Source of the DNA: Geotoga petraea
GTDB taxonomy: Bacteria > Thermotogota > Thermotogae > Petrotogales > Petrotogaceae
Length of the DNA: 64,000 bases
NCBI RefSeq assembly: GCF_900102615.1
Contig: NZ_FMYV01000002.1
Span: 62,001 to 126,000, forward strand
Reading direction: 5' to 3'
A program made the position numbers and the translations under genes. The notes under the pieces were generated by a model. That model was not told where the DNA came from, searched no databases, and saw only the letters and a list, made by a program, of their open reading frames with translations. Positions 1 through 64,000 of the stretch are shown here, piece after piece. How positions within the stretch are numbered: the first letter of the stretch is position 1; each line of letters starts with the position of its first letter.

Positions 1-102
1 TTCATTGTCTATAATTTTAAATACAAGGTGTTCTTTCCATTCTTGATCTAAGTTTTTTAAAATACTTCTTTCTTGCCAATAGTAAACATCTCTTTTTCTC
101 AT
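1..102 (-). CDS. Unidentified protein, N-terminal 34 residues only
   Basis: This reading frame opens with an ATG at 102 and runs off the left edge of the window. It is preceded by an AAGGGCTG ribosome binding site. The visible peptide begins MRKRDVYYWQERSILKNLDQ, is rich in charged residues and has no signal peptide. It starts 14 bases after the stop of the DUF3307 gene on the same strand, so it is probably the next gene of that operon. The fragment is too short for me to assign a family. Confidence 0.6.
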   Translation of the reverse strand, partial: MRKRDVYYWQERSILKNLDQEWKEHLVFKIIDNE

Positions 103-115
103 ATACAATCAGCCC

Positions 116-733
116 TTATATGTTTTTTAATAATAATAACCATAAAAGTGGAAAAATGTAACCAATTATTGGTGATAGAAAAATTTCTTTTTTTCTAAAT
201 TTCTCAAAAAGATATTTATAAGTAATTCCTATAATTACAGTTATTATTGCATAAAGGTGCATTTGATTCACTAAAAATATGAATAGGACCATCCTTTCTG
301 TCATTCCGGTAGTATCTTTTTTTTCTAAAGGAAATATTTTTAAATATCTAAAAAAATAAGTTACTAATCCGGTTACCAATATTAATCCTAAAATATAATA
401 TTGAAAAGTTAAGCTCAAAAATGAATCCGCAAAAATATTTTTTGTAAAAAAACTGATTACTATGAAAACAAGAATTACAGAAAATTCTTTTAAAGGTGTA
501 GAATTGATTTTTTTTCTATAAAAATCCCATAAAACATGGATAGCAATACCCAAAGATATTAAAAGAATTCCTGAAAAAGATCCTAAAACGTCAAAACTAA
601 AAGCTAAAAAAGCTATTACTGCCCAAATAATATGGTATAAAGTGTTGTCTTTTTTATTTAATTTTTCAGAAAAAACATTTGTAAAAGCAAAGTCGCTTAC
701 AAGGTGAGCTAATAATAAATTTATTGCGAACAT
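116..733 (-). CDS. DUF3307 family integral membrane protein
   Basis: The 205-residue product is strongly hydrophobic with about six predicted membrane segments. It starts with the DUF3307 signature of an AHLVSDFAFTN stretch near residues 9-19, where the family has a conserved L-L-x-A-H-x-x-x-D-F pattern. The ATG at 733 follows AGGAGGT at the right distance. The gene lies 9 bases after the degenerate GGDEF gene and is probably co-transcribed with it. In other bacteria DUF3307 proteins are often found next to SatD-like genes, but their function is unknown. I see no catalytic motif here and infer only that it is an inner-membrane protein. Confidence 0.65.
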   Translation of the reverse strand: MFAINLLLAHLVSDFAFTNVFSEKLNKKDNTLYHIIWAVIAFLAFSFDVLGSFSGILLISLGIAIHVLWDFYRKKINSTPLKEFSVILVFIVISFFTKNIFADSFLSLTFQYYILGLILVTGLVTYFFRYLKIFPLEKKDTTGMTERMVLFIFLVNQMHLYAIITVIIGITYKYLFEKFRKKEIFLSPIIGYIFPLLWLLLLKNI

Positions 734-742
734 GTTTACCTC

Positions 743-1489
743 CTAAAGAAAATCTATTTCTCCATTATTTCCCTCTGATATATATAAAGCTTTTTTTAAT
801 CTTTCCATTATTTCATCTATGGATTCTTGTGGGTCAGAAACTTGAGTTATTCCAAAAGCAAGATTCACATCAAAGTTTATATTTTTTATCTTGGATACCC
901 TTCTTTTAATTCTTTCACAAGCTATTTCAGCATTTCTCAATTCTGTGTTTGGAAGCATTATTCCAAATTCTTTTCGAGATATTTTCATTACTTCATCAGT
1001 TTTTCTGGTTGATACTTTTATCATTTTTAGTATTTCTTTTACTGTATCATCAATGTTTATGTTAGACAAATAGTTTTTAAATTTGTAAAAATCCATAATA
1101 GATACATAAGCTAAGGAAAAAGAACCGCCATTTCTGTTGATCTTATCTAATTCATTTTGGATTCTTAATTTAAAGGCTCCTTTACTACCTCTTGACATAA
1201 CAAAATAAATTGCATTTTGAATAGAAATTCTGATTAAGTCTTTGTCAAAAGATGAAAGGATAAAACCTATTCCGTCATATTTAAATAATATTTTACTGTT
1301 TATTTCTTCTATATTTTCTTTTACTACAATATGCGGAAAAGAATAATTCAATTCTTCATTGGTTATAGCAAAATCAGAATTAAAAATGTCTTTTTCCTCT
1401 ATAGATATGTTGTTTTCGTTTAGTACCTCTAAAACTATAGGTTTAATTACATGATCGATGTTCAAATAGCATGAATAAATTGATTTCAT
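743..1489 (-). CDS. Degenerate GGDEF-domain protein
   Basis: The 248-residue protein has an N-terminal part (about 1-110) resembling a worn receiver-like domain, then a GGDEF-type fold from about 110 to the end. The landmarks are the SFSLAYVSIMDFYKFK segment (where diguanylate cyclases have xxDxDxFKxxND), then RKTDEVMKISRKEFGIMLP. The signature loop at residues 171-175 reads SRKEF instead of GGDEF, and the RxD-x-x-x-R/G-DEF context is only partly kept. Cyclase activity is therefore unlikely. A GTP or c-di-GMP sensing role, or a purely structural one, is possible. Its start abuts the stop of the nicotinate phosphoribosyltransferase gene. Two HD-GYP proteins elsewhere in the window suggest the cell does use cyclic dinucleotides. 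Confidence 0.75.
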   Translation of the reverse strand: MKSIYSCYLNIDHVIKPIVLEVLNENNISIEEKDIFNSDFAITNEELNYSFPHIVVKENIEEINSKILFKYDGIGFILSSFDKDLIRISIQNAIYFVMSRGSKGAFKLRIQNELDKINRNGGSFSLAYVSIMDFYKFKNYLSNINIDDTVKEILKMIKVSTRKTDEVMKISRKEFGIMLPNTELRNAEIACERIKRRVSKIKNINFDVNLAFGITQVSDPQESIDEIMERLKKALYISEGNNGEIDFL

Positions 1490-2811
1490 TATGCATCATC
1501 CTTTTTGACAGCCCAATACTCTTTTGGAACTTTAGTTAGTCTTGAGTAATCTCCTTTTTCCCTTCCGAATTTGGCACAAGGTTTGTTGTTTACTTCAACA
1601 ATATCTGCTGTAAAATCTACTTTAGTTTTCAATAAGGATGAGCCAACCCCATAAAGATCTACTGGTACATCAAGCATTTCAAATAATTTAATTTTTTCTT
1701 CGTTAAATCCACCAGAAACCATTATTTTTAAATCTTTTAAACCATTTTTATCAAATATTTTTCTTGCCTTCCACACTAATTCTGGATTAACCCCTAATGA
1801 ATTTTTGTCCCTTGGAGTTACCGATTTATCTCTTAATTGTCCTGAAGTATCGAATCTAACACCCCATATTTTGCCTTTACCAGAACCAATTATCTCAGAA
1901 GGGTCTGTGTGTCCTTCAATGAATTTTTCGCCCTTCATATATTCATAAAAATTTTTAATGACGTCAAAGGTAGTTTCGACAACATCATTGTCCCAATCAA
2001 CTAAAACAAGCCTATTAATTTCGGGTTTAATATGTTTGTCAAATGCAATTGCGGCATCAGCTGTGCTACCGTCATAAGAAGCAATTAAGGCATGAGGAAT
2101 TGTTCCCATAGATTCTATACCCCAATAATCAGCATTAGCATCAGTAGAAACACCAAAAGCTCCAGCTTTCAATGCAGCATAACCATCGGTTGTTTGAACC
2201 CAAAAATGATCAAATCTTGCACTAAAAAATGTTATAGGTTTTCCATTTGCTGCTTCAACAACTTTTTTTGTTGATGTGGCTGTACTTGTGGCCCTTGATA
2301 AAACACCAAGAAGCAAAGTCTCAAGATGGCCAAAGTATTTAGGATTACCTTCTATCACTAATACTGGTTCCATGTTATTTGCTCTATCCCCATCATATAA
2401 AGCTTTGATGTTTATGTCATTCCATTTGTCAACCCATAGTTCGTTTAGTTTCATTCTAAGATCCCATTTTTTTGATGTTACATTTAGTAGGTCTTCCTTA
2501 TCCATTCTACTGGCGGCATCCTGTAAATTTTTTTCTAATTTTAAAATTTGGTTGAATATATTTTCAGCCTTTTCTTCATCTTTATAATATCCTGTTCCAT
2601 ATTTTAATATTGCCAAGGCTTCGTCTATTCCAACTATTACAGAATCTTTTCTTGGGAAAAACTGATAAATAACATTAATATCTTTTTTATCTTTTTTAAG
2701 TACTTCAACAAACCGAGTAAAGTATTTGTCTGTGTAGTAGCCCATACGAACTTTATCAATTGGGACTTTGAATAGATTTGGATGTAGCCTTTTATATTTT
2801 GATTGTTTCAT
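1489..2811 (-). CDS. pncB: Nicotinate phosphoribosyltransferase
   Basis: This enzyme of the Preiss-Handler NAD salvage route joins nicotinate to PRPP, forming nicotinate mononucleotide. The 440-residue product matches the archaeal/Thermotoga-type NAPRTase: YYTDKYF near the N terminus, VIEGNPKYFGHLETLLLG, then SARFDHFWVQTTDGYAA and GAFGVSTDANADYWG in the central barrel. The phosphate-binding end carries LKIMVSGGFNEEKI and VDLYGVGSSLL. Its ATG at 2811 overlaps the ogt stop by four bases (ATGA), which indicates translational coupling. NAD kinase (nadK) is encoded further upstream in the same block, so two NAD(P)-related steps share this block. Confidence 0.9.
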   Translation of the reverse strand: MKQSKYKRLHPNLFKVPIDKVRMGYYTDKYFTRFVEVLKKDKKDINVIYQFFPRKDSVIVGIDEALAILKYGTGYYKDEEKAENIFNQILKLEKNLQDAASRMDKEDLLNVTSKKWDLRMKLNELWVDKWNDINIKALYDGDRANNMEPVLVIEGNPKYFGHLETLLLGVLSRATSTATSTKKVVEAANGKPITFFSARFDHFWVQTTDGYAALKAGAFGVSTDANADYWGIESMGTIPHALIASYDGSTADAAIAFDKHIKPEINRLVLVDWDNDVVETTFDVIKNFYEYMKGEKFIEGHTDPSEIIGSGKGKIWGVRFDTSGQLRDKSVTPRDKNSLGVNPELVWKARKIFDKNGLKDLKIMVSGGFNEEKIKLFEMLDVPVDLYGVGSSLLKTKVDFTADIVEVNNKPCAKFGREKGDYSRLTKVPKEYWAVKKDDA

Positions 2812-3266
2812 CTTATCACCTCAATTTTTTCATTTTCAATTAGAGCTTTTTTCCATTCAGGACCATTTCCAAAATTTCCAAGTGTGCCATCGCTTTTGAT
2901 TACCCGATGACATGGGATTATCACTGGTAGTGTATTATTTTTCATCAATGTACCTACCGCTCTATAAGCTTTTTTGTTTGTAACTCTATTTGTTAATTGT
3001 TTATAACTAATAGTTTCACCAAAGTTTGTATTATATAACTCCAGATAAACTTTTTTTGCAAATTCAGTTTTCCCTGGATTTACAAAATATTTTAAGGGGA
3101 TTTTTTTATTATATTTGATTAGCTCGTCAAATAGTGTATAAAAAAAATCTTTCTCTTCATTAATTTTGCCAGTTTTCTCATTTTTAATTTCTATTTTATA
3201 AAATTTGTTGTCTTTTATTGTGATATCAAAATGACCTTTGTAAAAAGGATATTTTATTTTTCTCAT
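2808..3266 (-). CDS. ogt: Methylated-DNA--protein-cysteine methyltransferase
   Basis: A suicide repair protein that moves the alkyl group from O6-alkylguanine onto its own cysteine. The 152-residue product has a short N-terminal domain and the DNA-binding domain from about residue 65. The active-site IPCHRVI motif carries Cys119, preceded by the helix-turn-helix region GETISYKQL and the arginine-finger segment YRAVGTLMKNN. GNFGNGPEWKKALIENE closes the domain as in other family members. It overlaps the smc stop and the pncB start by four bases each, so it is embedded in an operon with smc and the uracil-DNA glycosylase, two other genome-maintenance genes. Confidence 0.93.
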   Translation of the reverse strand: MRKIKYPFYKGHFDITIKDNKFYKIEIKNEKTGKINEEKDFFYTLFDELIKYNKKIPLKYFVNPGKTEFAKKVYLELYNTNFGETISYKQLTNRVTNKKAYRAVGTLMKNNTLPVIIPCHRVIKSDGTLGNFGNGPEWKKALIENEKIEVIR

Positions 3267-6200
3267 GCTTGTAACTCCTTGAAATCAACAGGGACAACTC
3301 TTGTTATACCACCTTTCATTGTAATTCCGTGGAATACATCTGCAATTTCCATGACCAATTTGTTGTGCGTTATCATCAAAAATTGCGATTTTTCAGCGTT
3401 GTCGTTTATTAATTCAGAAATTTTACTGGCATTTATGTCATCTAACGGAGCGTCAATTTCATCTAATATGTAAAAAGGACTGGGGTTTAGTGACATCATT
3501 GCAAAAAGAAATGCTATAGCTATCAAAGCTTTTTCTCCCCCAGAAAACAAGGAAAGTTTTTGAAATTTTCTTCCTGATTTTTTTACTGAAATTTGAATAC
3601 CTTTTTCAAAAGAAAAACCTTCTCCAATCAGCCGCAATTCACCATATCCATTTGGAAATAGAGATTGTATATATTTACCAAACTCTTCATTCAAAGCAGC
3701 ATGAAAGTTTGAGTATTTATTTTCTGCAAATTCATCAAGTTGATTTATTGAATTTTTAAGAGAGGTTATGGATTCTTCAATATCTTCTTTTTCTTCTTTT
3801 TTAGAATTGTATTCTTCATTCACTTCGTTGTATTCTTCTAATACAGTTAAGTCAACAGAACCCAAATTTTTTAGTTTTTGTTGTAGTTCATCAAAGTTAA
3901 ATTTTAAAGATTTAATTTCATCATCTGATAATTCTTTAATTTCAAATTCATCTTCTGAAATATCAACATTTTCAGCTCTTTCTATCAAATATTGCCTTTC
4001 ATTTTTTAAGTTTTCAATTTTATGTTTCAACTCTTGGTTATTATTATTTATTTCAGATAACTTGTCTTTTAACTCGTTTTTTTCATTTTCTTTTTGTTCT
4101 AACTTATTGAATTTCTCATTTTTCCCAATTCGAGAGTTTTTCATTTTTTCGAATATGTTTGTTATTTCGTTGTTTAAAGAGTTGTATTCATTTTCAGAAT
4201 CTTTTAAATTTTGTTCGCTTTTTTCTTTTTCTTCTCTCTTTTTTTTGTAAAGATATTGATTTTCATCGAATTTGTCTCTCAGAGTGTTTAGATTATCCAA
4301 TATTTCTCTTTTTTGCTTTGTATAAAATTCAAATTTTTCTTGGAAATTTTTCTTTTCCATATTTAATTCAGCTATTTTTAAGTTGATCTCATTTAATTCT
4401 TCTTTTTCAACGATATTTTCTTTTTCTATTTTAGACAGTTGATTTTTACTCTTTTCAATAGTTTTTTTGTTTACATCTAATACAGTTTGAATTTCTTTTA
4501 CACGATCACTATTATTTTTTATTTGATCTTTGTATAGAGAAATTCTTTCATCTGTCTTTTTAAGAGTTTCTTTAAGTTCTTTTTTTCTATTTACATTTGA
4601 AGTATATTTGTTATTTTTTAGGTCTTTTTCTATCATTAGCTGGTTTATATTTTCATTGATTTCTTCTAATTCGTTCTTCTTTTCTTTAATATCTATGATC
4701 ATTTTGGATACTTTTTCTTGTAAATATTTTATATTTTCTTTAGCCTCATCTATCTCAATATCAAGTTCAAAAATTCTATTTTTCCTTTTTATAATAGTTG
4801 CCGAATAATCGTTTTTGACTCTTCCACCTGTTATAGCTCCATATCCAGATATAAGCTCTCCGCCAAGAGTTACTATATTGCCTCTAAATGAAGATTTTGA
4901 AATTTTAATGGCATTATTAAGCTCATCAACCAAGAGAACGTTAGAAAAGACGTATTTCATTATTTTTTCGTATTTTTTATCAAAATCAATAGTATTAATT
5001 AAATAGTCTATCACACCTGGTTCATTTAAAATTTTCTGTGAATATGTGCTTTTTGGGTTCAAGATATCTATTGATAAGAAGGTGATCTTTCCGTAAGAAT
5101 TAGATTTCAAATAGTCAATATATTCTCTCGTTTTTTTAGAACTTTTAATAACTACATTTTGGAGCTTCCCACCAACAGAAGATGAAACAGCTTCTTCAAA
5201 TTTTTGGTCAACATTGAAAAGATTAGCTACAACATCTATAACGTTATCATCACTTGAAAATTTTGTAAAAAAATCTTGTACAACCTTTGCAAATCCCTCG
5301 TAGTGATTGATTTGAGTTAGCAAAATATTTTTTTCATGATTTAAACTGGAAATTTTTTTCTTGTTATTTTCTATCTCTTCTATGTATAAATCATAATTTT
5401 CTTTCATTTTTTTCAAAGAATTGACAATTTCTTGCTTATCATTATATAATTGTTTTTCTTTTTCATTACTTTCAGAAAGCGTGTATTCAATCTCTTCAAT
5501 TACTTTATCTAAAGAGACTAATTCTTTGTTTAATTTTAAAGATTCATCGTTAAGGTAATTTAACCTTTCATCTTTAGCTTCATTTTCATTTAATTTTTGA
5601 TTTTTTTCTTTTATTAAATCGTTATTTTCTTTTTCTAACCTATTAATTATAGAGTTTAGTTCATGTAGTTTATTTTCTTCATCATTTATAGTTTTTTTGA
5701 TTTTTTCTTTGTTCTCTGTTTCTTTTTCAAGATTAATAGTTAATTCTTTTAAATCTTTTTCATACTTATTTTTTAAAGTGCTCGTTTCTTCTAACTTGAA
5801 TTCTGATTGTTTTATCTTTTCTTTTGTGTCCTCGATTTGCCAATCTATATTTATTATTTCTGTACTTAAATCATTTGTTTTTTTTGTTAGTATTTCTTTT
5901 TCATTTTCAATTACAGAGATTCTCTCTCTATAATTGTCTATCAAATCAGAGTTTTTGGCTATTGTTTCGTCAAAATTAGTTATTTCTTCTTTTAAAGATT
6001 TGTATTCCCTCTCGACTTCAAAAGATTTTCTCAAAATATTATTTCTATATTCTTGATTTTCTTGTATTTTTTCTTCAGAATATTTAATTGATTTATTAAT
6101 TTTATTTCTTTGAGCACCAAAGTACTTTTTCCCTATTACTTTTATCTCTTCTTTGTACTTTAAATAACTTTTTGCCCTACCAGCCCTGTTAGAAAGAGAT

Positions 6201-6790
6201 CTTAGCCTTCTTTCAGTAACAAATAATAAATCTTCCAACCTTTCAAGATTTTCACTGGTTTTTTCTAATAGTTTTAAGGTGTTTTCTTTTTTAGTAATGT
6301 ATTCTCCTATATCTGAAGCATCTAAAATTATTTGTCTTAACTGTTCTGGGGAAGAATTTACTATTTCACTAACTTGTCCTTGTGAAATTATTGAATAAAA
6401 TTGTTTTCCAACACCCTTGTTAGAAAAAATATCATGTATATCTTTTAATGTACAGATTTTATTATTGATATAGTATTTATTAGAAGAATTTTTTTCATAT
6501 TTTTTTGCTATTTTAATTATTTCTTTGTTATCAGCTTCAAAAATCATTTCAACTTTTGCGTAATTAGAAGCTTTTTTTGTATCTGTGCCGGCGAAAACGA
6601 CATCATTTGAATCTGATATTCTCATCTGTTTACCAGATTGCTCACCTAATAACCACCTTATGGCATCAACTATATTTGATTTGCCAGAACCATTTGGACC
6701 CACTATTGCGATAATGTTTTTATCCAAGTTAAAAATAGTTTTTTTAGCAAAACTTTTAAATCCCTCTACCTCCAAAGATAACATTTTCAT
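3263..6790 (-). CDS. smc: Chromosome segregation protein SMC
   Basis: The 1175-residue product is a full-length SMC ATPase that compacts and organises the chromosome. The N-terminal head has the Walker A motif GPNGSGKSN (about 31-39) and SIISQGQVSEIV. Long coiled-coil arms rich in Lys and Glu follow on both sides of a hinge around residues 500-660, which includes VGGKLQNVVI and GYGAITGGRV. The C-terminal head carries the ABC signature LSLFSGGEKALIAIAFLFAM and Walker B FYILDEIDAPLDD. The first ATG at 6790 (MKMLSLEVEGFKSF) lies just after the glycosylase stop; an in-frame ATG two codons later is an equally possible start. No scpA or scpB gene is in the window. Confidence 0.97.
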   Translation of the reverse strand: MKMLSLEVEGFKSFAKKTIFNLDKNIIAIVGPNGSGKSNIVDAIRWLLGEQSGKQMRISDSNDVVFAGTDTKKASNYAKVEMIFEADNKEIIKIAKKYEKNSSNKYYINNKICTLKDIHDIFSNKGVGKQFYSIISQGQVSEIVNSSPEQLRQIILDASDIGEYITKKENTLKLLEKTSENLERLEDLLFVTERRLRSLSNRAGRAKSYLKYKEEIKVIGKKYFGAQRNKINKSIKYSEEKIQENQEYRNNILRKSFEVEREYKSLKEEITNFDETIAKNSDLIDNYRERISVIENEKEILTKKTNDLSTEIINIDWQIEDTKEKIKQSEFKLEETSTLKNKYEKDLKELTINLEKETENKEKIKKTINDEENKLHELNSIINRLEKENNDLIKEKNQKLNENEAKDERLNYLNDESLKLNKELVSLDKVIEEIEYTLSESNEKEKQLYNDKQEIVNSLKKMKENYDLYIEEIENNKKKISSLNHEKNILLTQINHYEGFAKVVQDFFTKFSSDDNVIDVVANLFNVDQKFEEAVSSSVGGKLQNVVIKSSKKTREYIDYLKSNSYGKITFLSIDILNPKSTYSQKILNEPGVIDYLINTIDFDKKYEKIMKYVFSNVLLVDELNNAIKISKSSFRGNIVTLGGELISGYGAITGGRVKNDYSATIIKRKNRIFELDIEIDEAKENIKYLQEKVSKMIIDIKEKKNELEEINENINQLMIEKDLKNNKYTSNVNRKKELKETLKKTDERISLYKDQIKNNSDRVKEIQTVLDVNKKTIEKSKNQLSKIEKENIVEKEELNEINLKIAELNMEKKNFQEKFEFYTKQKREILDNLNTLRDKFDENQYLYKKKREEKEKSEQNLKDSENEYNSLNNEITNIFEKMKNSRIGKNEKFNKLEQKENEKNELKDKLSEINNNNQELKHKIENLKNERQYLIERAENVDISEDEFEIKELSDDEIKSLKFNFDELQQKLKNLGSVDLTVLEEYNEVNEEYNSKKEEKEDIEESITSLKNSINQLDEFAENKYSNFHAALNEEFGKYIQSLFPNGYGELRLIGEGFSFEKGIQISVKKSGRKFQKLSLFSGGEKALIAIAFLFAMMSLNPSPFYILDEIDAPLDDINASKISELINDNAEKSQFLMITHNKLVMEIADVFHGITMKGGITRVVPVDFKELQA

Positions 6791-6791
6791 T

Positions 6792-7442
6792 TTAAATGCC
6801 CCCGGACTCTTTCATCCTACTGTTTATCGCCGAAACAACTTCATTTATATTTTTACCCTTTTGAAGGGCCCTAAACATTACCCCAATTGCTCTCATATCC
6901 ATGTAAGAATACCATCTTGGTGAACCTTTTTCCATGGAGTGATTTCTCAAAAGATAACTTGGGTGAAAAGTTACAAATGTTTTTATATTTCCATACCAAT
7001 CGTAGAATTTTCCTCTTGATTCGCTAATTTTCTTTTTGTTTGTAAAATATGACATTGAAGTTGCGCCTAAAGTTACTATTACTTTTGGTTTAATAACTAA
7101 CATTTGAGATTCAAGGTATTGAATACAAGATTTCATTTCATCATCAGTAGGAACTCTGTTTTTGGGAGGTCTACATTTCACAATATTTGATATATATATA
7201 TCATTTCTATTTATACCTGCCCAATCTTTAAGCATTTTATCTAACAGCTTGCCTGCTCTGCCGACAAAGGGTCTGCCTGATGAATCTTCATCTGCGCCAG
7301 GACCTTCACCAATAAAAACTAAAGGAGAATCAACATTTCCTTCTCCGGGTACAACATTATTTCTTGTTAAATGCAAAGAACATTTTTCACATTTTGAAAT
7401 AGTTTTTTTTATAGCTTCAAGTTCTGTATTTTTATTTATAAT
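6792..7442 (-). CDS. udg: Type 4 uracil-DNA glycosylase (4Fe-4S), probable AUU start
   Basis: Removes uracil from DNA arising by cytosine deamination. The protein has motif A GEGPGADEDSSGRPFVGRAG and motif B FHPSYLLRN. Type 4 enzymes bind a 4Fe-4S cluster through four cysteines. Two are inside the obvious frame (KCRPP and KSCIQ, 16 residues apart, as in characterised enzymes). The other two form KCEKC immediately upstream of the first conventional start, a TTG at 7376. No ATG, GTG, TTG or CTG exists between the in-frame TGA at 7448-7446 and that CEKC. A strong AAAGGAG at 7455-7449 is spaced 6 bases from ATT (7442), 3 from ATA (7445) and 9 from ATA (7439). I chose ATT, giving 216 residues with cysteines 18, 21, 90 and 106. 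The preceding gene's stop touches the binding site, so coupling is likely. Confidence 0.88.
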   Translation of the reverse strand: MINKNTELEAIKKTISKCEKCSLHLTRNNVVPGEGNVDSPLVFIGEGPGADEDSSGRPFVGRAGKLLDKMLKDWAGINRNDIYISNIVKCRPPKNRVPTDDEMKSCIQYLESQMLVIKPKVIVTLGATSMSYFTNKKKISESRGKFYDWYGNIKTFVTFHPSYLLRNHSMEKGSPRWYSYMDMRAIGVMFRALQKGKNINEVVSAINSRMKESGGI

Positions 7443-7453
7443 TATTCACTCCT

Positions 7454-10400
7454 TTACATTAATCCAAATTCAAATCCTTGATCACTATATTTTACATTTT
7501 TATCTGGTATATAGTTAATAAAAAAAGTAAAAGAAAATCCAGAAACTTTAAAATTGGGAAGTAGCGTTAAAGCTGGGTCATTCGTATTATTAGGGCTATA
7601 TGCTTTTAGATTTAATGTCCAACAAACTATTTTTTTCTGTATTTCAAAAACATCAAAAGAAAAATCTTTGGTTATGCCATTATACTTTATCCCAAACTTT
7701 CCAAATTCTGACTCATCAGAATTTTCAATTTGTATAGAACTTTTAGTTTCTTTTTCTTCAATATAATGTTCAAGGTCTAATTCAACAAAAAACTGAGAAT
7801 TTTGTTGAATAAATTTATTCTCTGTTTTAATATGATTGTATTGGTCATTTATTAAAAGTGATCCATTTAGTTTATTATTGTTAAAATAAAAATTGTAGTT
7901 TGCCTCTATTTTAGGTATTTTTTCTTTCCACAAACTTTTTGAAAGAAAATAATCATAATCGATTTGAATCTTATTTCGTGAAAATTTAAAGGTTTCAGTA
8001 TTTTCTAAGTATTCTATTTTGGGTTCTTCTTGATGTTTGATTTCAAATTTAGTTTTATGATCATAAGAGTAAATAGAATTAGATATCTCAATGCTTGTTT
8101 TTTCTAGTTTTATATTTTCATCATCTTCAACGTCAAATTTTGTATCTGTTTTTATTCTATGTCTTGTGTTTAAAATACTTAGCTCTGTTTTTGTATTTAT
8201 ATTTAGACTATCTAAATCAAATCTATCCAAAAAAGATAAATGTAGATCTTCATTTTTATATAAAAAATTTCTTTCTAACAAAATTGAATTTTTAAGATTA
8301 TTATTCAATATATTTAAATCATATCCAATAAAGTCGCCATAACTAATCTGGTCAGTGGCAGAAGGAGTTAAATTGTTTTCAAAAACTTTTCTAAAGTTCA
8401 AATAAGTTCCGGCCTTAAAAATATTATATTTAAAATCAATTTGGGGTTTTACATTTAAATCAAAATATGTTTTTCCAAAAGAATATTCGCTTTGTTCAAT
8501 AAGATCTAATTTATGATTAAAATTACTTGTGAAATTTATATAATTATCTAAATTAAAATCATTTATATTATAAGAAAAAGCATTATATTTATAATTAAAC
8601 TTATTATTGCTTTCTAATCTATCTTGAGTGACTTTTGTTGCTACTTTAGTCCTGTCATAATTAAAGTTACCAGATAATGAACTGTTATTTGAATAAAGAT
8701 TGTATTTTCCTTCAAGTTCTGTATTTGATATTCTATTTTGCCAAATTTCAACTATATCGTTTTTTGCATTTGAATTTTCAGCAGATTTTGCATTAAAATC
8801 TAAATCACTGATTGATATTATTGACCTTTTATATTTTTTTTGAAATGCGTCAGTTGAAAGACTATAAAACTCAACAAAGTCAATTGTCCTTTCTTTCCAA
8901 ATTATTTGAGATTTTATATCTTCTATTGTACCGTAGTTTGTTTTTAATTCTGGAATATTCAAACTTATTTGTTGTTTATTAGAGCTGGGAGAATGTTGGG
9001 CTTTGAGGTTGCCATCAAAATCAAAATCATATTGTAATCCTAAAGAAGTTAAAGTTTCGTTGTATAAATTTGAAAAAATAGAGAACTCACCATTTAAAAA
9101 AGGAAATCCATAATTAAAAGACGAACTTTGATCAAAAGAATTTTTTTCTAAGTCATTTATGATTTCATAATTAAATTTTAATTTTGAATTATTTTCAAAA
9201 GTATAATTTATTCCCACATTTACGTTGATCTTATTATCTTCGTATTTTAGCACTAATTTTAGTGGTTCATCTTCATCTTCAGCAAGACTCTGAAAATAAA
9301 AAGGGAAGTAAAACACTGGCATTCCAAAAAAATCTAATACAACATCTCTTGCTATTAAAAATTTTTTTGGAAAAACAGTAACTTTCCTGGCACTCATATA
9401 ATAGGTAATATTGTCTTCACAAGTTGTCAATTTGATTCTGTTTGAAAATATTATATCGTCGTTGATTGGTTTTTCCGTCTCTTCAGACCAAATTCTAACA
9501 GACACTTTTTCATTGTCTTTATACTTTTGAATAGTATAAGAATTTAAAAATAAAGCTGTATCGGTTTCATAATTTATAGTCATTTGAGATGCTTCAATAG
9601 TGTTTTTTTCATATTGATATTTTACTCCATTGGTTAATTCTGCAAATTTTACTGTATTGTCTTCTCTAAGTACAATTTTCCCGCTTCCAGCATCTACTAT
9701 GGTGTCTTGATAGTTTATCGTCAAAGTCGAGTCTATTGTAATTGTGTTATTAAAAATATTGAAGTCATTAGCTTTTATATTAACTTTTTCAGAATAACCA
9801 GTGCTCCCGATTGAAAAAATAAAAACAACAATAGCGATGGAGAAGAATTTTTTTAATGGCTCTGTTACTTTATAAGATATTTTAGTATCTAACAATATAA
9901 ATAGCAATATACCTATGGAACCAAAGAGTATATTTGGTAGCCAGGAAGCTAAAACAGGGTTAACAATTTCTTCCTTACCCAGAGCAGTTATCCAAGCTCC
10001 ACTGCCTTGATATAAAACCACTAAAACAAATGTTGTTATAACACTCCATGATTTACTTTTAATATTTAAAAAAAGTGATAATGATATTCCTAAAATAGCA
10101 ATTACTAAAGGTGCCAAAGAATTAGCAAACTTGTTGTGGTAAGAAACTATTAATCCAGAAACATTTGAGCCTAATTTAGAAAAGGTGATTATTTTTTCTT
10201 TTAATTCTCTCGTTGTCATTTCATTAGCCCCTTTTGAAAAGTTAATAAACTCTTCAACATCTGCGGCAATGTTTAGATCAAGAGAATCAAAAGAAACATC
10301 TAACTCTAAAAATCCATTATCTTTCATTTTATAAATTCTACCATTTTCCATTTTCCATCCATCTGGATATTTTTGCGCTCTTTCGGCGTGAAAAACTTTG

Positions 10401-10951
10401 ACATTATCATAGGCTACTTCATATAAAAGGAGTTCATATAAAATACCAGTGTTTCTGTCCAATTCTTTAACAAACAAGTATCTATCATCACCAAGATCGA
10501 CAAATTCATTGTCTTCTATAGTTGCCTCTGGTTTTTCATAAATGTATTTAGCCATGGCTTGTTTTGCTTTATAGTTTGAATTTGGCACCAGATTATCGTA
10601 AAGATAAAAAGTAAAAAGTGACAAAAAAATTGATATCAAAAGAAATGGTATAACTATTTTTCTTGTTGGAACACCTAAAGTTTGCATTGCTATTAACTCA
10701 TTATCATTAGTAAATCTTGATACTACCCAAAAGATAGAAAATAAAACACCTACAGGTATCCCCATTGAAATAAAGTATGGTAAGTTATACCATAACAATA
10801 GTAGTAATTTGTCAAAACCAACATGATTTTTTACTATAATTTCTGATAATTCGTATAAAAGCTGAACACTAACAAAAACAATAAAACCAAATAATCCCAT
10901 AAAAAATGGAGCTGAAAATTCTTTGGTAATGTATTTGATTAAACGTTTCAT
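7454..10951 (-). CDS. LptF/LptG-type permease fused to OstA/LptD-like protein
   Basis: Residues 1 to about 360 are a YjgP/YjgQ (LptF/LptG) permease: three membrane helices, a periplasmic jellyroll-like domain, and three more helices. LptF and LptG extract lipopolysaccharide for the Lpt bridge in Proteobacteria. Around residues 368-390 a Lys-Lys start, a hydrophobic run and STGYS look like a signal peptide embedded in the chain. After it come repeated beta-rich segments (KANDFNIFNNTITIDST, TINYQDTIVDAGSGKIVL) typical of the OstA/LptA fold, then a long Asn/Lys/Tyr-rich region of alternating strands resembling an LptD-type barrel to residue 1165. The ATG at 10951 has GAGGAAG upstream and overlaps the PhoU-like stop as ATGA, so it is preferred over an upstream 16-residue extension. 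The substrate is unknown. Confidence 0.85.
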   Translation of the reverse strand: MKRLIKYITKEFSAPFFMGLFGFIVFVSVQLLYELSEIIVKNHVGFDKLLLLLWYNLPYFISMGIPVGVLFSIFWVVSRFTNDNELIAMQTLGVPTRKIVIPFLLISIFLSLFTFYLYDNLVPNSNYKAKQAMAKYIYEKPEATIEDNEFVDLGDDRYLFVKELDRNTGILYELLLYEVAYDNVKVFHAERAQKYPDGWKMENGRIYKMKDNGFLELDVSFDSLDLNIAADVEEFINFSKGANEMTTRELKEKIITFSKLGSNVSGLIVSYHNKFANSLAPLVIAILGISLSLFLNIKSKSWSVITTFVLVVLYQGSGAWITALGKEEIVNPVLASWLPNILFGSIGILLFILLDTKISYKVTEPLKKFFSIAIVVFIFSIGSTGYSEKVNIKANDFNIFNNTITIDSTLTINYQDTIVDAGSGKIVLREDNTVKFAELTNGVKYQYEKNTIEASQMTINYETDTALFLNSYTIQKYKDNEKVSVRIWSEETEKPINDDIIFSNRIKLTTCEDNITYYMSARKVTVFPKKFLIARDVVLDFFGMPVFYFPFYFQSLAEDEDEPLKLVLKYEDNKINVNVGINYTFENNSKLKFNYEIINDLEKNSFDQSSSFNYGFPFLNGEFSIFSNLYNETLTSLGLQYDFDFDGNLKAQHSPSSNKQQISLNIPELKTNYGTIEDIKSQIIWKERTIDFVEFYSLSTDAFQKKYKRSIISISDLDFNAKSAENSNAKNDIVEIWQNRISNTELEGKYNLYSNNSSLSGNFNYDRTKVATKVTQDRLESNNKFNYKYNAFSYNINDFNLDNYINFTSNFNHKLDLIEQSEYSFGKTYFDLNVKPQIDFKYNIFKAGTYLNFRKVFENNLTPSATDQISYGDFIGYDLNILNNNLKNSILLERNFLYKNEDLHLSFLDRFDLDSLNINTKTELSILNTRHRIKTDTKFDVEDDENIKLEKTSIEISNSIYSYDHKTKFEIKHQEEPKIEYLENTETFKFSRNKIQIDYDYFLSKSLWKEKIPKIEANYNFYFNNNKLNGSLLINDQYNHIKTENKFIQQNSQFFVELDLEHYIEEKETKSSIQIENSDESEFGKFGIKYNGITKDFSFDVFEIQKKIVCWTLNLKAYSPNNTNDPALTLLPNFKVSGFSFTFFINYIPDKNVKYSDQGFEFGLM

Positions 10952-11700
10952 AGTTCTTCCTCGTATGAGTAGAAATACTCTAAATCTTTCCCTCTGCATT
11001 TATATTTTGATCCGCTTAGTGCCCATATTACATTTTCTGATATATTAGTTGAAAAGTCGGCAAATTGTTCAATATTCGATAAAACATTTAAATGCAAATT
11101 AATTGTTTTCGTTTGTTCTTTTGATCTATACAAAATCTTTTTAAATGCTGATAGTAAAGAATTTACATCTTGATTCAAAAAGCAAATCTCTTTTGCCGAT
11201 AAGAAAAAATTTTTTTGAGATTCTTCTTCAATTAGTTTTTGTATGTCTAAATTGACGAAATTTGATAATAATTTTAAAGAAAGGGTCAACATCTTTTGGC
11301 TTTGAGAAAAAATGTCCTCGAAGCTAAGCATATTAACTAATTGAGGGAGTTTAAGAATTTCAAGGTTTAATTTTGCGTTTTTTTCACAAAGATCTCCCAT
11401 ATTTTCAAAAATATAACTCATTTTTATTCCAAGCATGGTAGCTTTTAAATATACTCCTGTAAAATTTTGTGAGCCAAGCATAGATAAACCCTCATACTCT
11501 AATTTTGTTTCTAAAAAGTCTAACCTGTCATCTTGTTTAATAATTTCGTTACATAAGTTTTTATCCTTTTCAAAATAGGCATCTTTAAATTTGTAAAACA
11601 TGCCTTGAACTATTCTTCCCATTTTTAAAACGTTGTTTAAATATATTTTTAAATTTTCTTTTTTAAAGTTGCTAATATCGTTTGATTTTTTATATTCCAT
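10948..11700 (-). CDS. PhoU-like domain protein
   Basis: The 250-residue, all-helical product resembles PhoU: two three-helix repeats, with DDRLDFLETKLEYEGLSML in the first, where PhoU has D-x-x-I-D-x-L-E, and FENMGDLCEKNAK, where PhoU has the metal-binding E-R-I-G-D-x-A-x-x-I-A. The match is partial and several metal ligands are changed. PhoU normally represses phosphate uptake through PhoR and the Pst transporter. Neither pst nor pho genes are adjacent; it sits between nadK and the LptF-OstA fusion, overlapping the latter by four bases. A role in phosphate signalling is therefore an inference from fold alone. Confidence 0.65.
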   Translation of the reverse strand: MEYKKSNDISNFKKENLKIYLNNVLKMGRIVQGMFYKFKDAYFEKDKNLCNEIIKQDDRLDFLETKLEYEGLSMLGSQNFTGVYLKATMLGIKMSYIFENMGDLCEKNAKLNLEILKLPQLVNMLSFEDIFSQSQKMLTLSLKLLSNFVNLDIQKLIEEESQKNFFLSAKEICFLNQDVNSLLSAFKKILYRSKEQTKTINLHLNVLSNIEQFADFSTNISENVIWALSGSKYKCRGKDLEYFYSYEEEL

Positions 11701-11703
11701 CTG

Positions 11704-12528
11704 TTATTCAAACCTCCTACCGAAAGCGAGTTTTGAATTTAGTAATGTGAAGTAGTCATCATCGCATTGTTCTGCTAACTTAATTTTTTTCTCTGCCCCA
11801 TTTACAGTTAAAGCCATTCCAGATTCTAATCTATGGATAATATCGCCATCACCTGTCACATAAGCAAATCCAGAGGCGATAGTTTTAATGTTTATGTTAA
11901 TGTTCTTTTTTGTGGGAACTATTATAGGCCTTATGTTTAAAGCATGAGGAGCTAAAGGGATTAATTCAATTACTTCTAATGAAGGATGGATTATAGGTCC
12001 ACCAGCTGATAATGAATAACCAGTTGAACCTGTTGGAGAAGAAACAATCACTCCATCTCCGAGAAATGAGTAAACTGTGTGATTTTCTATTTTTACTTCT
12101 AAATCAATGGTTCCCAATGGTTGACTTTTTTGGATTACAATGTCGTTCAATGCAGTGTACTTTTTACCGCTGATTGAACAATTTATTGCAAGTCTATCTG
12201 AGAATCTAAGTTTATTATTTATTATATCTCTAGCTGCTTTTTCAATTTGATCCTGTGAAAAAGCATTTAAAAAACCTAAATTACCGAGATTTATACCTAT
12301 AATTGGTTTTTGATTTATAGCGGCCATTTCAGCTATTCTTAAAACTGTTCCATCACCACCAAGAACAACATAATAATCAGCACTCTCTGCGATATCTTCT
12401 TTTAATCCCGAGCCTGCTGATAAAATTTTTAATATTTGAATATTATATTTTTTAAAAACTGGATATATGGTTTTTTTAATTCTTTCAAGATCGATTTTAA
12501 AGGGGTTAAAAAATAAAATAATTTTCAT
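11704..12528 (-). CDS. nadK: NAD kinase
   Basis: Phosphorylates NAD at the 2'-hydroxyl, giving NADP. The product of 274 residues carries the GGDGT motif (VVLGGDGTVLRIAEMA), NLGFLNAF, the NDIVIQK segment, and the glycine-rich SSPTGSTGYSLSAGGPIIHP loop that binds NAD. I placed the start at the ATG at 12528 (MKIILFFNPFK), four bases after the yggT stop, because a frame extension of ten residues further upstream would overlap yggT and has no family support. It is in a tight minus-strand operon with yggS and yggT upstream and the PhoU-like gene four bases downstream. Confidence 0.95.
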   Translation of the reverse strand: MKIILFFNPFKIDLERIKKTIYPVFKKYNIQILKILSAGSGLKEDIAESADYYVVLGGDGTVLRIAEMAAINQKPIIGINLGNLGFLNAFSQDQIEKAARDIINNKLRFSDRLAINCSISGKKYTALNDIVIQKSQPLGTIDLEVKIENHTVYSFLGDGVIVSSPTGSTGYSLSAGGPIIHPSLEVIELIPLAPHALNIRPIIVPTKKNININIKTIASGFAYVTGDGDIIHRLESGMALTVNGAEKKIKLAEQCDDDYFTLLNSKLAFGRRFE

Positions 12529-12532
12529 TAAA

Positions 12533-12829
12533 TCATCCCAATCTTGAAGCAATATCAAAGAGAGTTTGTATTAAAAACCTATCTAAAAATATTAACACAA
12601 GTATAGCGATAGCAGGAGAAAGATCAAAAGGTCCTGCATGAACAGGCAAATATCTTCTAATAGGATTTAATATGATGTCTGAAACTCCGTCAAAAAAAGC
12701 TCTTATTTTACTGTAATAGGGCACTAAAAAACTCATTATAACAGATATTATTATGCTAATCTGAAGAAAATTAATAGATATTCTTAGTATATAAGAAATT
12801 GCTTCTAAAAGATTTCCTATTGCAAACAT
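12533..12829 (-). CDS. yggT: YggT family membrane protein
   Basis: A 98-residue inner-membrane protein with two hydrophobic segments (about 5-35 and 70-92). Between them is the family hallmark of a Pro- and Arg-rich loop, DIILNPIRRYLPVHAGPFDLSP. YggT proteins commonly follow yggS, as here (11 bases apart), and have been linked to septum and osmotic functions, but the molecular activity is not established. AGGAAGTGAT precedes the ATG at 12829. Confidence 0.88.
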   Translation of the reverse strand: MFAIGNLLEAISYILRISINFLQISIIISVIMSFLVPYYSKIRAFFDGVSDIILNPIRRYLPVHAGPFDLSPAIAILVLIFLDRFLIQTLFDIASRLG

Positions 12830-12840
12830 ATTATCACTTC

Positions 12841-13506
12841 CTAATAATTTCGTTTTCCGAAAATTTTTGAACCAATTCTAACAATAGTTGCTCCTTCTTC
12901 TAAAGCTATTTTAAAATCATTTGACATTCCCATAGAAAGTTCTTTTAAATCTTTGTATTCATCTTTTAATTCCTCTTTGAGATCCTTCAATTTTTTAAAT
13001 GTACTTCTAATGATTTCTTCATTTTCTGTTAGTGGAGCCATTGTCATCAAGCCAACAACTCTTATATTTTCAAATTTTAACGAACTATTCAGCAAATTCT
13101 TGACAGAATTAATATTAATTCCTGACTTCGACTCTTCACCACTAACATTAACTTCGAGAAGAATTTGTTGTATTTTTCCGTTCTCTTTAGCTCTTTTATC
13201 TATTTCTTTCATTTCTTTTTCTCTATATACAGAATGGATTAAATCACATATAGGCACAATATATTTTATTTTATTGGTCTGTATTGAGCCAATAAAATGC
13301 CATTCAATTTTTTTGTTTTTTAAATTTTCGTATTTGTCTCTTAGTTCTTGGGCTTTACTTTCCCCAAAAATATTATGTCCTTCATTTAAAACTTCTAAAA
13401 TATTTTCTTCAGGGAAAAATTTAGATACGACAACTAATTTTGCATTGGGATTAATAGAATTTATAATACTTTTTACATTTTTTAATCTATCTTTTATTTT
13501 ATCCAT
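12841..13506 (-). CDS. yggS: YggS family PLP homeostasis protein
   Basis: A single-domain alanine-racemase-fold protein that binds pyridoxal phosphate and buffers its level, with no known catalytic reaction. The 221-residue product shows [13 protein letters not shown] (the PLP-lysine segment), the [13 protein letters not shown] motif, [35 protein letters not shown] and the C-terminal [26 protein letters not shown]. The ATG at 13506 has GGGGTGAT upstream and overlaps the ruvB stop by eight bases. The start three codons further upstream has no ribosome binding site. Confidence 0.93.
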
Positions 13507-14536
13507 TAGAATCACCCCATAAATTCAAATCTTTATGATTTTGAGACAATTTCAAATGTTTGTATGCTTTGTCTGTTGCCAATCGGCCTCTGTGTGTTCT
13601 AATAAGAAAACCGTTCTGTAATAAGTAGGGTTCATAAACTTCGCTTATTGTATCGCTTTCTATACCTAATGAACTACCCAACGCATTGATACCAACAGGT
13701 CCACCTTTATAATTTATTATAACAGTTTTTAAAATTTTTCTATCCATTTCATCTAAACCAAAATGATCTATTTCATATAACTTCATTGTCTCTTCTACAT
13801 GTTCAATGTCTATTGTATCTTTTTCTTTTACTTGAACAAAATCTCTAACTCTTTTTAAAAGTCTGTTGGCAATTCTTGGAGTTCCTCTAGACCTTTGTGC
13901 AAGAAGTAAAGCAGCATCATCATTGATTTTTATATCTAATAAATCTGCAGACCTAACTATTATTTCTTTCAAGTCATCAGCAGGGTAAAAATCCATCTCT
14001 AAAATCAAACCAAATCTGCTTCTTAAAGGTGAGGCCAAAAGCCCCAGTCTGGTTGTTGCCCCAATAAGTGTGAAAGGTTGTAAATCTACTCTTATTGATC
14101 TTGCCGAAGGTCCTTTACCTATCATAATATCCAGTTGAAAATCTTCCATGGCAGAGTATAGAATTTCTTCAACAGACCTGTTCAGTCTGTGAATTTCATC
14201 TATAAACAATATGTCACCTGTTGATAGGTTTGTCAAAATTGCAGCCAAATCGCCAGCTCTTTCAAGTACAGGGCCACTTGTTATTTGAATATTTGACCCC
14301 ATTTCATTTGCAATTACATTGGCCATAGTTGTTTTACCAAGGCCGGGGGGCCCTGCCAAAATTGTATGATCCAAATTTTCTTTTCTCAATTTTGCTGCGT
14401 CAATTGCGACATTCAGCTTTCTTTTTATAGTGTTTTGGCCAATATATTCATTTAAAAACTTAGGACGAAGGTTAACAATGTTAACCTCGTCCTGTTTATC
14501 TAAAGGGTTTAAAAGCCCTTTATCTTCAAATTCCAT
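13499..14536 (-). CDS. ruvB: Holliday junction branch-migration helicase RuvB
   Basis: The hexameric AAA+ motor of RuvAB that drives Holliday junction migration in recombinational repair. The 345-residue product has the N-terminal [12 protein letters not shown], Walker [13 protein letters not shown], Walker [12 protein letters not shown], sensor 1 [21 protein letters not shown], and the winged-helix end with [21 protein letters not shown]. The ATG at 14536 (MEFEDKG) is preceded by TTGGAGTGA. ruvA and ruvC are not in the window, which is common where the three genes are dispersed. Confidence 0.97.
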
Positions 14537-14552
14537 AAAAATCACTCCAAAA

Positions 14553-15857
14553 TTAAGGGTACACTCTATATAATGTTCTTGGAAAAGGGATTGTTTCTCT
14601 TATGTGTTCTAATCCACAGATCCAGGCAACAGTTCTTTCAATTCCTAATCCAAAACCACTATGAGGTACACTACCAAATTTTCTTAAATCAAGGTACCAC
14701 TGATAGTCATCTTTAGAAAGGTTTTCTTCTTCTAATCTTTTAAGAAGAACTTCTTCTTTCCAAATTCTTTCTGAAGCTCCAATAATTTCGCCATATCCTT
14801 CAGGAGCTAACATATCGTCACATAAAACGACTTCAGGATTTTGTGGATCAGGTTGCATGTAAAAAGCTTTAGCATGTTTTGGATATTTTTCTATTATAAG
14901 AGGCTTGTCATATTTAGAAGATAATTTTGTTTCGTGTTCGGCACCTAAGTCGTCTCCCCAATTAATATTATAACCTTGATTTTGTAGTACTTCAACTGCT
15001 TCTGTATAAGTGATTCTCGGGAATTCTCCATTAACAGCTTCCAGTTTGGAAATATCTCTTTCTAAAGCTTCTAAATCATCTCTAACATTTTCTAAAACAG
15101 ATTTAACAATGTAGTTGACTAAATCGTTTTGGAGTTTTATATTATCTTCGTGTTCATAAAATGCTACTTCAGCTTCATTCATCCAGAATTCTATTAAATG
15201 TCTTCTTGTTTTTGATTTTTCAGCTCTAAAAGTAGGTCCTAAGTTAAAAACTTTCCCTAAGGACTGGCAAGCAGCTTCAAGATATAGTTGTCCTGTTTGA
15301 GCAAGATAAACTTTTCCATAATCAAAATATTCCATTTCAAAAGTGTTACCGGCTGATTCTCCAATAGAACCTGTGAAAATTGGTGTGTCTATTAAAGTAA
15401 AATCATTTTCCAAGTAAAACTCTCTTATAGCTTTAATAATTTGGTTTCTAACTCTCAATATATGAAATTGTTTTCTGGATCTTAACCATAAGTGCCTATT
15501 TTCCATAAGAAAGTCTATGCCATGCTCTTTATTAGAAATAGGATAATCTTCATTTGGCTCATGAATAATTTCAATTTTTTCAGCTAATATTTCAACACCA
15601 ACAGGAGATCTGTCATCTTTCTTTACAGTTCCCTCTATTATCAAACTTGATTCATTTTTTAATTTTTTAATTTCATTAAAGAAATCTTCTCCAAGAACAG
15701 ATTTTTCAGCTATAACTTGCACAAAACCATATCCATCTCTAATTTGTAAAAAAGCAATTTTTCCAGAAGATCGTTTGTTCCACATCCACCCTTTTAAAAT
15801 TATTTTTTTGTCTAAATAGTCTTTTAGATCTTTTATATATACCCAACTAGAACTCAT
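14553..15857 (-). CDS. asnS: Asparaginyl-tRNA synthetase
   Basis: Charges tRNA-Asn with asparagine. The 434-residue class IIb synthetase has an N-terminal OB-fold anticodon-binding domain (about 1-110, with [20 protein letters not shown]). The catalytic domain follows with motif 2 [21 protein letters not shown] and motif 3 [20 protein letters not shown]. The [14 protein letters not shown] segment is diagnostic of AsnRS over AspRS of the archaeal type, but the two are close and an AspRS-like specificity cannot be fully excluded by reading alone. GGAGGTG precedes the ATG at 15857, 15 bases after the HD-GYP gene. Confidence 0.92.
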
Positions 15858-15872
15858 AGTACACCTCCGAAT

Positions 15873-16781
15873 TTATATAAATTTGTTGTTTTTTAAATGC
15901 TCGCTTATAAAATTTAGAAACTCTTTGCTCAAAACTGGATCAAATATTATACCTGACTTTTTATCTATATATTTTATTGCATCTTGTATAGTCATCATAC
16001 CTTCGAATTCTGATGAGGCAGTGTGGGTGGCAATATCAAACCAATCGACAATTCCTATAAACCTGGCTAAATAAGGAATATCTTCACCAGATAATCCATC
16101 AGGATAACCCGACCCATTCCAATTTTCATGATGACTTCTAATCACGGGAACTGTCCACCAAAGTTCGTCAAGAGAACTTAGAAATATAGAGCCTGTTACT
16201 GTGTGTTCCAAATCCCATGTTTCAAAATCGTTTATCCTTGTCGGGGTAAAAAGCATTAATTGCTCGATACCTATTCTGCCAATATCGTGCAACATTGCAA
16301 GTTCTTTAATTTTTGAAATTTTTTGTTGGTCCCATTTCAAATATTTTGCAAATTTTTCTGAATAATAAGCAACACGTTGTGAATGACTCATTTTTGTATC
16401 TTTATCTTCTACTTCCATTGTTATTACCAAAGCTTGTAAAAATTTTGAAATCTTCTTTGAAGTTTTTTCTGTAAAATCGAGAAATTCGAAAGGTCTACAT
16501 CCTTTAAAAGAAGAAAAGGAATGAATAATTACTGTATCTAAAATATTTTCGAACTCACCAGAAATTTCTAATTTGGTATTTTTATCTTTAAAGAAAACTT
16601 TATTTTCATTTATATATATAGTTATTTTGTCAACAAAATTTTTTTTGGCGTCATTAGTTATGATAATGTCTGCTTTATCTATATCCTTTGTTGTTTTAAA
16701 GTTTTTTTTCTCAAAAGTATTTTTTATAATTAAAACTTGTTCTCCACTTAGTTTGTCTAAAAAGAAAACAGGAGCTAACAT
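15873..16781 (-). CDS. HD-GYP domain protein (putative c-di-GMP phosphodiesterase)
   Basis: The N-terminal third (about 1-95) looks like a worn response-regulator fold without a clear phospho-acceptor Asp. Residues from about 105 form an HD-GYP domain: SHSQRVAYYSEK, the MLHDIGRIGIEQL metal site, HTVTGSIFL, RSHHENWNGSGYPDGLSG with the GYP signature, and IGIVDWFDIATH. HD-GYP enzymes degrade cyclic di-GMP (some act on cGAMP). I chose ATG 16781 because a GTG three codons earlier lies only one base from the AAGGAG site. It heads the 16.8-kb minus-strand block, and a -10 box lies about 35 bases upstream. Confidence 0.88.
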   Translation of the reverse strand: MLAPVFFLDKLSGEQVLIIKNTFEKKNFKTTKDIDKADIIITNDAKKNFVDKITIYINENKVFFKDKNTKLEISGEFENILDTVIIHSFSSFKGCRPFEFLDFTEKTSKKISKFLQALVITMEVEDKDTKMSHSQRVAYYSEKFAKYLKWDQQKISKIKELAMLHDIGRIGIEQLMLFTPTRINDFETWDLEHTVTGSIFLSSLDELWWTVPVIRSHHENWNGSGYPDGLSGEDIPYLARFIGIVDWFDIATHTASSEFEGMMTIQDAIKYIDKKSGIIFDPVLSKEFLNFISEHLKNNKFI

Positions 16782-16813
16782 AATATCCACTCTCCTTTTT
16801 TAATATCATACTT

Positions 16814-16819
16814 ATTATA
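16814..16819 (-). promoter_or_regulatory. Candidate -10 box for the HD-GYP/asnS block
   Basis: On the minus strand this reads TATAAT, 32 bases before the HD-GYP start and just upstream of its AAAGGAGAG site. A -35 element is poor (TTCATT at 17 bases). It is the most likely promoter for the head of the minus-strand housekeeping block. Confidence 0.45.
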
Positions 16820-16875
16820 CTATAAAACATTTTTATAATGAAGAAATATAAAATTACATATATTTAAATAAATTT

Positions 16876-16903
16876 TTGAAATAAAAACAATATATAGTAT
16901 AAT
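16876..16903 (+). promoter_or_regulatory. Promoter of tRNA-Thr / tilS
   Basis: TTGAAA at 16876-16881 and TATAAT at 16898-16903 are separated by 16 bases and end 15 bases before the mature tRNA. It probably serves the tRNA and, by read-through, tilS-ftsH, since no terminator is visible between the tRNA and tilS. Confidence 0.7.
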
Positions 16904-16918
16904 TTACTTAGTAATTTA

Positions 16919-16993
16919 GCCGGTGTGGCTCAAAGGTAGAGCAACTCATTCGTAATGAGTAGGTTGGGGGTTCGATTCCCTTCACCGGCTCCA
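16919..16993 (+). tRNA. tRNA-Thr (anticodon CGU)
   Basis: The 75-base sequence folds as a cloverleaf. The acceptor stem pairs GCCGGTG with CACCGGC, the anticodon stem ACTCA/TGAGT encloses the loop TTCGTAA with anticodon CGT, and the T arm contains GGTTCGATTCC. The 3' CCA is encoded (16991-16993). It reads ACG threonine codons. Confidence 0.95.
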
Positions 16994-17018
16994 ACGCTAT
17001 TACAAATGGGAGTTAATC

Positions 17019-17939
17019 ATGCTTAATGAATTTGAAAAGAAAATTTATAAATTTATAAAGAATTATAACATATATGAAAAATATGATAAAATATTATTAG
17101 CAATATCTGGTGGTAAAGATAGCATGAGTTTATTAAAAGTAATGTATAAAATATCTAAAATAATGAATTTAGAAATTGGAGTTGCACATTTTAACCATAA
17201 ACTTAGAAAAGAGAGTGAAGAAGAGAAAATATTTGTTGAGGAAGAGGCAAAAAAATTAAAAATTAAATATTATTATGGTGAGGCAAATGAAAAAAATTAT
17301 AAAAATATAGAATTATCTGCAAGGAACATGAGATATGATTTTTTGTTTGATATTGCAAAAAAAAACAACTATAATAAAATAGCAACGGCCCATCATATGA
17401 GTGATCTTGTAGAAACTATCATTTATAGGCTTTCCAGAGGAACTGGAATTTATGGTGTATCAGGTTTGTTGCCTATTAACGAAATGTTAACAAGGCCAAT
17501 GTTAACTGTAACTTTGAAAGAGATAATAAATTATGTTACAATTGATAATGTTAAATATAAAATTGATAAATCCAATTTTGAAAATAATTATTCAAGAAAT
17601 AGAATTAGAAATAAAATATTACCTGAATTAGAATTAATAAACGATAACTTTGAAAATAACTTTTTTAAATTTGCCAGAATTGCTTGGGAATATAGACAAC
17701 AAGTAGAAAATGAATATTTAAAACGTATACATCAAAATGAAAACAAATTTTATTTTGATATAAAAAAAGATATTTTTGATGAAGAGGTTTTAAGATTATT
17801 CTTTCTTAGATGTAAACAATATCCACCCAATTATGAGGAGACTAAAAAAATTATCAAAATGGGGAGCAAAAAAAGCAAACAGTTTAAAGGTATAAAGATA
17901 GAAAAAAATAAAAATACTTTAATAATAGAAAGGGAGTAA
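17019..17939 (+). CDS. tilS: tRNA(Ile)-lysidine synthetase
   Basis: Converts the wobble cytidine of the CAU-anticodon tRNA-Ile to lysidine, so that it reads AUA. This matters in an AT-rich genome that uses AUA heavily. The 306-residue N-type ATP pyrophosphatase has the P-loop ISGGKDS (Ser30 to Ser35), VAHFNHKLR, ATAHHMSDLVETIIYRLSRG and the NYSRNRIRNKILPEL segment. It is shorter than Bacillus TilS (around 470 residues) and lacks much of the C-terminal tRNA-binding region, as in other compact TilS proteins. GGGAG precedes the ATG. It lies 5 bases before ftsH, the same tilS-ftsH pairing seen in Firmicutes. Confidence 0.93.
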   Translation: MLNEFEKKIYKFIKNYNIYEKYDKILLAISGGKDSMSLLKVMYKISKIMNLEIGVAHFNHKLRKESEEEKIFVEEEAKKLKIKYYYGEANEKNYKNIELSARNMRYDFLFDIAKKNNYNKIATAHHMSDLVETIIYRLSRGTGIYGVSGLLPINEMLTRPMLTVTLKEIINYVTIDNVKYKIDKSNFENNYSRNRIRNKILPELELINDNFENNFFKFARIAWEYRQQVENEYLKRIHQNENKFYFDIKKDIFDEEVLRLFFLRCKQYPPNYEETKKIIKMGSKKSKQFKGIKIEKNKNTLIIERE

Positions 17940-17944
17940 TAGTT

Positions 17945-19822
17945 TTGTCAGATGATAAAAACAATAAAAACAATAAGAATCAAAAAAGAATAAATCCGGT
18001 AATTATAGTAATTTACTTTATTATAGCAAGTATAATGGTTCTATCAATTTTTTTAATAAATAACAATTCTAATCAAAGTGAATTGACTTATGATCAGTTT
18101 TTACAAATGATAAACGAAGAAAGAGTTGCAAGTATGCAAGTAGAAAACACAGGAAGTATTAACTTAACAACTAAGGATGGAAGCGAATTTGAATTATATG
18201 CACCAAGAATATTACAAGAAAGAGAGTTTTTGTATGGTTTAGCAAACAAGGGTATAAATATTAAGTTTGTAGAGGGAATAGGGTCAAGCTGGTGGGTGAA
18301 CCTTTTAACATACCTTTTGCCTATTGCATTTTTTATATTCTTGTGGATAATGATATTAAGGCCAAGAAACAGCGGCAATAGGGGAATTGGAGTTTCAAAA
18401 AGTCCTGCTAAAAAATACGATGTTAATAGACCTAAAGTAACGTTCAATGATGTTGCTGGTATTCAAGAGGCAAAAGAAGAATTAATTGATATAGTAAAAT
18501 TTCTTAAAAATCCTGATTCTTTTAGTAAAATAGGTGCCAGGATGCCAAAAGGGTTGCTCTTGGTTGGTGAACCCGGTACTGGTAAAACATTGTTAGCACG
18601 AGCAGTTGCTGGCGAAGCAGGCGTGCCTTTTTACTTTATAAGTGGTTCTGATTTTGTTGAAATGTTTGTTGGAGTTGGAGCTTCAAGAGTTAGAGAACTA
18701 TTTAAAGAAGCTAAAAAAGAAAAATCTGCCATAATTTTTATAGATGAAATTGATGCTGTCGGTAGGGCAAGAGGTGCCGGCTTGGGTGGTGGAAATGATG
18801 AAAGAGAACAAACTTTAAATTCACTTTTAGTAGAGATGGACGGTTTTGAAGTCAATTCAGGTATAGTAGTAATGGCTGCAACTAATAGACCGGATATACT
18901 TGATAGAGCTTTATTAAGGCCTGGAAGATTTGACAAAAAAATTATTATCGATAGACCAGATTTGGAAGGCAGAGAGGAAATCTTAAAAATACACATGAAA
19001 GGGAAAAAAATAGAACCGAATGTTGATGTGCACACTTTAGCACTTAGAACTCCTGGATTTGTTGGGGCAGATTTAGAAAATTTAATAAATGAAGCAGCCT
19101 TATTAGCTGCAGGAAATGGTAGAAAAACAATTAAAATGGAAGATTGTGAAGAAGCAATAGAGAGAGTAATAGCGGGGCCAGAAAGAAAATCAAGAATTAT
19201 TTCTGAAAATGAAAGAAGAATTATAGCTTTTCATGAATTGGGACATGCGATTGTTGGGCATTTGCTTCCGAATGCAGATCCAGTTCACAAGGTTACTATA
19301 GTACCAAGGGGCCATTCGGCTTTAGGTTATACATTGCAAATTCCCGAGGAAGATAAATTTTTAACATCAAAATCAGAATTTTATGATCGAATAACTACAA
19401 TGCTTGCAGGAAGAGCTTCTGAAGAATTATTTTTTAACGAAATTACCTCTGGAGCTGGGAATGATCTTAAAAGAGCCACTAAATTAGCAAAAGTAATGAT
19501 TTTACAATTAGGTATGAGTAAAAAAATAGGTCCAATAGCCTGGGGAGAGGAAGAAGGAGAAGTTTTCCTTGGTAAGGACTTGGCTAAAACAAAAAATTAC
19601 TCAGAAGATACAGCCGATGAAGTAGATTCTGAAATAAGAAAAATTATTAATGATTGTTATAAAATAGCTAAAGAAAAACTTGAGGAAAATAAAGAAAAAG
19701 TAGAGTATATAGCTGATATTCTTTTGAAAAAAGAAACAATATCAGGAGACGACTTAGAAGAATTAATGGAAAAAGAAGCTTACCAAATAAAATATATATA
19801 TGAAACAAAATATAAAGTATAA
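17945..19822 (+). CDS. ftsH: ATP-dependent zinc metalloprotease FtsH
   Basis: Membrane-anchored AAA+ protease for quality control of membrane and regulatory proteins. The 625-residue product begins at a TTG (GGGAG upstream). It has two membrane segments (about 17-39 and 117-139) flanking an extracytoplasmic domain, then Walker A GEPGTGKT near residue 207 and Walker B AIIFIDEIDAVGR. The second region of homology is NRPDILDRALLRPGRFD, and the zinc site HELGH is at residues 430-434. Length and order match the family. Confidence 0.97.
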   Translation: MSDDKNNKNNKNQKRINPVIIVIYFIIASIMVLSIFLINNNSNQSELTYDQFLQMINEERVASMQVENTGSINLTTKDGSEFELYAPRILQEREFLYGLANKGINIKFVEGIGSSWWVNLLTYLLPIAFFIFLWIMILRPRNSGNRGIGVSKSPAKKYDVNRPKVTFNDVAGIQEAKEELIDIVKFLKNPDSFSKIGARMPKGLLLVGEPGTGKTLLARAVAGEAGVPFYFISGSDFVEMFVGVGASRVRELFKEAKKEKSAIIFIDEIDAVGRARGAGLGGGNDEREQTLNSLLVEMDGFEVNSGIVVMAATNRPDILDRALLRPGRFDKKIIIDRPDLEGREEILKIHMKGKKIEPNVDVHTLALRTPGFVGADLENLINEAALLAAGNGRKTIKMEDCEEAIERVIAGPERKSRIISENERRIIAFHELGHAIVGHLLPNADPVHKVTIVPRGHSALGYTLQIPEEDKFLTSKSEFYDRITTMLAGRASEELFFNEITSGAGNDLKRATKLAKVMILQLGMSKKIGPIAWGEEEGEVFLGKDLAKTKNYSEDTADEVDSEIRKIINDCYKIAKEKLEENKEKVEYIADILLKKETISGDDLEELMEKEAYQIKYIYETKYKV

Positions 19823-19870
19823 AATAGTGACTTGAAAGATAATCAGCAAAAAATTTAAGGAGGGGGATGT

Positions 19871-20293
19871 ATGAATAAAGATATTAATAACATTGTTGAT
19901 AAAGAATACAATTTTAATTTTAAATTTAGCTCAGAAGATTTGATATGGTCTGAAGATGATGATTTATTAAACGATAAATTATTAAGTACTTCTTCGTTAA
20001 TTGAAGAGATTCATAAAGCTGCTTTTGAAATATTATCGGATTATCTTGGAAATGATGAAACATCAGTAGTTTCAAATATAAAGCTAACACATCTTTCTCT
20101 AACTCCGTACGATACAAATGTTTATTTGAAAATTATTCCAGAAAAAATTATTAACAATAACATTTATTTTAAAGGTGAAGCTTTTGATGAAATAAATAAA
20201 ATTGCTGAATTTAATTTAATTAGAACAGTTGTGTCAAAAAAATATTTAAAAAAACAAAAAGAAGAAAAAATAAAAACAATAAATAAAATTTAA
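19871..20293 (+). CDS. Hotdog-fold thioesterase-like protein
   Basis: A 140-residue protein with an acidic N-terminal extension of about 40 residues. The rest follows the FlK-like hotdog pattern of single-domain thioesterases: LIEEIHKAAFEILSDYLG, then ETSVVSNIKLTHLSLTPYDTNVYLKI, then a strand pair ending FKGEAFDEINKIAEFNLIRTVV. The conserved His in KLTHL and the Glu/Thr of ETSV correspond to the active-site region of that group. A CoA-thioester substrate is likely but unknown. The usual arginine in the last strand is kept. AAGGAGGGGG precedes the ATG. It stands alone between ftsH and the response regulator. Confidence 0.6.
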   Translation: MNKDINNIVDKEYNFNFKFSSEDLIWSEDDDLLNDKLLSTSSLIEEIHKAAFEILSDYLGNDETSVVSNIKLTHLSLTPYDTNVYLKIIPEKIINNNIYFKGEAFDEINKIAEFNLIRTVVSKKYLKKQKEEKIKTINKI

Positions 20294-20313
20294 CCCAAAA
20301 GGGGGGAATTATT

Positions 20314-21042
20314 ATGGCAAAGAAAACTATTATGATAGTTGAAGATGATCCTGCAATTTCTGAAATGCTATCAATTAATCTTTCAAAAGAAGGATATGAT
20401 GTATTATCAGCAGGTTCAGCAGATGAAGCTCTTAAGGTAGTTGAAGAAAAAGATGTAGACTTTTTCATTGTAGATATAATGTTACCTGGTTCTATGGATG
20501 GATTTGATTTAATAAGAATTATTAAAAGTAACGAGAATCACAAAGCAACTCCGGTATTAATATTAAGTGCTAAAGATGATGCTGCCGATAAAGTTGCTGG
20601 ATTAGAATTAGGTAGTGATGACTATGTTACAAAACCATTCAATGTAAGAGAGTTGTTAGCAAGAATTAAAAGTATTTTTAGAAGACAAACTACAGCTTCA
20701 CAGATGAAAGAAGAAGGCCCAAAGAAAATATCTGCAAAAGACTTAGTAATTGATACAGAAAGATTGGAGGTTTGGGTTAGAGGAGAATTAGTTAGTTTAA
20801 CTCCATTAGAATTTGATCTTTTAGTATTCCTTGCAAAAAATGAAGGTAAAGTATTTAACAGAGATGTTCTTTTAGATAAATTATGGGGTTATGATTACTA
20901 TGGAGATACCAGAACAGTTGATGTGCACATAAGAAGATTAAGAACAAAAATTGAAGAAGATCCTTCAAATCCAAAATATATTATAACCGTAAGAGGTAAA
21001 GGATATAAGTTTAGAGATCCAGGAAAAGATAAAAACGATTAA
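20314..21042 (+). CDS. OmpR/PhoB-family response regulator
   Basis: The 242-residue product has a receiver domain (about 4-120) with the acidic pair Glu10/Asp11/Asp12, phospho-acceptor Asp54 in VDIMLPG, the Thr/Ser and Lys of ILSAKDD and TKPF, and a C-terminal winged helix (about 140-236) with LTPLEFDLLVFLAKNEG and RTVDVHIRRLRTKIE. It is paired with the histidine kinase 69 bases downstream, but a terminator lies between the two. A PhoB/WalR-type role is possible; the regulon is not visible from the sequence. Confidence 0.93.
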   Translation: MAKKTIMIVEDDPAISEMLSINLSKEGYDVLSAGSADEALKVVEEKDVDFFIVDIMLPGSMDGFDLIRIIKSNENHKATPVLILSAKDDAADKVAGLELGSDDYVTKPFNVRELLARIKSIFRRQTTASQMKEEGPKKISAKDLVIDTERLEVWVRGELVSLTPLEFDLLVFLAKNEGKVFNRDVLLDKLWGYDYYGDTRTVDVHIRRLRTKIEEDPSNPKYIITVRGKGYKFRDPGKDKND

Positions 21043-21053
21043 TATAAATTATT

Positions 21054-21085
21054 AAAGCGGCAGATTTTTTTCTGTCGCTTTTTTT
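21054..21085 (+). terminator. Intrinsic terminator between response regulator and kinase
   Basis: An 11-bp stem with one G-U pair (AAAGCGGCAGA at 21054-21064 with TCTGTCGCTTT at 21071-21081) encloses a six-T loop and runs into a T tract. It lies inside the two-component pair and would reduce transcription of the kinase relative to the regulator. Confidence 0.8.
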
Positions 21086-21111
21086 CAATTGTCATTTTTA
21101 GAGGTGATATA

Positions 21112-22401
21112 ATGATAATTTATACCATTTTAACAATTGTTTTAATTATACTTACGCTTGCTTTTATTTATTATTATTTTAGTATGAGAAATATAAAAGG
21201 TAATTATAAAAAGCTAAAAAAAGAAATTTCCAAAACAGTCCAAGTAAACATAAATAATCCATCTGACGACTTTTTATTACATCAATTGAATAATACTATA
21301 AAAAAGCTAAAGAATAACTATGAATCAGAAAAAAACCGTAGAAGAAATATATATTCTATTTTAGACTCTTTAAACGAGGGTGTGATTTTAGTTTCTTTAT
21401 ATGAAGGAGATTTAATCAAGGTTGACTTTGCAAATACGTCTTCAAGAAAAATATTTACTATAGAAGATTATATTGGTAGGTCTCTCGCAGAGATTGTTGA
21501 CTCTCACAATTTGATAGATTTAATATTAAAGAGTTACAAAAGGAATGAAGAACTTCAAGAAGAAATACTTTTTTATTCACCGGAAAAAAGATACTATAAT
21601 TGTACAGTAAAATCGCCTTCAATAGATGAAAAATACAAAATAATAATTTTAACCGATATAACAAGAGAGAAAAACTTTGAATCATTAAGAAAAGAATTTT
21701 TTACTATAATGTCTCATGAATTAAGAACGCCTTTGACTGTTATAAATGGTTATGTAGAAAATTTACTGATGGATGAATCGATTGATAAATATTACAAAAA
21801 AATGTTAAATATAATTGAAGATGAAACTGCCAGGCTTACAAGATTGGTAAATGATTTATTGGATTTAGGAAGGTTGGAAAAAAATATCAATACAGAGATG
21901 TCAATGGAGAAAGTAAATATTTCAAATATTGCTACCAAATCCTATAATTTTTTCTCAATGTTAGCCAATGAAATGGATATAAACTTAATTTCTGAAATAG
22001 AAGAAGATATATACATAAAAGCTAATGATGACAGAATTTTACAAGTCATTTATAATTTATTAGATAATGCTTTGAAGTTTACGTCTTTAAAGAAATCAAC
22101 TAAAAAAAATGTTTGGATTAGACTTTATCAAGAGAAAAATGAAGAAAAAAATGAGGTTGTCTTAGAAATCGAAGATGATGGAATTGGGATCCCCTCAAAA
22201 GAAATACAAAAAATTTACGATATGTTTTATAGAGTTGATAAATCAAGGACTAGACAAATTGGTGGGTTTGGATTAGGTCTTTATATAGTTAAAACCATAT
22301 TAGATAAGCATAATGCAAGAATTTATTTGGAAAGTGAAGAAAACAACGGCACTTTATTTAAAATAAATTTTAAAGGAGGAAATGCTAATGAGAGCGTATG
22401 A
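21112..22401 (+). CDS. PAS-containing sensor histidine kinase
   Basis: The 429-residue kinase has one N-terminal membrane helix (about 2-24), a short coiled linker, a PAS-like domain (about 80-190), and a HisKA domain with the H-box SHELRTP (His202). The ATPase domain has NLLDNALKF (N box), EDDGIGIP (G1), FYRVDKSR (F box) and GGFGLGLYIVK (G2). There is no periplasmic sensor domain, so the signal is probably cytoplasmic or membrane-borne. It is the cognate of the response regulator just upstream. Its last 14 bases overlap the pyrimidine-nucleoside phosphorylase start. Confidence 0.92.
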   Translation: MIIYTILTIVLIILTLAFIYYYFSMRNIKGNYKKLKKEISKTVQVNINNPSDDFLLHQLNNTIKKLKNNYESEKNRRRNIYSILDSLNEGVILVSLYEGDLIKVDFANTSSRKIFTIEDYIGRSLAEIVDSHNLIDLILKSYKRNEELQEEILFYSPEKRYYNCTVKSPSIDEKYKIIILTDITREKNFESLRKEFFTIMSHELRTPLTVINGYVENLLMDESIDKYYKKMLNIIEDETARLTRLVNDLLDLGRLEKNINTEMSMEKVNISNIATKSYNFFSMLANEMDINLISEIEEDIYIKANDDRILQVIYNLLDNALKFTSLKKSTKKNVWIRLYQEKNEEKNEVVLEIEDDGIGIPSKEIQKIYDMFYRVDKSRTRQIGGFGLGLYIVKTILDKHNARIYLESEENNGTLFKINFKGGNANESV

Positions 22402-23695
22402 TGTAATAATGAAAAAAAGAAATGGATTAGAAAATACAAAAGAAGAAGTTGAATTCATGATTAATAACTATGTTTCAGGAGAACTAAAAGATTATCAAAT
22501 GGCAGCATGGTTGATGGCAGTATACTTTAATCACATGACTGATGAAGAAAGATATAATCTCACAATAGCTATGTTAAACAGTGGAGATAGAGTCTCTTTA
22601 AAAGACATTAAAGGGAAAAAAATAGATAAGCATTCGACAGGTGGAGTTGGTGACAAAACAACAATAGCATTAGCACCAATGGTAGCATCTTTAGGATTAT
22701 CAGTTTCAAAATTATCTGGTAGAGGATTAGGACACACAGGCGGTACAATTGATAAGCTTGAATCTATACCGGGCTATAAAACTGCTTTGAGTACTGAAGA
22801 ATTTATAGATATTGCAAATAAAACTGGTATTGCAATTGCAGGCCAAACGGCAAATATTGCACCTGCAGATAAAAAAATTTACGCTTTGAGAGATCTTACT
22901 GCAACTGTTGACGAAATATCTTTAATTGCTTCGAGTATAATGAGTAAAAAATTAGCTATTGATTCTGATGGAATAATACTTGATGTAAAAGCCGGAACAG
23001 GTGCTTTTATGAAAGATATACAAGATGCTAAGACACTTGCAGAGTCAATGGTTAGTATAGGGAAAATGAATGGTAAAAATATGAAAGCTTTAGTTACCAA
23101 TATGAACCAACCTTTGGGAATGAAAGTAGGAAATGCATTAGAAGTTTACGAAGCAATTGAAACAGTAAAAGGTAAAGGGCCAAATGATTTTCAAGAACTT
23201 TGCGTTGAGTTAGCTTGCTATATGGCAGAGTTATCTGAAGAAATGAGTTATGAAGAAGCTAAGGAAAAATTGAATAAAAACATTGAAAATGGTACTGTAG
23301 CAAAAAAAATGAAAGAATGGATTAGTGCTCAAGGTGGCAATTCAGAAGTTGTAGACGATCCAAATTTACTAACTATATCTAAAAATAAAAAAGAAATATA
23401 TGCAGAAAATGATGGATATATTTTTAATTTTGATACTGAAAAAATTGGTATAGCTTCTATGATGTTAGGAGCAGGAAGAGCAACTAAAGAAGACGTAATT
23501 GATCTTAGCGTTGGCTTAGAAGTTCATGTTAAGCTTGGTGATAAAATAAAAAAAGGTGATAAAATTGTAACGCTTTATTATTCTGACAATTCTGATTTAA
23601 AAGAATCCGAAAAGACAATTAAAAATGCTATAAAAATTTCTGATAAAAAACCAGATGAATTTATTGTCAAAACTATTTATGAAATAATTGACTAA
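22388..23695 (+). CDS. pdp: Pyrimidine-nucleoside phosphorylase
   Basis: Phosphorolysis of uridine and (deoxy)thymidine gives the base and ribose 1-phosphate. The 435-residue product has the family signature SKLSGRGLGHTGGTIDKLE and the phosphate site KHSTGGVGDK, then GQTANIAPADKKIYALRDLTATV. The all-alpha lobe is N-terminal, and a C-terminal alpha/beta lobe follows. I chose the second ATG (22388) since it is 8 bases from AAAGGAGG, while the first is only 2 bases away. The overlap with the kinase gene implies co-transcription, perhaps without functional linkage. Confidence 0.92.
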   Translation: MRAYDVIMKKRNGLENTKEEVEFMINNYVSGELKDYQMAAWLMAVYFNHMTDEERYNLTIAMLNSGDRVSLKDIKGKKIDKHSTGGVGDKTTIALAPMVASLGLSVSKLSGRGLGHTGGTIDKLESIPGYKTALSTEEFIDIANKTGIAIAGQTANIAPADKKIYALRDLTATVDEISLIASSIMSKKLAIDSDGIILDVKAGTGAFMKDIQDAKTLAESMVSIGKMNGKNMKALVTNMNQPLGMKVGNALEVYEAIETVKGKGPNDFQELCVELACYMAELSEEMSYEEAKEKLNKNIENGTVAKKMKEWISAQGGNSEVVDDPNLLTISKNKKEIYAENDGYIFNFDTEKIGIASMMLGAGRATKEDVIDLSVGLEVHVKLGDKIKKGDKIVTLYYSDNSDLKESEKTIKNAIKISDKKPDEFIVKTIYEIID

Positions 23696-23709
23696 GGGGG
23701 AAGGGTGTT

Positions 23710-25380
23710 TTGAATAAGTTATTATTTATATTATTAACTATATTAACTACAATTACAGTATTCTCTGATGCATATTTATTAACAAAACCATCAACTCCTT
23801 TAGAATTTAAAACAATTAAAAAATCAAGTGAATTTTTTGTGAATTCTAATATTTTTGAATCTGATAATATTTCAAAAAATTCAAACAATAATATATTTTT
23901 TTATGTCTATAATCAAAAAATATTAGAGATAAATTTAAAAAATCAATATTCTAAAATAGATTTTAATAAAAAATATGAAAATTCAATTTTAGAATCAGAA
24001 GGTGAAGTTTATATCAGAAAAGATGTTATAGAAAATTTTTTATTCCTAAAATCTTATGAAACTGTTCAGAATTTATATTTTTTTGATCAAATGCCTTTAA
24101 TTAAAGACATAGTATTCACAAATAACAAATTTGAAATTGAGTTTGATAGAACAATTCATGATTCAATGTTTAATATAAATGAAGTTAATTCGTCAATTAT
24201 TCTTTCAATTAAACCGGTACTTGATATAAAATTTATACCTTCTAATTTAAATTATACTTACGATAGAGGCCAAATATATTTAAAATTTAATGATATTCCA
24301 AATTATGAAAAATCAATAAAAGGACCCCGTTTTACTTTAGATTTTAACTATTCTGAAAAATTCATGCCCGTTAAAGAAATAAATAATAATTATAAAGGCT
24401 TAGAATATGATCAGGGAAAATATTTAGTTTCAGGCAATGAAATACAGGTTTATAGCCTTAAGATAGATCCGTCAAAATATGATTTTCAGATAGGTCTCAA
24501 TAATTTAGGTAACTCAAAAACAGTAAAATCTTATTTTGAAGATAACCAAGATATAATTGCGTCTATAAATGCATCTTTTTTTGATGTGAAAACATTGGAA
24601 CCTTTGGGTAATATAATTGTTAATGGAGAAATCCAACATCTTAGCGCCTATTCGAGGCCAGCCTTTTTTATCAATAAAAATGGCAAAATGAACATAGATT
24701 ATGTAAAGTTAGAATATAAAGTGAATTTAGATGGAATGCTTTTTTGGGTTAAATCAGTTAATTCCAAATGGAAAGCAGAAGTAAAAATTTATACCAGCAA
24801 ATACAAGGGCGAAATAGAAGAGTCTTTTGAAGAATATCTTTTCTTTGTTATAGAAGACTCAGAAATAAAAAAGATTAATTCTAAGGATTATTCAGAATCT
24901 CAAAAACTATTAATAATAAGCAAAAAATATGAAAAATATCTACAAGAAATAAAAGTAGGATCGGACGTAACCTTTGATATAACTTATAGTGAAAATATAG
25001 AATCAAGTATAAAAACTCTTGTAGAAGGCGGACCTATTTTATTGAATGATGAATATAGTGAAGAAATGTTATTAGAAGAAAAAAGAGCATATTCTAATGG
25101 GATTATTTATGGTAAATCCCCCAGGACAGCATTTGCAATTGATAATGAAAATATGGTAACATTTATTGTGGTTGAAGGTTACGTTGATGAAAATTTAGGT
25201 TTAAATTATGATGGGATGAAAGAATTATTAGACTTAATGGGAAATTATAAAAAAGCAATCATGTTCGATGGGGGAGGATCATCACTTTTCTATTACGATG
25301 GGAAAATAATGAATAACGGGAGTGAAAGATTAAGAGATTATATTCCTGTATTTATAAATATCTATCCTGTAGATAAATAA
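23710..25380 (+). CDS. Secreted phosphodiester glycosidase (NAGPA domain) protein
   Basis: The 556-residue protein starts at a TTG after AAGGGGGAAGGGTG and has a signal peptide (about 1-20, ending SDA). Residues 20-230 are beta-rich with no family I recognise, possibly an AMIN-like or copper-amine-oxidase-N-like module. From about 235 the NAGPA fold appears: ASINASFFDVKTLEPLGNIIV, SRPAFFINKNGK, GKSPRTAFAI, and the closing KKAIMFDGGGSSLFYYDG. NAGPA-type proteins cleave sugar-phosphodiester or exopolysaccharide links. Here it is probably extracytoplasmic and acts on envelope polymers, but the substrate is unknown. Confidence 0.85.
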   Translation: MNKLLFILLTILTTITVFSDAYLLTKPSTPLEFKTIKKSSEFFVNSNIFESDNISKNSNNNIFFYVYNQKILEINLKNQYSKIDFNKKYENSILESEGEVYIRKDVIENFLFLKSYETVQNLYFFDQMPLIKDIVFTNNKFEIEFDRTIHDSMFNINEVNSSIILSIKPVLDIKFIPSNLNYTYDRGQIYLKFNDIPNYEKSIKGPRFTLDFNYSEKFMPVKEINNNYKGLEYDQGKYLVSGNEIQVYSLKIDPSKYDFQIGLNNLGNSKTVKSYFEDNQDIIASINASFFDVKTLEPLGNIIVNGEIQHLSAYSRPAFFINKNGKMNIDYVKLEYKVNLDGMLFWVKSVNSKWKAEVKIYTSKYKGEIEESFEEYLFFVIEDSEIKKINSKDYSESQKLLIISKKYEKYLQEIKVGSDVTFDITYSENIESSIKTLVEGGPILLNDEYSEEMLLEEKRAYSNGIIYGKSPRTAFAIDNENMVTFIVVEGYVDENLGLNYDGMKELLDLMGNYKKAIMFDGGGSSLFYYDGKIMNNGSERLRDYIPVFINIYPVDK

Positions 25381-25406
25381 AAATATGTTACTGGAGGTGG
25401 GGAATT

Positions 25407-27470
25407 ATGGGGAAGTTTAATACTACCCAAAAAAGAGTTATAGGCGTATTTGGACATCATGCATGCGGTAAAACAACTTTAATGGATGCTATTTTAAAAG
25501 ACTATGCTGGTGCAGACAGAATAGGACAAAAATATTTAGATAAAGAACCCATAGAAAAAGAAAAAGGAGCAACATATTCTAATCATGTGGTAACTGTAGA
25601 TTATGAAGATTTACGTGTAAATTTTATCGATACTCCAGGTTCAGCAGAATTTTTAGGAGATATTGAAATTGCTCTTCATTCAGTAGATAATGTATTGATA
25701 GTTGTAAATGCACATGCAGGAGTTGAAGTATCAACAGAAAGAATTTGGAATGTAGCGAGAGAAATGAACAAGCCTGTTTTATTTTTTATAAATCAGGTTG
25801 ATAAAGAAGGATCTAACTTTGGTAACGTAGTTTCTCAATTAAAAGAAAAATTTGAAGATGGATTAAAAATAGTTCCTTTCCAAGTTCCTATTGGGGAAGG
25901 TGAAAAGTTTAAAGGTATTGTTAATTTACTTACAAAAAGTAGTTACATATATGAAAAAGATACATCAGGTAAATATACCGAAATTAATGATGTAGATAAA
26001 GATGCAAAAGAATATTTTGATCTTTACCATTCTGAACTGGTTGAAGATATAGTTGAATTTGATGACGAATTACTGGAAAAATATTTTGAAGGAGGAGAAG
26101 ATTCTCTTTCACAAGATGATTTAATGAACGATTTACATGAAGCTTTTGATCACGATGCTATTGCACCTGTTTTAGTTGGTTCAGCTCTACAAAATATTGG
26201 GGTAGATAGATTGTTAACAGCACTAAAAAAATTTGGTATGCTTGTTTCAGAAAGAATTTTTGAAACTGAAGATGGTGCAGAGATAAAACCTGATGAAAAT
26301 GGAGATTTAACTGGAATTATTATAAAAAATGATGTTGATCCTTTTGTTGGAAAATTAACTTATATAAGAATAGTTTCAGGACAATTAAAAGCTGGAGATT
26401 CATTTTATATAGTACAGCAAGAGTCAAATGAAAAAGCTTCACATCTATATATTCCAAGAAGTGATAAAAATGAAGAATTAGATGTAGCTAGTCCGGGGGA
26501 TATTATTTTAATACCTAAATTGAAAAATACATTTATAGGTTCAACAATAACAAAAGGGAAAAAAGTGATTTTAAAAGAAGCTAAGTTTCCAGAACCTATG
26601 ATTTCTAAATCTATTAGTCCTGAATCTAAAAATGAAATAGATAAGATCACAAATGCGCTTCAAAAACTATCCGAATCTGACCCTACCTTTACTTGGAATT
26701 TTGACTCAGAAACTGGTGAAACTGTTGTTAGTGGTATAGGTTCAACCCATTTAGAAGTTATGATGGAAAGACTTAAGAAAAATTTTGAAATTAAGATCAA
26801 TATAGGTGAACCAAAAATTGCATATAGAGAAACTATTAGAACTTCTACCGAAGCAGAATATAAACATAAAAAACAAACTGGTGGTCATGGGCAATATGGG
26901 CATGTTAAAATTAGAGTAGAACCGCTTCAACGCGGAGAAGGGTATGAATTTGTAGACGAAATAGTTGGAGGAGTTATACCAAAAAGTTATATTCCTTCAG
27001 TTGATAAAGGAATACAAGAAGCTATGAAAAATGGAATCTTAGCAGGTTACCCCGTTGTTGATGTTAAAGTTACGCTATACGATGGTTCTCATCATGAAGT
27101 TGATTCTTCTGATATCGCTTTTCAAATTGCAGCAAGAGCTGCCTTTAAAGAAGCTCTTAAAATGGCAAAATCAGTGATATTAGAACCTATAATGCAAGTT
27201 GAAGTTTTTGTTCCAAATGAATATACTGGAGACGTAATGGGAGAAATTACCTCAAAGAGAGGAAGACCAATGGGAATGGAAAACTATGGGAAAGGTAATG
27301 ATAAAATAAATGCAGAAATACCTTTAGCCGAAATGATGGACTTTTCTCCAAGACTTAGCTCTTTAACCTCAGGAAAAGGTTATTTTAATATGAAATTTTC
27401 TCATTATAATGAAACAAGTCCTGATATACAAGATAAAATTATAAAAGAATCTAAAGTAGAAACAGAATAA
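25407..27470 (+). CDS. EF-G-like translation GTPase paralogue
   Basis: The 687-residue product has the five-domain layout of EF-G but a variant P loop, GHHACGKTT in place of GHIDAGKTT, plus DTPGSAEF and NQVDKEG in the G domain. This is the sequence style of the EF-G-II/EF-G-like group found in Thermotogales beside the canonical FusA. Domain IV keeps KKQTGGHGQYGHVKI, and domain V keeps EVFVPNEYTGDVMGEITSKRGRPMG. The factor probably binds the ribosome and hydrolyses GTP; a distinct role from translocation is suspected in this subfamily but not proven. It ends in a strong terminator. The canonical fusA is not in the window. Confidence 0.85.
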   Translation: MGKFNTTQKRVIGVFGHHACGKTTLMDAILKDYAGADRIGQKYLDKEPIEKEKGATYSNHVVTVDYEDLRVNFIDTPGSAEFLGDIEIALHSVDNVLIVVNAHAGVEVSTERIWNVAREMNKPVLFFINQVDKEGSNFGNVVSQLKEKFEDGLKIVPFQVPIGEGEKFKGIVNLLTKSSYIYEKDTSGKYTEINDVDKDAKEYFDLYHSELVEDIVEFDDELLEKYFEGGEDSLSQDDLMNDLHEAFDHDAIAPVLVGSALQNIGVDRLLTALKKFGMLVSERIFETEDGAEIKPDENGDLTGIIIKNDVDPFVGKLTYIRIVSGQLKAGDSFYIVQQESNEKASHLYIPRSDKNEELDVASPGDIILIPKLKNTFIGSTITKGKKVILKEAKFPEPMISKSISPESKNEIDKITNALQKLSESDPTFTWNFDSETGETVVSGIGSTHLEVMMERLKKNFEIKINIGEPKIAYRETIRTSTEAEYKHKKQTGGHGQYGHVKIRVEPLQRGEGYEFVDEIVGGVIPKSYIPSVDKGIQEAMKNGILAGYPVVDVKVTLYDGSHHEVDSSDIAFQIAARAAFKEALKMAKSVILEPIMQVEVFVPNEYTGDVMGEITSKRGRPMGMENYGKGNDKINAEIPLAEMMDFSPRLSSLTSGKGYFNMKFSHYNETSPDIQDKIIKESKVETE

Positions 27471-27485
27471 AACATATTTTAAATT

Positions 27486-27517
27486 AAAGAGGCATCTATA
27501 AATGCCTCTTTTTTTTT
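27486..27517 (+). terminator. Intrinsic terminator after EF-G-like gene
   Basis: AAAGAGGCAT (27486-27495) pairs with ATGCCTCTTT (27502-27511) around a six-base loop, followed by a run of T. Its GAGGCAT/ATGCCTC core resembles that of the trp attenuator terminator at the right end of the window. Confidence 0.9.
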
Positions 27518-27519
27518 GA

Positions 27520-27525
27520 TATAAT
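27520..27525 (+). promoter_or_regulatory. Candidate -10 box for the pduO-ylxP-yqeK operon
   Basis: TATAAT sits directly after the terminator of the EF-G-like gene and 30 bases before the next start. No good -35 is present because that position falls in the terminator hairpin. Confidence 0.4.
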
Positions 27526-27554
27526 TATATTGATAAAATAACGGGGGTGTTTTT

Positions 27555-28082
27555 ATGTCTATATCAACTAAGAAAGGTGATAAAGGTCAAACTTCATTGT
27601 GGAGTGGAGAAAGAGTTAATAAAGATAACATAAGAGTTGAATCTTATGGAACTATAGATGAATTAAATTCTCATCTTGGAGAAGCAAAACATTATGTCAA
27701 ATCCGTTTATATTAAAAACATTATTATAGATATTCAAAATGATCTATTCAAAGTTGCCGGTACATTGGCATCAAAAGAAAAACTCTATGTAAATCCTATT
27801 GAAAGTAAAGATGTAGACAGATTAGATCAAATAGTTGAAACTTTAGAAGGAAAAATTGGCTTAAAAGGTTTTGTTATTCCTGGTAATACTTTATCATCTG
27901 CTAAAATAGATGTTTGTAGAACAATATGTAGAAGAGCTGAAAGAAGAATTATAACTTTATCCAATTCAGAGAATGTCGATTTAGAATTAAGAAAGTATGT
28001 TAACAGATTATCAGATGTGCTTTTTTTGTTGGCAAGATATGAAGAGTATGTAATGGACAAAATTGTATATAAAACATGGTAA
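27555..28082 (+). CDS. PduO-type cob(I)alamin adenosyltransferase
   Basis: Transfers adenosyl from ATP to cob(I)alamin, giving the B12 coenzyme. The 175-residue, mostly helical product carries the ATP-binding N terminus TKKGDKGQTSLWSGERV, the VESYGTIDELNSHLGEAK motif, FVIPGNTLSSAKIDVCRTICRRAERR, and YVNRLSDVLFLLARYEE at the end. These match the PduO/MMAB family rather than CobA or EutT. Its stop overlaps the ylxP start. No cobalamin-dependent enzyme or B12 riboswitch is visible nearby. Confidence 0.92.
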   Translation: MSISTKKGDKGQTSLWSGERVNKDNIRVESYGTIDELNSHLGEAKHYVKSVYIKNIIIDIQNDLFKVAGTLASKEKLYVNPIESKDVDRLDQIVETLEGKIGLKGFVIPGNTLSSAKIDVCRTICRRAERRIITLSNSENVDLELRKYVNRLSDVLFLLARYEEYVMDKIVYKTW

Positions 28083-28366
28083 AAACATATTGTTTAAAAT
28101 CAAATATAACAACAAGGATAAGAGGACTTAAAAGTCTAAAAGAAAAGAGAAGTATTGTAAAGCGAATGAAAAATATGCTCGATAAATATTACAATGCTTC
28201 CGTTATTGAAAGTGATTTTAACGATTCACACGAATTTATTTCGTTAACCTATTCTATCGTATCAAAAGATAAAGATTATCTTTTAAATGTATTAGAAAAT
28301 ATCGAAGAAAGAATTGAAGTTGAATATGGAGTTAGTATTTCTGAACATTTATATGATATTTTTTAA
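28076..28366 (+). CDS. ylxP: DUF503/YlxP family protein
   Basis: A 96-residue protein matching DUF503: an N-terminal strand, the helix RGLKSLKEKRSIVKRMKNMLDKYYNASVIESD, and a C-terminal ferredoxin-like half. In Firmicutes ylxP lies next to rbfA and infB and has been tied to ribosome maturation. Here it overlaps the pduO stop and precedes yqeK, so that link is not visible in this window. GTAAAACATGG gives only a weak ribosome binding site, which fits translational coupling. Confidence 0.85.
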   Translation: MVKTYCLKSNITTRIRGLKSLKEKRSIVKRMKNMLDKYYNASVIESDFNDSHEFISLTYSIVSKDKDYLLNVLENIEERIEVEYGVSISEHLYDIF

Positions 28367-28377
28367 GGATGATCTAA

Positions 28378-28968
28378 TTGAATAATAATATTATTAAAAA
28401 GGAAATAGAAGAAAAACTTATAAAACAAGTTAAAGAAACCAGATATAAACATGTAAAATCAGTTCAATCTTTTGCAAATGAATTGATTAAATCACATAAA
28501 ATTAGAAATCAGAATATTATAGAAAACATAGAAATAGCTATATTATCTCATGATTTATACAGAGATTTATCAAAAGAGCAATTATTAAACTTAGCTGATA
28601 AGTATGGAATTATACCTAATGAGATAGAACAAACCTCACCTATATTATTGCATGGTAAAATTGCTGCAGAATATATACGAAAGAAATATAATGCTAATCA
28701 AAGTACATATAGAGCGGTTTATTTTCATACAGGTGGAAATGTTAACTTAGATATTATAGGGAAAATTCTTATCATATCGGATAATTTAGAAAGAAAAAGA
28801 GATTTTAAAAATGTTTCTTCTTTAAGGGAAGTATCATTTAAAAACTTAGAAGAAGGCTTTTATGAAGTTATTAAAAATAAAATGAAATATGCATTAATTA
28901 AAAATTTACCTATTTTAAAAGAAACATATATATTATATAATAAATTAAGGGGTGAAAAAGATGTCTAA
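28378..28968 (+). CDS. yqeK: YqeK-like HD-domain hydrolase
   Basis: A 196-residue HD-superfamily protein starting at a TTG after AAGGATGA. Metal ligands are visible as RYKHVKSVQ (His), LSHDLYRD (His-Asp), LLHGKIAAEY (His) and YFHTGGNVNLDIIGKILIISDNLERKR, the pattern of YqeK. Characterised YqeK proteins cleave diadenosine tetraphosphate symmetrically to ADP. It is followed by a membrane protein and an LCP protein, close to the yqeK-LCP order found in Firmicutes. Confidence 0.82.
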   Translation: MNNNIIKKEIEEKLIKQVKETRYKHVKSVQSFANELIKSHKIRNQNIIENIEIAILSHDLYRDLSKEQLLNLADKYGIIPNEIEQTSPILLHGKIAAEYIRKKYNANQSTYRAVYFHTGGNVNLDIIGKILIISDNLERKRDFKNVSSLREVSFKNLEEGFYEVIKNKMKYALIKNLPILKETYILYNKLRGEKDV

Positions 28969-29662
28969 TATATATATAGGTGGTAAAAAGAATAAAAAAA
29001 GATCAAAATGGTGGATCTGGTTGATCCTTGTTGTAGTTGTCATTGGGGGGATTTTTTTCTACCAGTATAATAAATATAATAACAGCGATTTATTCAACTA
29101 TAATAAATATACCTACGCTATAAAATACAAAGATGATGTATATTTTACAAGAATTATTAATTCAAATAGGAAGGTAATGATAGTTAAATTGACCGAAGGA
29201 CTAACTTTTCCAGACACTAAAAATACATTATCTACAAAGTATTTGAATGAAAGTATAGAAACTTTTGAAAAACAATTTGAGATAGATTCTGATGTAGACT
29301 ATTACTTTGAGCTTACAGAAAATTCGTTAAAAAATTTGACCTCAGAGTTTGGTTCTCAAAGTCAAGACATCGATGTTTTCTTTGATCAAATTACAGATGT
29401 TGACTTTTCTTTACTAAATATTTTTAGAATGGGCAAATATACTGAAATTATAAAAAACGACTCAAGAGATGCTATGATATCTGAAGAATCATTATATTTC
29501 TTTCTTAAAAAATTAAGCGAATATTCAATAACGGATTATGAGGATTTAAAAATCAAAAGTCAATTTGATACTCCTCTAATCATCAATACGAATGAAGGAT
29601 CATTTGAAAGAAATTATGTAGAACAAGAATCATACAAAATAGTTAAAGAAAATCTTCAATAA
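28961..29662 (+). CDS. Membrane-anchored protein, possible degenerate LCP-like domain
   Basis: The 233-residue product has a basic N terminus, one membrane helix (about 17-36), and an extracytoplasmic domain. I do not recognise a family with confidence. The order of segments, such as SDVDYYFELTENSLKNLTSEFG followed by a helical stretch, parallels INIDDYIFFNYEIFKEIGNM in the LCP protein encoded next. It lacks the LCP acidic and arginine active-site residues. I chose ATG 28961 for its spacing from AAGGGGTG over a GTG nine bases earlier. It overlaps yqeK by 8 bases and precedes the LCP gene by 3. Confidence 0.55.
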   Translation: MSNIYIGGKKNKKRSKWWIWLILVVVVIGGIFFYQYNKYNNSDLFNYNKYTYAIKYKDDVYFTRIINSNRKVMIVKLTEGLTFPDTKNTLSTKYLNESIETFEKQFEIDSDVDYYFELTENSLKNLTSEFGSQSQDIDVFFDQITDVDFSLLNIFRMGKYTEIIKNDSRDAMISEESLYFFLKKLSEYSITDYEDLKIKSQFDTPLIINTNEGSFERNYVEQESYKIVKENLQ

Positions 29663-29665
29663 TAA

Positions 29666-30820
29666 ATGAGAAATATCATTATAAAATCATTGGGAGTACT
29701 TCTTTCTTTTTTGATTTTGTTTAGTATTTTCTTTTCTTTGTTAAAAAATATAAATATAAGTAATAATATTAAAACACCTTATTACTTTTTAGTAATAGGG
29801 GTTGATTCTGTTGATAATTATGAATCAAGAACCGATACTATATTATTAGGAGCTATAGAAAACAATCAAATAAATTTCTATCATTTTCCAAGAGATTTAT
29901 TATTAAATATTGAAGGAAAAGAAAGAAGAATTAATTCGATATATAGTATTTATGGTATAGATGAACTTCTAACTCAGGTTGAAAAAATAGCTGAAATCAA
30001 TATTGATGATTATATATTTTTTAACTATGAAATATTTAAAGAAATTGGTAATATGATATCCCCAGTGAAGATAATTATTGAAGAAGATATGAACTATATT
30101 GATTATCATCAAGACCTAAAGATAGACTTTCAAAAAGGAATCAACAATTTAAATGGAGAAGAGTTATTGTCTTATATGAGGTTTAGAAATGATGCCCTGG
30201 GGGATATAGGTAGAATAGAGCGACAAAAAAAAGCTTTATATGCTATGCTTGATTCTGCTCAAAAAAAAGGTTTTAGGACTTTATTTGATATATTTGAATA
30301 TGTCCAAGAAAACACTAAAAATACATTTGATCTTCAAAAAATGATGTCTCTATACTCATACGTGAGAGATGCTAATATTTTTTTTGGATCTTTACCTACT
30401 ATAATAGAGGGGAATTATCTTCTAATAGATAATTCCGAAATAGATGATTTTAAAGATAAAGTTAAATTTATCAAAAAAGAGGAATCTAAGCAAGAGGTTC
30501 TTTCAGTACTTTTTACTAAGAATTATATAAATTATAATTATTCTTTTTATACTTATGTGTTTGAGCATTGGCAAAAGAAAGGATATAGAATTAAAGTATT
30601 AGATAAAAAAATAGATAATTTTGAATCTGAGAATTCTGTTGTTTTTATTAAAAATAATAATTATAAAAATAAAATTTTAAATGATTTAAAAGAGAGTTTT
30701 CCAGATAAAAAATTCATAACTATTCAAGATACAAAATTATATTTTAAACTTATAGAATTTTTAACAGATAATTTTATAGATACAACAAAATACGAAGCTT
30801 TGGTGATAATAAATGAATAA
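29666..30820 (+). CDS. LytR-CpsA-Psr (LCP) family protein
   Basis: LCP enzymes transfer undecaprenyl-linked polymers onto peptidoglycan or related acceptors outside the membrane. The 384-residue product has an N-terminal membrane helix (about 7-29) and the LCP domain (about 38-200). This includes YYFLVIGVDSVDNYESRTDTILLGA with the Asp and Arg that bind the polyprenyl pyrophosphate, FPRDLLLNI, and LLSYMRFRNDALGDIGRIERQKKAL. A C-terminal domain of about 120 residues resembles LytR_C. Together with the transporter and membrane protein next to it, this looks like an envelope-assembly cluster. Confidence 0.88.
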   Translation: MRNIIIKSLGVLLSFLILFSIFFSLLKNINISNNIKTPYYFLVIGVDSVDNYESRTDTILLGAIENNQINFYHFPRDLLLNIEGKERRINSIYSIYGIDELLTQVEKIAEINIDDYIFFNYEIFKEIGNMISPVKIIIEEDMNYIDYHQDLKIDFQKGINNLNGEELLSYMRFRNDALGDIGRIERQKKALYAMLDSAQKKGFRTLFDIFEYVQENTKNTFDLQKMMSLYSYVRDANIFFGSLPTIIEGNYLLIDNSEIDDFKDKVKFIKKEESKQEVLSVLFTKNYINYNYSFYTYVFEHWQKKGYRIKVLDKKIDNFESENSVVFIKNNNYKNKILNDLKESFPDKKFITIQDTKLYFKLIEFLTDNFIDTTKYEALVIINE

Positions 30821-31892
30821 AAAAGCCATAGCTTTAAAAAAAGTTGTTATTGGATATTTCAAAAATTCAAAAAAAGACTTTAGATTTACAATGGTATCTG
30901 TTGGTGTTGCAATTTGGGGGTTATTAGTAATTTCTTCTATTATTAGTGGATTTGATAATGTGTTAATAAAATCAATAACAGATTTTTATCCTCATATTAT
31001 AGTTAATGGAGACTACTCTTTTGATGAAGAACAAATTGAATATACTTATAGTATATCTTTTGAAAAAGCTCTTTTGGTTGAACCAGAATTGAAAATTATA
31101 AATATATTCAACACAACATCCTTAAAGCAATTTTCAAAAAAATTTGAAGTAAATGAATCATCAAATACGAAATATATTATGGGTAGCGGACTGAAAAAAT
31201 ATGTTAATGAAGATAAAGTAAGAATTTTTCGTTTAAACAATATTATTCCTAATTATGAGATTATTGATATAGACAATTATTTTAGAACAAATATTAATTC
31301 TTTTGATGAAAATTTTCTTATCAATAAAGTGGAAAATAAAAACCTTGGATATACAGCAATAGTTTTAAAAAATCCAGAAAATGCCAAAAGTTATAAAGAA
31401 AAATATTTATCTAATTATTCCAGTTTAACTTGGAAAGAATCTAATCAAACATTAACTCAAACTATTGAAATTGATAGTTTAATAAGCCTATTGATAACTA
31501 TTTTTATTGTGCTGATGTCAGCGTTTTCAGTCACCAATTCGCTCACCTTTTCTTTTTTAAAAAGAAAAAGAGAAATTGGATTGTTAAAAATCACAGGTTT
31601 TAGCGAAAAAGACATTAAATATATATTCATTTTTGAATCCTTGTTAACAACGATAATCGGTTATTTTTTTGGATTAATTTTTTCTATTTTTACAGTGATA
31701 TTCTTAAATTTTATTAAAATTCCTCTTCCAAAAGGGATATTTTATATCGAATATCTTCCTATAGACTTTGATTTCACAATGATGTTTATATCTTTTTTTA
31801 TAACTATAATTATCGTTATTTTTATAGCATTTTTAAATTTAAACAAACTGATGAAATTTGATTATATTGAGGTTTTAAAAGATGGAGAATAA
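30813..31892 (+). CDS. FtsX/LolC-like ABC transporter permease
   Basis: A 359-residue permease with a first membrane helix at about 26-46, an extracytoplasmic MacB-PCD-like domain (about 47-220), and three C-terminal helices forming the FtsX domain. The LKRKREIGLLKITGFSEKDIKYIFIFESLL segment between helices 2 and 3 is typical of LolC/LolE/MacB. The start overlaps the LCP gene by 8 bases, and the end overlaps the ATPase by 11. MacB-fold exporters work by mechanotransmission on substrates in the periplasm. The substrate is not known; a lipoprotein or cell-wall factor is plausible given the LCP neighbour. Confidence 0.85.
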   Translation: MNKKAIALKKVVIGYFKNSKKDFRFTMVSVGVAIWGLLVISSIISGFDNVLIKSITDFYPHIIVNGDYSFDEEQIEYTYSISFEKALLVEPELKIINIFNTTSLKQFSKKFEVNESSNTKYIMGSGLKKYVNEDKVRIFRLNNIIPNYEIIDIDNYFRTNINSFDENFLINKVENKNLGYTAIVLKNPENAKSYKEKYLSNYSSLTWKESNQTLTQTIEIDSLISLLITIFIVLMSAFSVTNSLTFSFLKRKREIGLLKITGFSEKDIKYIFIFESLLTTIIGYFFGLIFSIFTVIFLNFIKIPLPKGIFYIEYLPIDFDFTMMFISFFITIIIVIFIAFLNLNKLMKFDYIEVLKDGE

Positions 31893-32481
31893 CATAATCG
31901 AGGCAACAGATCTTTCTTTTTCATATGATCACCAAAAAGTATTGAAAAATATAAATATTCAAATTGAAAAAAACAAAATATTTTCCATATATGGTCCATC
32001 TGGGAGTGGTAAAACTACTTTATTGTTCATATTAGCGGAACTGATTAAAAATTATTCAGGTAAACTAAGTATAAACCATAATTTTAAAAAAGGTTTTTTA
32101 TTTCAAAAGAATAACTTGTTAAATGAACTGACTATATATGATAATTTGAGAATATCTCAATTGATTAAAGGTATTGATAATGAATCAGAAATAATAAACA
32201 TTATGAAAAAATTAAATGTATATCGTTTAAAAGATAGGCTCCCAAATGAACTATCAACAGGAGAACAACAAAGGATAGCATTTATAAAAAATATTATAAG
32301 TAATGATTTGATATTTTTTGACGAACCAACTTCATCTCTTGATTCAAAGAATGCTGAAGAATTGATAGATATATTAAAAAAATATTCTAATAACAAAACA
32401 TACGTAATTGCAACTCATGATGAAAGAATAAAATTAATTTCAGATAAAATATTTTATCTTGAAGATGGTGTTATATTGTAA
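31882..32481 (+). CDS. LolD-like ABC transporter ATP-binding protein
   Basis: A 199-residue ATPase with Walker A GPSGSGKTT (about 34-42), the Q loop FLFQKNNLL, the signature ELSTGEQQRIAF (LSTGE in place of LSGGQ) and Walker B DLIFFDEPTSSLD, followed by the H-loop IATHDE. Its small size and permease partner match the MacB/LolD class. It shares 11 bases with the permease gene and is presumably its motor. Confidence 0.9.
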   Translation: MENNIIEATDLSFSYDHQKVLKNINIQIEKNKIFSIYGPSGSGKTTLLFILAELIKNYSGKLSINHNFKKGFLFQKNNLLNELTIYDNLRISQLIKGIDNESEIINIMKKLNVYRLKDRLPNELSTGEQQRIAFIKNIISNDLIFFDEPTSSLDSKNAEELIDILKKYSNNKTYVIATHDERIKLISDKIFYLEDGVIL

Positions 32482-32495
32482 ATAGGGGGATAAGT

Positions 32496-32945
32496 ATGAA
32501 GAACGAAAGAGAATTTTTAATTATCAAACCTAATTCAATAAGAAGAGGTTTTATAGGCGAAATAATTAAAAGATTAGAAAATAGGGGTATAAAAATTATA
32601 GCAATGAAGATGATTAATATATCTGAAAAACAAGTTGAGAAATTGTATAAAATTCACAAAGAAAAAGAATTTTATAAGTCTCTTAAAGAATTTATGTTAT
32701 CTGGCCCAGTAGTAGTTATGGTAGTTGAAGCCCCAAGAGCAATAGAAATGGTTAGACACATTATAGGCAATACAGACCCTCTCAAAGCTTCTCCTGGAAG
32801 TATAAGAGGAGATTACGGATTAACAGTTCAAAAGAATATAGTTCATGCTTCTGATAGTATTGAAAATGCAAATTCAGAAATATCCATATTTTTTGAAGAA
32901 AATGAAATATTAAAATATGAATTGGACGGACAAAATGATTTATAG
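32496..32945 (+). CDS. ndk: Nucleoside diphosphate kinase
   Basis: Balances nucleoside triphosphate pools by phosphate exchange through a phospho-histidine. The 149-residue product has the expected length, with EREFLIIKPNSIRRGFIGEI at the start, GPVVVMVVEAPRAIE, and the active-site segment KNIVHASDSIENANSEISIFF carrying the catalytic His. GGGGGATAAGT precedes the ATG at 32496. Confidence 0.95.
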   Translation: MKNEREFLIIKPNSIRRGFIGEIIKRLENRGIKIIAMKMINISEKQVEKLYKIHKEKEFYKSLKEFMLSGPVVVMVVEAPRAIEMVRHIIGNTDPLKASPGSIRGDYGLTVQKNIVHASDSIENANSEISIFFEENEILKYELDGQNDL

Positions 32946-32956
32946 GAGTATAAAAT

Positions 32957-34120
32957 ATGATTATAGTTAGATTAAATAAAAACAAAGAGAAAAAGATTAT
33001 AAATCTATATCCAAGAGTATTCAAAGATGAAATATTTGAAATTCAAGGGGAAAAAATTGAAGGCGAGATATGTAATGTCTTTTCAAACGAGTACCAATTT
33101 TTGGGTAAAGGTTTTTATTCGGAAGGAAATATAGCAGTTAAAATGCTTTCAACCAAAGATGTTGAAATTAATGAAGAATTTTTTAAAGAAAAAATTTTTT
33201 TAGCAAACAAAAAAAGAAGTAATCTTAAGAATTCATATAGATTATTCCATGCAGAAGCAGACGGTATACCAGGATTAATAATAGACAAATATCTTGATTA
33301 CATAATTATTCAAATAAGAAATAAAGGATTAGAAAATTATAAAAACTACATAATTGAAGCATTAAAAGATATAATAAACCCAAAATCAATCTATGAAAGA
33401 AGTGATTTTGAATCAAAGGTTGAGGATAAAATAGAAAGAAATGTAGGTCATTTATATGGTGAAGAAATTCCAGAAGAAATAGAAATAGAAGAACATGGAA
33501 TAAAATATATAGTTAATCCCAAAAAAGGTCAAAAAACAGGTTTCTTTTTTGATCAAAGAGATTCAAGAAAATTTGTTAGAGAATTAGTAAAAAAGGATTC
33601 ATTGGCTTTAGATGGGCATACTTTTACTGGAGGATTTGCAATGAATATGTCAAAAGCAGGTGCAAATAAGATTATAGCGATTGATAAAGATGAAGATTCT
33701 TTGCAAATTGCCAAAAAAAATGCGTGTCTAAACAATATAGACAATATAGAGTATGTTAATTCCACATATGAAAACTATATGAAAGAATATGAAGGCGAAA
33801 AATTTGATATAATGGTGTTAGATCCACCATCTTTAATAAAAAAGAAACATGAAAGGAAAAAAGGTGTGGATATTTTTAAAAATATCGTTGAATTAGCCAA
33901 GCCTCATTTAAAAGATGAAGGAATAATAGGACTATGCAGTTGTGCATATCACGCAGACACAGACTTGTTAATTGAAGCGACAAGAAAGGCTTATTTTGGG
34001 GAGCAAAAGCTGATTCAATTTATTGGTGTGACTTTTCAATCAAATGATCACCCATGGATAATTCAAATACCAGAATCTTTATATTTGAAATGTTTATGGA
34101 TGAAAATAATAAATTTATAA
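32957..34120 (+). CDS. RlmI-like class I rRNA methyltransferase
   Basis: A 387-residue SAM-dependent methyltransferase with an N-terminal PUA-like domain (about 1-75) and a Rossmann catalytic domain. Landmarks are FHAEADGIPGLIIDKYLDY, GQKTGFFFDQRDSRKFV, LDGHTFTGGFAMNMSKAGA (SAM loop), and VLDPPSLIKKKHERK, where RlmI-type m5C enzymes have DPP. A Cys in GLCSCAYHAD aligns with the late catalytic Cys. It is paralogous to the minus-strand gene at 52904-54082. RlmI methylates C1962 of 23S rRNA in E. coli; the exact target here is unproven. Confidence 0.85.
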   Translation: MIIVRLNKNKEKKIINLYPRVFKDEIFEIQGEKIEGEICNVFSNEYQFLGKGFYSEGNIAVKMLSTKDVEINEEFFKEKIFLANKKRSNLKNSYRLFHAEADGIPGLIIDKYLDYIIIQIRNKGLENYKNYIIEALKDIINPKSIYERSDFESKVEDKIERNVGHLYGEEIPEEIEIEEHGIKYIVNPKKGQKTGFFFDQRDSRKFVRELVKKDSLALDGHTFTGGFAMNMSKAGANKIIAIDKDEDSLQIAKKNACLNNIDNIEYVNSTYENYMKEYEGEKFDIMVLDPPSLIKKKHERKKGVDIFKNIVELAKPHLKDEGIIGLCSCAYHADTDLLIEATRKAYFGEQKLIQFIGVTFQSNDHPWIIQIPESLYLKCLWMKIINL

Positions 34121-34133
34121 AGAGGGTGTTATT

Positions 34134-35246
34134 ATGAAAGTTCTGGGACTAATATTATCGGGATCGAGTCATGATAACTTAGATAAGCTAACAATAAAGA
34201 GAACTAGTTCTGCTGTGCCTGTTTTTGGTAAATACCGAGCTATTGACTTTACACTGAGTAATATGGTTAATAGTGGAATTAGTAAAGTTGGCATTTTAAC
34301 CCAATATAATCCAAGGTCTTTGATGGACCATGTTGGAAGTGGGAAAGAATGGAATTTAGATAGAAAACGTGGAGGAATTTTTATTCTTCAACCTTTTATG
34401 ACAGATAAAAACATGAATATGTATTATAAAGGAACAGCAGATGCAATATATCAAAACATGACTTTATTAAAAAGATCTGATGAAGATTTTGTTTTAATAG
34501 GTAGTGGAGACTACATTTACAATATTGATTTTAGAGAAGTTTATAAAAATCATATTCGAAATGGTGCTGACATAACTTTATTAACTAAAAGCTCAGAAGG
34601 TTATAATCTTAAAGACTACGGCCAAATTGAAGTTGATGAAAATAATAGAGTGAAAAACATATATGAAAAACAGTCTGATAAAATAACCGATAAAATATTT
34701 TTGGGTATTTATTTTATAAATAAGTCTTTATTAATGGAGCTTTTGTATTCACATGTGCCTAATGGGTCAAACAACCTATTACTTGATATTATAATACCAA
34801 ATTTGAATTCATTAAGAGTTTTTAGCTATGAGCATAAAGGTTATTGGAGAAATATAAAAAAATCAGTCAAAGAATATTATGATACAAATCAAGATATATT
34901 GAAAAAAGATATTAGAAATGAGCTTTTTTACACCAGAAAAATATATACAAAATTGAAAGATGCCGCTCCACCAAAGATCAATATTACTGCTAAAGTAAAA
35001 AACTCATTTATTGCAGATGGAAGTATAATAAATGGTACAGTTAAAAATTCTATATTGTCAAGAGGTGTTATTGTTAGAGCAGGTGCCGTTGTGGAGAACT
35101 GTATTATATTGCAAGATTCTATAATTGAAGAAGGGTCACAAATAAAAAATATGATTATAGATAAAAACGTTGTAATTAGGGAAGGAAAAAATATTCAAGG
35201 AAGTAATAAAAATTTGATTACTGTCGAGAAAGGTACAGTGCTATAA
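34134..35246 (+). CDS. glgD: GlgD, ADP-glucose pyrophosphorylase regulatory-type subunit
   Basis: A 370-residue homologue of GlgC that lacks the conserved catalytic N terminus: GlgC has GGQGTRL, while this has LILSGSSHDNLDKLT. It keeps the fold, with FGKYRAIDFTLSNMVNSGISKVGILTQYNPRSLMDH, and a C-terminal left-handed beta helix (about 280-370). In Firmicutes GlgD partners GlgC in a heterotetramer and modulates activity. It lies 13 bases before glgC with its own AGAGGGTG site. A sole catalytic role is unlikely. Confidence 0.9.
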   Translation: MKVLGLILSGSSHDNLDKLTIKRTSSAVPVFGKYRAIDFTLSNMVNSGISKVGILTQYNPRSLMDHVGSGKEWNLDRKRGGIFILQPFMTDKNMNMYYKGTADAIYQNMTLLKRSDEDFVLIGSGDYIYNIDFREVYKNHIRNGADITLLTKSSEGYNLKDYGQIEVDENNRVKNIYEKQSDKITDKIFLGIYFINKSLLMELLYSHVPNGSNNLLLDIIIPNLNSLRVFSYEHKGYWRNIKKSVKEYYDTNQDILKKDIRNELFYTRKIYTKLKDAAPPKINITAKVKNSFIADGSIINGTVKNSILSRGVIVRAGAVVENCIILQDSIIEEGSQIKNMIIDKNVVIREGKNIQGSNKNLITVEKGTVL

Positions 35247-35259
35247 GGGGGCTAAAATT

Positions 35260-36522
35260 ATGAAAATGTTAGCATTAATATTAGCTGGAGGTCAAGGAAC
35301 TAGATTAGGAGTTATTACCAATAATTTAGCAAAACCTGCTGTCCCTTTCGGTGGGAAATACAGAATAATAGATTTTGCCATTAGTAATTGTGTTAATTCT
35401 GGGATAAATACAGTGGGAGTAGTAACTCAATACATGCCACATCAATTGGTGTCTCACTTAGGTATCGGAAAACCTTGGGATTTAGATATTAAAGATGGTG
35501 GGCTACATGTTTTACCTCCATATTTAAGTCGTTCAGATACTTCTTGGTACAAAGGTACAGCGGATGCTGTTTATCAAAATATAGACTTTATAGATAAATA
35601 CAATCCCGATGTAGTTTTAATTCTTTCAGGGGATCATGTATATAAAATGGACTATAATGATATAGTTGATTACCATATAGAGAAAGATTCTAGTTGTACA
35701 ATTGCATGCATGGAAGTACCAATAAACGAAGCTCATAGATTTGGAATAATGGTAACCGATCCATTCAATAAAATTATTGAATTTCAAGAAAAACCCTCAG
35801 AACCAAAAGGAACATTGGCTTCTTTAGGTATTTATGTTTTTGATTGGGAATATCTTAAATATTTATTAAAAGAAGATTCTAATGATCCGAATTCAAAGCA
35901 TGATTTTGGAAATAATATAATTCCAAAAATATTAGAAGAAAAGGCAAATTTATTTGCATACAGTTATGAAGACTATTGGCGAGATGTAGGCACTATTGAT
36001 AGTTTTTTAGATAGTAATTTAGAGATACTGGGGCCACTGCCCCCTTTGGATATTCATGAAAAAAGATGGAAAATTTACACTCAATCCGAAGAATTACCAC
36101 CAGCTTTCATATCAGAGAGCTCAAAAGTTATAAAAAGTTTTATTAGTGAGGGCTCTGAGATTGAAGGTAATGTAGAAAACAGTGTAATCTTTCAAGGAGT
36201 TAGTGTAGGCAAAGGAACAAATATAAAAAATTCTGTTATAATGAATAATGTTGTAATAGGAGAAAATTGTGAGATAAATAAATCAATAATTGCGGAAAAC
36301 ACTGTAATAGGGAATAATGTTAAAATAGGAATTGGTGATTTTAAAGAATCCACAATCGATAAAAAAATATACAACTCAGAAATTAGTTTAATAGGATTTA
36401 ATACTATAATTCCTGATAATTTTGAAATTGGTAAAAATTGTGTTATTGATAACAACATTGATTTAAACGAAAAAGAATTTACAAAATTAGAATCAGGAGA
36501 TGGAATAATAGACGTCTTCTAG
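35260..36522 (+). CDS. glgC: Glucose-1-phosphate adenylyltransferase
   Basis: Makes ADP-glucose for glycogen synthesis. The 420-residue product has the nucleotide loop LILAGGQGTRLGVITNNLAKPAVPFGG, FAISNCVNSGI, GTADAVYQNIDFI, VLILSGDHVYKMDY with the catalytic Asp, and VGTIDSFLDSNLEIL before the C-terminal hexapeptide beta helix. It is the catalytic partner of the upstream GlgD. The rest of the glycogen pathway (glgA, glgB, glgP) is outside the window. The following genes lead directly into the rnf operon. Confidence 0.95.
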   Translation: MKMLALILAGGQGTRLGVITNNLAKPAVPFGGKYRIIDFAISNCVNSGINTVGVVTQYMPHQLVSHLGIGKPWDLDIKDGGLHVLPPYLSRSDTSWYKGTADAVYQNIDFIDKYNPDVVLILSGDHVYKMDYNDIVDYHIEKDSSCTIACMEVPINEAHRFGIMVTDPFNKIIEFQEKPSEPKGTLASLGIYVFDWEYLKYLLKEDSNDPNSKHDFGNNIIPKILEEKANLFAYSYEDYWRDVGTIDSFLDSNLEILGPLPPLDIHEKRWKIYTQSEELPPAFISESSKVIKSFISEGSEIEGNVENSVIFQGVSVGKGTNIKNSVIMNNVVIGENCEINKSIIAENTVIGNNVKIGIGDFKESTIDKKIYNSEISLIGFNTIIPDNFEIGKNCVIDNNIDLNEKEFTKLESGDGIIDVF

Positions 36523-36533
36523 GGGGTTTACTG

Positions 36534-37496
36534 ATGGACTTTTATGCAATAAAATTCATGTCTACTTCTGATTTAACGGGAGAGACATTTGTTGGGTATA
36601 TTTTTGGTAAAAAAAAGCAAATGCCTGAATTTAATGTATTGGTATTAAACAAAAAAAATTTAAGACAATACGAATTACCTGATTTAAATTTGGATTACAT
36701 ACAATTTAAATCAAAAATAGATCAGTTAGCATATGAAATAACTAAAGACAAAGATTTGGCTTCTAATAATCGTCAATTCAAAGCTTATTTTTATACAACT
36801 TTAAAAAAATATGGATTAGAAATAATAGGTTCAAAGCTTTTTTTAAGTGTTGAAGAAGGGGACCCTTTTGTAATTAAAGCAATAGTCCAAGACATACTTT
36901 ATGACTGGGGTGGGGAGACACAAGTCAAACTAATTGCCCAAAAGTATTTTTATGAAGATTTGACTTGGCTTCAAGCTGCAGAAAAAGAAGGCGAAGAAGG
37001 AGTTTATGAATATCTAAAAAGGGGAGATGTACAAAATGCAATTGAAGTATTCCCTGTTATTGATCCTATAGACGGTTTCCCTATAATTAATTTAGATGTG
37101 GGCGATCCTTTAACAGTAATAAGAATAGATGATGAAAGCAAAAAAGAAAAAATTCCAGTTCACTTAATTTCAAAAGAAATGATACCGGGAACTAATTTTC
37201 TTTTTCTAAAAATAGATTTAGGAGAAGGAATAGTTGGTAAAACAGTAGTTCAAAAGAATTTAAAAGTAAACGTAGATACAGGGAAATTGGAAGATGCTAG
37301 AAAGAGGAAAGAAGAAATAGCTAATGGTGAAACAGAAGCAAAGATTATAGGGGATATCAACGATGAATTTGGGGGCAGTAAAAAATTTAGAGGTGATTCC
37401 AAATTATCGTCTTTTGACCTTATTTTGATAATGAGTTTTTCTATTGTAGGAATTCTTCTTATAGTGTTAATAGGGATTTGGCTTGGGGCGTTTTAA
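36534..37496 (+). CDS. Tail-anchored protein of unknown function
   Basis: A 320-residue protein with no N-terminal signal, a mixed alpha/beta soluble region (about 1-285), and one C-terminal membrane helix (about 292-317) ending in WLGAF. The soluble part would therefore face the cytoplasm. I do not recognise the family; it may be one of the Thermotogota-restricted uncharacterised families. GGGGG is followed by TTTACTG before the ATG, and the stop shares one base with the next start (TAATG). Its position between glgC and the radical SAM-rnf genes suggests transcription with the rnf operon. Confidence 0.7.
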   Translation: MDFYAIKFMSTSDLTGETFVGYIFGKKKQMPEFNVLVLNKKNLRQYELPDLNLDYIQFKSKIDQLAYEITKDKDLASNNRQFKAYFYTTLKKYGLEIIGSKLFLSVEEGDPFVIKAIVQDILYDWGGETQVKLIAQKYFYEDLTWLQAAEKEGEEGVYEYLKRGDVQNAIEVFPVIDPIDGFPIINLDVGDPLTVIRIDDESKKEKIPVHLISKEMIPGTNFLFLKIDLGEGIVGKTVVQKNLKVNVDTGKLEDARKRKEEIANGETEAKIIGDINDEFGGSKKFRGDSKLSSFDLILIMSFSIVGILLIVLIGIWLGAF

Positions 37497-37777
37497 TGAA
37501 ATTGATCATTAACTTAATTTCTTTTATGATTATAATGATTTTTTCATTCATGACTTTGAAATATTTAAACGAAATAATGTTATATCATGATTTTAAAAAG
37601 AATAACATAGATAAAGCAACAAAAATAATTGAGGAAAATGAAAGAATTCAAGGTTTGTCCTTGGATTCTTTTCTTTCTGAAGTAGACATCAAAAATTATA
37701 TTCAAACATCAGAAGCCACTATCTATATTTATGAATTAGAAGAATATGATTTAGTCTACATAGATGAGGAGGATTAA
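37496..37777 (+). CDS. Small membrane-anchored hypothetical protein
   Basis: A 93-residue protein with an N-terminal hydrophobic helix (about 2-24) and an acidic soluble tail. The start at 37496 overlaps the stop of the preceding gene by one base, which suggests reinitiation. I prefer it over an in-frame start six codons earlier inside that gene. No family is recognised. The AGGAGG in its last codons serves as the binding site of the next gene. Confidence 0.65.
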   Translation: MKLIINLISFMIIMIFSFMTLKYLNEIMLYHDFKKNNIDKATKIIEENERIQGLSLDSFLSEVDIKNYIQTSEATIYIYELEEYDLVYIDEED

Positions 37778-37778
37778 G

Positions 37779-38669
37779 TTGAAAGTTTCCTATGCGACAG
37801 CAGTTATGTTGGGAATAAAAAAAGGAAAATTAAACTTTGAAATGCCTACAGCATATTTAATGGTCGGTGAAAAATGCATTTATAATTGTTCTTTCTGTTC
37901 TCAAGCAAGGGAAGCACAAGGAAATAATGATCATCTTTCAAGAATAACTTGGCCTAATATAAATTATGAAAAATTTATAGAAAAGTTTGATTCAACAAAG
38001 TTTAAAAGAGTATGCTTGCAAGTAGTTTCTTCAGTAGGATATGAAGAAGAATTAAAACTTTTATTAGAATATTTAAAAAGTAAAGACATATTGGTATCAG
38101 TTTCTATAAGGCCAAAAAATGAAGAAGAAGTAGAAAATTTGTTCAATAACTACAATATAGATAATATGGGCATATCTACAGACGTTCCAGAAAAAAATTT
38201 GTTCGAAAAAATTAGAGGAACTAAATACGATAAGCATATGGAAATATTGATTAATTCTTCAAAAAAGTTTTTACACAAAGTTACCACACATGTAATAGTT
38301 GGACTTGGTGAAACAGATTTAGATATAGTAAAATTTATTTTGAGAATGAAGAAAAATATGATTAATGTAAGTCTTTTTGCTTTTACTCCCATTAAAGGTA
38401 CTAAATTTGAAAATAAAGAAACACCTTCTTTAGAAAGATACAGAAAAATTCAGTATGCAAAAGAAATTATCGATAATTATAAAGTAAAAATTGAAGAATT
38501 CATTTTTGATGAAAAAGGTAATTTAAAAGAATTACCTGGTTATAATATAGATAAGGAAGAGGCAATAAAAACATCTGGGTGTACTTGGTGTAATAGACCT
38601 TATTATAATGATTCACCTAATAAAACATTTTACAATATACCAAAAGTTAGAACTTTCAAGGAGGGCTAA
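37779..38669 (+). CDS. Radical SAM protein, BioB/LipS-like
   Basis: The 296-residue product carries the radical SAM CxxxCxxC motif as GEKCIYNCSFCSQARE near residue 35 and a TIM-barrel core with THVIVGLGETD. The N-terminal VSYATAVMLGIKKGKL and C-terminal SGCTWCNRPYYNDSP, with two extra cysteines, recall biotin-synthase-like and LipS-type enzymes that hold a second cluster. The reaction is not certain. I chose the TTG at 37779, six bases after GAGGAGGAT, over an ATG inside the previous gene. It ends 2 bases before rnfC, so it is an integral part of the rnf transcript. Confidence 0.75.
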   Translation: MKVSYATAVMLGIKKGKLNFEMPTAYLMVGEKCIYNCSFCSQAREAQGNNDHLSRITWPNINYEKFIEKFDSTKFKRVCLQVVSSVGYEEELKLLLEYLKSKDILVSVSIRPKNEEEVENLFNNYNIDNMGISTDVPEKNLFEKIRGTKYDKHMEILINSSKKFLHKVTTHVIVGLGETDLDIVKFILRMKKNMINVSLFAFTPIKGTKFENKETPSLERYRKIQYAKEIIDNYKVKIEEFIFDEKGNLKELPGYNIDKEEAIKTSGCTWCNRPYYNDSPNKTFYNIPKVRTFKEG

Positions 38670-38671
38670 AC

Positions 38672-40000
38672 ATGGGATTTTTGTCTTTTAAAGGCGGAGT
38701 ACATCCTCCAGAAAAAAAGGAGCTTACAGAATCAAAAGAAATTAAAAAAGCTCCGCTTCCCGATAAAGTATATATGTATACCACAAATCATTTGGGAGCA
38801 CCTGCAAAAATTATTGTTGAACCTGGAGATCAAGTGAAAACAGGTCAAAAAATTGCGGAGGCAAATGGTTTTATTTCTGCAAATGTACATTCTCCAGTCA
38901 CAGGAGAAGTACAAAGTATAGAAAAGATGGTTAATGCAGGTACTGGGAGAAAAGAGGATGTAATAGTTATAAAAAGAACTGCCGAAGATGACTGGGAATT
39001 AATACCTCACAGAGAAAATTATAAAGAGTTAGAAAAAGAGGAATTAATAAACATCATAAAAGAGGCAGGAGTTGTTGGACAAGGTGGAGCTATGTTCCCT
39101 ACGCATGTTAAATTCATGATACCAGAAGGGAAAAAAGCTGAGCACATTATAATAAACGCTGCTGAATGTGAGCCTTACATAACAATTGATGATAGGATTA
39201 TGAAAGAAAAAACAAGGGAAATTTTCAAGGGCTTTGAAATAATCCAGTATATTAGTAATGCATCTAAATTGTATATTGGAATAGAAAGTAATAAGCCTGA
39301 AGCAATTTCTATTATGACAGAAATGGCAAAAAGTAAAGCAAATATCGAAGTAAAAGTTTTAAAAACAAAGTATCCTCAAGGATCTGAAAAACATTTAATT
39401 AAAGCAGTAACCAATAAAGAAGTACCTTCAGGAGGATTGCCAATAGATGTTGGTGTGATAGTTCTTAATGTCTCAACAGTTTATGCTATTTATGACGCAA
39501 TTATAAATGGTAAGCCATTAGTAGAAAGAGGAGCCACTTTTACCGGTGAAGGGGTAAAAAATCCTGGCAACTATTGGTATAAAATTGGAACAAGGGCAGA
39601 TGAACTAATAAATATTGTGGGATTAAAAGAAAATGTAGAAATAGATAGAATTTTATATGGAGGACCAATGATGGGGATTGCTTTGCCTAAGATAGATTTA
39701 CCTACTTTTAAAGGTAATAATGCAATAACAGTTATGACAGCAGACGAAGCCCCAAAAGAAAAAGAATATCCTTGTATAAGATGTTCTACCTGTGTTACCG
39801 TTTGTCCAATGGGATTACAGCCATATTTATTAAAAAAATTAACTGATAATAGGGATTATGATAAAGCTAAAGAAAATGGCTTAATTGATTGTATCGAATG
39901 TGGTTCATGTTCTTATGGGTGCCCTTCTGGAATAGAGCTCTCTAAGAGTTTCAAAACAGCTAAAAAAGTTATCAAAGCAATGAGCAAAAGGAGGGGTTGA
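38672..40000 (+). CDS. rnfC: Rnf complex subunit RnfC
   Basis: Peripheral NADH-binding subunit of the Rnf ferredoxin:NAD oxidoreductase, which couples electron flow to Na+ or H+ export. The 442-residue product has a barrel-sandwich N terminus, the FMN/NADH-binding GQGGAMFPTHVKF motif, NAAECEPYITIDDR, and two 4Fe-4S motifs near residue 368 (CIRCSTCVTVCPMG) and near residue 408 (CIECGSCSYGCPSG). AAGGAGG precedes the ATG. It opens the order C-D-G-E-A-B, the one usual in Clostridia and Thermotogota. Confidence 0.97.
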   Translation: MGFLSFKGGVHPPEKKELTESKEIKKAPLPDKVYMYTTNHLGAPAKIIVEPGDQVKTGQKIAEANGFISANVHSPVTGEVQSIEKMVNAGTGRKEDVIVIKRTAEDDWELIPHRENYKELEKEELINIIKEAGVVGQGGAMFPTHVKFMIPEGKKAEHIIINAAECEPYITIDDRIMKEKTREIFKGFEIIQYISNASKLYIGIESNKPEAISIMTEMAKSKANIEVKVLKTKYPQGSEKHLIKAVTNKEVPSGGLPIDVGVIVLNVSTVYAIYDAIINGKPLVERGATFTGEGVKNPGNYWYKIGTRADELINIVGLKENVEIDRILYGGPMMGIALPKIDLPTFKGNNAITVMTADEAPKEKEYPCIRCSTCVTVCPMGLQPYLLKKLTDNRDYDKAKENGLIDCIECGSCSYGCPSGIELSKSFKTAKKVIKAMSKRRG

Positions 40001-40004
40001 TTAA

Positions 40005-41003
40005 ATGAAACTGAAATTGGCAGCAGCACCTCATTTTAGAACAAACGATTCAACAAGGAAGATAATGTTAGATGTATTGATAGCTCTTTTGCCAGCTTTA
40101 ATAGTATCCACATGGGTATTTGGAGTCAGAGCCTTATATATCATGTTATTTTCAATGGTTTTAGCAGAATTAATTGATTTTACTATAGTAAAATTTATCA
40201 GAAAAAACAAAAATTATGTACCTGACTTATCTGCCTCAGTAACAGGTTTGTTATTGGGAATGAATTTGTCTATGGCCGTCTCCTGGTACCACATATTAAT
40301 TGGTGTAGCTTTTTCAATAATTATAGGTAAACAGATATACGGAGGGTTAGGACAAAATATTTTCAACCCTGCATTAGTAGGTAGAGTTTTCATGGTGGTT
40401 TCTTTCCCAGGAGTTATGACTACTTGGATAAAACCATTTTATTATCAAAATGTAGATAATGCTTTATCATTATCTTCTATAGATACTTTCACAGGAGCTA
40501 GTGCTCTTGGCCTATTGGGAAATTCTGGAGAAGAAGCAGCACTTCAAACGTATAGTTATATGGATATGTTTCTTGGAAGAATACCAGGATCAATTGGGGA
40601 AGTTAGCGCATTAGCTTTAATTATAGGATTTGTTTACTTAGTTTTAAGAGGAAGGATAAAAATAACAGTTCCATTATCATACATAGGGACTGTTTTAATA
40701 ATAAGTAGTATTTTTTATCTTTTTGATCCTACATACGCAACGCCTTTATTTCACATTCTTTCGGGTGGTTTGATGTTAGGAGCCTTATTTATGGCTACAG
40801 ATATGGTTACCTCTCCTATGACTAAAAAGGGGCAATTATTATATGGGGCAGGCATGGGTTTAATTACCATGGTAATAAGGTATTTTGGTGCTTATCCAGA
40901 AGGTGTTTCTTTCTCAATATTAATAATGAATGCTTTAGTTCCTTTAATTGATTTATGGGGGAAGCCAAGAATATTTGGGACTTCAAAGAAGGTGGCTAAA
41001 TAA
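40005..41003 (+). CDS. rnfD: Rnf complex subunit RnfD
   Basis: Integral membrane subunit with about nine to ten helices and covalently bound FMN. The flavinylation motif is SIDTFTGASALG with Thr163 as the likely phosphoester acceptor. LGQNIFNPALVGRVFM and GALFMATDMVTSPMT match the NqrB/RnfD family. It overlaps rnfG by one base (TAATG). FMN attachment requires an ApbE flavin transferase, which is not in this window. Confidence 0.95.
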   Translation: MKLKLAAAPHFRTNDSTRKIMLDVLIALLPALIVSTWVFGVRALYIMLFSMVLAELIDFTIVKFIRKNKNYVPDLSASVTGLLLGMNLSMAVSWYHILIGVAFSIIIGKQIYGGLGQNIFNPALVGRVFMVVSFPGVMTTWIKPFYYQNVDNALSLSSIDTFTGASALGLLGNSGEEAALQTYSYMDMFLGRIPGSIGEVSALALIIGFVYLVLRGRIKITVPLSYIGTVLIISSIFYLFDPTYATPLFHILSGGLMLGALFMATDMVTSPMTKKGQLLYGAGMGLITMVIRYFGAYPEGVSFSILIMNALVPLIDLWGKPRIFGTSKKVAK

Positions 41004-41698
41004 TGAAAGATTATTTAAAAACTGGTTCAATATTAATGTTATATATGATTGTAGCAGCTTTTTTAGTTGCAGTAGTATATAATTTTGTTAATCCATTTAT
41101 TCAAGACGCTGAATTTAACGCAAAATTAGATGCTATAAAAGCTGTATTGGTAGATGCAGAAACTGATGAATCTTATATTCAAGAAATACCGCAATCATCA
41201 GAAGAATTAGAACAATATATTTGGGAAGAATCCGAAGAAAATGTACTAATGACAAATTCTGAAAATTCAAAAATAATGTCACCTGTATATAAATTTAGTT
41301 CAGAAGATAAAGAAATTTACGTACTCACTATAGCAGGTTTAGGTTTTGGTGGAGACGTCACTTCAGTAGCTTCTTTTGTAAAAGAAAATGGGAAAGTAAA
41401 GTTAAATAAAATTGAAGTTATCAATTATTCTCAAGAAACTCCGGGACTTGGGGCTAAAATCTCTGAAGAAGATGTTCAAAAAAGATTTTACAATATTCCA
41501 CAGGAAGGGTTAAAATCTGAGGTTCAGGTAAACAAAGATGCTGGAGCTTCTACAGATCCTTCATTGAGAGAAAAATTGAAAGAAGAAGGGACTGTTCAAA
41601 CAAGTGATGTTATGACAGGTGCAACAATAACTCCAAGAGGGGTTGCTAATTCATTGAATATGGCTGTAGAATTTCTCTCTGAAAAAGGAGTGATGTAG
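41003..41698 (+). CDS. rnfG: Rnf complex subunit RnfG
   Basis: Single-span subunit (helix about 9-31) with an extracytoplasmic FMN-binding domain. The flavinylation motif SDVMTGATITPRGV carries Thr205, and INYSQETPGLGAKI is the conserved segment of the NqrC/RnfG group. Length (231 residues) is slightly above average because of an acidic insertion near residues 50-75. It is followed 1 base later by rnfE. Confidence 0.95.
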   Translation: MKDYLKTGSILMLYMIVAAFLVAVVYNFVNPFIQDAEFNAKLDAIKAVLVDAETDESYIQEIPQSSEELEQYIWEESEENVLMTNSENSKIMSPVYKFSSEDKEIYVLTIAGLGFGGDVTSVASFVKENGKVKLNKIEVINYSQETPGLGAKISEEDVQKRFYNIPQEGLKSEVQVNKDAGASTDPSLREKLKEEGTVQTSDVMTGATITPRGVANSLNMAVEFLSEKGVM

Positions 41699-41699
41699 A

Positions 41700-42329
41700 A
41701 TGGCTACAAGAATGGCAAATTTTAAAAGTGGTTTAATAGATAATAATCCAGTTTTTGTTCAGGTTTTAGGTATGTGTCCAACTCTTGCAACTACTACTAA
41801 TGCAGAAAATGGATTAGGTATGGGATTGGCTTCTTTGGCAGTTTTAATCATGTCAAATATTGTTATTTCATTAATAAGAAAAATGGTTCCTCAAAAGATA
41901 AGAATTCCAGTTTATATAGTTGTTATAGCTTCATTTGTTACTATAATTGATTTGGTAATGCATGGTTTTACATATGAGTTATGGAAAACACTTGGATTAT
42001 TCATACCTCTTATAGTTGTTAACTGTATTATTATGGGAAGAGCAGAAGCTTTTGCTTCAAAAAATGGAATAGTTGATTCAATAATAGATGCTTTGGGAAT
42101 GGGGTTAGGATTTACAGGATCATTAATATTATTGGGATCCGTAAGAGAATTATTAGGAAATGGCACTATTTTTGGTTTGGACATTTGGGCTGATGGTTTA
42201 AAAATGTATGCATTTATTTTACCTCCAGGTGCATTTATAGCTTTAGGTTTGCTATTAGCTATGTTTAATTATATTGGTATTAGAAGAGAAGAAAATAAAA
42301 AAAAGAAAAAGGCTGGTGGAAATAAATGA
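41700..42329 (+). CDS. rnfE: Rnf complex subunit RnfE
   Basis: Six-helix membrane subunit of 209 residues. It shows the conserved NPVFVQVLGMCPTLATTTNAENGLGMG near the N terminus, LIVVNCIIMGRAEAFASKNG and GSVRELLGNGT, all typical of the RnfA/RnfE/NqrD/NqrE family. The Cys in GMCPT and the one in VNCII line the membrane 2Fe-2S site between RnfA and RnfE known from structures. It overlaps rnfA by 4 bases. Confidence 0.95.
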   Translation: MATRMANFKSGLIDNNPVFVQVLGMCPTLATTTNAENGLGMGLASLAVLIMSNIVISLIRKMVPQKIRIPVYIVVIASFVTIIDLVMHGFTYELWKTLGLFIPLIVVNCIIMGRAEAFASKNGIVDSIIDALGMGLGFTGSLILLGSVRELLGNGTIFGLDIWADGLKMYAFILPPGAFIALGLLLAMFNYIGIRREENKKKKKAGGNK

Positions 42330-42904
42330 CGAATTTAATATTAATATTTTTATCAGCAACACTTGTTAACAACTTTGTTCTATCAAGGTTTTTAGGGATA
42401 TGTCCTTTTTTAGGTGTGTCAAAAAAAATAGATTCAGCGACTGGAATGTCAATGGCAGTTATTTTTGTTATGACAATGGCTGGTATAATCACTTGGGGAT
42501 TAAATTTAATCTTAGTAGTAACAGGTTTGGAATTTTTGAGAATAATTGTATTTATTTTGGTTATAGCATCATTAGTTCAATTTGTCGAATTCTTTATAAA
42601 GAAGACATCACCATCTCTATATGAAGCATTGGGTATATATTTACCTTTGATCACTACAAATTGTGCTGTTTTAGGAGTTGCATTAATCAATATACAAACT
42701 AATTATAATTTTATTGAAGCAACAGTTAATTCATTTGCGTCCTCATTGGGTTTTGCAATGGCTTTAATTATATTTTCATCAATAAGAGAAAGGGTAGACT
42801 TAAATAATATCCCAAAAGCATTTAAAGGAACTGCATTGGCTTTGATTACAGCAGGATTATTGTCAATGGCATTTATGGGATTCTCCGGACTTGTAAAAAT
42901 ATAA
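42326..42904 (+). CDS. rnfA: Rnf complex subunit RnfA
   Basis: Six-helix membrane subunit of 192 residues, the inverted-topology partner of RnfE. Landmarks are NNFVLSRFLGICPFLGVSKK and LPLITTNCAVLGVALIN, whose cysteines complete the 2Fe-2S site. The ATGA overlap with rnfE indicates coupled, equal expression. Confidence 0.95.
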   Translation: MTNLILIFLSATLVNNFVLSRFLGICPFLGVSKKIDSATGMSMAVIFVMTMAGIITWGLNLILVVTGLEFLRIIVFILVIASLVQFVEFFIKKTSPSLYEALGIYLPLITTNCAVLGVALINIQTNYNFIEATVNSFASSLGFAMALIIFSSIRERVDLNNIPKAFKGTALALITAGLLSMAFMGFSGLVKI

Positions 42905-42916
42905 GGAGGTTTATTA

Positions 42917-43276
42917 ATGGAAACGGTTATTTATGCTGTAATATTACTTGGATTATTGGGTCTCTTAGCAGGAACTTTCTTAGCTTTTGCAGCAAAAAAG
43001 TTTGAAGTTAAAGAAAATTCAAGAAAAATCATCACTGAAATAGTTTTACCTGGAATAAATTGTGGAGCATGTGGTTATCCTGGCTGTTCTGCTTTTGCAA
43101 AAGGATTTATAAATGGTGAAGTAGATAAAAACGGATGTGTTCCAGGGAAAAGACAAGGAGTTCCAGAAAAACTTGAATTAATAAGCAAGATGTCTGATGA
43201 AGAATTAAATGAGTTATACGAATCAGCAAGCGAAGAAGAAAGCAAAATTAAAGAAGAATTAGAAAAAAAATTATAA
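42917..43276 (+). CDS. rnfB: Short RnfB lacking the ferredoxin domain
   Basis: The 119-residue product has the N-terminal membrane helix (about 4-26) and the first iron-sulfur domain (INCGACGYPGCSAFAKG, with cysteines 49, 52, 57 and 74). It then ends in a charged helix. Typical RnfB proteins go on for 70-200 more residues with two or more ferredoxin-like 4Fe-4S motifs that accept electrons from ferredoxin; none is here. The stop is followed at once by a terminator, and no other frame downstream encodes CxxCxxC motifs, so this is not a frameshift. AAGGAGG precedes the ATG. Confidence 0.88.
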   Translation: METVIYAVILLGLLGLLAGTFLAFAAKKFEVKENSRKIITEIVLPGINCGACGYPGCSAFAKGFINGEVDKNGCVPGKRQGVPEKLELISKMSDEELNELYESASEEESKIKEELEKKL

Positions 43277-43280
43277 AATA

Positions 43281-43312
43281 AAACCTGCAGGCAAATGTCT
43301 GCAGGTTTCTTT
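43281..43312 (+). terminator. Bidirectional terminator between rnfB and the ferritin-like gene
   Basis: AAACCTGCAG (43281-43290) pairs with CTGCAGGTTT (43299-43308) around an eight-base loop. A T-rich run follows on the plus strand, and on the minus strand a TTTTATTTTATAATTTTTTTT run follows. The flanking genes converge on it, so it can end both. Confidence 0.88.
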
Positions 43313-43329
43313 AATATTTTTGTTTTAAT

Positions 43330-43830
43330 TTAGAATAGAGGTTCAAATCCCATTTCATCCCAGTAATCTTTCATCATATCTCTATAAAGATCGTATAAAG
43401 TATCTCTATGATTTTTCTCCCATTTAGATAGTTTTTTTAGTATGTCTTTTGCATCTTTGTCTTCAACATTATCAGCGGCATTGTCATAAAAATTTTTAAA
43501 ATCTTCTTCAATTAAATAAGCCATTCTTATAATAGAGAGATCTGATGTCATATCTTCAATTTCTTCTTCAACAATTTCGTTTTTCTTTCGAGATTCAAAA
43601 AAACTTTTATCTTCTTCAAAAATTATTTCGTTGAGTTTTTTGTTTCCATCTTCTGTTGCATCAATTAAATCTGATATATATTGAATATGGTCATATTCCA
43701 TTTCAGCCAAATTTTCAAAAATCTCTTTCAACTGTGAATTTTTCACCTTTAGTTTGTTTGTTTTATAGAATTCGTTCCCTTCTTTTTCCCTTGATAAAGC
43801 ATATTTTAAAATTCCCAAAACTTTGGTCAT
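43330..43830 (-). CDS. Ferritin-like/rubrerythrin-type diiron protein
   Basis: A 166-residue four-helix protein with diiron ligand patterns: REKEGNEFYK in helix 1, LAEMEYDHIQY in helix 2 (E-x-x-H), YLIEEDFKNFYD in helix 3 and LSKWEKNHRDTLYDL in helix 4 (E-x-x-H). It lacks a rubredoxin domain, as in the ferritin-like group found in anaerobes. A role in iron or peroxide handling is likely. AGGAGG precedes the ATG. Its promoter contains a perfect 14-bp palindrome over the start region. Confidence 0.8.
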   Translation of the reverse strand: MTKVLGILKYALSREKEGNEFYKTNKLKVKNSQLKEIFENLAEMEYDHIQYISDLIDATEDGNKKLNEIIFEEDKSFFESRKKNEIVEEEIEDMTSDLSIIRMAYLIEEDFKNFYDNAADNVEDKDAKDILKKLSKWEKNHRDTLYDLYRDMMKDYWDEMGFEPLF

Positions 43831-43851
43831 AATTAAAACCTCCTAATAAAA

Positions 43852-43865
43852 TGAAATATATTTCA
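43852..43865. promoter_or_regulatory. 14-bp perfect palindrome (candidate operator) at the ferritin-like promoter
   Basis: TGAAATATATTTCA is self-complementary over its whole length. It directly follows the minus-strand -10 box (43866-43871) and therefore covers the expected transcription start of the ferritin-like gene, where a repressor would block transcription. It differs from the classical PerR and Fur boxes. Confidence 0.55.
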
Positions 43866-43894
43866 ATTATAACATTAGATTAATAGATAAACAA
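43866..43894 (-). promoter_or_regulatory. Promoter of the ferritin-like gene
   Basis: On the minus strand TTGTTT (43894-43889) and TATAAT (43871-43866) are 17 bases apart. The start codon follows 35 bases after the -10. Confidence 0.6.
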
Positions 43895-43896
43895 AA

Positions 43897-45108
43897 TCAA
43901 ATCCCTTTATTTAAATATTTTTGTTGTTCTTTTGACAACGTATCTATTTCTATACCCATTGTTTCTAATTTTATACGAGCGATTTTATTATCTATAAAAT
44001 CTGGGACAGGTTTTACATTAATTTTTTGATCTGGATTTTCTAAAAGATATTTTGCAGCTTCAAGCTGTAAGCTGAAAGAAAGATCCATAATTTCTATTGG
44101 GTGTCCATCTCCATTAACAAGATTGACTAGTCTGCCTTTTGCTAAAAGAAAAAGTGATTTTCCATCTATTTTATACTCCTCAACTCCCGGTTTAATTTCT
44201 TCAATTGAATCAGCTATTTCCTTCATATCTTTTACGCTAACTTCAACATCAAAATGACCAGAATTAGCTAATATTGCACCATCCTTCATTTTTCTAAAAT
44301 GTTTTTTTGTGATTATATTTATATCTCCTGTTGCTGTAACAAAAATGTCTCCTATAGGTGCAGCATAATCCATTTTCATAACTCTGAAGCCATCCATAAT
44401 GGCTTCATTGGCTTTTATTGGGTCTACTTCTGTTACAATAACATTAGCGCCTAAACCTTTGGCCCTTAGTGCAATACCTCGTGAGCACCATCCATATCCT
44501 CCAACTACAACATTTTTGCCAGTAACAGTTGTATTTGTAGATCTAATAATACCATCCCATGTAGATTGACCAGTTCCATATCTATTATCAAAGAGGTATT
44601 TCATTTTAGAATTGTTTACTGCTATAACGGGTACTTTTAAAGATCCTTTTTTATTCAAGGCTTCATATCTCATAACTCCTGTAGTAGTTTCTTCACAAAT
44701 ACCAAGTAGAGAATTTGTGTCATATTTTTCTATATATCTCGATCCAAGATCTGCTCCATCATCAATAATAATATCTGGTTTTTGGGAAAGTACTTTGTCA
44801 ATGTTTTTCCAATAAACACCTTCATCTAAAGTTTTTTCAGCATAAACATTTAGCCCATAATCTTTAAGTGCTTCAACTACATCAGGCTGGGTGGAAAGTG
44901 GGTTACTGCCTGTTATTGATACTTCAGCACCAAGCTGTTTTAAAATAATGGCTAAGTATGCAGTTTTTGCTTCTAAATGGATACTCATTGAAATTTTTTT
45001 GCCTTTAAAAGGTTTTTCATCATAGTATTTTTCTTTAATGCTATTAATTACTTTCATGTACTTTTTAACCCAATCAATCTTTTGATGTCCTGATTTTTTT
45101 AAATCCAT
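43897..45108 (-). CDS. ahcY: Adenosylhomocysteinase
   Basis: Hydrolyses S-adenosylhomocysteine to adenosine and homocysteine, relieving product inhibition of methyltransferases. The 403-residue product is the short type known from Thermotoga and archaea. It has SIHLEAKTAYLAIILKQLGA near the start, ETTTGVMRYEAL, NNSKMKYLFDNRYGTGQS, the dinucleotide-binding GGYGWCSRGIALRAKGLGANV, and NSGHFDVEV. AAGGGGGAT precedes the ATG. A TATAAT lies on the minus strand at 45145-45140 with no good -35. The leader is only about 30 bases, too short for a SAH riboswitch. Confidence 0.95.
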   Translation of the reverse strand: MDLKKSGHQKIDWVKKYMKVINSIKEKYYDEKPFKGKKISMSIHLEAKTAYLAIILKQLGAEVSITGSNPLSTQPDVVEALKDYGLNVYAEKTLDEGVYWKNIDKVLSQKPDIIIDDGADLGSRYIEKYDTNSLLGICEETTTGVMRYEALNKKGSLKVPVIAVNNSKMKYLFDNRYGTGQSTWDGIIRSTNTTVTGKNVVVGGYGWCSRGIALRAKGLGANVIVTEVDPIKANEAIMDGFRVMKMDYAAPIGDIFVTATGDINIITKKHFRKMKDGAILANSGHFDVEVSVKDMKEIADSIEEIKPGVEEYKIDGKSLFLLAKGRLVNLVNGDGHPIEIMDLSFSLQLEAAKYLLENPDQKINVKPVPDFIDNKIARIKLETMGIEIDTLSKEQQKYLNKGI

Positions 45109-45205
45109 TTTTTATCCCCCTTAAATTGGCTATATTATGATTATATCATTTTTCATTTTTTTGTTTTTTTATTATTTCATAAATTTCAAAGAATAATTTA
45201 AAGAA

Positions 45206-45940
45206 TCAAAATTCAGTCAAATTTTTCCAATATCTTTTTGGCATAAAATTTCTTTGTAATTTTGGATTATACCTTTCTTTTATACTCAAATGTTTATGAT
45301 ATATTTTCCATGCTTCTTGAAAAATAAATTCATCATCAGAATAAAAGTTATCAACATTCATATCCATATTTTTTATTTCAACAATGTCTTTTATATTATT
45401 GTCATGCACATAAGCAAAACTTCTTTTTGTATCATGTATAATAAAATTTTCATAGGTGAGTCTATTAGAAAAATGATGGCTTATGATTGGGAGAATGTTA
45501 TGGTCAGGCTCAATAATAGAGTAAAAATAACCATTTTTTAACTCTTTAAATCGTATTAAACCTTTAAATCTATGTGATTCAAAACTTACTTTTTTATAAT
45601 AATCTTTTATAACGTTTATCACTTCACTTTTATAAGTTTTATCTAATTTTTCTCCAAATTTATTTATTAAATTTAGATATTTTATGATAAATACTTCTTT
45701 ATTTGGAAGATTTGAAAGAAAAACGTAGTATACTTTTTTATGGACTTTTTTAGAAAAATTTTTATTTAACCAATCAAAAATATAATCAGAAATTTTTTGA
45801 ATAGTTTTAATTCTAAGGGTTTTAGTTTGAAACAAAGTATTTTGATCAAAAGTAATATCTTGTGGTTTAATTTTATTTTTGTAAACGTAGTACAAAACGC
45901 AATAAAAACCTTCAATGGTATTATCATATTTAATAAGCAT
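45206..45940 (-). CDS. TIGR03915-type putative DNA repair protein (DUF4130)
   Basis: A 244-residue protein beginning YDNTIEGFYCVLYYVYKNKI, the typical start of the family that accompanies a radical SAM protein in many anaerobes. RFKGLIRFKELKNGYFYSII and PIISHHFSNRLTYENFIIHDTKR in the second half match the conserved DUF4130 core, which resembles uracil-DNA-glycosylase-like folds. RYWKNLTEF closes it. It overlaps its radical SAM partner by 11 bases. Biochemical activity is unknown; DNA repair or modification is a family-level prediction. Confidence 0.82.
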   Translation of the reverse strand: MLIKYDNTIEGFYCVLYYVYKNKIKPQDITFDQNTLFQTKTLRIKTIQKISDYIFDWLNKNFSKKVHKKVYYVFLSNLPNKEVFIIKYLNLINKFGEKLDKTYKSEVINVIKDYYKKVSFESHRFKGLIRFKELKNGYFYSIIEPDHNILPIISHHFSNRLTYENFIIHDTKRSFAYVHDNNIKDIVEIKNMDMNVDNFYSDDEFIFQEAWKIYHKHLSIKERYNPKLQRNFMPKRYWKNLTEF

Positions 45941-47204
45941 TTGGAAGTTCTAACTCCTTTCCAGTGAAAAGAGGAATTAATTTAGCACTTTTATTTTTTG
46001 ACTCTGAAATAAAATGATTTTTCAAAATCTCTGGATCTCTAAAAACCCCACCTATTTTTAAGCCTGGCACTTCTATAAAATATTTTGCTCTTTTTAAAAC
46101 TGCCCCCATTTTTTTTAATTCGTCATAAGTTATAGTTGAATATTTTCTTGCAGAGACAATTTTTCTACATGTTTTGATACCAAATCCAGGTATTCTTAAA
46201 AGTTCTTGATATGATGCTTTATTAACGTTTATAGGGAAATATTCTAAGTGATTTAAAGCCCAAAATGTTTTTGGATCTAAATACTCGTTTAAAAAATTAT
46301 TTGATTTATCAAATATTTCATCCACAGTAAAATCATAAAATCTTAATAACCAATCAGCTTGATAAAGTCTGTGTTCTCTATTCCTTTGTATTTTACCAGA
46401 AAAATGTATTTTAGGATCGTCATTTATAGGAACGTATGCTGAAAAATATACCCTTTTCAAATGGAATTTTTTGTATAATGCCTCAGTCAAATTCAAAATC
46501 ATGTGATCATTTTCTGGAGATGCTCCCACAATCATTTGTGTTGTTTGACCAGCAGGAACAAATTTAGGAGTATTTTTAAACTTCTTTTTATCTTGGTAAA
46601 TCATCAGATTGTTTTCTCCAATAAATTTCATTGGTTTAAAAATGTTTTCTTTTGACTTTTGGGGGGCAAGAGCTCTCAAACTTTTTTGAGTAGGTAGTTC
46701 AATGTTTATACTCATTCTATCAGCTAAAAATCCCGTTTTTCTTATCAAATCAATACTCGCTCCTGGTATTGCTTTTACATGTATATATCCATTAAATTTA
46801 TGCTCTTTTCTCAATTTATAAACAACTTGATACATTTTTTCCATAGTATGATCAGAATTAATAAATATAGCAGAACTTAAAAATAATCCTTCTATATAAT
46901 TTCTTTTATAAAATTGTATTGTCAAATTAACAAGTTCATTAACAGTAAGAGTCCCCCTATTTATATCATTTGATCTTCTGTTAATGCAATAAACACAGTC
47001 AAAAATACAATCATTTGACATAAGTATTTTTAACAAAGAAATACATCTTCCGTCAGAAGTCCAACTATGACATATTCCTCCAGAAGAAGCATTTCCTATA
47101 CCTTTATTTTTATTACTCCTGGAGCTTCCACTGGAAGAACAAGAAATATCATATTTTGCTGATTCTGACAACATTTTAATTTTTTCATTTAAAGTTTTTA
47201 ACAT
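45930..47204 (-). CDS. TIGR03916-type radical SAM protein, putative DNA repair/modification
   Basis: A 424-residue radical SAM protein with CIFDCVYCINR as the CxxxCxxC cluster motif, preceded by the family segment SSGGICHSWTSDGRCISLLK. The barrel is followed by a helix-hairpin-helix pair (LEYFPINVNKASYQELLRIPGFGIKTCRKIV) that would bind DNA. It is always or nearly always encoded next to the DUF4130 protein, as here. GAGGTGATTGG precedes the ATG at 47204. Its promoter region carries a perfect TACGTACGTA palindrome just past the -10. Confidence 0.88.
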   Translation of the reverse strand: MLKTLNEKIKMLSESAKYDISCSSSGSSRSNKNKGIGNASSGGICHSWTSDGRCISLLKILMSNDCIFDCVYCINRRSNDINRGTLTVNELVNLTIQFYKRNYIEGLFLSSAIFINSDHTMEKMYQVVYKLRKEHKFNGYIHVKAIPGASIDLIRKTGFLADRMSINIELPTQKSLRALAPQKSKENIFKPMKFIGENNLMIYQDKKKFKNTPKFVPAGQTTQMIVGASPENDHMILNLTEALYKKFHLKRVYFSAYVPINDDPKIHFSGKIQRNREHRLYQADWLLRFYDFTVDEIFDKSNNFLNEYLDPKTFWALNHLEYFPINVNKASYQELLRIPGFGIKTCRKIVSARKYSTITYDELKKMGAVLKRAKYFIEVPGLKIGGVFRDPEILKNHFISESKNKSAKLIPLFTGKELELPNAY

Positions 47205-47219
47205 CCAATCACCTCGTTA

Positions 47220-47229
47220 TACGTACGTA
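47220..47229. promoter_or_regulatory. 10-bp palindrome TACGTACGTA (candidate operator)
   Basis: A fully self-complementary decamer immediately downstream of the minus-strand -10 box (47242-47237), 16 bases before the radical SAM start. It falls at about +1 to +10 of the predicted transcript, a common repressor site. I noticed no second copy in this window. Confidence 0.5.
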
Positions 47230-47236
47230 CAAATAT

Positions 47237-47242
47237 ATTATA
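47237..47242 (-). promoter_or_regulatory. -10 box of the radical SAM/DUF4130 cassette
   Basis: Reads TATAAT on the minus strand. The -35 at 17 bases is TTTAAG, a weak match. It lies in the 56-base gap after the rdgB terminator. Confidence 0.5.
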
Positions 47243-47246
47243 TCAT

Positions 47247-47273
47247 AAAAAAATTAGACCTTAAAGGCCTAAT
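47247..47273 (-). terminator. Intrinsic terminator of the rsgA-rpe-rdgB block
   Basis: On the minus strand ATTAGGCC and GGTCTAAT pair (one G-U) around TTTAA, followed by seven T. The rdgB stop codon lies in the loop. On the plus strand the G-U becomes an A-C mismatch, so it favours minus-strand transcripts. Confidence 0.8.
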
Positions 47274-47842
47274 TTATATAAAATATCTTTTAATTTGTCA
47301 AAAGCGTTAAATCTATGACTTATTTTGTTCTTTATTTCTTCTCCAAGTTCACCAAAAGTTTGTTCAAAGCCTTCAGGTATAAAAAATGGGTCATATCCAA
47401 ATCCATTTTTTCCTCTTATATCTTTTGAAATGGAACCATAGACTCTTCCCTCTGTAGAAATAAGAATATGTGTTTTAGGATCATAAAATGTTGCGGCACT
47501 GGCAAAATAAGCTTTTCTATTATTATCTATTTTTTTTAAAAGAGTTTCCATTTTTTCCATATAAGTATGCCCTTCCATATATCTTGCGGATTTTACTCCA
47601 GGAAATCCTTTCAAAGAATCTATACATAAGCCAGAATCGTCAGCAAAAACAGGCTTATTAACAAGACTCCCTGCTGTGACAGCTTTTATAGTGGAGTTCC
47701 CAATGAAAGAATCAGCACATTCTTCAGGTTCAAAATAATCTACTAAATCGAAAATTGATTTTACAATAAAATGATTTTTGAAAATCTCTTGGATTTCATT
47801 TAATTTATGTTGATTTGAAGTGGCAAAGTAGATTTCTTTCAT
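47261..47842 (-). CDS. rdgB: dITP/XTP pyrophosphatase (RdgB/HAM1)
   Basis: Removes non-canonical purine nucleotides (dITP, XTP) from the pool. The 193-residue product has IYFATSNQHKLNEIQEIF, EECADSFIGNSTIKA, the FADDSGLCIDSLKGFPGVKSARY motif with the metal-binding Asp pair, and GKNGFGYDPFFIPEGFEQTFGEL followed by ISHRFNAFDKL. Its start overlaps the rpe stop by four bases. Confidence 0.95.
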   Translation of the reverse strand: MKEIYFATSNQHKLNEIQEIFKNHFIVKSIFDLVDYFEPEECADSFIGNSTIKAVTAGSLVNKPVFADDSGLCIDSLKGFPGVKSARYMEGHTYMEKMETLLKKIDNNRKAYFASAATFYDPKTHILISTEGRVYGSISKDIRGKNGFGYDPFFIPEGFEQTFGELGEEIKNKISHRFNAFDKLKDILYKLGL

Positions 47843-48486
47843 TTAACTCTGTCCTTCATTTTTCTGATTTCGTTTGCGGGATCTTCGGATTTAAATATCG
47901 CCGAACCAGAAATAAATTCAGTAGCTCCAGCTTCAAAAAGTTCTTTGATGTTATCTTTACTTACTCCACCATCAACTTGAATAGATACATTTAAATTTTT
48001 CTTTTCGATCAATACTTTTAAATCTTTGATTTTGTCTATAGAATAATCAATAAAAGATTGTCCTCCAAAACCAGGGTTTACACTCATAATTAGCACACTG
48101 TCTATAATATTTAAAATATTTTCAAGAAGATAAATACTTGTATGAGGGTTAATTGCAATACCTGCTTTTAATCCTTTTTCTTTTATTGCATTTATTGTTC
48201 TATCTAAATGATTTGTAGCTTCATAATGAACTGTTAATGAGTTAGAATATTTTGAAAACTCTTCAATGTATAAATCTGGGTTATTTATCATTAAATGAGT
48301 GTCAAAATACATATCCATATGATTCCTGACAGCTTTTATGATGGGGTTACCAAAACTAATGTTAGGAACAAAGTTTCCATCCATAACATCCATATGTAAT
48401 CCATCTGCATCATTTTGAATTTGTTTTAATTCTTTTTCTAAATTAAAAAAGTCTGCTGATAAAATTGAAGGAAAAATCTTTACCAT
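47839..48486 (-). CDS. rpe: Ribulose-phosphate 3-epimerase
   Basis: Interconverts ribulose 5-phosphate and xylulose 5-phosphate in the pentose phosphate pathway. The 215-residue TIM barrel shows FPSILSADFFNLEKEL, the metal-binding GLHMDVMDGNFVPNISFG, DTHLMI, LIMSVNPGFGGQSFI and VDGGVSKDNI with EAGATEFISGSAIF. It overlaps rsgA by 7 bases, preserving the rsgA-rpe order of Firmicutes. Confidence 0.96.
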   Translation of the reverse strand: MVKIFPSILSADFFNLEKELKQIQNDADGLHMDVMDGNFVPNISFGNPIIKAVRNHMDMYFDTHLMINNPDLYIEEFSKYSNSLTVHYEATNHLDRTINAIKEKGLKAGIAINPHTSIYLLENILNIIDSVLIMSVNPGFGGQSFIDYSIDKIKDLKVLIEKKNLNVSIQVDGGVSKDNIKELFEAGATEFISGSAIFKSEDPANEIRKMKDRVK

Positions 48487-49376
48487 TTTTTCACCTTCTT
48501 TTCTATTTCACTGTATATACTCAAATAATTATCATATCTTGATTGTGATATTTCTTCCTGTCTTACAGCTGCTTTTACTCCACAATTAGGTTCATTAACA
48601 TGTTGACAGTCTACAAATTGACAGTATCTTGAATATTGATAAAACTCATAAAAATAATCTTTTAAATTTTCTTTTTCAATATTATATGTTTCTATGTTTG
48701 CAAAACCTGGAGTATCTGCAACAAAACCACCAAAATCAAAACGTAGTAGTTCACTATGAGTGGTGGTATGTTTACCTCTTTTTAGCTTATCGGAAATATT
48801 GCCAATTCTTAATTTTAAACCAGGATTAATCATATTCAATATAGAGGATTTACCCACACCAGACATTCCTGCCAAAGTACTTACTTTATTCTTCATTTTT
48901 TCTCTAATAATTTCAACATTTAGGTTTTGTTTTGTAGATGTCTCTATAACAGTATATAAATTAGAATATATATTCAAGAATTTTTCTTTTAATTTTTGAT
49001 CTTCATCAGTTAATAAATCAATTTTATTCAAAACAATTATTATATCAAGATCTTCTTTTTCAGCTTGAACAATGAATTTATCAACTATTAGAAAATCAAC
49101 TTCAGGATATTTTAAAGTTGTAACAAGAATTACTTGATCTAAATTCGCAATTGATGGTCTATATAAAATATTTTTTCTTTCAAGAATATTTTCTATTTTA
49201 CCAATTGGATTATTATCATCTTTGCTATACTCAATATAATCTCCAACAATTGGTCTTATTTTTTGTACTTTAAATTTACCTCGAAGAACGCATTCTAGGG
49301 AAGTATTGGTTTTTAAATCGTTAACTGTAGCCATATTTGAATGAAATCTAGTAACTATTCCTTTATTCCAAGACAT
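48480..49376 (-). CDS. rsgA: Ribosome small-subunit GTPase RsgA
   Basis: Late 30S assembly factor with a circularly permuted GTPase. The 298-residue product has an N-terminal OB fold (about 1-70), then the motif order G4 (LNKIDLL), G1 (AGMSGVGKSSILN) and G3 (VADTPGFAN). A C-terminal zinc knuckle follows, with cysteines in CQFVDCQHVNEPNCGV. Its start shares one base with the stop of the PASTA gene. Confidence 0.95.
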   Translation of the reverse strand: MSWNKGIVTRFHSNMATVNDLKTNTSLECVLRGKFKVQKIRPIVGDYIEYSKDDNNPIGKIENILERKNILYRPSIANLDQVILVTTLKYPEVDFLIVDKFIVQAEKEDLDIIIVLNKIDLLTDEDQKLKEKFLNIYSNLYTVIETSTKQNLNVEIIREKMKNKVSTLAGMSGVGKSSILNMINPGLKLRIGNISDKLKRGKHTTTHSELLRFDFGGFVADTPGFANIETYNIEKENLKDYFYEFYQYSRYCQFVDCQHVNEPNCGVKAAVRQEEISQSRYDNYLSIYSEIEKKVKKW

Positions 49377-49876
49377 TAATTTCCCCCTTCATACAAGCCA
49401 ACATTTAAAACGATTGAATTTGAATTAATACGCTTACCAGGAGCCGGTACAACACTTATGACTATACCATTTTTATTAATATCGTATGTTTTTATTTTGT
49501 TAATCTCATAGGTTAAGCCATATTCCATCAAAAACTGTTCGGCAATTTCAGTTGGTAATCCAATTAAATCCGGGGATTTTTGATTTTCCAAATTTCTCAT
49601 TTGAACTATAACATGATGGCCTTCTTTAACTTTTACTCCAGCATCTGGCTCTGTATATATAACTTTATCTCCATTTCCAATGAAGTCAGGGATTAATCCT
49701 TTTTCTTCTAAAGCAGCTTTAGCAGTTTCTATATCGCTGTTTATTAAATAAGGTACTTCAACAGTTTTGGAACTATTCACAAAGGATATCATAAAAAAGT
49801 AAAAAAGAAGACCTGCTGAAATCACTCCAAAAATAAATAATCCCAAAGATTTAAAAAATTTAGTTATAAATTTCAT
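49376..49876 (-). CDS. Membrane-anchored PASTA-domain protein without a kinase domain
   Basis: A 166-residue protein with a short cytoplasmic start, one membrane helix (about 9-31) and two PASTA repeats (about 37-94 and 99-163): VEVPYLINSDIETAKAALEEKGL, then SPDLIGLPTEIAEQFLMEYGL. PASTA domains bind peptidoglycan fragments and usually form the outer part of PrkC/StkP kinases or PBPs. Here nothing precedes the helix that could be a kinase. Its place between rlmN and rsgA is exactly where prpC-prkC lies in Firmicutes. GGGGGAGAATTT precedes the ATG. Confidence 0.85.
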   Translation of the reverse strand: MKFITKFFKSLGLFIFGVISAGLLFYFFMISFVNSSKTVEVPYLINSDIETAKAALEEKGLIPDFIGNGDKVIYTEPDAGVKVKEGHHVIVQMRNLENQKSPDLIGLPTEIAEQFLMEYGLTYEINKIKTYDINKNGIVISVVPAPGKRINSNSIVLNVGLYEGGN

Positions 49877-49889
49877 AAATTCTCCCCCA

Positions 49890-50921
49890 TTAATTTACAT
49901 GTTTACCTTTTAATTGACCGCATGCGGCATCTATATCTGTACCTTTTTCCGCTCTAATTACAGTATCTATACCCTTATCTCTCAATATATTAGCAAACTT
50001 CATTAAATATTCTCTTTTTGGTTTTTCATATCCAGCTGGATTCGGATTAACTGGAATTATGTTTACCATTGATTTTAAATTTCCAATTAATTCAGTTAAT
50101 TTGATAGCATCTTCTTTCGAATCGTTAAACCCTTTTATTGCAATGTATTCAAAAGTAACCCTTTTATTTGTTTTTTCTTGATAGATTTCACAAGCTTGCA
50201 TTAATTCTTCAACGGGATATTTTGTATTTATTGGCATTAATTGATCTCTTTGGTAATTTGTTGGAGCATGTAAAGAAACAGACAACCTTATTTCTATGTC
50301 AAGATTCCCAAGTTCTTCTATTTTGTCTGCAATACCAGAAGTGGAAATAGTTATATGTCTTGCCCCTAAATTTCTCATTTTTTTATCATTTAAGTTCAAT
50401 ATACTGTTAACAACATTATCATAGTTGAGAAGAGGTTCTCCCATTCCCATATAAACAATGTTGTTAATTCTTCTATCTAAATATTTTTCTATTGTAAGAA
50501 CTTGAGAGATAATTTCTCCTCCAGTCATATTTCTTTGAAATCCTAATTTTCCAGTGTTGCAAAAAGTGCATTTCAATGCACAACCAACCTGAGAAGATAT
50601 ACAAGCGGCAATTCTGTTTGGATAATATAATACAACTGATTCAACTAAAGCACCATCATCTAATTTAAACAAAAATTTTGTAGTTTCATCTTGCTTAGAT
50701 TTTTGTATATCCATTATTTCGGGATTTGAGATAGTATAATTTTCAGATAGTTTGTTTCTTGCATCAATCGATAAATTTGTCATTTCCTCAAAATTGAAAA
50801 CATGTTTGTTGTAAATCCAGTCTAATATTTGATCAGTTCTAAATGTTTTAAAATTCAAATTTTCTTGTAAGTGCTCTTTTAAATCTTTATAAGAAAAGTT
50901 TAAAATATCATTCTTAAACAA
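49890..50921 (-). CDS. rlmN: Dual-specificity rRNA/tRNA methyltransferase RlmN
   Basis: Radical SAM enzyme that methylates C2 of A2503 in 23S rRNA and A37 in some tRNAs. The 343-residue product has ESVVLYYPNRIAACISSQVGC, the cluster motif CALKCTFCNTG, YMGMGEPLLNYDNV, SVSLHAPTN, and the C-terminal catalytic Cys in DAACGQLKG. Length is typical. It lies 13 bases before the PASTA gene and 13 after rsmB. Confidence 0.96.
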   Translation of the reverse strand: MFKNDILNFSYKDLKEHLQENLNFKTFRTDQILDWIYNKHVFNFEEMTNLSIDARNKLSENYTISNPEIMDIQKSKQDETTKFLFKLDDGALVESVVLYYPNRIAACISSQVGCALKCTFCNTGKLGFQRNMTGGEIISQVLTIEKYLDRRINNIVYMGMGEPLLNYDNVVNSILNLNDKKMRNLGARHITISTSGIADKIEELGNLDIEIRLSVSLHAPTNYQRDQLMPINTKYPVEELMQACEIYQEKTNKRVTFEYIAIKGFNDSKEDAIKLTELIGNLKSMVNIIPVNPNPAGYEKPKREYLMKFANILRDKGIDTVIRAEKGTDIDAACGQLKGKHVN

Positions 50922-50934
50922 TTTGATTCCTCCA

Positions 50935-52209
50935 TTATTTTTTTACAATTTTTGTTATATAAAACGGTATTAGGTAGTCATCTGGAATAATATAATGTCC
51001 ATATCCATCATATTGGGACTTTATATTAAAATGATTTAAGTCATTCTTAAAATCAATAAATTCTATATCAAAAATTTCACTTATATATTTCATGTTTTTA
51101 GTATTTTCTTCTTGAAAAAAAGTACATGTAGAGTAGACAATTTCTGTACCTTTTCCTACTTGACTGAGAATGTTATGTAGTATATCTTTTTGAATTTTTG
51201 AATAGATCTCTATATTTTTCTCATCCAATCTTAAGAGAACTTCTGGATGTATTGAAGATATTCCAGCTGAGGTACATGGTGCATCTATCAAAACTTTGTT
51301 ATAACTTTTTGTCAACTTAACATTGGAAGAATCTTTTAAATCTGTATTTATAATATTTATTCCAAGTTTATCTGCATTTTTTTTAACCATTTCTAATCTT
51401 ATTATATCATTTTCATAAGCGTCTATTGTTCCATAATTTTTCATAAGTTCGGCTAAATGGGTTGTTTTCCCTCCAGGAGCTGAACATGAATCCAAAACTT
51501 CATCATTTTCTTTTGGGTTTAATATATGAGCTACCAATTGCGATGATTCATTTTGGACGTAGTAAAAACCCTCTTCAAATAAGTGATTTATAAGTAGAAT
51601 ATCTTTGTTATTTTGTATAATTAGACTATTTTCAAAGTGTAATGAATTCTTTACTTCAATACCAAGTTCATTTAATTTTTCAATTAAGTCTTTTTTATTT
51701 GTTTTTAAAGTATTTATCCTTATAGTAATTTGTGGTTCTTTGTTATGTTTTTTTAAAATTTCAGTCCTATGATTTAAGAAACTAATTTCATCATAAATCC
51801 ATTTTGGAAAGCTGTATTCGATATATTCTGGAATATTATTTAATATTTCATCTTTTTGTCTTATAAAGTTCCTTAATACAGCATTAACAAAACTTTTCTG
51901 TTTTTTGTTTTTAACTAATTTAACAGTTTCATTTACAGCAGCGTATTCATCTATTCCCAATAACAACTGAGAAACTCCCAGCCTTAAAAAGGTTTTTGAG
52001 GCTGGGGGAATTGAATTAAAATTTTTTATTAATTTTTTTAAAATAAAATCTATTTTAATATGATTTTTAATAGTATGATTCAAAACTTTTATAAAAAAAC
52101 CTCTGTCTTCAGCGTTTAAATTATCCAAAGCATAACTGATATTTTCTTGGTTTAGGCTGTATCGTTTATAAAACTTTTTTAGCACAGTATATAATTGGCT
52201 TCTAATCAA
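50935..52209 (-). CDS. rsmB: 16S rRNA m5C967 methyltransferase RsmB
   Basis: The 424-residue product has an N-terminal NusB-like RNA-binding domain (about 1-135, with SFVNAVLRNFIR) and a Rossmann methyltransferase domain. This carries DSCSAPGGKTTHLAELM, LIDAPCTSAGISS with the motif IV Cys, and VYSTCTFFQEEN with the motif VI catalytic Cys. The rsmB-rlmN order matches Firmicutes. It follows the YugP-like peptidase by one base. Confidence 0.94.
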   Translation of the reverse strand: MIRSQLYTVLKKFYKRYSLNQENISYALDNLNAEDRGFFIKVLNHTIKNHIKIDFILKKLIKNFNSIPPASKTFLRLGVSQLLLGIDEYAAVNETVKLVKNKKQKSFVNAVLRNFIRQKDEILNNIPEYIEYSFPKWIYDEISFLNHRTEILKKHNKEPQITIRINTLKTNKKDLIEKLNELGIEVKNSLHFENSLIIQNNKDILLINHLFEEGFYYVQNESSQLVAHILNPKENDEVLDSCSAPGGKTTHLAELMKNYGTIDAYENDIIRLEMVKKNADKLGINIINTDLKDSSNVKLTKSYNKVLIDAPCTSAGISSIHPEVLLRLDEKNIEIYSKIQKDILHNILSQVGKGTEIVYSTCTFFQEENTKNMKYISEIFDIEFIDFKNDLNHFNIKSQYDGYGHYIIPDDYLIPFYITKIVKK

Positions 52210-52210
52210 A

Positions 52211-52888
52211 TTAATCCCTGCTTTGAGCTAATAAGATCATTCTAATTAGCTGAGATATTGCCATTAAAGCTGATGCTACATAAGTCATTGCAGCAGCATT
52301 TAAAACTTTTTTGACTGATTCAACTTCCCCAGATGGCATTCCAACTAAGGGCAACGTTTTGACAGCCCTTGAGCTTGCATTGAATTCAACTGGTAGAGTA
52401 ATCAAAGTAAAAGCCACTACAAAACTAAAAAGTATTATTCCACCCCATAATAATTGAGGTATTGAAAATAAAAAACCTATAATCAATATTATCCATGAGA
52501 GATTGCTTCCAAATGAGGCTAATGGGACAGACATATTTCTTAAAACCAAAGGTTTATAACTTTTTTGATGTTGTATAGCGTGTCCAACTTCATGAGCAAC
52601 GACTCCTAAGGCTGCAACTGACTGAGAATTATAAGTTGAATTTGATAATCTCAAAACTTTATTTGTTGGGTCATAATGATCAGAAAGATATCCGCTAACT
52701 CGTTCTACTTTAACATCAAATAATCCTAAAGAATCCAACAGTCTTCTTGCAAAACTGGCACCTTTTTCGTCTAACGACGATTTTACCCTTGAATATTTAT
52801 CGAAAGTATTTTTAACTTTCATTTGAGCCCAGAAAGATAGCAAAATAGCTGGGATTAAAATTAGCATAGATGGATGAAAAAAGAACAT
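52211..52888 (-). CDS. YugP-type membrane zinc metallopeptidase
   Basis: A 225-residue membrane protein with an N-terminal helix (about 5-22), the zinc motif HEVGHAIQH near residue 96, and two or three C-terminal helices. SLDEKGASFARRLLDSLGL and the GHAIQHQKSYKPLVLRN region match the peptidase_M membrane group named after B. subtilis YugP. Its substrate is unknown. GGAGGTG precedes the ATG. Confidence 0.9.
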   Translation of the reverse strand: MFFFHPSMLILIPAILLSFWAQMKVKNTFDKYSRVKSSLDEKGASFARRLLDSLGLFDVKVERVSGYLSDHYDPTNKVLRLSNSTYNSQSVAALGVVAHEVGHAIQHQKSYKPLVLRNMSVPLASFGSNLSWIILIIGFLFSIPQLLWGGIILFSFVVAFTLITLPVEFNASSRAVKTLPLVGMPSGEVESVKKVLNAAAMTYVASALMAISQLIRMILLAQSRD

Positions 52889-52903
52889 TTTAATACACCT
52901 CCA

Positions 52904-54082
52904 TTAATAATTGTTTTTGTCATCAACTAAAAATATATAATTTTTTAGGTATTCTGTTTCAAAGATATTTTTTTGTATAGGGTGATCAGGAGATTGATAC
53001 CCTTTGTGAACCAATTTAAGGATTTTATGTGTATCTTCCATAGCTTCAAAAATAATTCTGGAAAACTCTTCATCAAAAATAATTTGCGTGCATGACGAAG
53101 TTACCAATATACCATTGTTTTTTGTGATTTTCATAGCCCTTAAATTCAATTCTTTATAACCTCGAAAAGCATTTTTTTTGGATTTTCTTGATTTTGCCAA
53201 CGAAGGTGGATCAATAATGGTCATATCAAAATATCTACTTGTTTCATCAAACATTTTTAAAATATCAAAAGAATTTCCATTTATTATTTCATATTTAGAA
53301 CTATCTATTGAATTTGCTTTTAAAGTATTTTCTAAAATATTAAGAGCTCTTTCTGAATAATCTATAAAAGTTACTTTTTTTGCCCCACCTTTTAATACGT
53401 GTAAACCAAAATTTCCTGTATAAGAAAAAGCATCCAAAGCATCTAAATTTTCAGAAATCTCCATAACTTTTTTTGCATTAATTCTTTGATCTAAGAAAAA
53501 GCCAGTTTTTTGACCTTTGGTGTCAGAAAAAAAGTTTATTCCATCAATTTGGAAAGGTATTATTTCTGGCCCTTTTTTATATACCCAACCCTCTATGCAA
53601 GTGAAGCCTTCAATTTTTGCAGAACGTTCATCATCCTTTTCAAATATACCCTTTGGACCTAAAAATTTTATTAAAGAATTTAAAATCAAGTCTTTATATT
53701 CGTAAGCTCCAAAGGTGTTAATTTGCATTACAAGATAATCCTCGAACTTATCAACTATTAACCCTGGTATTCCGTCTGACTCTGAAAAAAATAATCTAAA
53801 GGAATTATCATTTATAAACCTTTTCCTGTATTTTAAAGCTTTTTCAATTTTATTATCAAAAAAATCTTGGTCTATTTTATGATTTTTTCTTGTGAGCAAT
53901 CTTATAGTTATTAGGGAATCTTCGTTATAATACCCCCTACCTAAAAAATTATTTTCATGGAAAACATCTACTATTTCCCCTTTAGTTACATTATTTGGAA
54001 TATTTTTAATTTCATTTTTGTATATCCATGGATGCCCATTTAAAATTCTTGATTTAATGTTTTTATTTAAATTAATTACCAT
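52904..54082 (-). CDS. RlmI-like class I rRNA methyltransferase (second copy)
   Basis: A 392-residue SAM-dependent enzyme with an N-terminal PUA-like domain (INLNKNIKSRILNGHPWIYKNEI) and a Rossmann domain. Landmarks are FFSESDGIPGLIVDKFEDY, GQKTGFFLDQRINAKKV, LDAFSYTGNFGLHVLKGGAKKV and IDPPSLAKSRKSK. SSCTQIIF holds the late Cys. It is closer to textbook RlmI than the plus-strand paralogue at 32957. The ATG at 54082 follows GGAGGT by seven bases; an upstream six-residue extension would swallow that site. Confidence 0.87.
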   Translation of the reverse strand: MVINLNKNIKSRILNGHPWIYKNEIKNIPNNVTKGEIVDVFHENNFLGRGYYNEDSLITIRLLTRKNHKIDQDFFDNKIEKALKYRKRFINDNSFRLFFSESDGIPGLIVDKFEDYLVMQINTFGAYEYKDLILNSLIKFLGPKGIFEKDDERSAKIEGFTCIEGWVYKKGPEIIPFQIDGINFFSDTKGQKTGFFLDQRINAKKVMEISENLDALDAFSYTGNFGLHVLKGGAKKVTFIDYSERALNILENTLKANSIDSSKYEIINGNSFDILKMFDETSRYFDMTIIDPPSLAKSRKSKKNAFRGYKELNLRAMKITKNNGILVTSSCTQIIFDEEFSRIIFEAMEDTHKILKLVHKGYQSPDHPIQKNIFETEYLKNYIFLVDDKNNY

Positions 54083-54149
54083 GAACCAACCTCCAGCCAA
54101 AATATAAGCAAAATATTTACTTTAATATATATTAGCATAGATTTGTTTA

Positions 54150-54170
54150 ATGTATTTTACAAAAATACAT
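54150..54170. repeat. 9-bp inverted repeat in a divergent intergenic region
   Basis: ATGTATTTT (54150-54158) and AAAATACAT (54162-54170) are perfect inverted arms with a three-base spacer. The site overlaps a minus-strand -35-like TTGTAA (17 bases upstream of TATGCT) for the RlmI-like gene. The 182-base gap otherwise contains only the ychF promoter. Confidence 0.5.
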
Positions 54171-54198
54171 ACATAAGGATTTGAATATACCTTATATA

Positions 54199-54227
54199 TT
54201 AAATTATGTTACAATATTTGTTATAAT
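54199..54227 (+). promoter_or_regulatory. Candidate promoter of ychF
   Basis: TATAAT at 54222-54227 lies 37 bases before the ychF start. The -35 at 17 bases is TTAAAT, a weak match. Confidence 0.5.
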
Positions 54228-54264
54228 ATAAATTGAATAAAGAAAAACAAAAGGAGAATTTCAT

Positions 54265-55356
54265 ATGTTGAAAATAGGTTTTGTTGGATTGCCAAATGTT
54301 GGTAAATCAACTCTTTTTAATGCTTTATCAGAAAAACAAGTTCCTGCAGAGAACTATCCTTTTTGTACAGTTGACCCCAATCTTGCAATAGTTGAATATG
54401 GGGATGAAAGGTTGGATTTTATATATGAATTACAAAGATCAGAAAAAAAGGTAAAGCCTTCAATAGAATTTGTTGATATAGCTGGATTGGTAAAAGGAGC
54501 AAGTAAAGGTGAAGGATTGGGAAACAAATTTTTGGATAATATTAGCAAAGTTGATGCAATTGCCCATGTGGTGAGATGTTTTGAAGATTCAAATATAACT
54601 CACTCTCAAGGGAGCGTTGATCCAGCCACAGATGCGGAAATTATAGATTTGGAATTAATCGAAAAAGATTTAGAAACTATAAAAAATAGATATGAAAAGA
54701 AATTTAAATTAGCCAGGGCTGGAGATAAGGATGCTAAGGTTGAAATCGAGTTATTGGAAAATTTGAAAAATTTTTTAGAAGTGGGCAATCCTTCAAGAAA
54801 CTTTAAAAAAGAGAGATCAGAAAAAGAACAAGAAATTATTGATTCTTTATTTCTGTTAACTGAAAAACCCGTTTTGTATGTAGCAAACATTGATGAAAAC
54901 AAAGATAATAATAAAAAATATGTTGAATCGTTAAAAGAATATGTAAAAAAGATTGATGGACAAATTTTTGAAATTAATTCAAAGATAGAAATGGATTTAT
55001 CATCCATGGAATACGGAGAAAGAGCAATGTTTATAGAGGAATTAGGTATAGATGGAGATTGTTTGGACAAATTTATTAAAAAATCAAAAGATTTGCTTAA
55101 TTTAATAACGTTTATAACTGGTACCAAGAATGAAACGAAATCTTGGAATGTAATTAACGGGACAACTGCCTACGAAGCGGCGGGAAAAATACACACAGAC
55201 ATACAAAAAGGTTTTATAAAAGCAGAAGTTATAAACACAGAATTGTTGAAAAAATTAGGAAGTATAAAAACAGCAAAAAATAAAGGGCTTATCTCTATTG
55301 AAGGGAAAGATTATGTGATTAGAGAAGGAGACTATGTATACTTTCATTTTCATTAA
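54265..55356 (+). CDS. ychF: Obg-family ATPase YchF
   Basis: Universal P-loop ATPase of the Obg family that binds ribosomes and is linked to redox stress. The 363-residue product has GFVGLPNVGKSTLFNAL, ENYPFCTVDPN, DIAGLVKGASKGEGLGNKFLD, and VANIDENKDNN in the NxxE position that gives ATP specificity. A coiled-coil insert follows, then the C-terminal TGS domain with INGTTAYEAAGKIHTDIQKG. AAAGGAG precedes the ATG. It heads the operon with tmcAL and guaA. Confidence 0.96.
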   Translation: MLKIGFVGLPNVGKSTLFNALSEKQVPAENYPFCTVDPNLAIVEYGDERLDFIYELQRSEKKVKPSIEFVDIAGLVKGASKGEGLGNKFLDNISKVDAIAHVVRCFEDSNITHSQGSVDPATDAEIIDLELIEKDLETIKNRYEKKFKLARAGDKDAKVEIELLENLKNFLEVGNPSRNFKKERSEKEQEIIDSLFLLTEKPVLYVANIDENKDNNKKYVESLKEYVKKIDGQIFEINSKIEMDLSSMEYGERAMFIEELGIDGDCLDKFIKKSKDLLNLITFITGTKNETKSWNVINGTTAYEAAGKIHTDIQKGFIKAEVINTELLKKLGSIKTAKNKGLISIEGKDYVIREGDYVYFHFH

Positions 55357-55367
55357 GGAGTTAAAAT

Positions 55368-56648
55368 ATGAATTCTTTAGGAGTAATTGTTGAATATAAT
55401 CCTTTTCATAAAGGGCATTTATATCATTTAAAAAAAGCAAAAGAAAAAACAAATCCCACTCATATTATAGCAGTTATGAGTGGTAATTTTGTACAACGAG
55501 GAGAACCTTCTTTAATAAACAAATTTGCAAGAACAAAAATGGCTTTGAATAATGGCATAGATTTAGTTGTGGAATTACCTTTTGTTTACAGCATACAGGA
55601 TGCTGGAGGCTTTGCTAACGGTTCTGTGGGAACTTTAGCCAGAATGGGGAAAATAAATAATTTGGTATTTGGAAGTGAATCAAATAACTTAGAGTTGTTA
55701 GATGAAATAGCAGAAATAATATATAGTAAACCTGCTTCTTACAATAGCAAATTGAAGAAATATTTAAAAGAAGGTATTTCTTATCCGAATGCAAGAAAAA
55801 AAGCTTTATTGGATATTTTAAAAAAGCAAGAAGCAAAAGAAATAATAGAAAGCTCAAATGATATATTGGGTATAGAATATTTGGTACATTTGAAAAAGTA
55901 TAAGTCAGATATAAGTCCAAACACAATAAAAAGAATTGGTTCAAAATACAATGAAAAGAATTTACAAACTGAAATATCTTCTGCTACAGCTATTAGAGAA
56001 GCTATTTATAAAGATGGTTTAGATGATCTTAATGATTTTGTTCCACAAAAAACACTCAGTATTTTAGAATCTGAAATAACATCAAAAAGAGGACCAATTA
56101 ATATAAAAGACCTTGAAAAAATAGTGTTTTACAAATTATATTCATTAACAAGAGAAGAGTTAGAGGAGTATCATGGAGTCATAGAAGGTTTATCAAAAAG
56201 ATTTTTAGATGCATCAAAAAAGACGAATAATATTTACGAGCTAATTGACAATGTTAAAACAAAAAGGTTCACAAGAACCAGAATAAAGAGAACCTTACTA
56301 AACATACTTTTTGAAATAAAAAAAGTTGATGTAAAGATGATTAACAAATATGGACCTCAATATATAAGAGTTTTGGGCTTTAATAATAATGGACAGGAGT
56401 TTTTATCTAAAATAAAAAAAGATATTAAAATACCAATTATCACAACAGTTTCAAAATATCAAAACATTAAAAAAAGAATAGATGAGGACATGCTTTCTCA
56501 TTCAAAATATAAAGTTAATTCAGAAGTTATGAATTATATTTTTAAAAAAGATATTCTTGCATCAAATATATATGCGAGTTTATACAATAAAAGATCAAAA
56601 GACTATTTGGAAACCATGGATTTCAACAATAGTGTAATAAAATATTGA
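55368..56648 (+). CDS. tmcAL: tRNA(Met) cytidine acetate ligase (TmcAL)
   Basis: Forms N4-acetylcytidine at the wobble base of elongator tRNA-Met from acetate and ATP. The 426-residue product has the nucleotidyltransferase start GVIVEYNPFHKGHLYHLKKA, AVMSGNFVQRGEPSLINKFARTKMAL and ELPFVYSIQDAGGFANGSV, and ISSATAIREAI in the middle. A helical C-terminal domain follows. Length matches B. subtilis YlbM/TmcAL. It lies 11 bases after ychF and 17 before guaA. Confidence 0.93.
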   Translation: MNSLGVIVEYNPFHKGHLYHLKKAKEKTNPTHIIAVMSGNFVQRGEPSLINKFARTKMALNNGIDLVVELPFVYSIQDAGGFANGSVGTLARMGKINNLVFGSESNNLELLDEIAEIIYSKPASYNSKLKKYLKEGISYPNARKKALLDILKKQEAKEIIESSNDILGIEYLVHLKKYKSDISPNTIKRIGSKYNEKNLQTEISSATAIREAIYKDGLDDLNDFVPQKTLSILESEITSKRGPINIKDLEKIVFYKLYSLTREELEEYHGVIEGLSKRFLDASKKTNNIYELIDNVKTKRFTRTRIKRTLLNILFEIKKVDVKMINKYGPQYIRVLGFNNNGQEFLSKIKKDIKIPIITTVSKYQNIKKRIDEDMLSHSKYKVNSEVMNYIFKKDILASNIYASLYNKRSKDYLETMDFNNSVIKY

Positions 56649-56665
56649 TTATTGGAGGTATATAT

Positions 56666-58189
56666 ATGGAGAAAATTTTGATAATTGATTACGGCAGCCA
56701 ATATACTCAATTATTGGCAAGAAGAATAAGAGAATTTGGGGTTTATTCTGAAGTTGTGCCTCCTAATAAAAAGCTAAATCTAAAAAATGTAAAAGGGATT
56801 ATATTGTCAGGTGGACCGAATAGTGTATATTCTGAAAATGCTCCAGTATTAGAAAGTAATATGTTGAAATTAGATATTCCTCTTTTAGGAATTTGTTATG
56901 GAATGCAATTGATTGCCTATAATATGGATTGTGAAGTAAAAAGAGATGCAAATGGTGAATACGGAAGAACAGAGATACTTATTGAAAAAAAAGATGAGTT
57001 GTTTAATGAAATACCTGATAAAATAACTACATGGATGAGTCATGGAGATAGTGTAATTAGTCTAAGCGAAGGCTTTGAACCAATTGCTAAAACTAAAAAT
57101 GGAATAATAGCCGGGTTTAGGTTAAAATCAAAAAAAATATGGGGAATTCAGTTTCATCCTGAGGTAAGACATTCTGAGTTTGGTAGTGATATTATAGAAA
57201 ACTTTGTTTTGGATATTTGTAAAATAAAAGGAGACTGGTCATTATCTAATTTCATTGACGAAAAAATAAAAGAGATAAAAAATAAAATTGGTGATAAAAA
57301 AGCAATTATTGCTCTTTCTGGAGGGGTTGATTCTTCTGTTGCTGCTGTCCTTGTTCACAAGGCTATAGGCAAAAATCTTAAAGCGGTGTTTGTTGATCAC
57401 GGCTTATTAAGGAAAAACGAACCAGAAGAAGTGAAAAGAATTTTCAAAGAAATGATAGGGTTAGATTTAATAACTATAAATGCCAAAGAAAAATTTTTAT
57501 CAAAGTTAAAAGGTGTATCTGATCCTGAAAAAAAGAGGAAAATAATTGGAGAAGAGTTCATAAGAGTTTTTGAAAAATTTGCGAAGGAGAATGATGATAT
57601 AGAGTATTTAATACAAGGTACTATATATTCGGACGTTATTGAAAGTGCTGCTTCTGGTTCAAACACATCTGTTATAAAAAGTCATCATAATGTTGGTGGA
57701 CTTCCCAAAGAAATGGATCTAAAAATCTTTGAACCACTTAGAGAAATATTCAAAGACGAAGTAAGAAGCACTGGTGAAATATTGGGAATTCCAAAAAACA
57801 TTTTATATAGGCATCCTTTTCCCGGACCAGGTTTAGCTATAAGAATAATCGGTGAAATAACAGAAGAAAAATTGAAAATTTTAAAAAATGTTGATTCAAT
57901 ATTTATAGAAACTTTAAAAGAAAATAGTTGGTACAACAAAGTTTGGCAATCTTTTGCTATACTTACACCAGTGAAAACAGTTGGAGTGGCAGGGGATTCA
58001 AGAAAATATGAATACGTTGTATCACTTAGATCTGTTGATAGTGTTGAGGGGATGACAGCAGATTGGTCAAGGATACCTTTTGATATACTCAATCAAGCCT
58101 CAAACAGAATAACCAATGAAGTTTCTGAAGTAGGAAGAGTTGTTTATGATATAACTTCAAAACCGCCTGCAACTATTGAATGGGAGTAA
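56666..58189 (+). CDS. guaA: GMP synthase (glutamine-hydrolysing)
   Basis: Converts XMP to GMP. The 507-residue product has a class I amidotransferase domain (about 1-185) with LGICYGMQL (catalytic Cys) and IQFHPEVRHSEFG (His-Glu). The ATP pyrophosphatase domain has ALSGGVDSSVAAVLV, and the C-terminal dimerisation domain has RHPFPGPGLAIRIIG and SKPPATIEWE at the end. I chose the ATG at 56666 because TTGGAGGT precedes it; a frame extension seven residues upstream includes that site. A terminator follows. Confidence 0.97.
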   Translation: MEKILIIDYGSQYTQLLARRIREFGVYSEVVPPNKKLNLKNVKGIILSGGPNSVYSENAPVLESNMLKLDIPLLGICYGMQLIAYNMDCEVKRDANGEYGRTEILIEKKDELFNEIPDKITTWMSHGDSVISLSEGFEPIAKTKNGIIAGFRLKSKKIWGIQFHPEVRHSEFGSDIIENFVLDICKIKGDWSLSNFIDEKIKEIKNKIGDKKAIIALSGGVDSSVAAVLVHKAIGKNLKAVFVDHGLLRKNEPEEVKRIFKEMIGLDLITINAKEKFLSKLKGVSDPEKKRKIIGEEFIRVFEKFAKENDDIEYLIQGTIYSDVIESAASGSNTSVIKSHHNVGGLPKEMDLKIFEPLREIFKDEVRSTGEILGIPKNILYRHPFPGPGLAIRIIGEITEEKLKILKNVDSIFIETLKENSWYNKVWQSFAILTPVKTVGVAGDSRKYEYVVSLRSVDSVEGMTADWSRIPFDILNQASNRITNEVSEVGRVVYDITSKPPATIEWE

Positions 58190-58192
58190 TAT

Positions 58193-58222
58193 AACAGCCT
58201 TATTTTTATAAGGCTGTTTTTT
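58193..58222 (+). terminator. Intrinsic terminator after guaA
   Basis: AACAGCCTTA (58193-58202) pairs with TAAGGCTGTT (58209-58218) around a six-base loop, followed by T residues. Confidence 0.9.
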
Positions 58223-58249
58223 AAATGATAAATTATATTGTGATATAAT
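58221..58249 (+). promoter_or_regulatory. Candidate promoter of the phosphatase-comB operon
   Basis: TATAAT at 58244-58249 with TTAAAT at 58221-58226, 17 bases apart, directly after the guaA terminator. The -35 is weak, identical to that of the ychF promoter candidate. Confidence 0.5.
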
Positions 58250-58285
58250 TATTTTAGGGACTAATAAAAGATGGAGGGATTTATT

Positions 58286-58936
58286 TTGAATATATATTTA
58301 GTCAGACATGGTATTACTGATTGGAACAAAGAATATAGATGGCAAGGTGAAGAGGATGAAGAGTTAAATGCTGAAGGGATTAACCAAGCTGAGACTGTGC
58401 AAAAAAGATTTGCAGGTGATAATATAAAGAGTATTTACTCGTCTACTCTAAAAAGAGCAATTAAGACTGCAGAAATAATAAATCGTAACCATAATTTAGA
58501 AATAAATAAATTAAGCAACCTCGATGAATGTAAGGTTGGGCCTTTTTCTGGGCTGCACATTGATGAGGTAAAAAATAAGTACAAAAAAGAGTTTAAGGAA
58601 TGGTCTGGAGACCCTTGGTCAAATATTGAAGGGATGGAATCTCTGGGAGATGTCCAATCAAGATCGGTTAAAGCAGTTAAGAATATAATCTCAAAACATG
58701 AAAAAGACGACAAAATAATAGTTGTAGCCCATGGTTTAGTAATAAGAACTATTATTTCTTGGGTTTTAAAATTGCCAATAACTTCAAACTCTAATTTTAG
58801 AATAGATAACTGTTCTGTATCGGAAGTCCTTTATGAAAATAATAAATTCAGGTTAAAATCTTTAAATGAAACATGGCATCTAATACATTTCAATATGGCC
58901 ATATATGAAACGGCAGAAGAAAGAGATTTGCAGTGA
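58286..58936 (+). CDS. Histidine phosphatase family protein (phosphoglycerate-mutase-like)
   Basis: The 216-residue product has the phospho-acceptor YLVRHGITDWN, YSSTLKRAIKTAEII, a catalytic acid in DECKVGPFSGLHIDEVK, and the second catalytic His in VVAHGLVIRTII. It belongs to the broad-specificity group rather than to classical glycolytic Pgm, from which it differs in length and insertions. The TTG at 58286 lies eight bases after GGAGGGA and is chosen over an ATG five codons earlier, which sits inside the binding site. Substrate unknown. The stop overlaps the comB start (GTGA). Confidence 0.85.
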   Translation: MNIYLVRHGITDWNKEYRWQGEEDEELNAEGINQAETVQKRFAGDNIKSIYSSTLKRAIKTAEIINRNHNLEINKLSNLDECKVGPFSGLHIDEVKNKYKKEFKEWSGDPWSNIEGMESLGDVQSRSVKAVKNIISKHEKDDKIIVVAHGLVIRTIISWVLKLPITSNSNFRIDNCSVSEVLYENNKFRLKSLNETWHLIHFNMAIYETAEERDLQ

Positions 58937-59622
58937 AAAGATTGTACACCTATCTTTCTCCAAAAGAAAATCTATTAAACCACGAAATAATAGTTTTGAT
59001 AGATACTTTTAGAGCCACTACAACTATTAACACATTATTTCATTTAGGGGCAAAAGAAGTTCTTATGACAGATGATATCGAAAGATCTTTTGAATTAAAA
59101 GAATCTGGCTATGTATTGTGTGGAGAAAGAAACAGCCAAAAAATAAAAGGATTTGATTTTTCAAATTCACCTTCTGAGTTGTTAAAACAAGAGGACAAAA
59201 TAAAAAGTAAAAAAGTATTGATAAATACTACTAATGGTGCAAAAGTCTTTAGAAATGTGAATAAAAATTCTAATGTAATTGCATTAAGTTTAACTAATTT
59301 AAAAACGGTAATTAATAGAATAGAAATTTATTCTGATATTGGAGTAGTTTGTAGTGGTTTAAATGGGAACTATTCCTTAGAAGATTATTATACAGCCTAT
59401 AGATTAATTAAAAATATATATTCAAAGTATCCAGACACAAATGATGCTACTGAAATGTCGTACAAGATTGATTTATCTAAAGATATTATCAAAAAAGCGA
59501 AGCATTATAAAAACTTAAAGGAATTAAAATTAATAGAAGATATCAATTTATGTTTAAATGAAAGTATTTATGATACGTTTACTTTTTCAGAAAAAAATAG
59601 TGGTATATTTAAAATGATTTAA
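58933..59622 (+). CDS. comB: 2-phosphosulfolactate phosphatase family protein (ComB)
   Basis: The 229-residue product starts at a GTG overlapping the previous stop. Its motifs are IIVLIDTFRATTTINTLFHLGAKEV, LCGERNSQKIKGFDFSNSPSELL and INTTNGAKVF, which match ComB. In methanogens ComB dephosphorylates 2-phosphosulfolactate in coenzyme M synthesis. Many bacteria without coenzyme M have homologues, and no other com gene is seen here, so a different phosphatase role is likely. Pairing with a histidine phosphatase gene is notable. Confidence 0.85.
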   Translation: MKRLYTYLSPKENLLNHEIIVLIDTFRATTTINTLFHLGAKEVLMTDDIERSFELKESGYVLCGERNSQKIKGFDFSNSPSELLKQEDKIKSKKVLINTTNGAKVFRNVNKNSNVIALSLTNLKTVINRIEIYSDIGVVCSGLNGNYSLEDYYTAYRLIKNIYSKYPDTNDATEMSYKIDLSKDIIKKAKHYKNLKELKLIEDINLCLNESIYDTFTFSEKNSGIFKMI

Positions 59623-59694
59623 CTTAAATGAAAGAGTTTTATTTCTTTTTTGTTTTATCATTGTGTATGAAAACTAACAAAAGGGGGAGAAGTT

Positions 59695-60861
59695 ATGAGA
59701 AATTTTACTTTTCAAAATGCAACAAAAGTTGAGTTTGGGAAAGAGTCTTATAAAAAATTACCAGAACAGTTGAAAAAAGACGGGATAGATAAAATACTAA
59801 TGGTTTATGGAAGAAGTTCAATAAAAAAAATAGGTCTTTATGATACTTTAATTGAATCTTTAAATGCAGCTGGTATAAAAGTAAATGAAATATCAGGAGT
59901 ACAGCCAAATCCAAGATTAAGCTTGGTTAAAGAGGGATTGAAAAAATTTAAGGAAACAAAATCTCAAGCTATCTTGGCAGTAGGCGGAGGAAGTGTAATA
60001 GACACTTCAAAGGCCATTTCTGCAGGCTACTATTATGATGGCGACATATGGGATTTATTTGCAAAAAAAGCCCCCGTTAAAGAGGGATTACCAATTTATA
60101 CTATTTTAACCCTTTCCGCAACAGGTTCAGAAATGAATGGTAACGCCGTTATAACAAATGAAGAAGCCCAGCAAAAATGGGATATATCTTCAAAAGCTCT
60201 TTATCCTGTAGTAACTTATATTTCTCCTGAATTGCAATACTCTTTACCAAAGAGTCAGACGATAAATGGTGCGGTAGACGCTATTTCACATGTAATGGAA
60301 TTTTATTTTGATACTACTCCAAGAACAGAAATTCAGGATGCTTTAGCAGAAGGTATAATAAAAACTGTAATAAAAGCAACAGAAACTTTGATAGAGGATC
60401 CCGAAGATTATCAATGTAGGGCTGCTTTAGCTTGGGGTGCAACATTAGCATTAAATGGGCTCTTGGCAACGGGAAAGCAAGGAGGAGATTGGTCTTCTCA
60501 CATGATTGAACATGCTCTATCTGCAGTTACAGATGTAGCACATGGGAAAGGATTAGCCATAGTCTTCCCAGCTTTTCTTGAATTTTCAAAAGATAAAATT
60601 ATGGATAAATTAGATAGATTCGCAGAAAAAATATTTGGAATTGATACAGGAAGCAAAGGTTATGATTCTGATTTAGCAATAAAAGCTTTGAAAGATTGGT
60701 ATAAAAAAATAGGGCAGCCAGTTAAATTAAAAGAAATTGGATTGGAAGAAGAAAAAATAGAGGTTATTGCAGATAACGCAGCACAAATAGCTCCTTTTGG
60801 CCAAATACAAGATATGGACAAAAAGAAGATATTAGAAGTATTAAAAATTGCGTATAAATAG
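59695..60861 (+). CDS. Iron-containing alcohol dehydrogenase (BdhA/YqhD-like)
   Basis: A 388-residue group III alcohol dehydrogenase, probably NADPH-dependent, reducing aldehydes such as butyraldehyde. It has FQNATKVEFGKES at the start, AVGGGSVIDTSKAI in the nucleotide-binding domain, and LTLSATGSEMNGNAVITN. The metal ligands lie in VDAISHVMEFYF (Asp, His), SSHMIEHALSAV (His) and DVAHGKGLAIVFP (His). GGGGGAG precedes the ATG. It is a stand-alone gene ending in a hairpin terminator shared with the convergent small gene. Confidence 0.93.
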   Translation: MRNFTFQNATKVEFGKESYKKLPEQLKKDGIDKILMVYGRSSIKKIGLYDTLIESLNAAGIKVNEISGVQPNPRLSLVKEGLKKFKETKSQAILAVGGGSVIDTSKAISAGYYYDGDIWDLFAKKAPVKEGLPIYTILTLSATGSEMNGNAVITNEEAQQKWDISSKALYPVVTYISPELQYSLPKSQTINGAVDAISHVMEFYFDTTPRTEIQDALAEGIIKTVIKATETLIEDPEDYQCRAALAWGATLALNGLLATGKQGGDWSSHMIEHALSAVTDVAHGKGLAIVFPAFLEFSKDKIMDKLDRFAEKIFGIDTGSKGYDSDLAIKALKDWYKKIGQPVKLKEIGLEEEKIEVIADNAAQIAPFGQIQDMDKKKILEVLKIAYK

Positions 60862-60863
60862 AA

Positions 60864-61073
60864 TTAAACCGGGGTTTCCCGGTTTTTATTATGATAATAG
60901 TAACCTTTATTAGATTCACCCACTCTTATTGTTTCAATAGTTATATTTTTCCTAATTAAAATATTTTTTATTATTTTTTTAGCTTCTTCTTTATTATTAG
61001 CAAAAATATCCTTTGAACCAGATAGAGGTGAATAATCATTATAACCAAACCATATAACATTATACAATGCCAT
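60864..61073 (-). CDS. Small conserved-looking protein of unknown function
   Basis: A 69-residue protein starting MALYNVIWFGYNDYSPLSGS. The remainder is Lys-, Asn- and Ile-rich with no signal peptide or membrane helix. AAGGAGGTG sits 7 bases before the ATG at 61073, and a TATAAT lies on the minus strand at 61104-61099, so it looks like a genuine gene. Its last codons overlap the terminator of the convergent alcohol dehydrogenase gene. I do not recognise a family. Confidence 0.6.
   Translation of the reverse strand: MALYNVIWFGYNDYSPLSGSKDIFANNKEEAKKIIKNILIRKNITIETIRVGESNKGYYYHNKNRETPV
60866..60887 (+). terminator. Intrinsic terminator after the alcohol dehydrogenase
   Basis: AAACCGGG (60866-60873) pairs with CCCGGTTT (60878-60885) around GTTT, followed by further T residues. 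The hairpin overlaps the 3' end of the convergent 69-residue gene. Confidence 0.85.
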
Positions 61074-61189
61074 TAGAAACACCTCCTTGATATAATATAT
61101 TATAACATACAAATATTAAGAAAAACAAAGAAATATTAATCTAATCAAAAATAATTGGACATAACAAGATATAAATGGAGATGATAGAT

Positions 61190-61903
61190 GTGAAAATTTT
61201 AGGTATAGTAGATAATTATAAAAAATCTGATGAATACAAAACAGATTGGGGTTTTTCTGTAGCTATAAGTATGGACCATTATAATATAATTTTTGATACG
61301 GGAAATGATCCAGAAATTTTAAAACACAATATGAAAAAATTGAACCTGGATGACAAAAATAGAAATATTGATTTGTTGTTTATATCGCATAATCATTCAG
61401 ATCATACGGGAGGCATAAAATACTTTTCAAACAATTTCTATTTAAACAACATAGCAATTCCTTACGACATTGATAAAAACATATTAGAATTAGTATCTTC
61501 GCTTAGAAATACAAGAACCATGAACATAAAATCACCAACTACTTTAGATATGAATATTCATACAACAGGAATTATTGGAGAAGATATCAAAGAGCAGTCT
61601 TTAGTAATTGAAACAAAAAAAGGATTAGTTCTTTTTGTAGGATGTTCACACCCTGGAATTTCAAAGATAATAGAAACAGTTCAAAATACTTTTAATGATA
61701 GAATCCATTTTTTGATTGGGGGGTTTCATTTTTATAAGTTAAACGAAGATAAACTACAAAATGAAATTGATTATTTAAAAAATTCTGACATAGATTTTAT
61801 TGCTCCAACTCATTGCACTGGAGATAGAGCAAAAAATATTTTAAAGAGAGATCTGGCAGAAAGGTTTGTAGAATTTGGCGTTGGCTATAAAATAAATATA
61901 TGA
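61190..61903 (+). CDS. MBL-fold metallo-hydrolase
   Basis: The 237-residue product has the zinc motif SHNHSDHTGGIKYF, then a second His in VGCSHPGISKIIET, GGFHFYKL, and APTHCTGDRA near the C terminus. The order FDTGND, HxHxDH, GCSHPG, THCTG is that of the family annotated as dihydropterin RFA-P synthase-like (TM0207 group), whose bacterial function is unclear. The GTG at 61190 lies nine bases from GGAG and is preferred over an ATG five codons earlier that overlaps the site. Confidence 0.87.
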   Translation: MKILGIVDNYKKSDEYKTDWGFSVAISMDHYNIIFDTGNDPEILKHNMKKLNLDDKNRNIDLLFISHNHSDHTGGIKYFSNNFYLNNIAIPYDIDKNILELVSSLRNTRTMNIKSPTTLDMNIHTTGIIGEDIKEQSLVIETKKGLVLFVGCSHPGISKIIETVQNTFNDRIHFLIGGFHFYKLNEDKLQNEIDYLKNSDIDFIAPTHCTGDRAKNILKRDLAERFVEFGVGYKINI

Positions 61904-61909
61904 TATAAT
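61881..61909 (+). promoter_or_regulatory. Promoter of the HD-GYP sensor gene
   Basis: TTGGCT at 61881-61886 and TATAAT at 61904-61909 are 17 bases apart. The expected transcript starts near 61916, which excludes an in-frame start at 61913 and supports the ATG at 61940. Confidence 0.6.
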
Positions 61910-61939
61910 TATATGAACTTTATTCTGTTGGGGGTAAAT

Positions 61940-63694
61940 ATGATAAAAAGCTTAAAAAAATTGAATAGAACTATATTCTTATTAGCTTTATCTATTTTGT
62001 TGATATCTTTTTTTGTATTTTTTTTCAGTTTCTTTCAATTCAATGAGAATGAAAAAATTAATATAGTTATAGACGAAAATATAAGTGATGTAAATTCCAT
62101 AATTTCGAACCTTTATTATATTAGGGACAATGAAGTATCTCCAGGCGATAAGAGACTAGATGATATATTAAATTTATTAAGAGAAATAAAAAATCAAAAT
62201 CAAAATTTAAACATAGAATATAGCTTCTATATTACGGATAGTTTTTTAAAGGATTTTAATTCACAACCAGTAGAAGATGTAATTAATGAAATTTCAAAAT
62301 ACGCAAGATATATTAGAGATTATAAACAAGAAAGAATAGACCAGGCCTTTCAATTCAACAGATTTTCTTTGGTATTTCTTATGCTATCCATAGGGGTATT
62401 GACTGTTTTAGTTACATATCAAAGATTTAATTTAAACAATTTTTTTGAAAAAATAAATAAAGGCGTTAAAGATATTGAACATATATTAAGTTATAAAAAG
62501 ATAGACAAAAAAATAGATTATGAATGGCAAGAAGAAAAAATATTTATAAAAGAAATTGAAAAAATCGATGAAGAAATGAAAATAAACAAGAATTTATTAG
62601 AAATTGGAAGATACAATTCTATGTATGAATTACTTAAAGAAATTATGGATACAGTAGATTCTAAACTTCCTATTGATAGGTTATCTTTTGCATTTATAGA
62701 CACTACAGGAAATGTAATTGCCGAAACTGCTTCAACAAAACTTGGTAATATATTTTTAGATGCAGGATTTGCTGATAAATTAGACAACAGATCTTTAAAG
62801 GAATTAGTCAAATCAAAGGAATATAGAATAATAAATGATTTGGAAGATCATTACCACAACAAAAGAAAATCTGAAGCAACAAGACTTTTATTAAAAGAAG
62901 GTATAAGATCAAATTTAACCGCGCCAATTGAATTTAGTGACAAAGTGGTAGGATTCATTTTCTTTGCCTCATCAAAGAAAAATATATACAGCCAATACCA
63001 CATAAACCTTGCTAAAAGAATTGTGAACATATTAAAGCAAAATATTTTTAGCCATTATATCGTTCAACAAATCATAGCTTCAACATCAAATGGATTTGTT
63101 AAATTAGTTGAAGGGAAAGATAATGAAACCGGCGATCATATTTCAAGGGTTGCAAATGTTTCAGGACTAATAGCTAAAAAACTTTCTTTTATAAATTCAG
63201 ATATAACACCAAAATTTATAAGAGAACTCTATCTTTTTGCCCCATTACATGATATTGGAAAAGTTGGTATACCAGACGAAATTCTTTTAAAACCGGGTAA
63301 ATTAACTAAAGAAGAATACGATATTATGAAAAAACACGTAACTATTGGGGAAAATATTATAAATGATATGAATAAAAATATTGAAAATTTAAGCGATTTG
63401 AGCCTTTTAAATACTGCAATAAATATAATAAGCGGACATCATGAAAAATTTGATGGTTCTGGCTACCCAAGAGGGAAAAAGGGAAAGAATATATCTTTAG
63501 CTGGAAGAATAGTAGCAGTAGCTGATGTTTTTGATGCATTAATGAGCAAAAGACCTTACAAAGATGCTTTTAGTTTTGAAGAGTCTTTTAATTTAATTAA
63601 AAAAGGCTCGGGAAATCATTTTGACCCTGAAATAGTTGAAATGTTTGAATCTTCAATTAAAGAAGTTAAGGAAATTTATGGTCTTTACAATTAA
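61940..63694 (+). CDS. Membrane sensor with GAF-like and HD-GYP domains
   Basis: The 584-residue protein has a first membrane helix (about 9-32), an extracytoplasmic region of about 110 residues, a second helix (about 140-162), a linker, a GAF-like domain (about 220-375) and an HD-GYP domain (about 390-575). The HD-GYP part is complete: GDHISRVANVSGLIAK, APLHDIGKVGIPDEILLKPG, SGHHEKFDGSGYPRGKKG and ALMSKRPYKDAF. It probably hydrolyses c-di-GMP in response to an envelope or cytoplasmic signal. GGGGGTAAAT precedes the ATG. The trp promoter overlaps its last codons. Confidence 0.92.
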   Translation: MIKSLKKLNRTIFLLALSILLISFFVFFFSFFQFNENEKINIVIDENISDVNSIISNLYYIRDNEVSPGDKRLDDILNLLREIKNQNQNLNIEYSFYITDSFLKDFNSQPVEDVINEISKYARYIRDYKQERIDQAFQFNRFSLVFLMLSIGVLTVLVTYQRFNLNNFFEKINKGVKDIEHILSYKKIDKKIDYEWQEEKIFIKEIEKIDEEMKINKNLLEIGRYNSMYELLKEIMDTVDSKLPIDRLSFAFIDTTGNVIAETASTKLGNIFLDAGFADKLDNRSLKELVKSKEYRIINDLEDHYHNKRKSEATRLLLKEGIRSNLTAPIEFSDKVVGFIFFASSKKNIYSQYHINLAKRIVNILKQNIFSHYIVQQIIASTSNGFVKLVEGKDNETGDHISRVANVSGLIAKKLSFINSDITPKFIRELYLFAPLHDIGKVGIPDEILLKPGKLTKEEYDIMKKHVTIGENIINDMNKNIENLSDLSLLNTAINIISGHHEKFDGSGYPRGKKGKNISLAGRIVAVADVFDALMSKRPYKDAFSFEESFNLIKKGSGNHFDPEIVEMFESSIKEVKEIYGLYN

Positions 63695-63712
63695 TCAATA
63701 TTGTGTTATTAT
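63684..63712 (+). promoter_or_regulatory. Promoter of the trp operon
   Basis: TTTACA at 63684-63689 and TATTAT at 63707-63712 are exactly 17 bases apart, each one mismatch from consensus. The expected start near 63719 gives a leader RNA that opens shortly before the leader-peptide ribosome binding site. The -35 lies in the last codons of the HD-GYP gene. Confidence 0.7.
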
Positions 63713-63741
63713 TAAAATATAAAATTTAGGGAGTGGGTATC

Positions 63742-63795
63742 ATGTTTATTAACTCTTTAAATGTAAATAATAATTGGTGGTGGCATCTAACTTAG
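63742..63795 (+). CDS. trpL: trp leader peptide (17 residues, three Trp in a row)
   Basis: The reading frame encodes MFINSLNVNNNWWWHLT and stops at TAG. It is preceded by AGGGAGTGGG at a suitable distance. The three Trp codons (63775-63783) come immediately before, and partly inside, the first arm of the attenuator. The peptide has no other role; it senses charged tRNA-Trp. Being only 17 codons long, it is easily missed by gene finders. Confidence 0.88.
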   Translation: MFINSLNVNNNWWWHLT

Positions 63796-63860
63796 GATGT
63801 CATTTATCGCTATATAAAAAAATAAGCGAGGCATCCTATTTATATGGATGCCTCTTTTTT
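63781..63860 (+). promoter_or_regulatory. trp attenuator with mutually exclusive hairpins
   Basis: Segment 1 (TGGCATC, 63781-63787) pairs with segment 2 (GATGTCA, 63796-63802). Alternatively, segment 2 (GGATGTC, 63795-63801) pairs with segment 3 (GGCATCC, 63830-63836), extended by TCGCT (63807-63811) with AGCGA (63825-63829), to make a 12-bp antiterminator with a five-base bulge. Segments 3 and 4 (GAGGCATCC 63828-63836, GGATGCCTC 63846-63854) form a perfect 9-bp terminator followed by six T. A ribosome stalled at the Trp codons would cover segment 1 and free segment 2 to block the terminator. A ribosome reaching TAG would cover segment 2 and allow termination. Confidence 0.88.
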
Positions 63861-63872
63861 ATTGGGTATATA

Positions 63873-63908
63873 CCCCTTTCTCTATAAAAAGAGGAAGGGG
63901 ATTTTTTT
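63873..63908 (+). terminator. Second terminator-like hairpin in the trp leader
   Basis: CCCCTTTCTC (63873-63882) pairs over ten positions, with one G-U, with GAGGAAGGGG (63891-63900) around an eight-base loop, followed by A and seven T. It lies between the attenuator and trpB, so read-through of the first site would meet it. The nearby GGGTATATACCC palindrome (63864-63875) could compete for its 5' C run. Confidence 0.8.
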
Positions 63909-63935
63909 ATATAAAATCAAAAGGAGTGAAAAAAA

Positions 63936-64000
63936 ATGTTGAAAACAAGTGGTATTTATTATGGTGAATTTGGTGGAAGATATGTTCCTGATCATTTGGA
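63936..64000 (+). CDS. trpB: Tryptophan synthase beta subunit, N-terminal fragment
   Basis: The 21 visible residues, MLKTSGIYYGEFGGRYVPDH and Leu, contain the GEFGGRYVPD start that is characteristic of the TrpB1 type. The gene continues past the right edge. AAGGAGTG sits eight bases before the ATG. Being directly behind the trp attenuator it is the first structural gene of the tryptophan transcript; whether trpA or other trp genes follow cannot be seen. Confidence 0.9.
   Translation, partial: MLKTSGIYYGEFGGRYVPDHL

Follow-up and report, generated by a model that had tools for sequence, protein, structure and literature searches.

The infC and pcnB genes of Escherichia coli start at AUU codons and have long been studied by experiment. 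According to the accessible part of a study on Staphylococcus aureus, infC, ccpN and citZ start at AUA and cvfC1 at AUU; the ccpN, citZ and cvfC1 reporters reach about 10% of the AUG level in poor medium, with ccpN rising up to 30% in rich medium, and the AUA of citZ is limited to strains of one lineage (PMC13009471). In Listeria, the available portion of a further report describes (i) rsbW reporters whose output follows the order ATG > ATA > ATT, the change from ATG to ATA still yielding protein, and (ii) fixed starts at ATT for infC and at ATC for rnhC (PMC13068326).

The gene described here, a predicted family 4 (4Fe-4S) uracil-DNA glycosylase gene (udg), belongs to Geotoga petraea, a species with two published strains, HO-Geo1 and WG14 (GCA_004768445, GCA_900102615), at 99.3% ANI (PMC10112263, as far as its accessible text goes; PMC6639626). 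It lies on the minus strand of the window, the whole stretch of 64,000 nucleotides that was analysed, and is probably translated, as an intact gene, from a non-canonical AUA codon at 7439-7437, placed by an AAAGGAG Shine-Dalgarno (SD) sequence. What the locus would share with E. coli infC and pcnB is a low output through a rare AUH start, the codon being AUU there and AUA here. The likeness to citZ, ccpN and infC of S. aureus resides in an AUA behind a strong SD, and in the case of citZ also in its restriction to a lineage; nevertheless, the S. aureus starts derive from ribosome profiling or re-annotation, with reporters for citZ and ccpN, whereas that of udg is read from sequence only, in another gene and another phylum (PMC13009471, accessible part). 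The Listeria rsbW variants resemble udg both in a one-transition change from a canonical start to ATA within a subset of genomes and in an upstream gene that overlaps or abuts, but they come with a measured effect on SigB, whereas udg is known from the sequence of one genome (PMC13068326, available portion). Since the udg start is private among the genomes searched, the gene is closer to the lineage-specific citZ and rsbW than to the conserved infC. The locus comprises the following features, in window positions:

7454 to 10999, minus strand: LptF/LptG-family permease, upstream neighbour, with a long C-terminal extension
7449 to 7455, minus strand: AAAGGAG, SD of udg, sharing bases with the stop codon of the lptF-like gene upstream
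7446 to 7448, minus strand: in-frame TGA closing the udg frame upstream
7443 to 7445, minus strand: ATA, unlikely udg start, spacing 2
7440 to 7442, minus strand: ATT, second-choice udg start codon, aligned SD spacing 5
7437 to 7439, minus strand: ATA, inferred udg start codon, 16 codons ahead of the first cluster cysteine, aligned spacing 8
6792 to 7439, minus strand: family 4 uracil-DNA glycosylase (udg), read from the inferred AUA, 215 codons plus stop
7374 to 7376, minus strand: TTG, first canonical in-frame start of udg, downstream of CEKC, with GAAA as its only SD match
3263 to 6790, minus strand: SMC chromosome segregation protein, downstream neighbour (TIGR02168, 800 bits)

The udg frame comprises 217 codons on the minus strand, from just after the TGA at 7448-7446 to the stop ending at 6792, and opens with ATA (7445), ATT (7442), ATA (7439), AAT AAA AAT ACA GAA, followed further on by TGT GAA AAA TGT, the codons of CEKC. 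The earlier note on this DNA had placed both CEKC cysteines upstream of the first ATG, GTG or TTG and had seen no conventional start between the TGA and these cysteines; the minus-strand codons confirm both points, with no in-frame ATG, GTG or TTG in that interval and with the TTG at 7376, the first to occur, lying downstream of both cysteines. The stop codon of the lptF-like gene (TAA, 7456-7454) is located 14 nt upstream of the inferred AUA. The permease match of this neighbour covers residues 22-367 of the 7454-10999 (minus strand) protein, and its extension of about 800 residues has no Pfam match at E 0.001; by eye, the extension is OstA/LptD-like, possibly reflecting a fusion of two LPS-export parts.

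The udg protein scores 190.9 bits against TIGR00758, the family 4 uracil-DNA glycosylase model (cut-off 125.3), and 131.9 bits against PF03167 (cut-off 24.3), whereas its score of 212 against the type-4 equivalog model NF040953 stays under the cut-off of 250, and a search for UdgX membership returned 149.6 bits for TIGR03914, below the cut-off of 189.95. The nearest solved sequence relative is TM0511 from Thermotoga maritima (1vk2, 1l9g); the homology spans residues 8-172, and the four cysteines of TM0511 (1vk2) align with those of the udg protein. These cysteines (Cys 19, 22, 91 and 107, counted from 7445) are invariant in an alignment of eight sequences, comprising the window protein and seven relatives, and the complete four-cysteine 4Fe-4S set is obtained only with a translation start upstream of CEKC. 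The protein also carries GEGPG and HPSYLLRN, which we take to be the active-site motifs, and G46-A51 and H161-L165 are invariant in the same alignment. No sign of faster decay is apparent, since the identity to the nearest relative, L002, is 68.5% and exceeds the 60.6% found between L002 and L003. The gene is the sole member of the UDG superfamily above the Pfam cut-off in the genome, the next match attaining 13.9 bits against a cut-off of 24.3. Altogether, the encoded protein looks intact, a predicted family 4 glycosylase.

A start at the TTG at 7376 is what a gene finder restricted to ATG, GTG and TTG reports, giving a 194-aa protein without the N-terminal cysteines. It would remove two of the four cluster cysteines, bearing out the expectation in the earlier note that half of the 4Fe-4S site would be deleted, and only GAAA matches an SD ahead of it. 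In contrast, the CxxC is kept in 37/37 relatives with a match and in 80/80 loci of a wider set drawn mostly from other phyla; relatives that start at the aligned TTG and lack the CxxC, which would have spoken for the short protein, are absent among them. The TTG alternative fails because the relatives have an ATG, GTG or TTG upstream and keep the CxxC; without an SD and with CEKC lost, this start was rejected as highly improbable.

The selection among the three AUH codons relies on SD spacing, calibrated on 463 kb of the same genome (the window plus 399 kb, 21% of 2,166,325 bases), where scoring took in 213 genes whose SD match spanned at least 6 bases and whose spacing was 4-11. The aligned spacings were 4 (n=5), 5 (n=10), 6 (n=28), 7 (n=87), 8 (n=50), 9 (n=23), 10 (n=8) and 11 (n=2), with a peak at 7-8, and three further window genes with AAAGGAG show spacings of 7, 8 and 9. 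The AAAGGAG at 7455-7449 stands at a spacing of 8 from the ATA at 7439, 5 from the ATT at 7442 and 2 from the ATA at 7445, so that the SD lies at the usual distance of the genome for the ATA at 7439. The earlier note had considered all three codons to be at the right distance: this holds for 7439, leaves the ATT as second choice, and fails for 7445, which is ruled out by a spacing beneath the scored range of 4-11. Judged by spacing alone, the AUA at 7439 is about five times likelier than the AUU at 7442. Because its spacing sits in the genome's 7-8 peak, the AUA at 7439 is the likely start codon of udg, followed by the AUU at 7442, and the proposal of an AUU or AUA start is thus supported as the best reading and narrowed to one codon. 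The anti-SD was assumed to be standard because the Rfam model detected no 16S rRNA gene in this assembly, whose contigs probably lack the rRNA operons.

An alternative entry into the gene would use a GTG at 7449 in the neighbouring frame (GTG AAT AAT TAT AAA TAA), which runs to the TAA at 7434-7432, where a +1 shift leads into the udg frame. This GTG overlaps AAAGGAG itself, making its spacing impossible for that SD, and the local RNA fold at the udg start is no better than that of shuffled sequences (z -0.73). The frameshift alternative was rejected on spacing and has a negligible probability.

AUH starts are rare in the sampled part of this genome. A filter demanding an ATA, ATT, ATC or CTG whose SD match spans 6 bases or more, located more than two codons before the first canonical start, passes udg alone among the 63 ORFs of the window. 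Filtering of the 427 ORFs of the 463-kb sample left four rows, udg included. The other three were judged ordinary and comprise (i) an ORF with ATA immediately before ATG; (ii) an ORF of the A2M family, in which a weak AGAAAG lies six codons ahead of a canonical start; and (iii) an FlhB-family ORF with an ATT 56 codons before the canonical start, the domain beginning at residue 91 of the extended frame. Thus udg was judged the sole credible AUH start within the 427 ORFs sampled (463 kb, 21% of the genome).

The comparison with relatives covered 41 genomes, 38 of which, including this one, have a udg match (3 of the 40 relatives have none); Geotoga is represented by one genome among those searched. 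The upstream codons were read in all 37 relatives with a match (29 and the remaining eight). The search for a conventional start at the aligned position, suggested by the earlier note, supported its proposal: in 37/37, a canonical in-frame start follows the upstream stop and precedes the first cluster cysteine, and in nine of them (L002, L015-L020, L177 and L182) an ATG sits 16 codons ahead of the cysteine, exactly at the position of the ATA at 7439. In the other relatives the likely start is mostly found 17 to 22 codons before the cysteine, and 12 in L181; because the start position varies in this way, the aligned ATG of the nine is supportive, not compelling. In the wider set, a canonical start precedes the CxxC in 79/80 loci, the exception, L066, displaying a long proline-rich leader. 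In one of the nine, L182 (G020:C9:14000-15050), udg runs in two frames owing to a break further on, caused by a mutation or an error of assembly.

A non-canonical udg start is shared by 0/37 relatives with a match and is thus private to this genome among the 38, so that no conservation vouches for it. As these relatives start canonically, udg is not classed as a conserved regulatory start of the infC type. A scan of genome contigs, from which near records may be omitted, yielded a single Thermotogota record (L033), with none recognised as belonging to the family, and viral contigs scanned for the pattern of the udg start region gave no hit.

The same distribution bears on two further explanations. 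According to the first, udg is an ordinary gene with an ATG at 7439, disguised by a sequencing or assembly error: one wrong base would be enough, all 37 relatives with a match start canonically, and the ATA is seen in one genome of the genus only. Nevertheless, the assembly is good (99.75% complete, 17 contigs) and the remainder of the udg frame is clean. Single-base errors are rare in such assemblies, and there is little chance of one falling on any of the start codons, which number about 2000; an error at this site is considered unlikely.

According to the second, which appears quite improbable, a recent start mutation cut UDG to a trace in this strain, without regulatory purpose, as a loss or near-loss on the way to a pseudogene. 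The ATA private to this genome among the 38 would fit such an event, as would the start-codon ATG>ATA variants of Listeria, which, in the available portion of the report, arise as expression-lowering mutations (PMC13068326); moreover, a very recent mutation would leave no trace in frame or identity. However, the 215 codons are intact, the invariant residues are kept, no drop in identity to the nearest relative is seen, and udg is the only UDG-superfamily gene of the genome over the cut-off.

A precedent for AUA initiation in the lineage, though no proof, is provided by infC. Of 40 genomes with an infC match, 39 were read (loci L113 and L152, both from this genome, and L114-L151; G025 was left out), with start codons parsed by script in 37 genomes and taken from printed codons for L148 and L150, both of which display an ATA and no canonical start in those codons. 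The AUH codon with the best SD match is ATA in 16/37, ATC in 12/37 and ATT in 9/37, and in 21/37 the stretch from the upstream stop to the conserved region contains no canonical start. The other 16/37 contain some in-frame ATG, GTG or TTG, often within the SD or elsewhere without a good SD; a TTG at spacing 4 in L143, L144, L145, L147 and L151 is absent from relatives such as L141 and L146. In this genome, infC reads AGGATGGTGATACTC ATA AGC, the script having chosen the earlier of two ATA codons, and the AUA assignment rests on alignment with relatives because an ATG and a GTG lie in frame inside the SD. As read from these codons, infC appears to begin at AUA, AUC or AUU across the 39 genomes of the phylum, and at AUA in the bacterial family to which this genome belongs, making an AUA start of udg plausible in the lineage.

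In the proposed mechanism, AAAGGAG would place the ribosome on the AUA at 7439-7437, and ribosomes ending the lptF-like gene 14 nt upstream probably aid initiation by coupling. The AUA probably derived within the lineage, by a single G-to-A change, from an ancestral ATG kept by relatives at the aligned site. Judging from other bacteria, AUA would be poorly read by initiator tRNA and such complexes would be rejected by IF3; because of both, a low UDG level is expected, and udg output may be low and IF3-dependent. Along the lines suggested by the earlier note, the AUA might serve a regulatory role, comprising low expression or a control resembling autoregulation. A more far-reaching proposal, very doubtful at present, ties base-excision repair to IF3: with udg and infC both at AUA, the cell's only UDG would increase as IF3 becomes scarce relative to ribosomes and decrease as it becomes abundant, a small AUA regulon thereby setting the tolerance to cytosine deamination. 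The presumed change from ATG to ATA at 7437-7439 is of the C:G to T:A type, which results when deaminated cytosine escapes repair and which UDG counteracts; the match may be coincidental or causal.

The AUA-start phenomenon is already known, and, as far as the literature searched extends, neither the udg gene nor the phylum had been connected with it: the search found no report of an AUA-start udg, nor of infC starts in Thermotogota. In practical terms, gene finders limited to ATG, GTG and TTG would truncate udg, with the loss of half of its iron-sulphur site, or miss the gene, and the apparent AUA, AUC or AUU starts of infC in 39 genomes of the phylum offer annotators a second place to check. 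If real, the udg start extends the short list of AUA-start genes by one for DNA repair, and provides a natural case in which translation probably limits the only UDG-superfamily gene that a genome has.

Follow-up and report, generated by a model that had tools for sequence, protein, structure and literature searches.

In silico analysis of the window, the 64,000-nucleotide stretch of Geotoga petraea DNA studied here, revealed a single open reading frame on the minus strand that encodes an LptF/LptG permease and, behind it, a homologue of LptD. The frame comprises 1165 codons without a stop between the ATG at 10951 and the stop at 7454, and its start ATG overlaps the 3' end of an upstream PhoU-domain gene. 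The two halves are joined by a segment resembling a signal peptide (Table 1). We consider it likely that the product is a polyprotein: the permease would remain an inner-membrane protein, cleavage at the internal signal peptide would release LptD, and LptD, once assembled in the toga, would deliver a glycolipid other than LPS. The in-frame union of a permease with an OstA/LptD-like protein had already been noticed in a first-pass annotation made from the sequence alone, and it was borne out by the profile searches described below.

Table 1. Features of the fused gene (window positions; residues count from the start ATG).
Feature	Position	Strand	Basis
Whole gene, 1165 aa: LptF/G permease and LptD joined via a signal-peptide-like segment	7454..10951	-	Single open reading frame; fused frame recurs in Thermotogota
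LptF/LptG permease, residues 6-351	9899..10936	-	PF03739 over model positions 1-351 of 353 (E = 1.2e-77)
Segment resembling an internal signal peptide, residues 367-387 (KKFFSIAIVVFIFSIGSTGYS); putative cut site before E388	9791..9853	-	Aligned junctions in both phyla and a naturally split relative; cleavage inferred
N-terminal part of LptD (OstA domain plus the stretch holding TTC and PVFYFPFY), approximately residues 388-560	9272..9790	-	Profile matches to LptD/LptA structures; hhalign; PF03968 at the corresponding position in many relatives
Cys511 (TTC), invariant, aligned to E. coli LptD Cys173	9419..9421	-	hhalign and tail alignment
LptD barrel-like part, approximately residues 561-1165	7457..9271	-	AlphaFold2 all-beta model; Foldseek; C-terminal residue
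Cys1110, 55 residues from the end; shared by 31 of the 38 tails that extend this far	7622..7624	-	Match to E. coli Cys724/725 by position only

The permease half contains a nearly full-length PF03739 domain, scoring 261.8 bits against a curated cut-off of 27.9. The NCBIfam equivalog cut-offs for LptF and LptG were not reached (142.8 of 230 and 136.7 of 240 bits, respectively), as is to be expected of an unpaired permease, and a profile search of the genome returned the fused gene as its sole PF03739 member. Judged by these scores, the permease half is a lone LptF/G-type permease, neither LptF nor LptG by name.

The tail following the signal-like segment comprises about 778 aa. As a lone query the window tail gave no sequence match in Pfam, NCBIfam or the PDB. 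A profile built from 29 homologous tails (the window and 28 others) matched LptD structures in the PDB (8h1r, E = 1.4e-10; 7omm, E = 5.1e-9) and retrieved LptA structures as well; individually, 14 of the 29 tails matched PF03968 (LptD_N). Aligned by hhalign to E. coli LptD (MG1655 record), the tail profile matched over its first 172 columns (E = 3.3e-6), and the window's PVFYFPFY was paired with the E. coli PIFYSPYL, the PxFYxPY segment. In E. coli LptD, disulfides tie the two ends of the protein together, and Cys724/725 sit 59-60 residues from its end. The window tail holds two cysteines only, Cys511 and Cys1110; these are suitably placed for a bond, and a disulfide could link the N-terminal domain to the end of the barrel.

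Predicting the structure of the full chain from its sequence alone was uninformative (pLDDT 31). An AlphaFold2 model of the tail, based on an alignment of 40 related tails, was nearly all-beta (mean pLDDT 84, pTM 0.52). When this model was compared with the PDB using Foldseek, LptD occupied ranks 1 to 17 by E-value, aligned end to end with E of about 1e-16; the tail thus looks like LptD, in line with the first-pass annotation, but the TM-score was only about 0.3, so that the global barrel shape of the model is not to be trusted. The C-terminal residue is F or M in 38 of 40 tails, like in many outer-membrane barrels. Taken on sequence and model, with an OstA domain, the LptD motifs and cysteine and a barrel-like beta structure, the tail is a true LptD homologue. 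Past the OstA part, the tail model (window 7457-9790) contains about 36 strand segments, whereas E. coli LptD is known to have 26; either a larger barrel or broken strands would account for this number.

The fused frame is widespread. PF03739 was detected in 100 of 103 Thermotogota genomes, and in 89 of these 100 the permease lies in a single open frame of at least 900 aa. Among the remaining 11 permease-bearing genomes, some frames run off the contig end or are frameshifted, and two (G053 and G005) are truly split. The same fusion was found in a second phylum, first seen in a 998 aa frame of G203 in which the permease precedes an LptD tail. There, 91 of 100 genomes encode the permease, 76 of the 91 in a frame of at least 960 aa, and all 16 frames examined run on into an LptD-like tail. 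Long permease frames of other phyla were also checked for an LptD tail: several proved to be LptF-LptG tandems, with the two permeases in head-to-tail order within a frame of about 770-940 aa (L145-L147, L151, L152, L155, L156), and the remainder did not have the permease-LptD order. These tandems are likewise fusions of Lpt permease genes; however, they join two permeases and carry no LptD tail.

Unfused neighbours occur as well. In one family of the second phylum (G337, L189), ostA-like, lptB, lptF and lptD genes are adjacent, and lptF and lptD overlap by a few bases; in a third lineage (G107, L165 2676-5980) lptF and lptD are again adjacent, overlapping by a few bases and unfused, which likely pictures the state before fusion. 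Such relatives lend some plausibility to the idea that the window's fusion is an artefact, with two neighbouring genes run together through faulty sequencing or assembly. However, the frame recurs in 89 Thermotogota genomes, complete single-contig chromosomes among them, and again in the second phylum. This recurrence rules out an assembly error, and we regard the chance of an artefact as negligible; the concern about two wrongly joined frames, raised in the first-pass annotation, was hence dispelled.

Maximum-likelihood analysis of 88 permease domains grouped the sequences from the two phyla in one clade (support 100/99) with the split copies nested inside it; the position of the G337 group was weakly supported (86/57). 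Because the permeases of both phyla, unfused copies included, form this one clade, the tree suggests, with outgroup sampling that is thin, a single ancient fusion followed by a small number of splits.

The two split genomes differ in arrangement. In G053 (L081) the permease ends in ...EPLKRLLG, and 4 bp further on a separate LptD of 848 aa begins, carrying its own signal peptide, MHLRYKSFSPVLFIISLFFIILSGTKVFS/A, which ends in ...KVFS/A (here and below a slash marks the putative cleavage position). In G005 two adjacent permeases (394 and 376 aa) accompany a separate LptD of 849 aa. At the G005 loci (L053 4986-7319 and L129 1444-3993) the fusion is undone, the permease is doubled into neighbouring genes and LptD lies elsewhere. 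The two permeases are sisters within their own family in the tree, which fits a pair that arose anew by duplication after the split.

Across the fused proteins, the junction has a common layout. Past the sixth helix a K/R-rich stretch is followed by an uncharged run (mean 15.7 residues) and, in most members, by a small-x-small ending, so that the resemblance to a signal peptide noted at first pass held beyond the window. In Thermotogota the endings include GYS/EK in the window and VYA/NE, GFA/AD and VQA/TE in others; the second phylum has many textbook-like sites of the AXA type (AQA/AP, AFA/QD, ALA/DE). Some of the junctions overall are without a good cleavage site. The start of the LptA-like protein of the same genome, ...LISYS/ELINVKAGDF, closely resembles the window's junction, ...STGYS/EKVNIKANDF. 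As a control, a loose small-x-small site was sought throughout the same proteins and was present in 32 of 37 junctions and in 144 of 263 other helices; being common in other helices too, the motif alone is weak evidence for cleavage. Stronger support for cutting comes from the naturally split G053, whose LptD has a signal peptide of its own with the same kind of ending. From the junction patterns together with the natural splits we infer that the internal signal peptide is cut and LptD freed.

The first-pass annotation had instead suggested a single chain bridging the inner and outer membranes. Under that reading the junction would be a seventh transmembrane helix, one chain would sit in both membranes, and a permease homodimer would carry two LptD barrels; the fused protein would be an uncut, covalent lipid bridge inherited from the common ancestor of the two phyla and exporting a non-LPS lipid. 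The uncharged run (11-22 residues) has, in some members, the length that a membrane anchor requires, and the fusion has been retained through two phyla. There is also experimental support for one chain in both membranes in the case of MlaD of Veillonella parvula (PMC10665443), which likewise combines an inner-membrane portion with a C-terminal barrel in a single polypeptide for lipid trafficking, although MlaD is an MCE-domain protein rather than an Lpt component and has no mid-chain signal peptide. Against an uncut chain, the junction ends like a signal peptide, the G053 protein is divided precisely here and its LptD bears a separate signal peptide, further unfused lineages are nested in the clade, and the split lineages retain both halves. 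In addition, a separate LptA-like protein is encoded. A single OstA domain is expected to span far less than about 50 nm. Yet this is the reported distance at which OmpA1 rods keep the toga off the cytoplasmic membrane in T. maritima (PMC3387000), and the fused protein has one OstA domain to set against it. We therefore regard the uncut bridge as unlikely and prefer the polyprotein reading.

Of the separate lpt genes considered at first pass, LptB and an LptA-like protein were found elsewhere in the same genome, and separate LptD proteins occur in G053 and G005. The LptB (G000:C4:213216-213896) scores above the cut-off of TIGR04406, and LptB is present in 98 of 103 Thermotogota genomes. At L079 6211-7441 (contig C4), the lptB gene directly adjoins a gene for an OmpH/Skp-type chaperone. 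The LptA-like protein comprises 204 aa and matches LptD_N (E = 5.3e-7) and LptC (E = 2.3e-4); at L078 2838-7068 (contig C1), its gene comes after two genes for patatin-like phospholipases and one for a long coiled-coil protein resembling toga anchors. A BamA-like protein of 748 aa with two POTRA matches is encoded as well, and PF01103 (Omp85) had no match in the genome, this BamA-like protein included. In a broad survey, Thermotogae were described as lacking nearly all the outer-membrane genes studied, bamA excepted (PMC8871954).

LpxC was found in none of the 103 Thermotogota genomes and in none of the 100 genomes of the second phylum, with the control search finding LpxC in E. coli; the first-pass remark that Thermotogota are not known to make typical LPS is consistent with this result. 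The machine should therefore work in an Lpt-like manner, yet would not strictly qualify as an exporter of LPS. For diderms without LPS, T. maritima among them, glycolipids have been suggested as the cargo (PMC10353723). As LpxC is missing in both phyla the usual cargo is not to be assumed, and a polyprotein could also carry something other than a lipid A-like glycolipid, such as a polysaccharide-linked lipid or a phospholipid, or its machine could serve toga assembly, for which the neighbourhood of the LptA-like gene, with its phospholipases and toga-anchor-like gene, may speak. However, all core parts of the Lpt machine have been retained, as have the LptD cysteine and motif; this favours transport of an amphiphile with a single head, as in spirochaetes that lack LPS (PMC10353723), and we think another cargo or a role in toga assembly rather improbable.

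On the preferred polyprotein reading, the six-helix permease would end in the cytoplasm and, because a single permease is encoded, would pair with itself and be driven by LptB. The junction would then act as a signal peptide that returns the chain to the Sec pathway, with signal peptidase cutting after approximately residue 387. The freed LptD would cross to the toga, where the BamA-like protein would assemble its barrel. Permease, LptA-like protein and LptD could then form the usual bridge, carrying a non-LPS amphiphile, probably a glycolipid. As a consequence of the fusion, the two end parts of this bridge would be made in equal amounts from one message.

A comparable way of making two proteins is found in Bradyrhizobium, where the cytochrome b/c1 precursor encoded by fbcH is a polytopic membrane protein made together with a secreted protein and cut at an internal signal peptide. 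In that case, however, the products belong to a respiratory complex and the proteins are unrelated to those described here. A close counterpart is the Lpt system of E. coli (LptB2FG, LptC, LptA and LptD/E), which has a homologous permease, LptB, an OstA-fold bridge protein and an LptD whose Cys173 and PxFYxPY segment align with the window tail. While E. coli has two permeases, here there is one; permease and LptD are encoded on one precursor, and LpxC is missing, hence no standard lipid A cargo is expected. We file the system as a variant of Lpt, with homologous parts, similar working and a cargo that would not be LPS made via LpxC. In Borrelia burgdorferi, an Lpt machine likewise operates in an LPS-free diderm and has been proposed to carry a glycolipid; in contrast to the fused protein, it consists of six separate proteins, with LptF, LptG and LptD from separate genes (PMC10353723).

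Lpt orthologues in T. maritima were reported earlier (Putker et al., 2015, as cited in PMC10353723). In the literature searched we found no description of a permease-LptD fusion; an earlier mention, for example by Putker et al. (2015), is possible. The fused gene points to an outer-membrane lipid-export pathway for a phylum in which little is understood about the toga; as a single gene in a cultivable organism, it makes the question of toga lipids directly testable. Being common to two phyla, the fusion might serve as a rare-event marker for deep bacterial phylogeny. In its unfused descendants the covalent link has been lost again, in one case along with a doubling of the permease.

Two further observations concern relatives. 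In family f2, which belongs to the same order (L046-L050), the fused protein exceeds the length seen elsewhere by about 300 aa (open frame of 1434-1474 aa), and the surplus lies in the barrel part. G005 additionally encodes a secreted-looking protein of 603 aa that unites several OstA-like repeats in a single chain (L077 4294-6105), perhaps a longer bridge protein.
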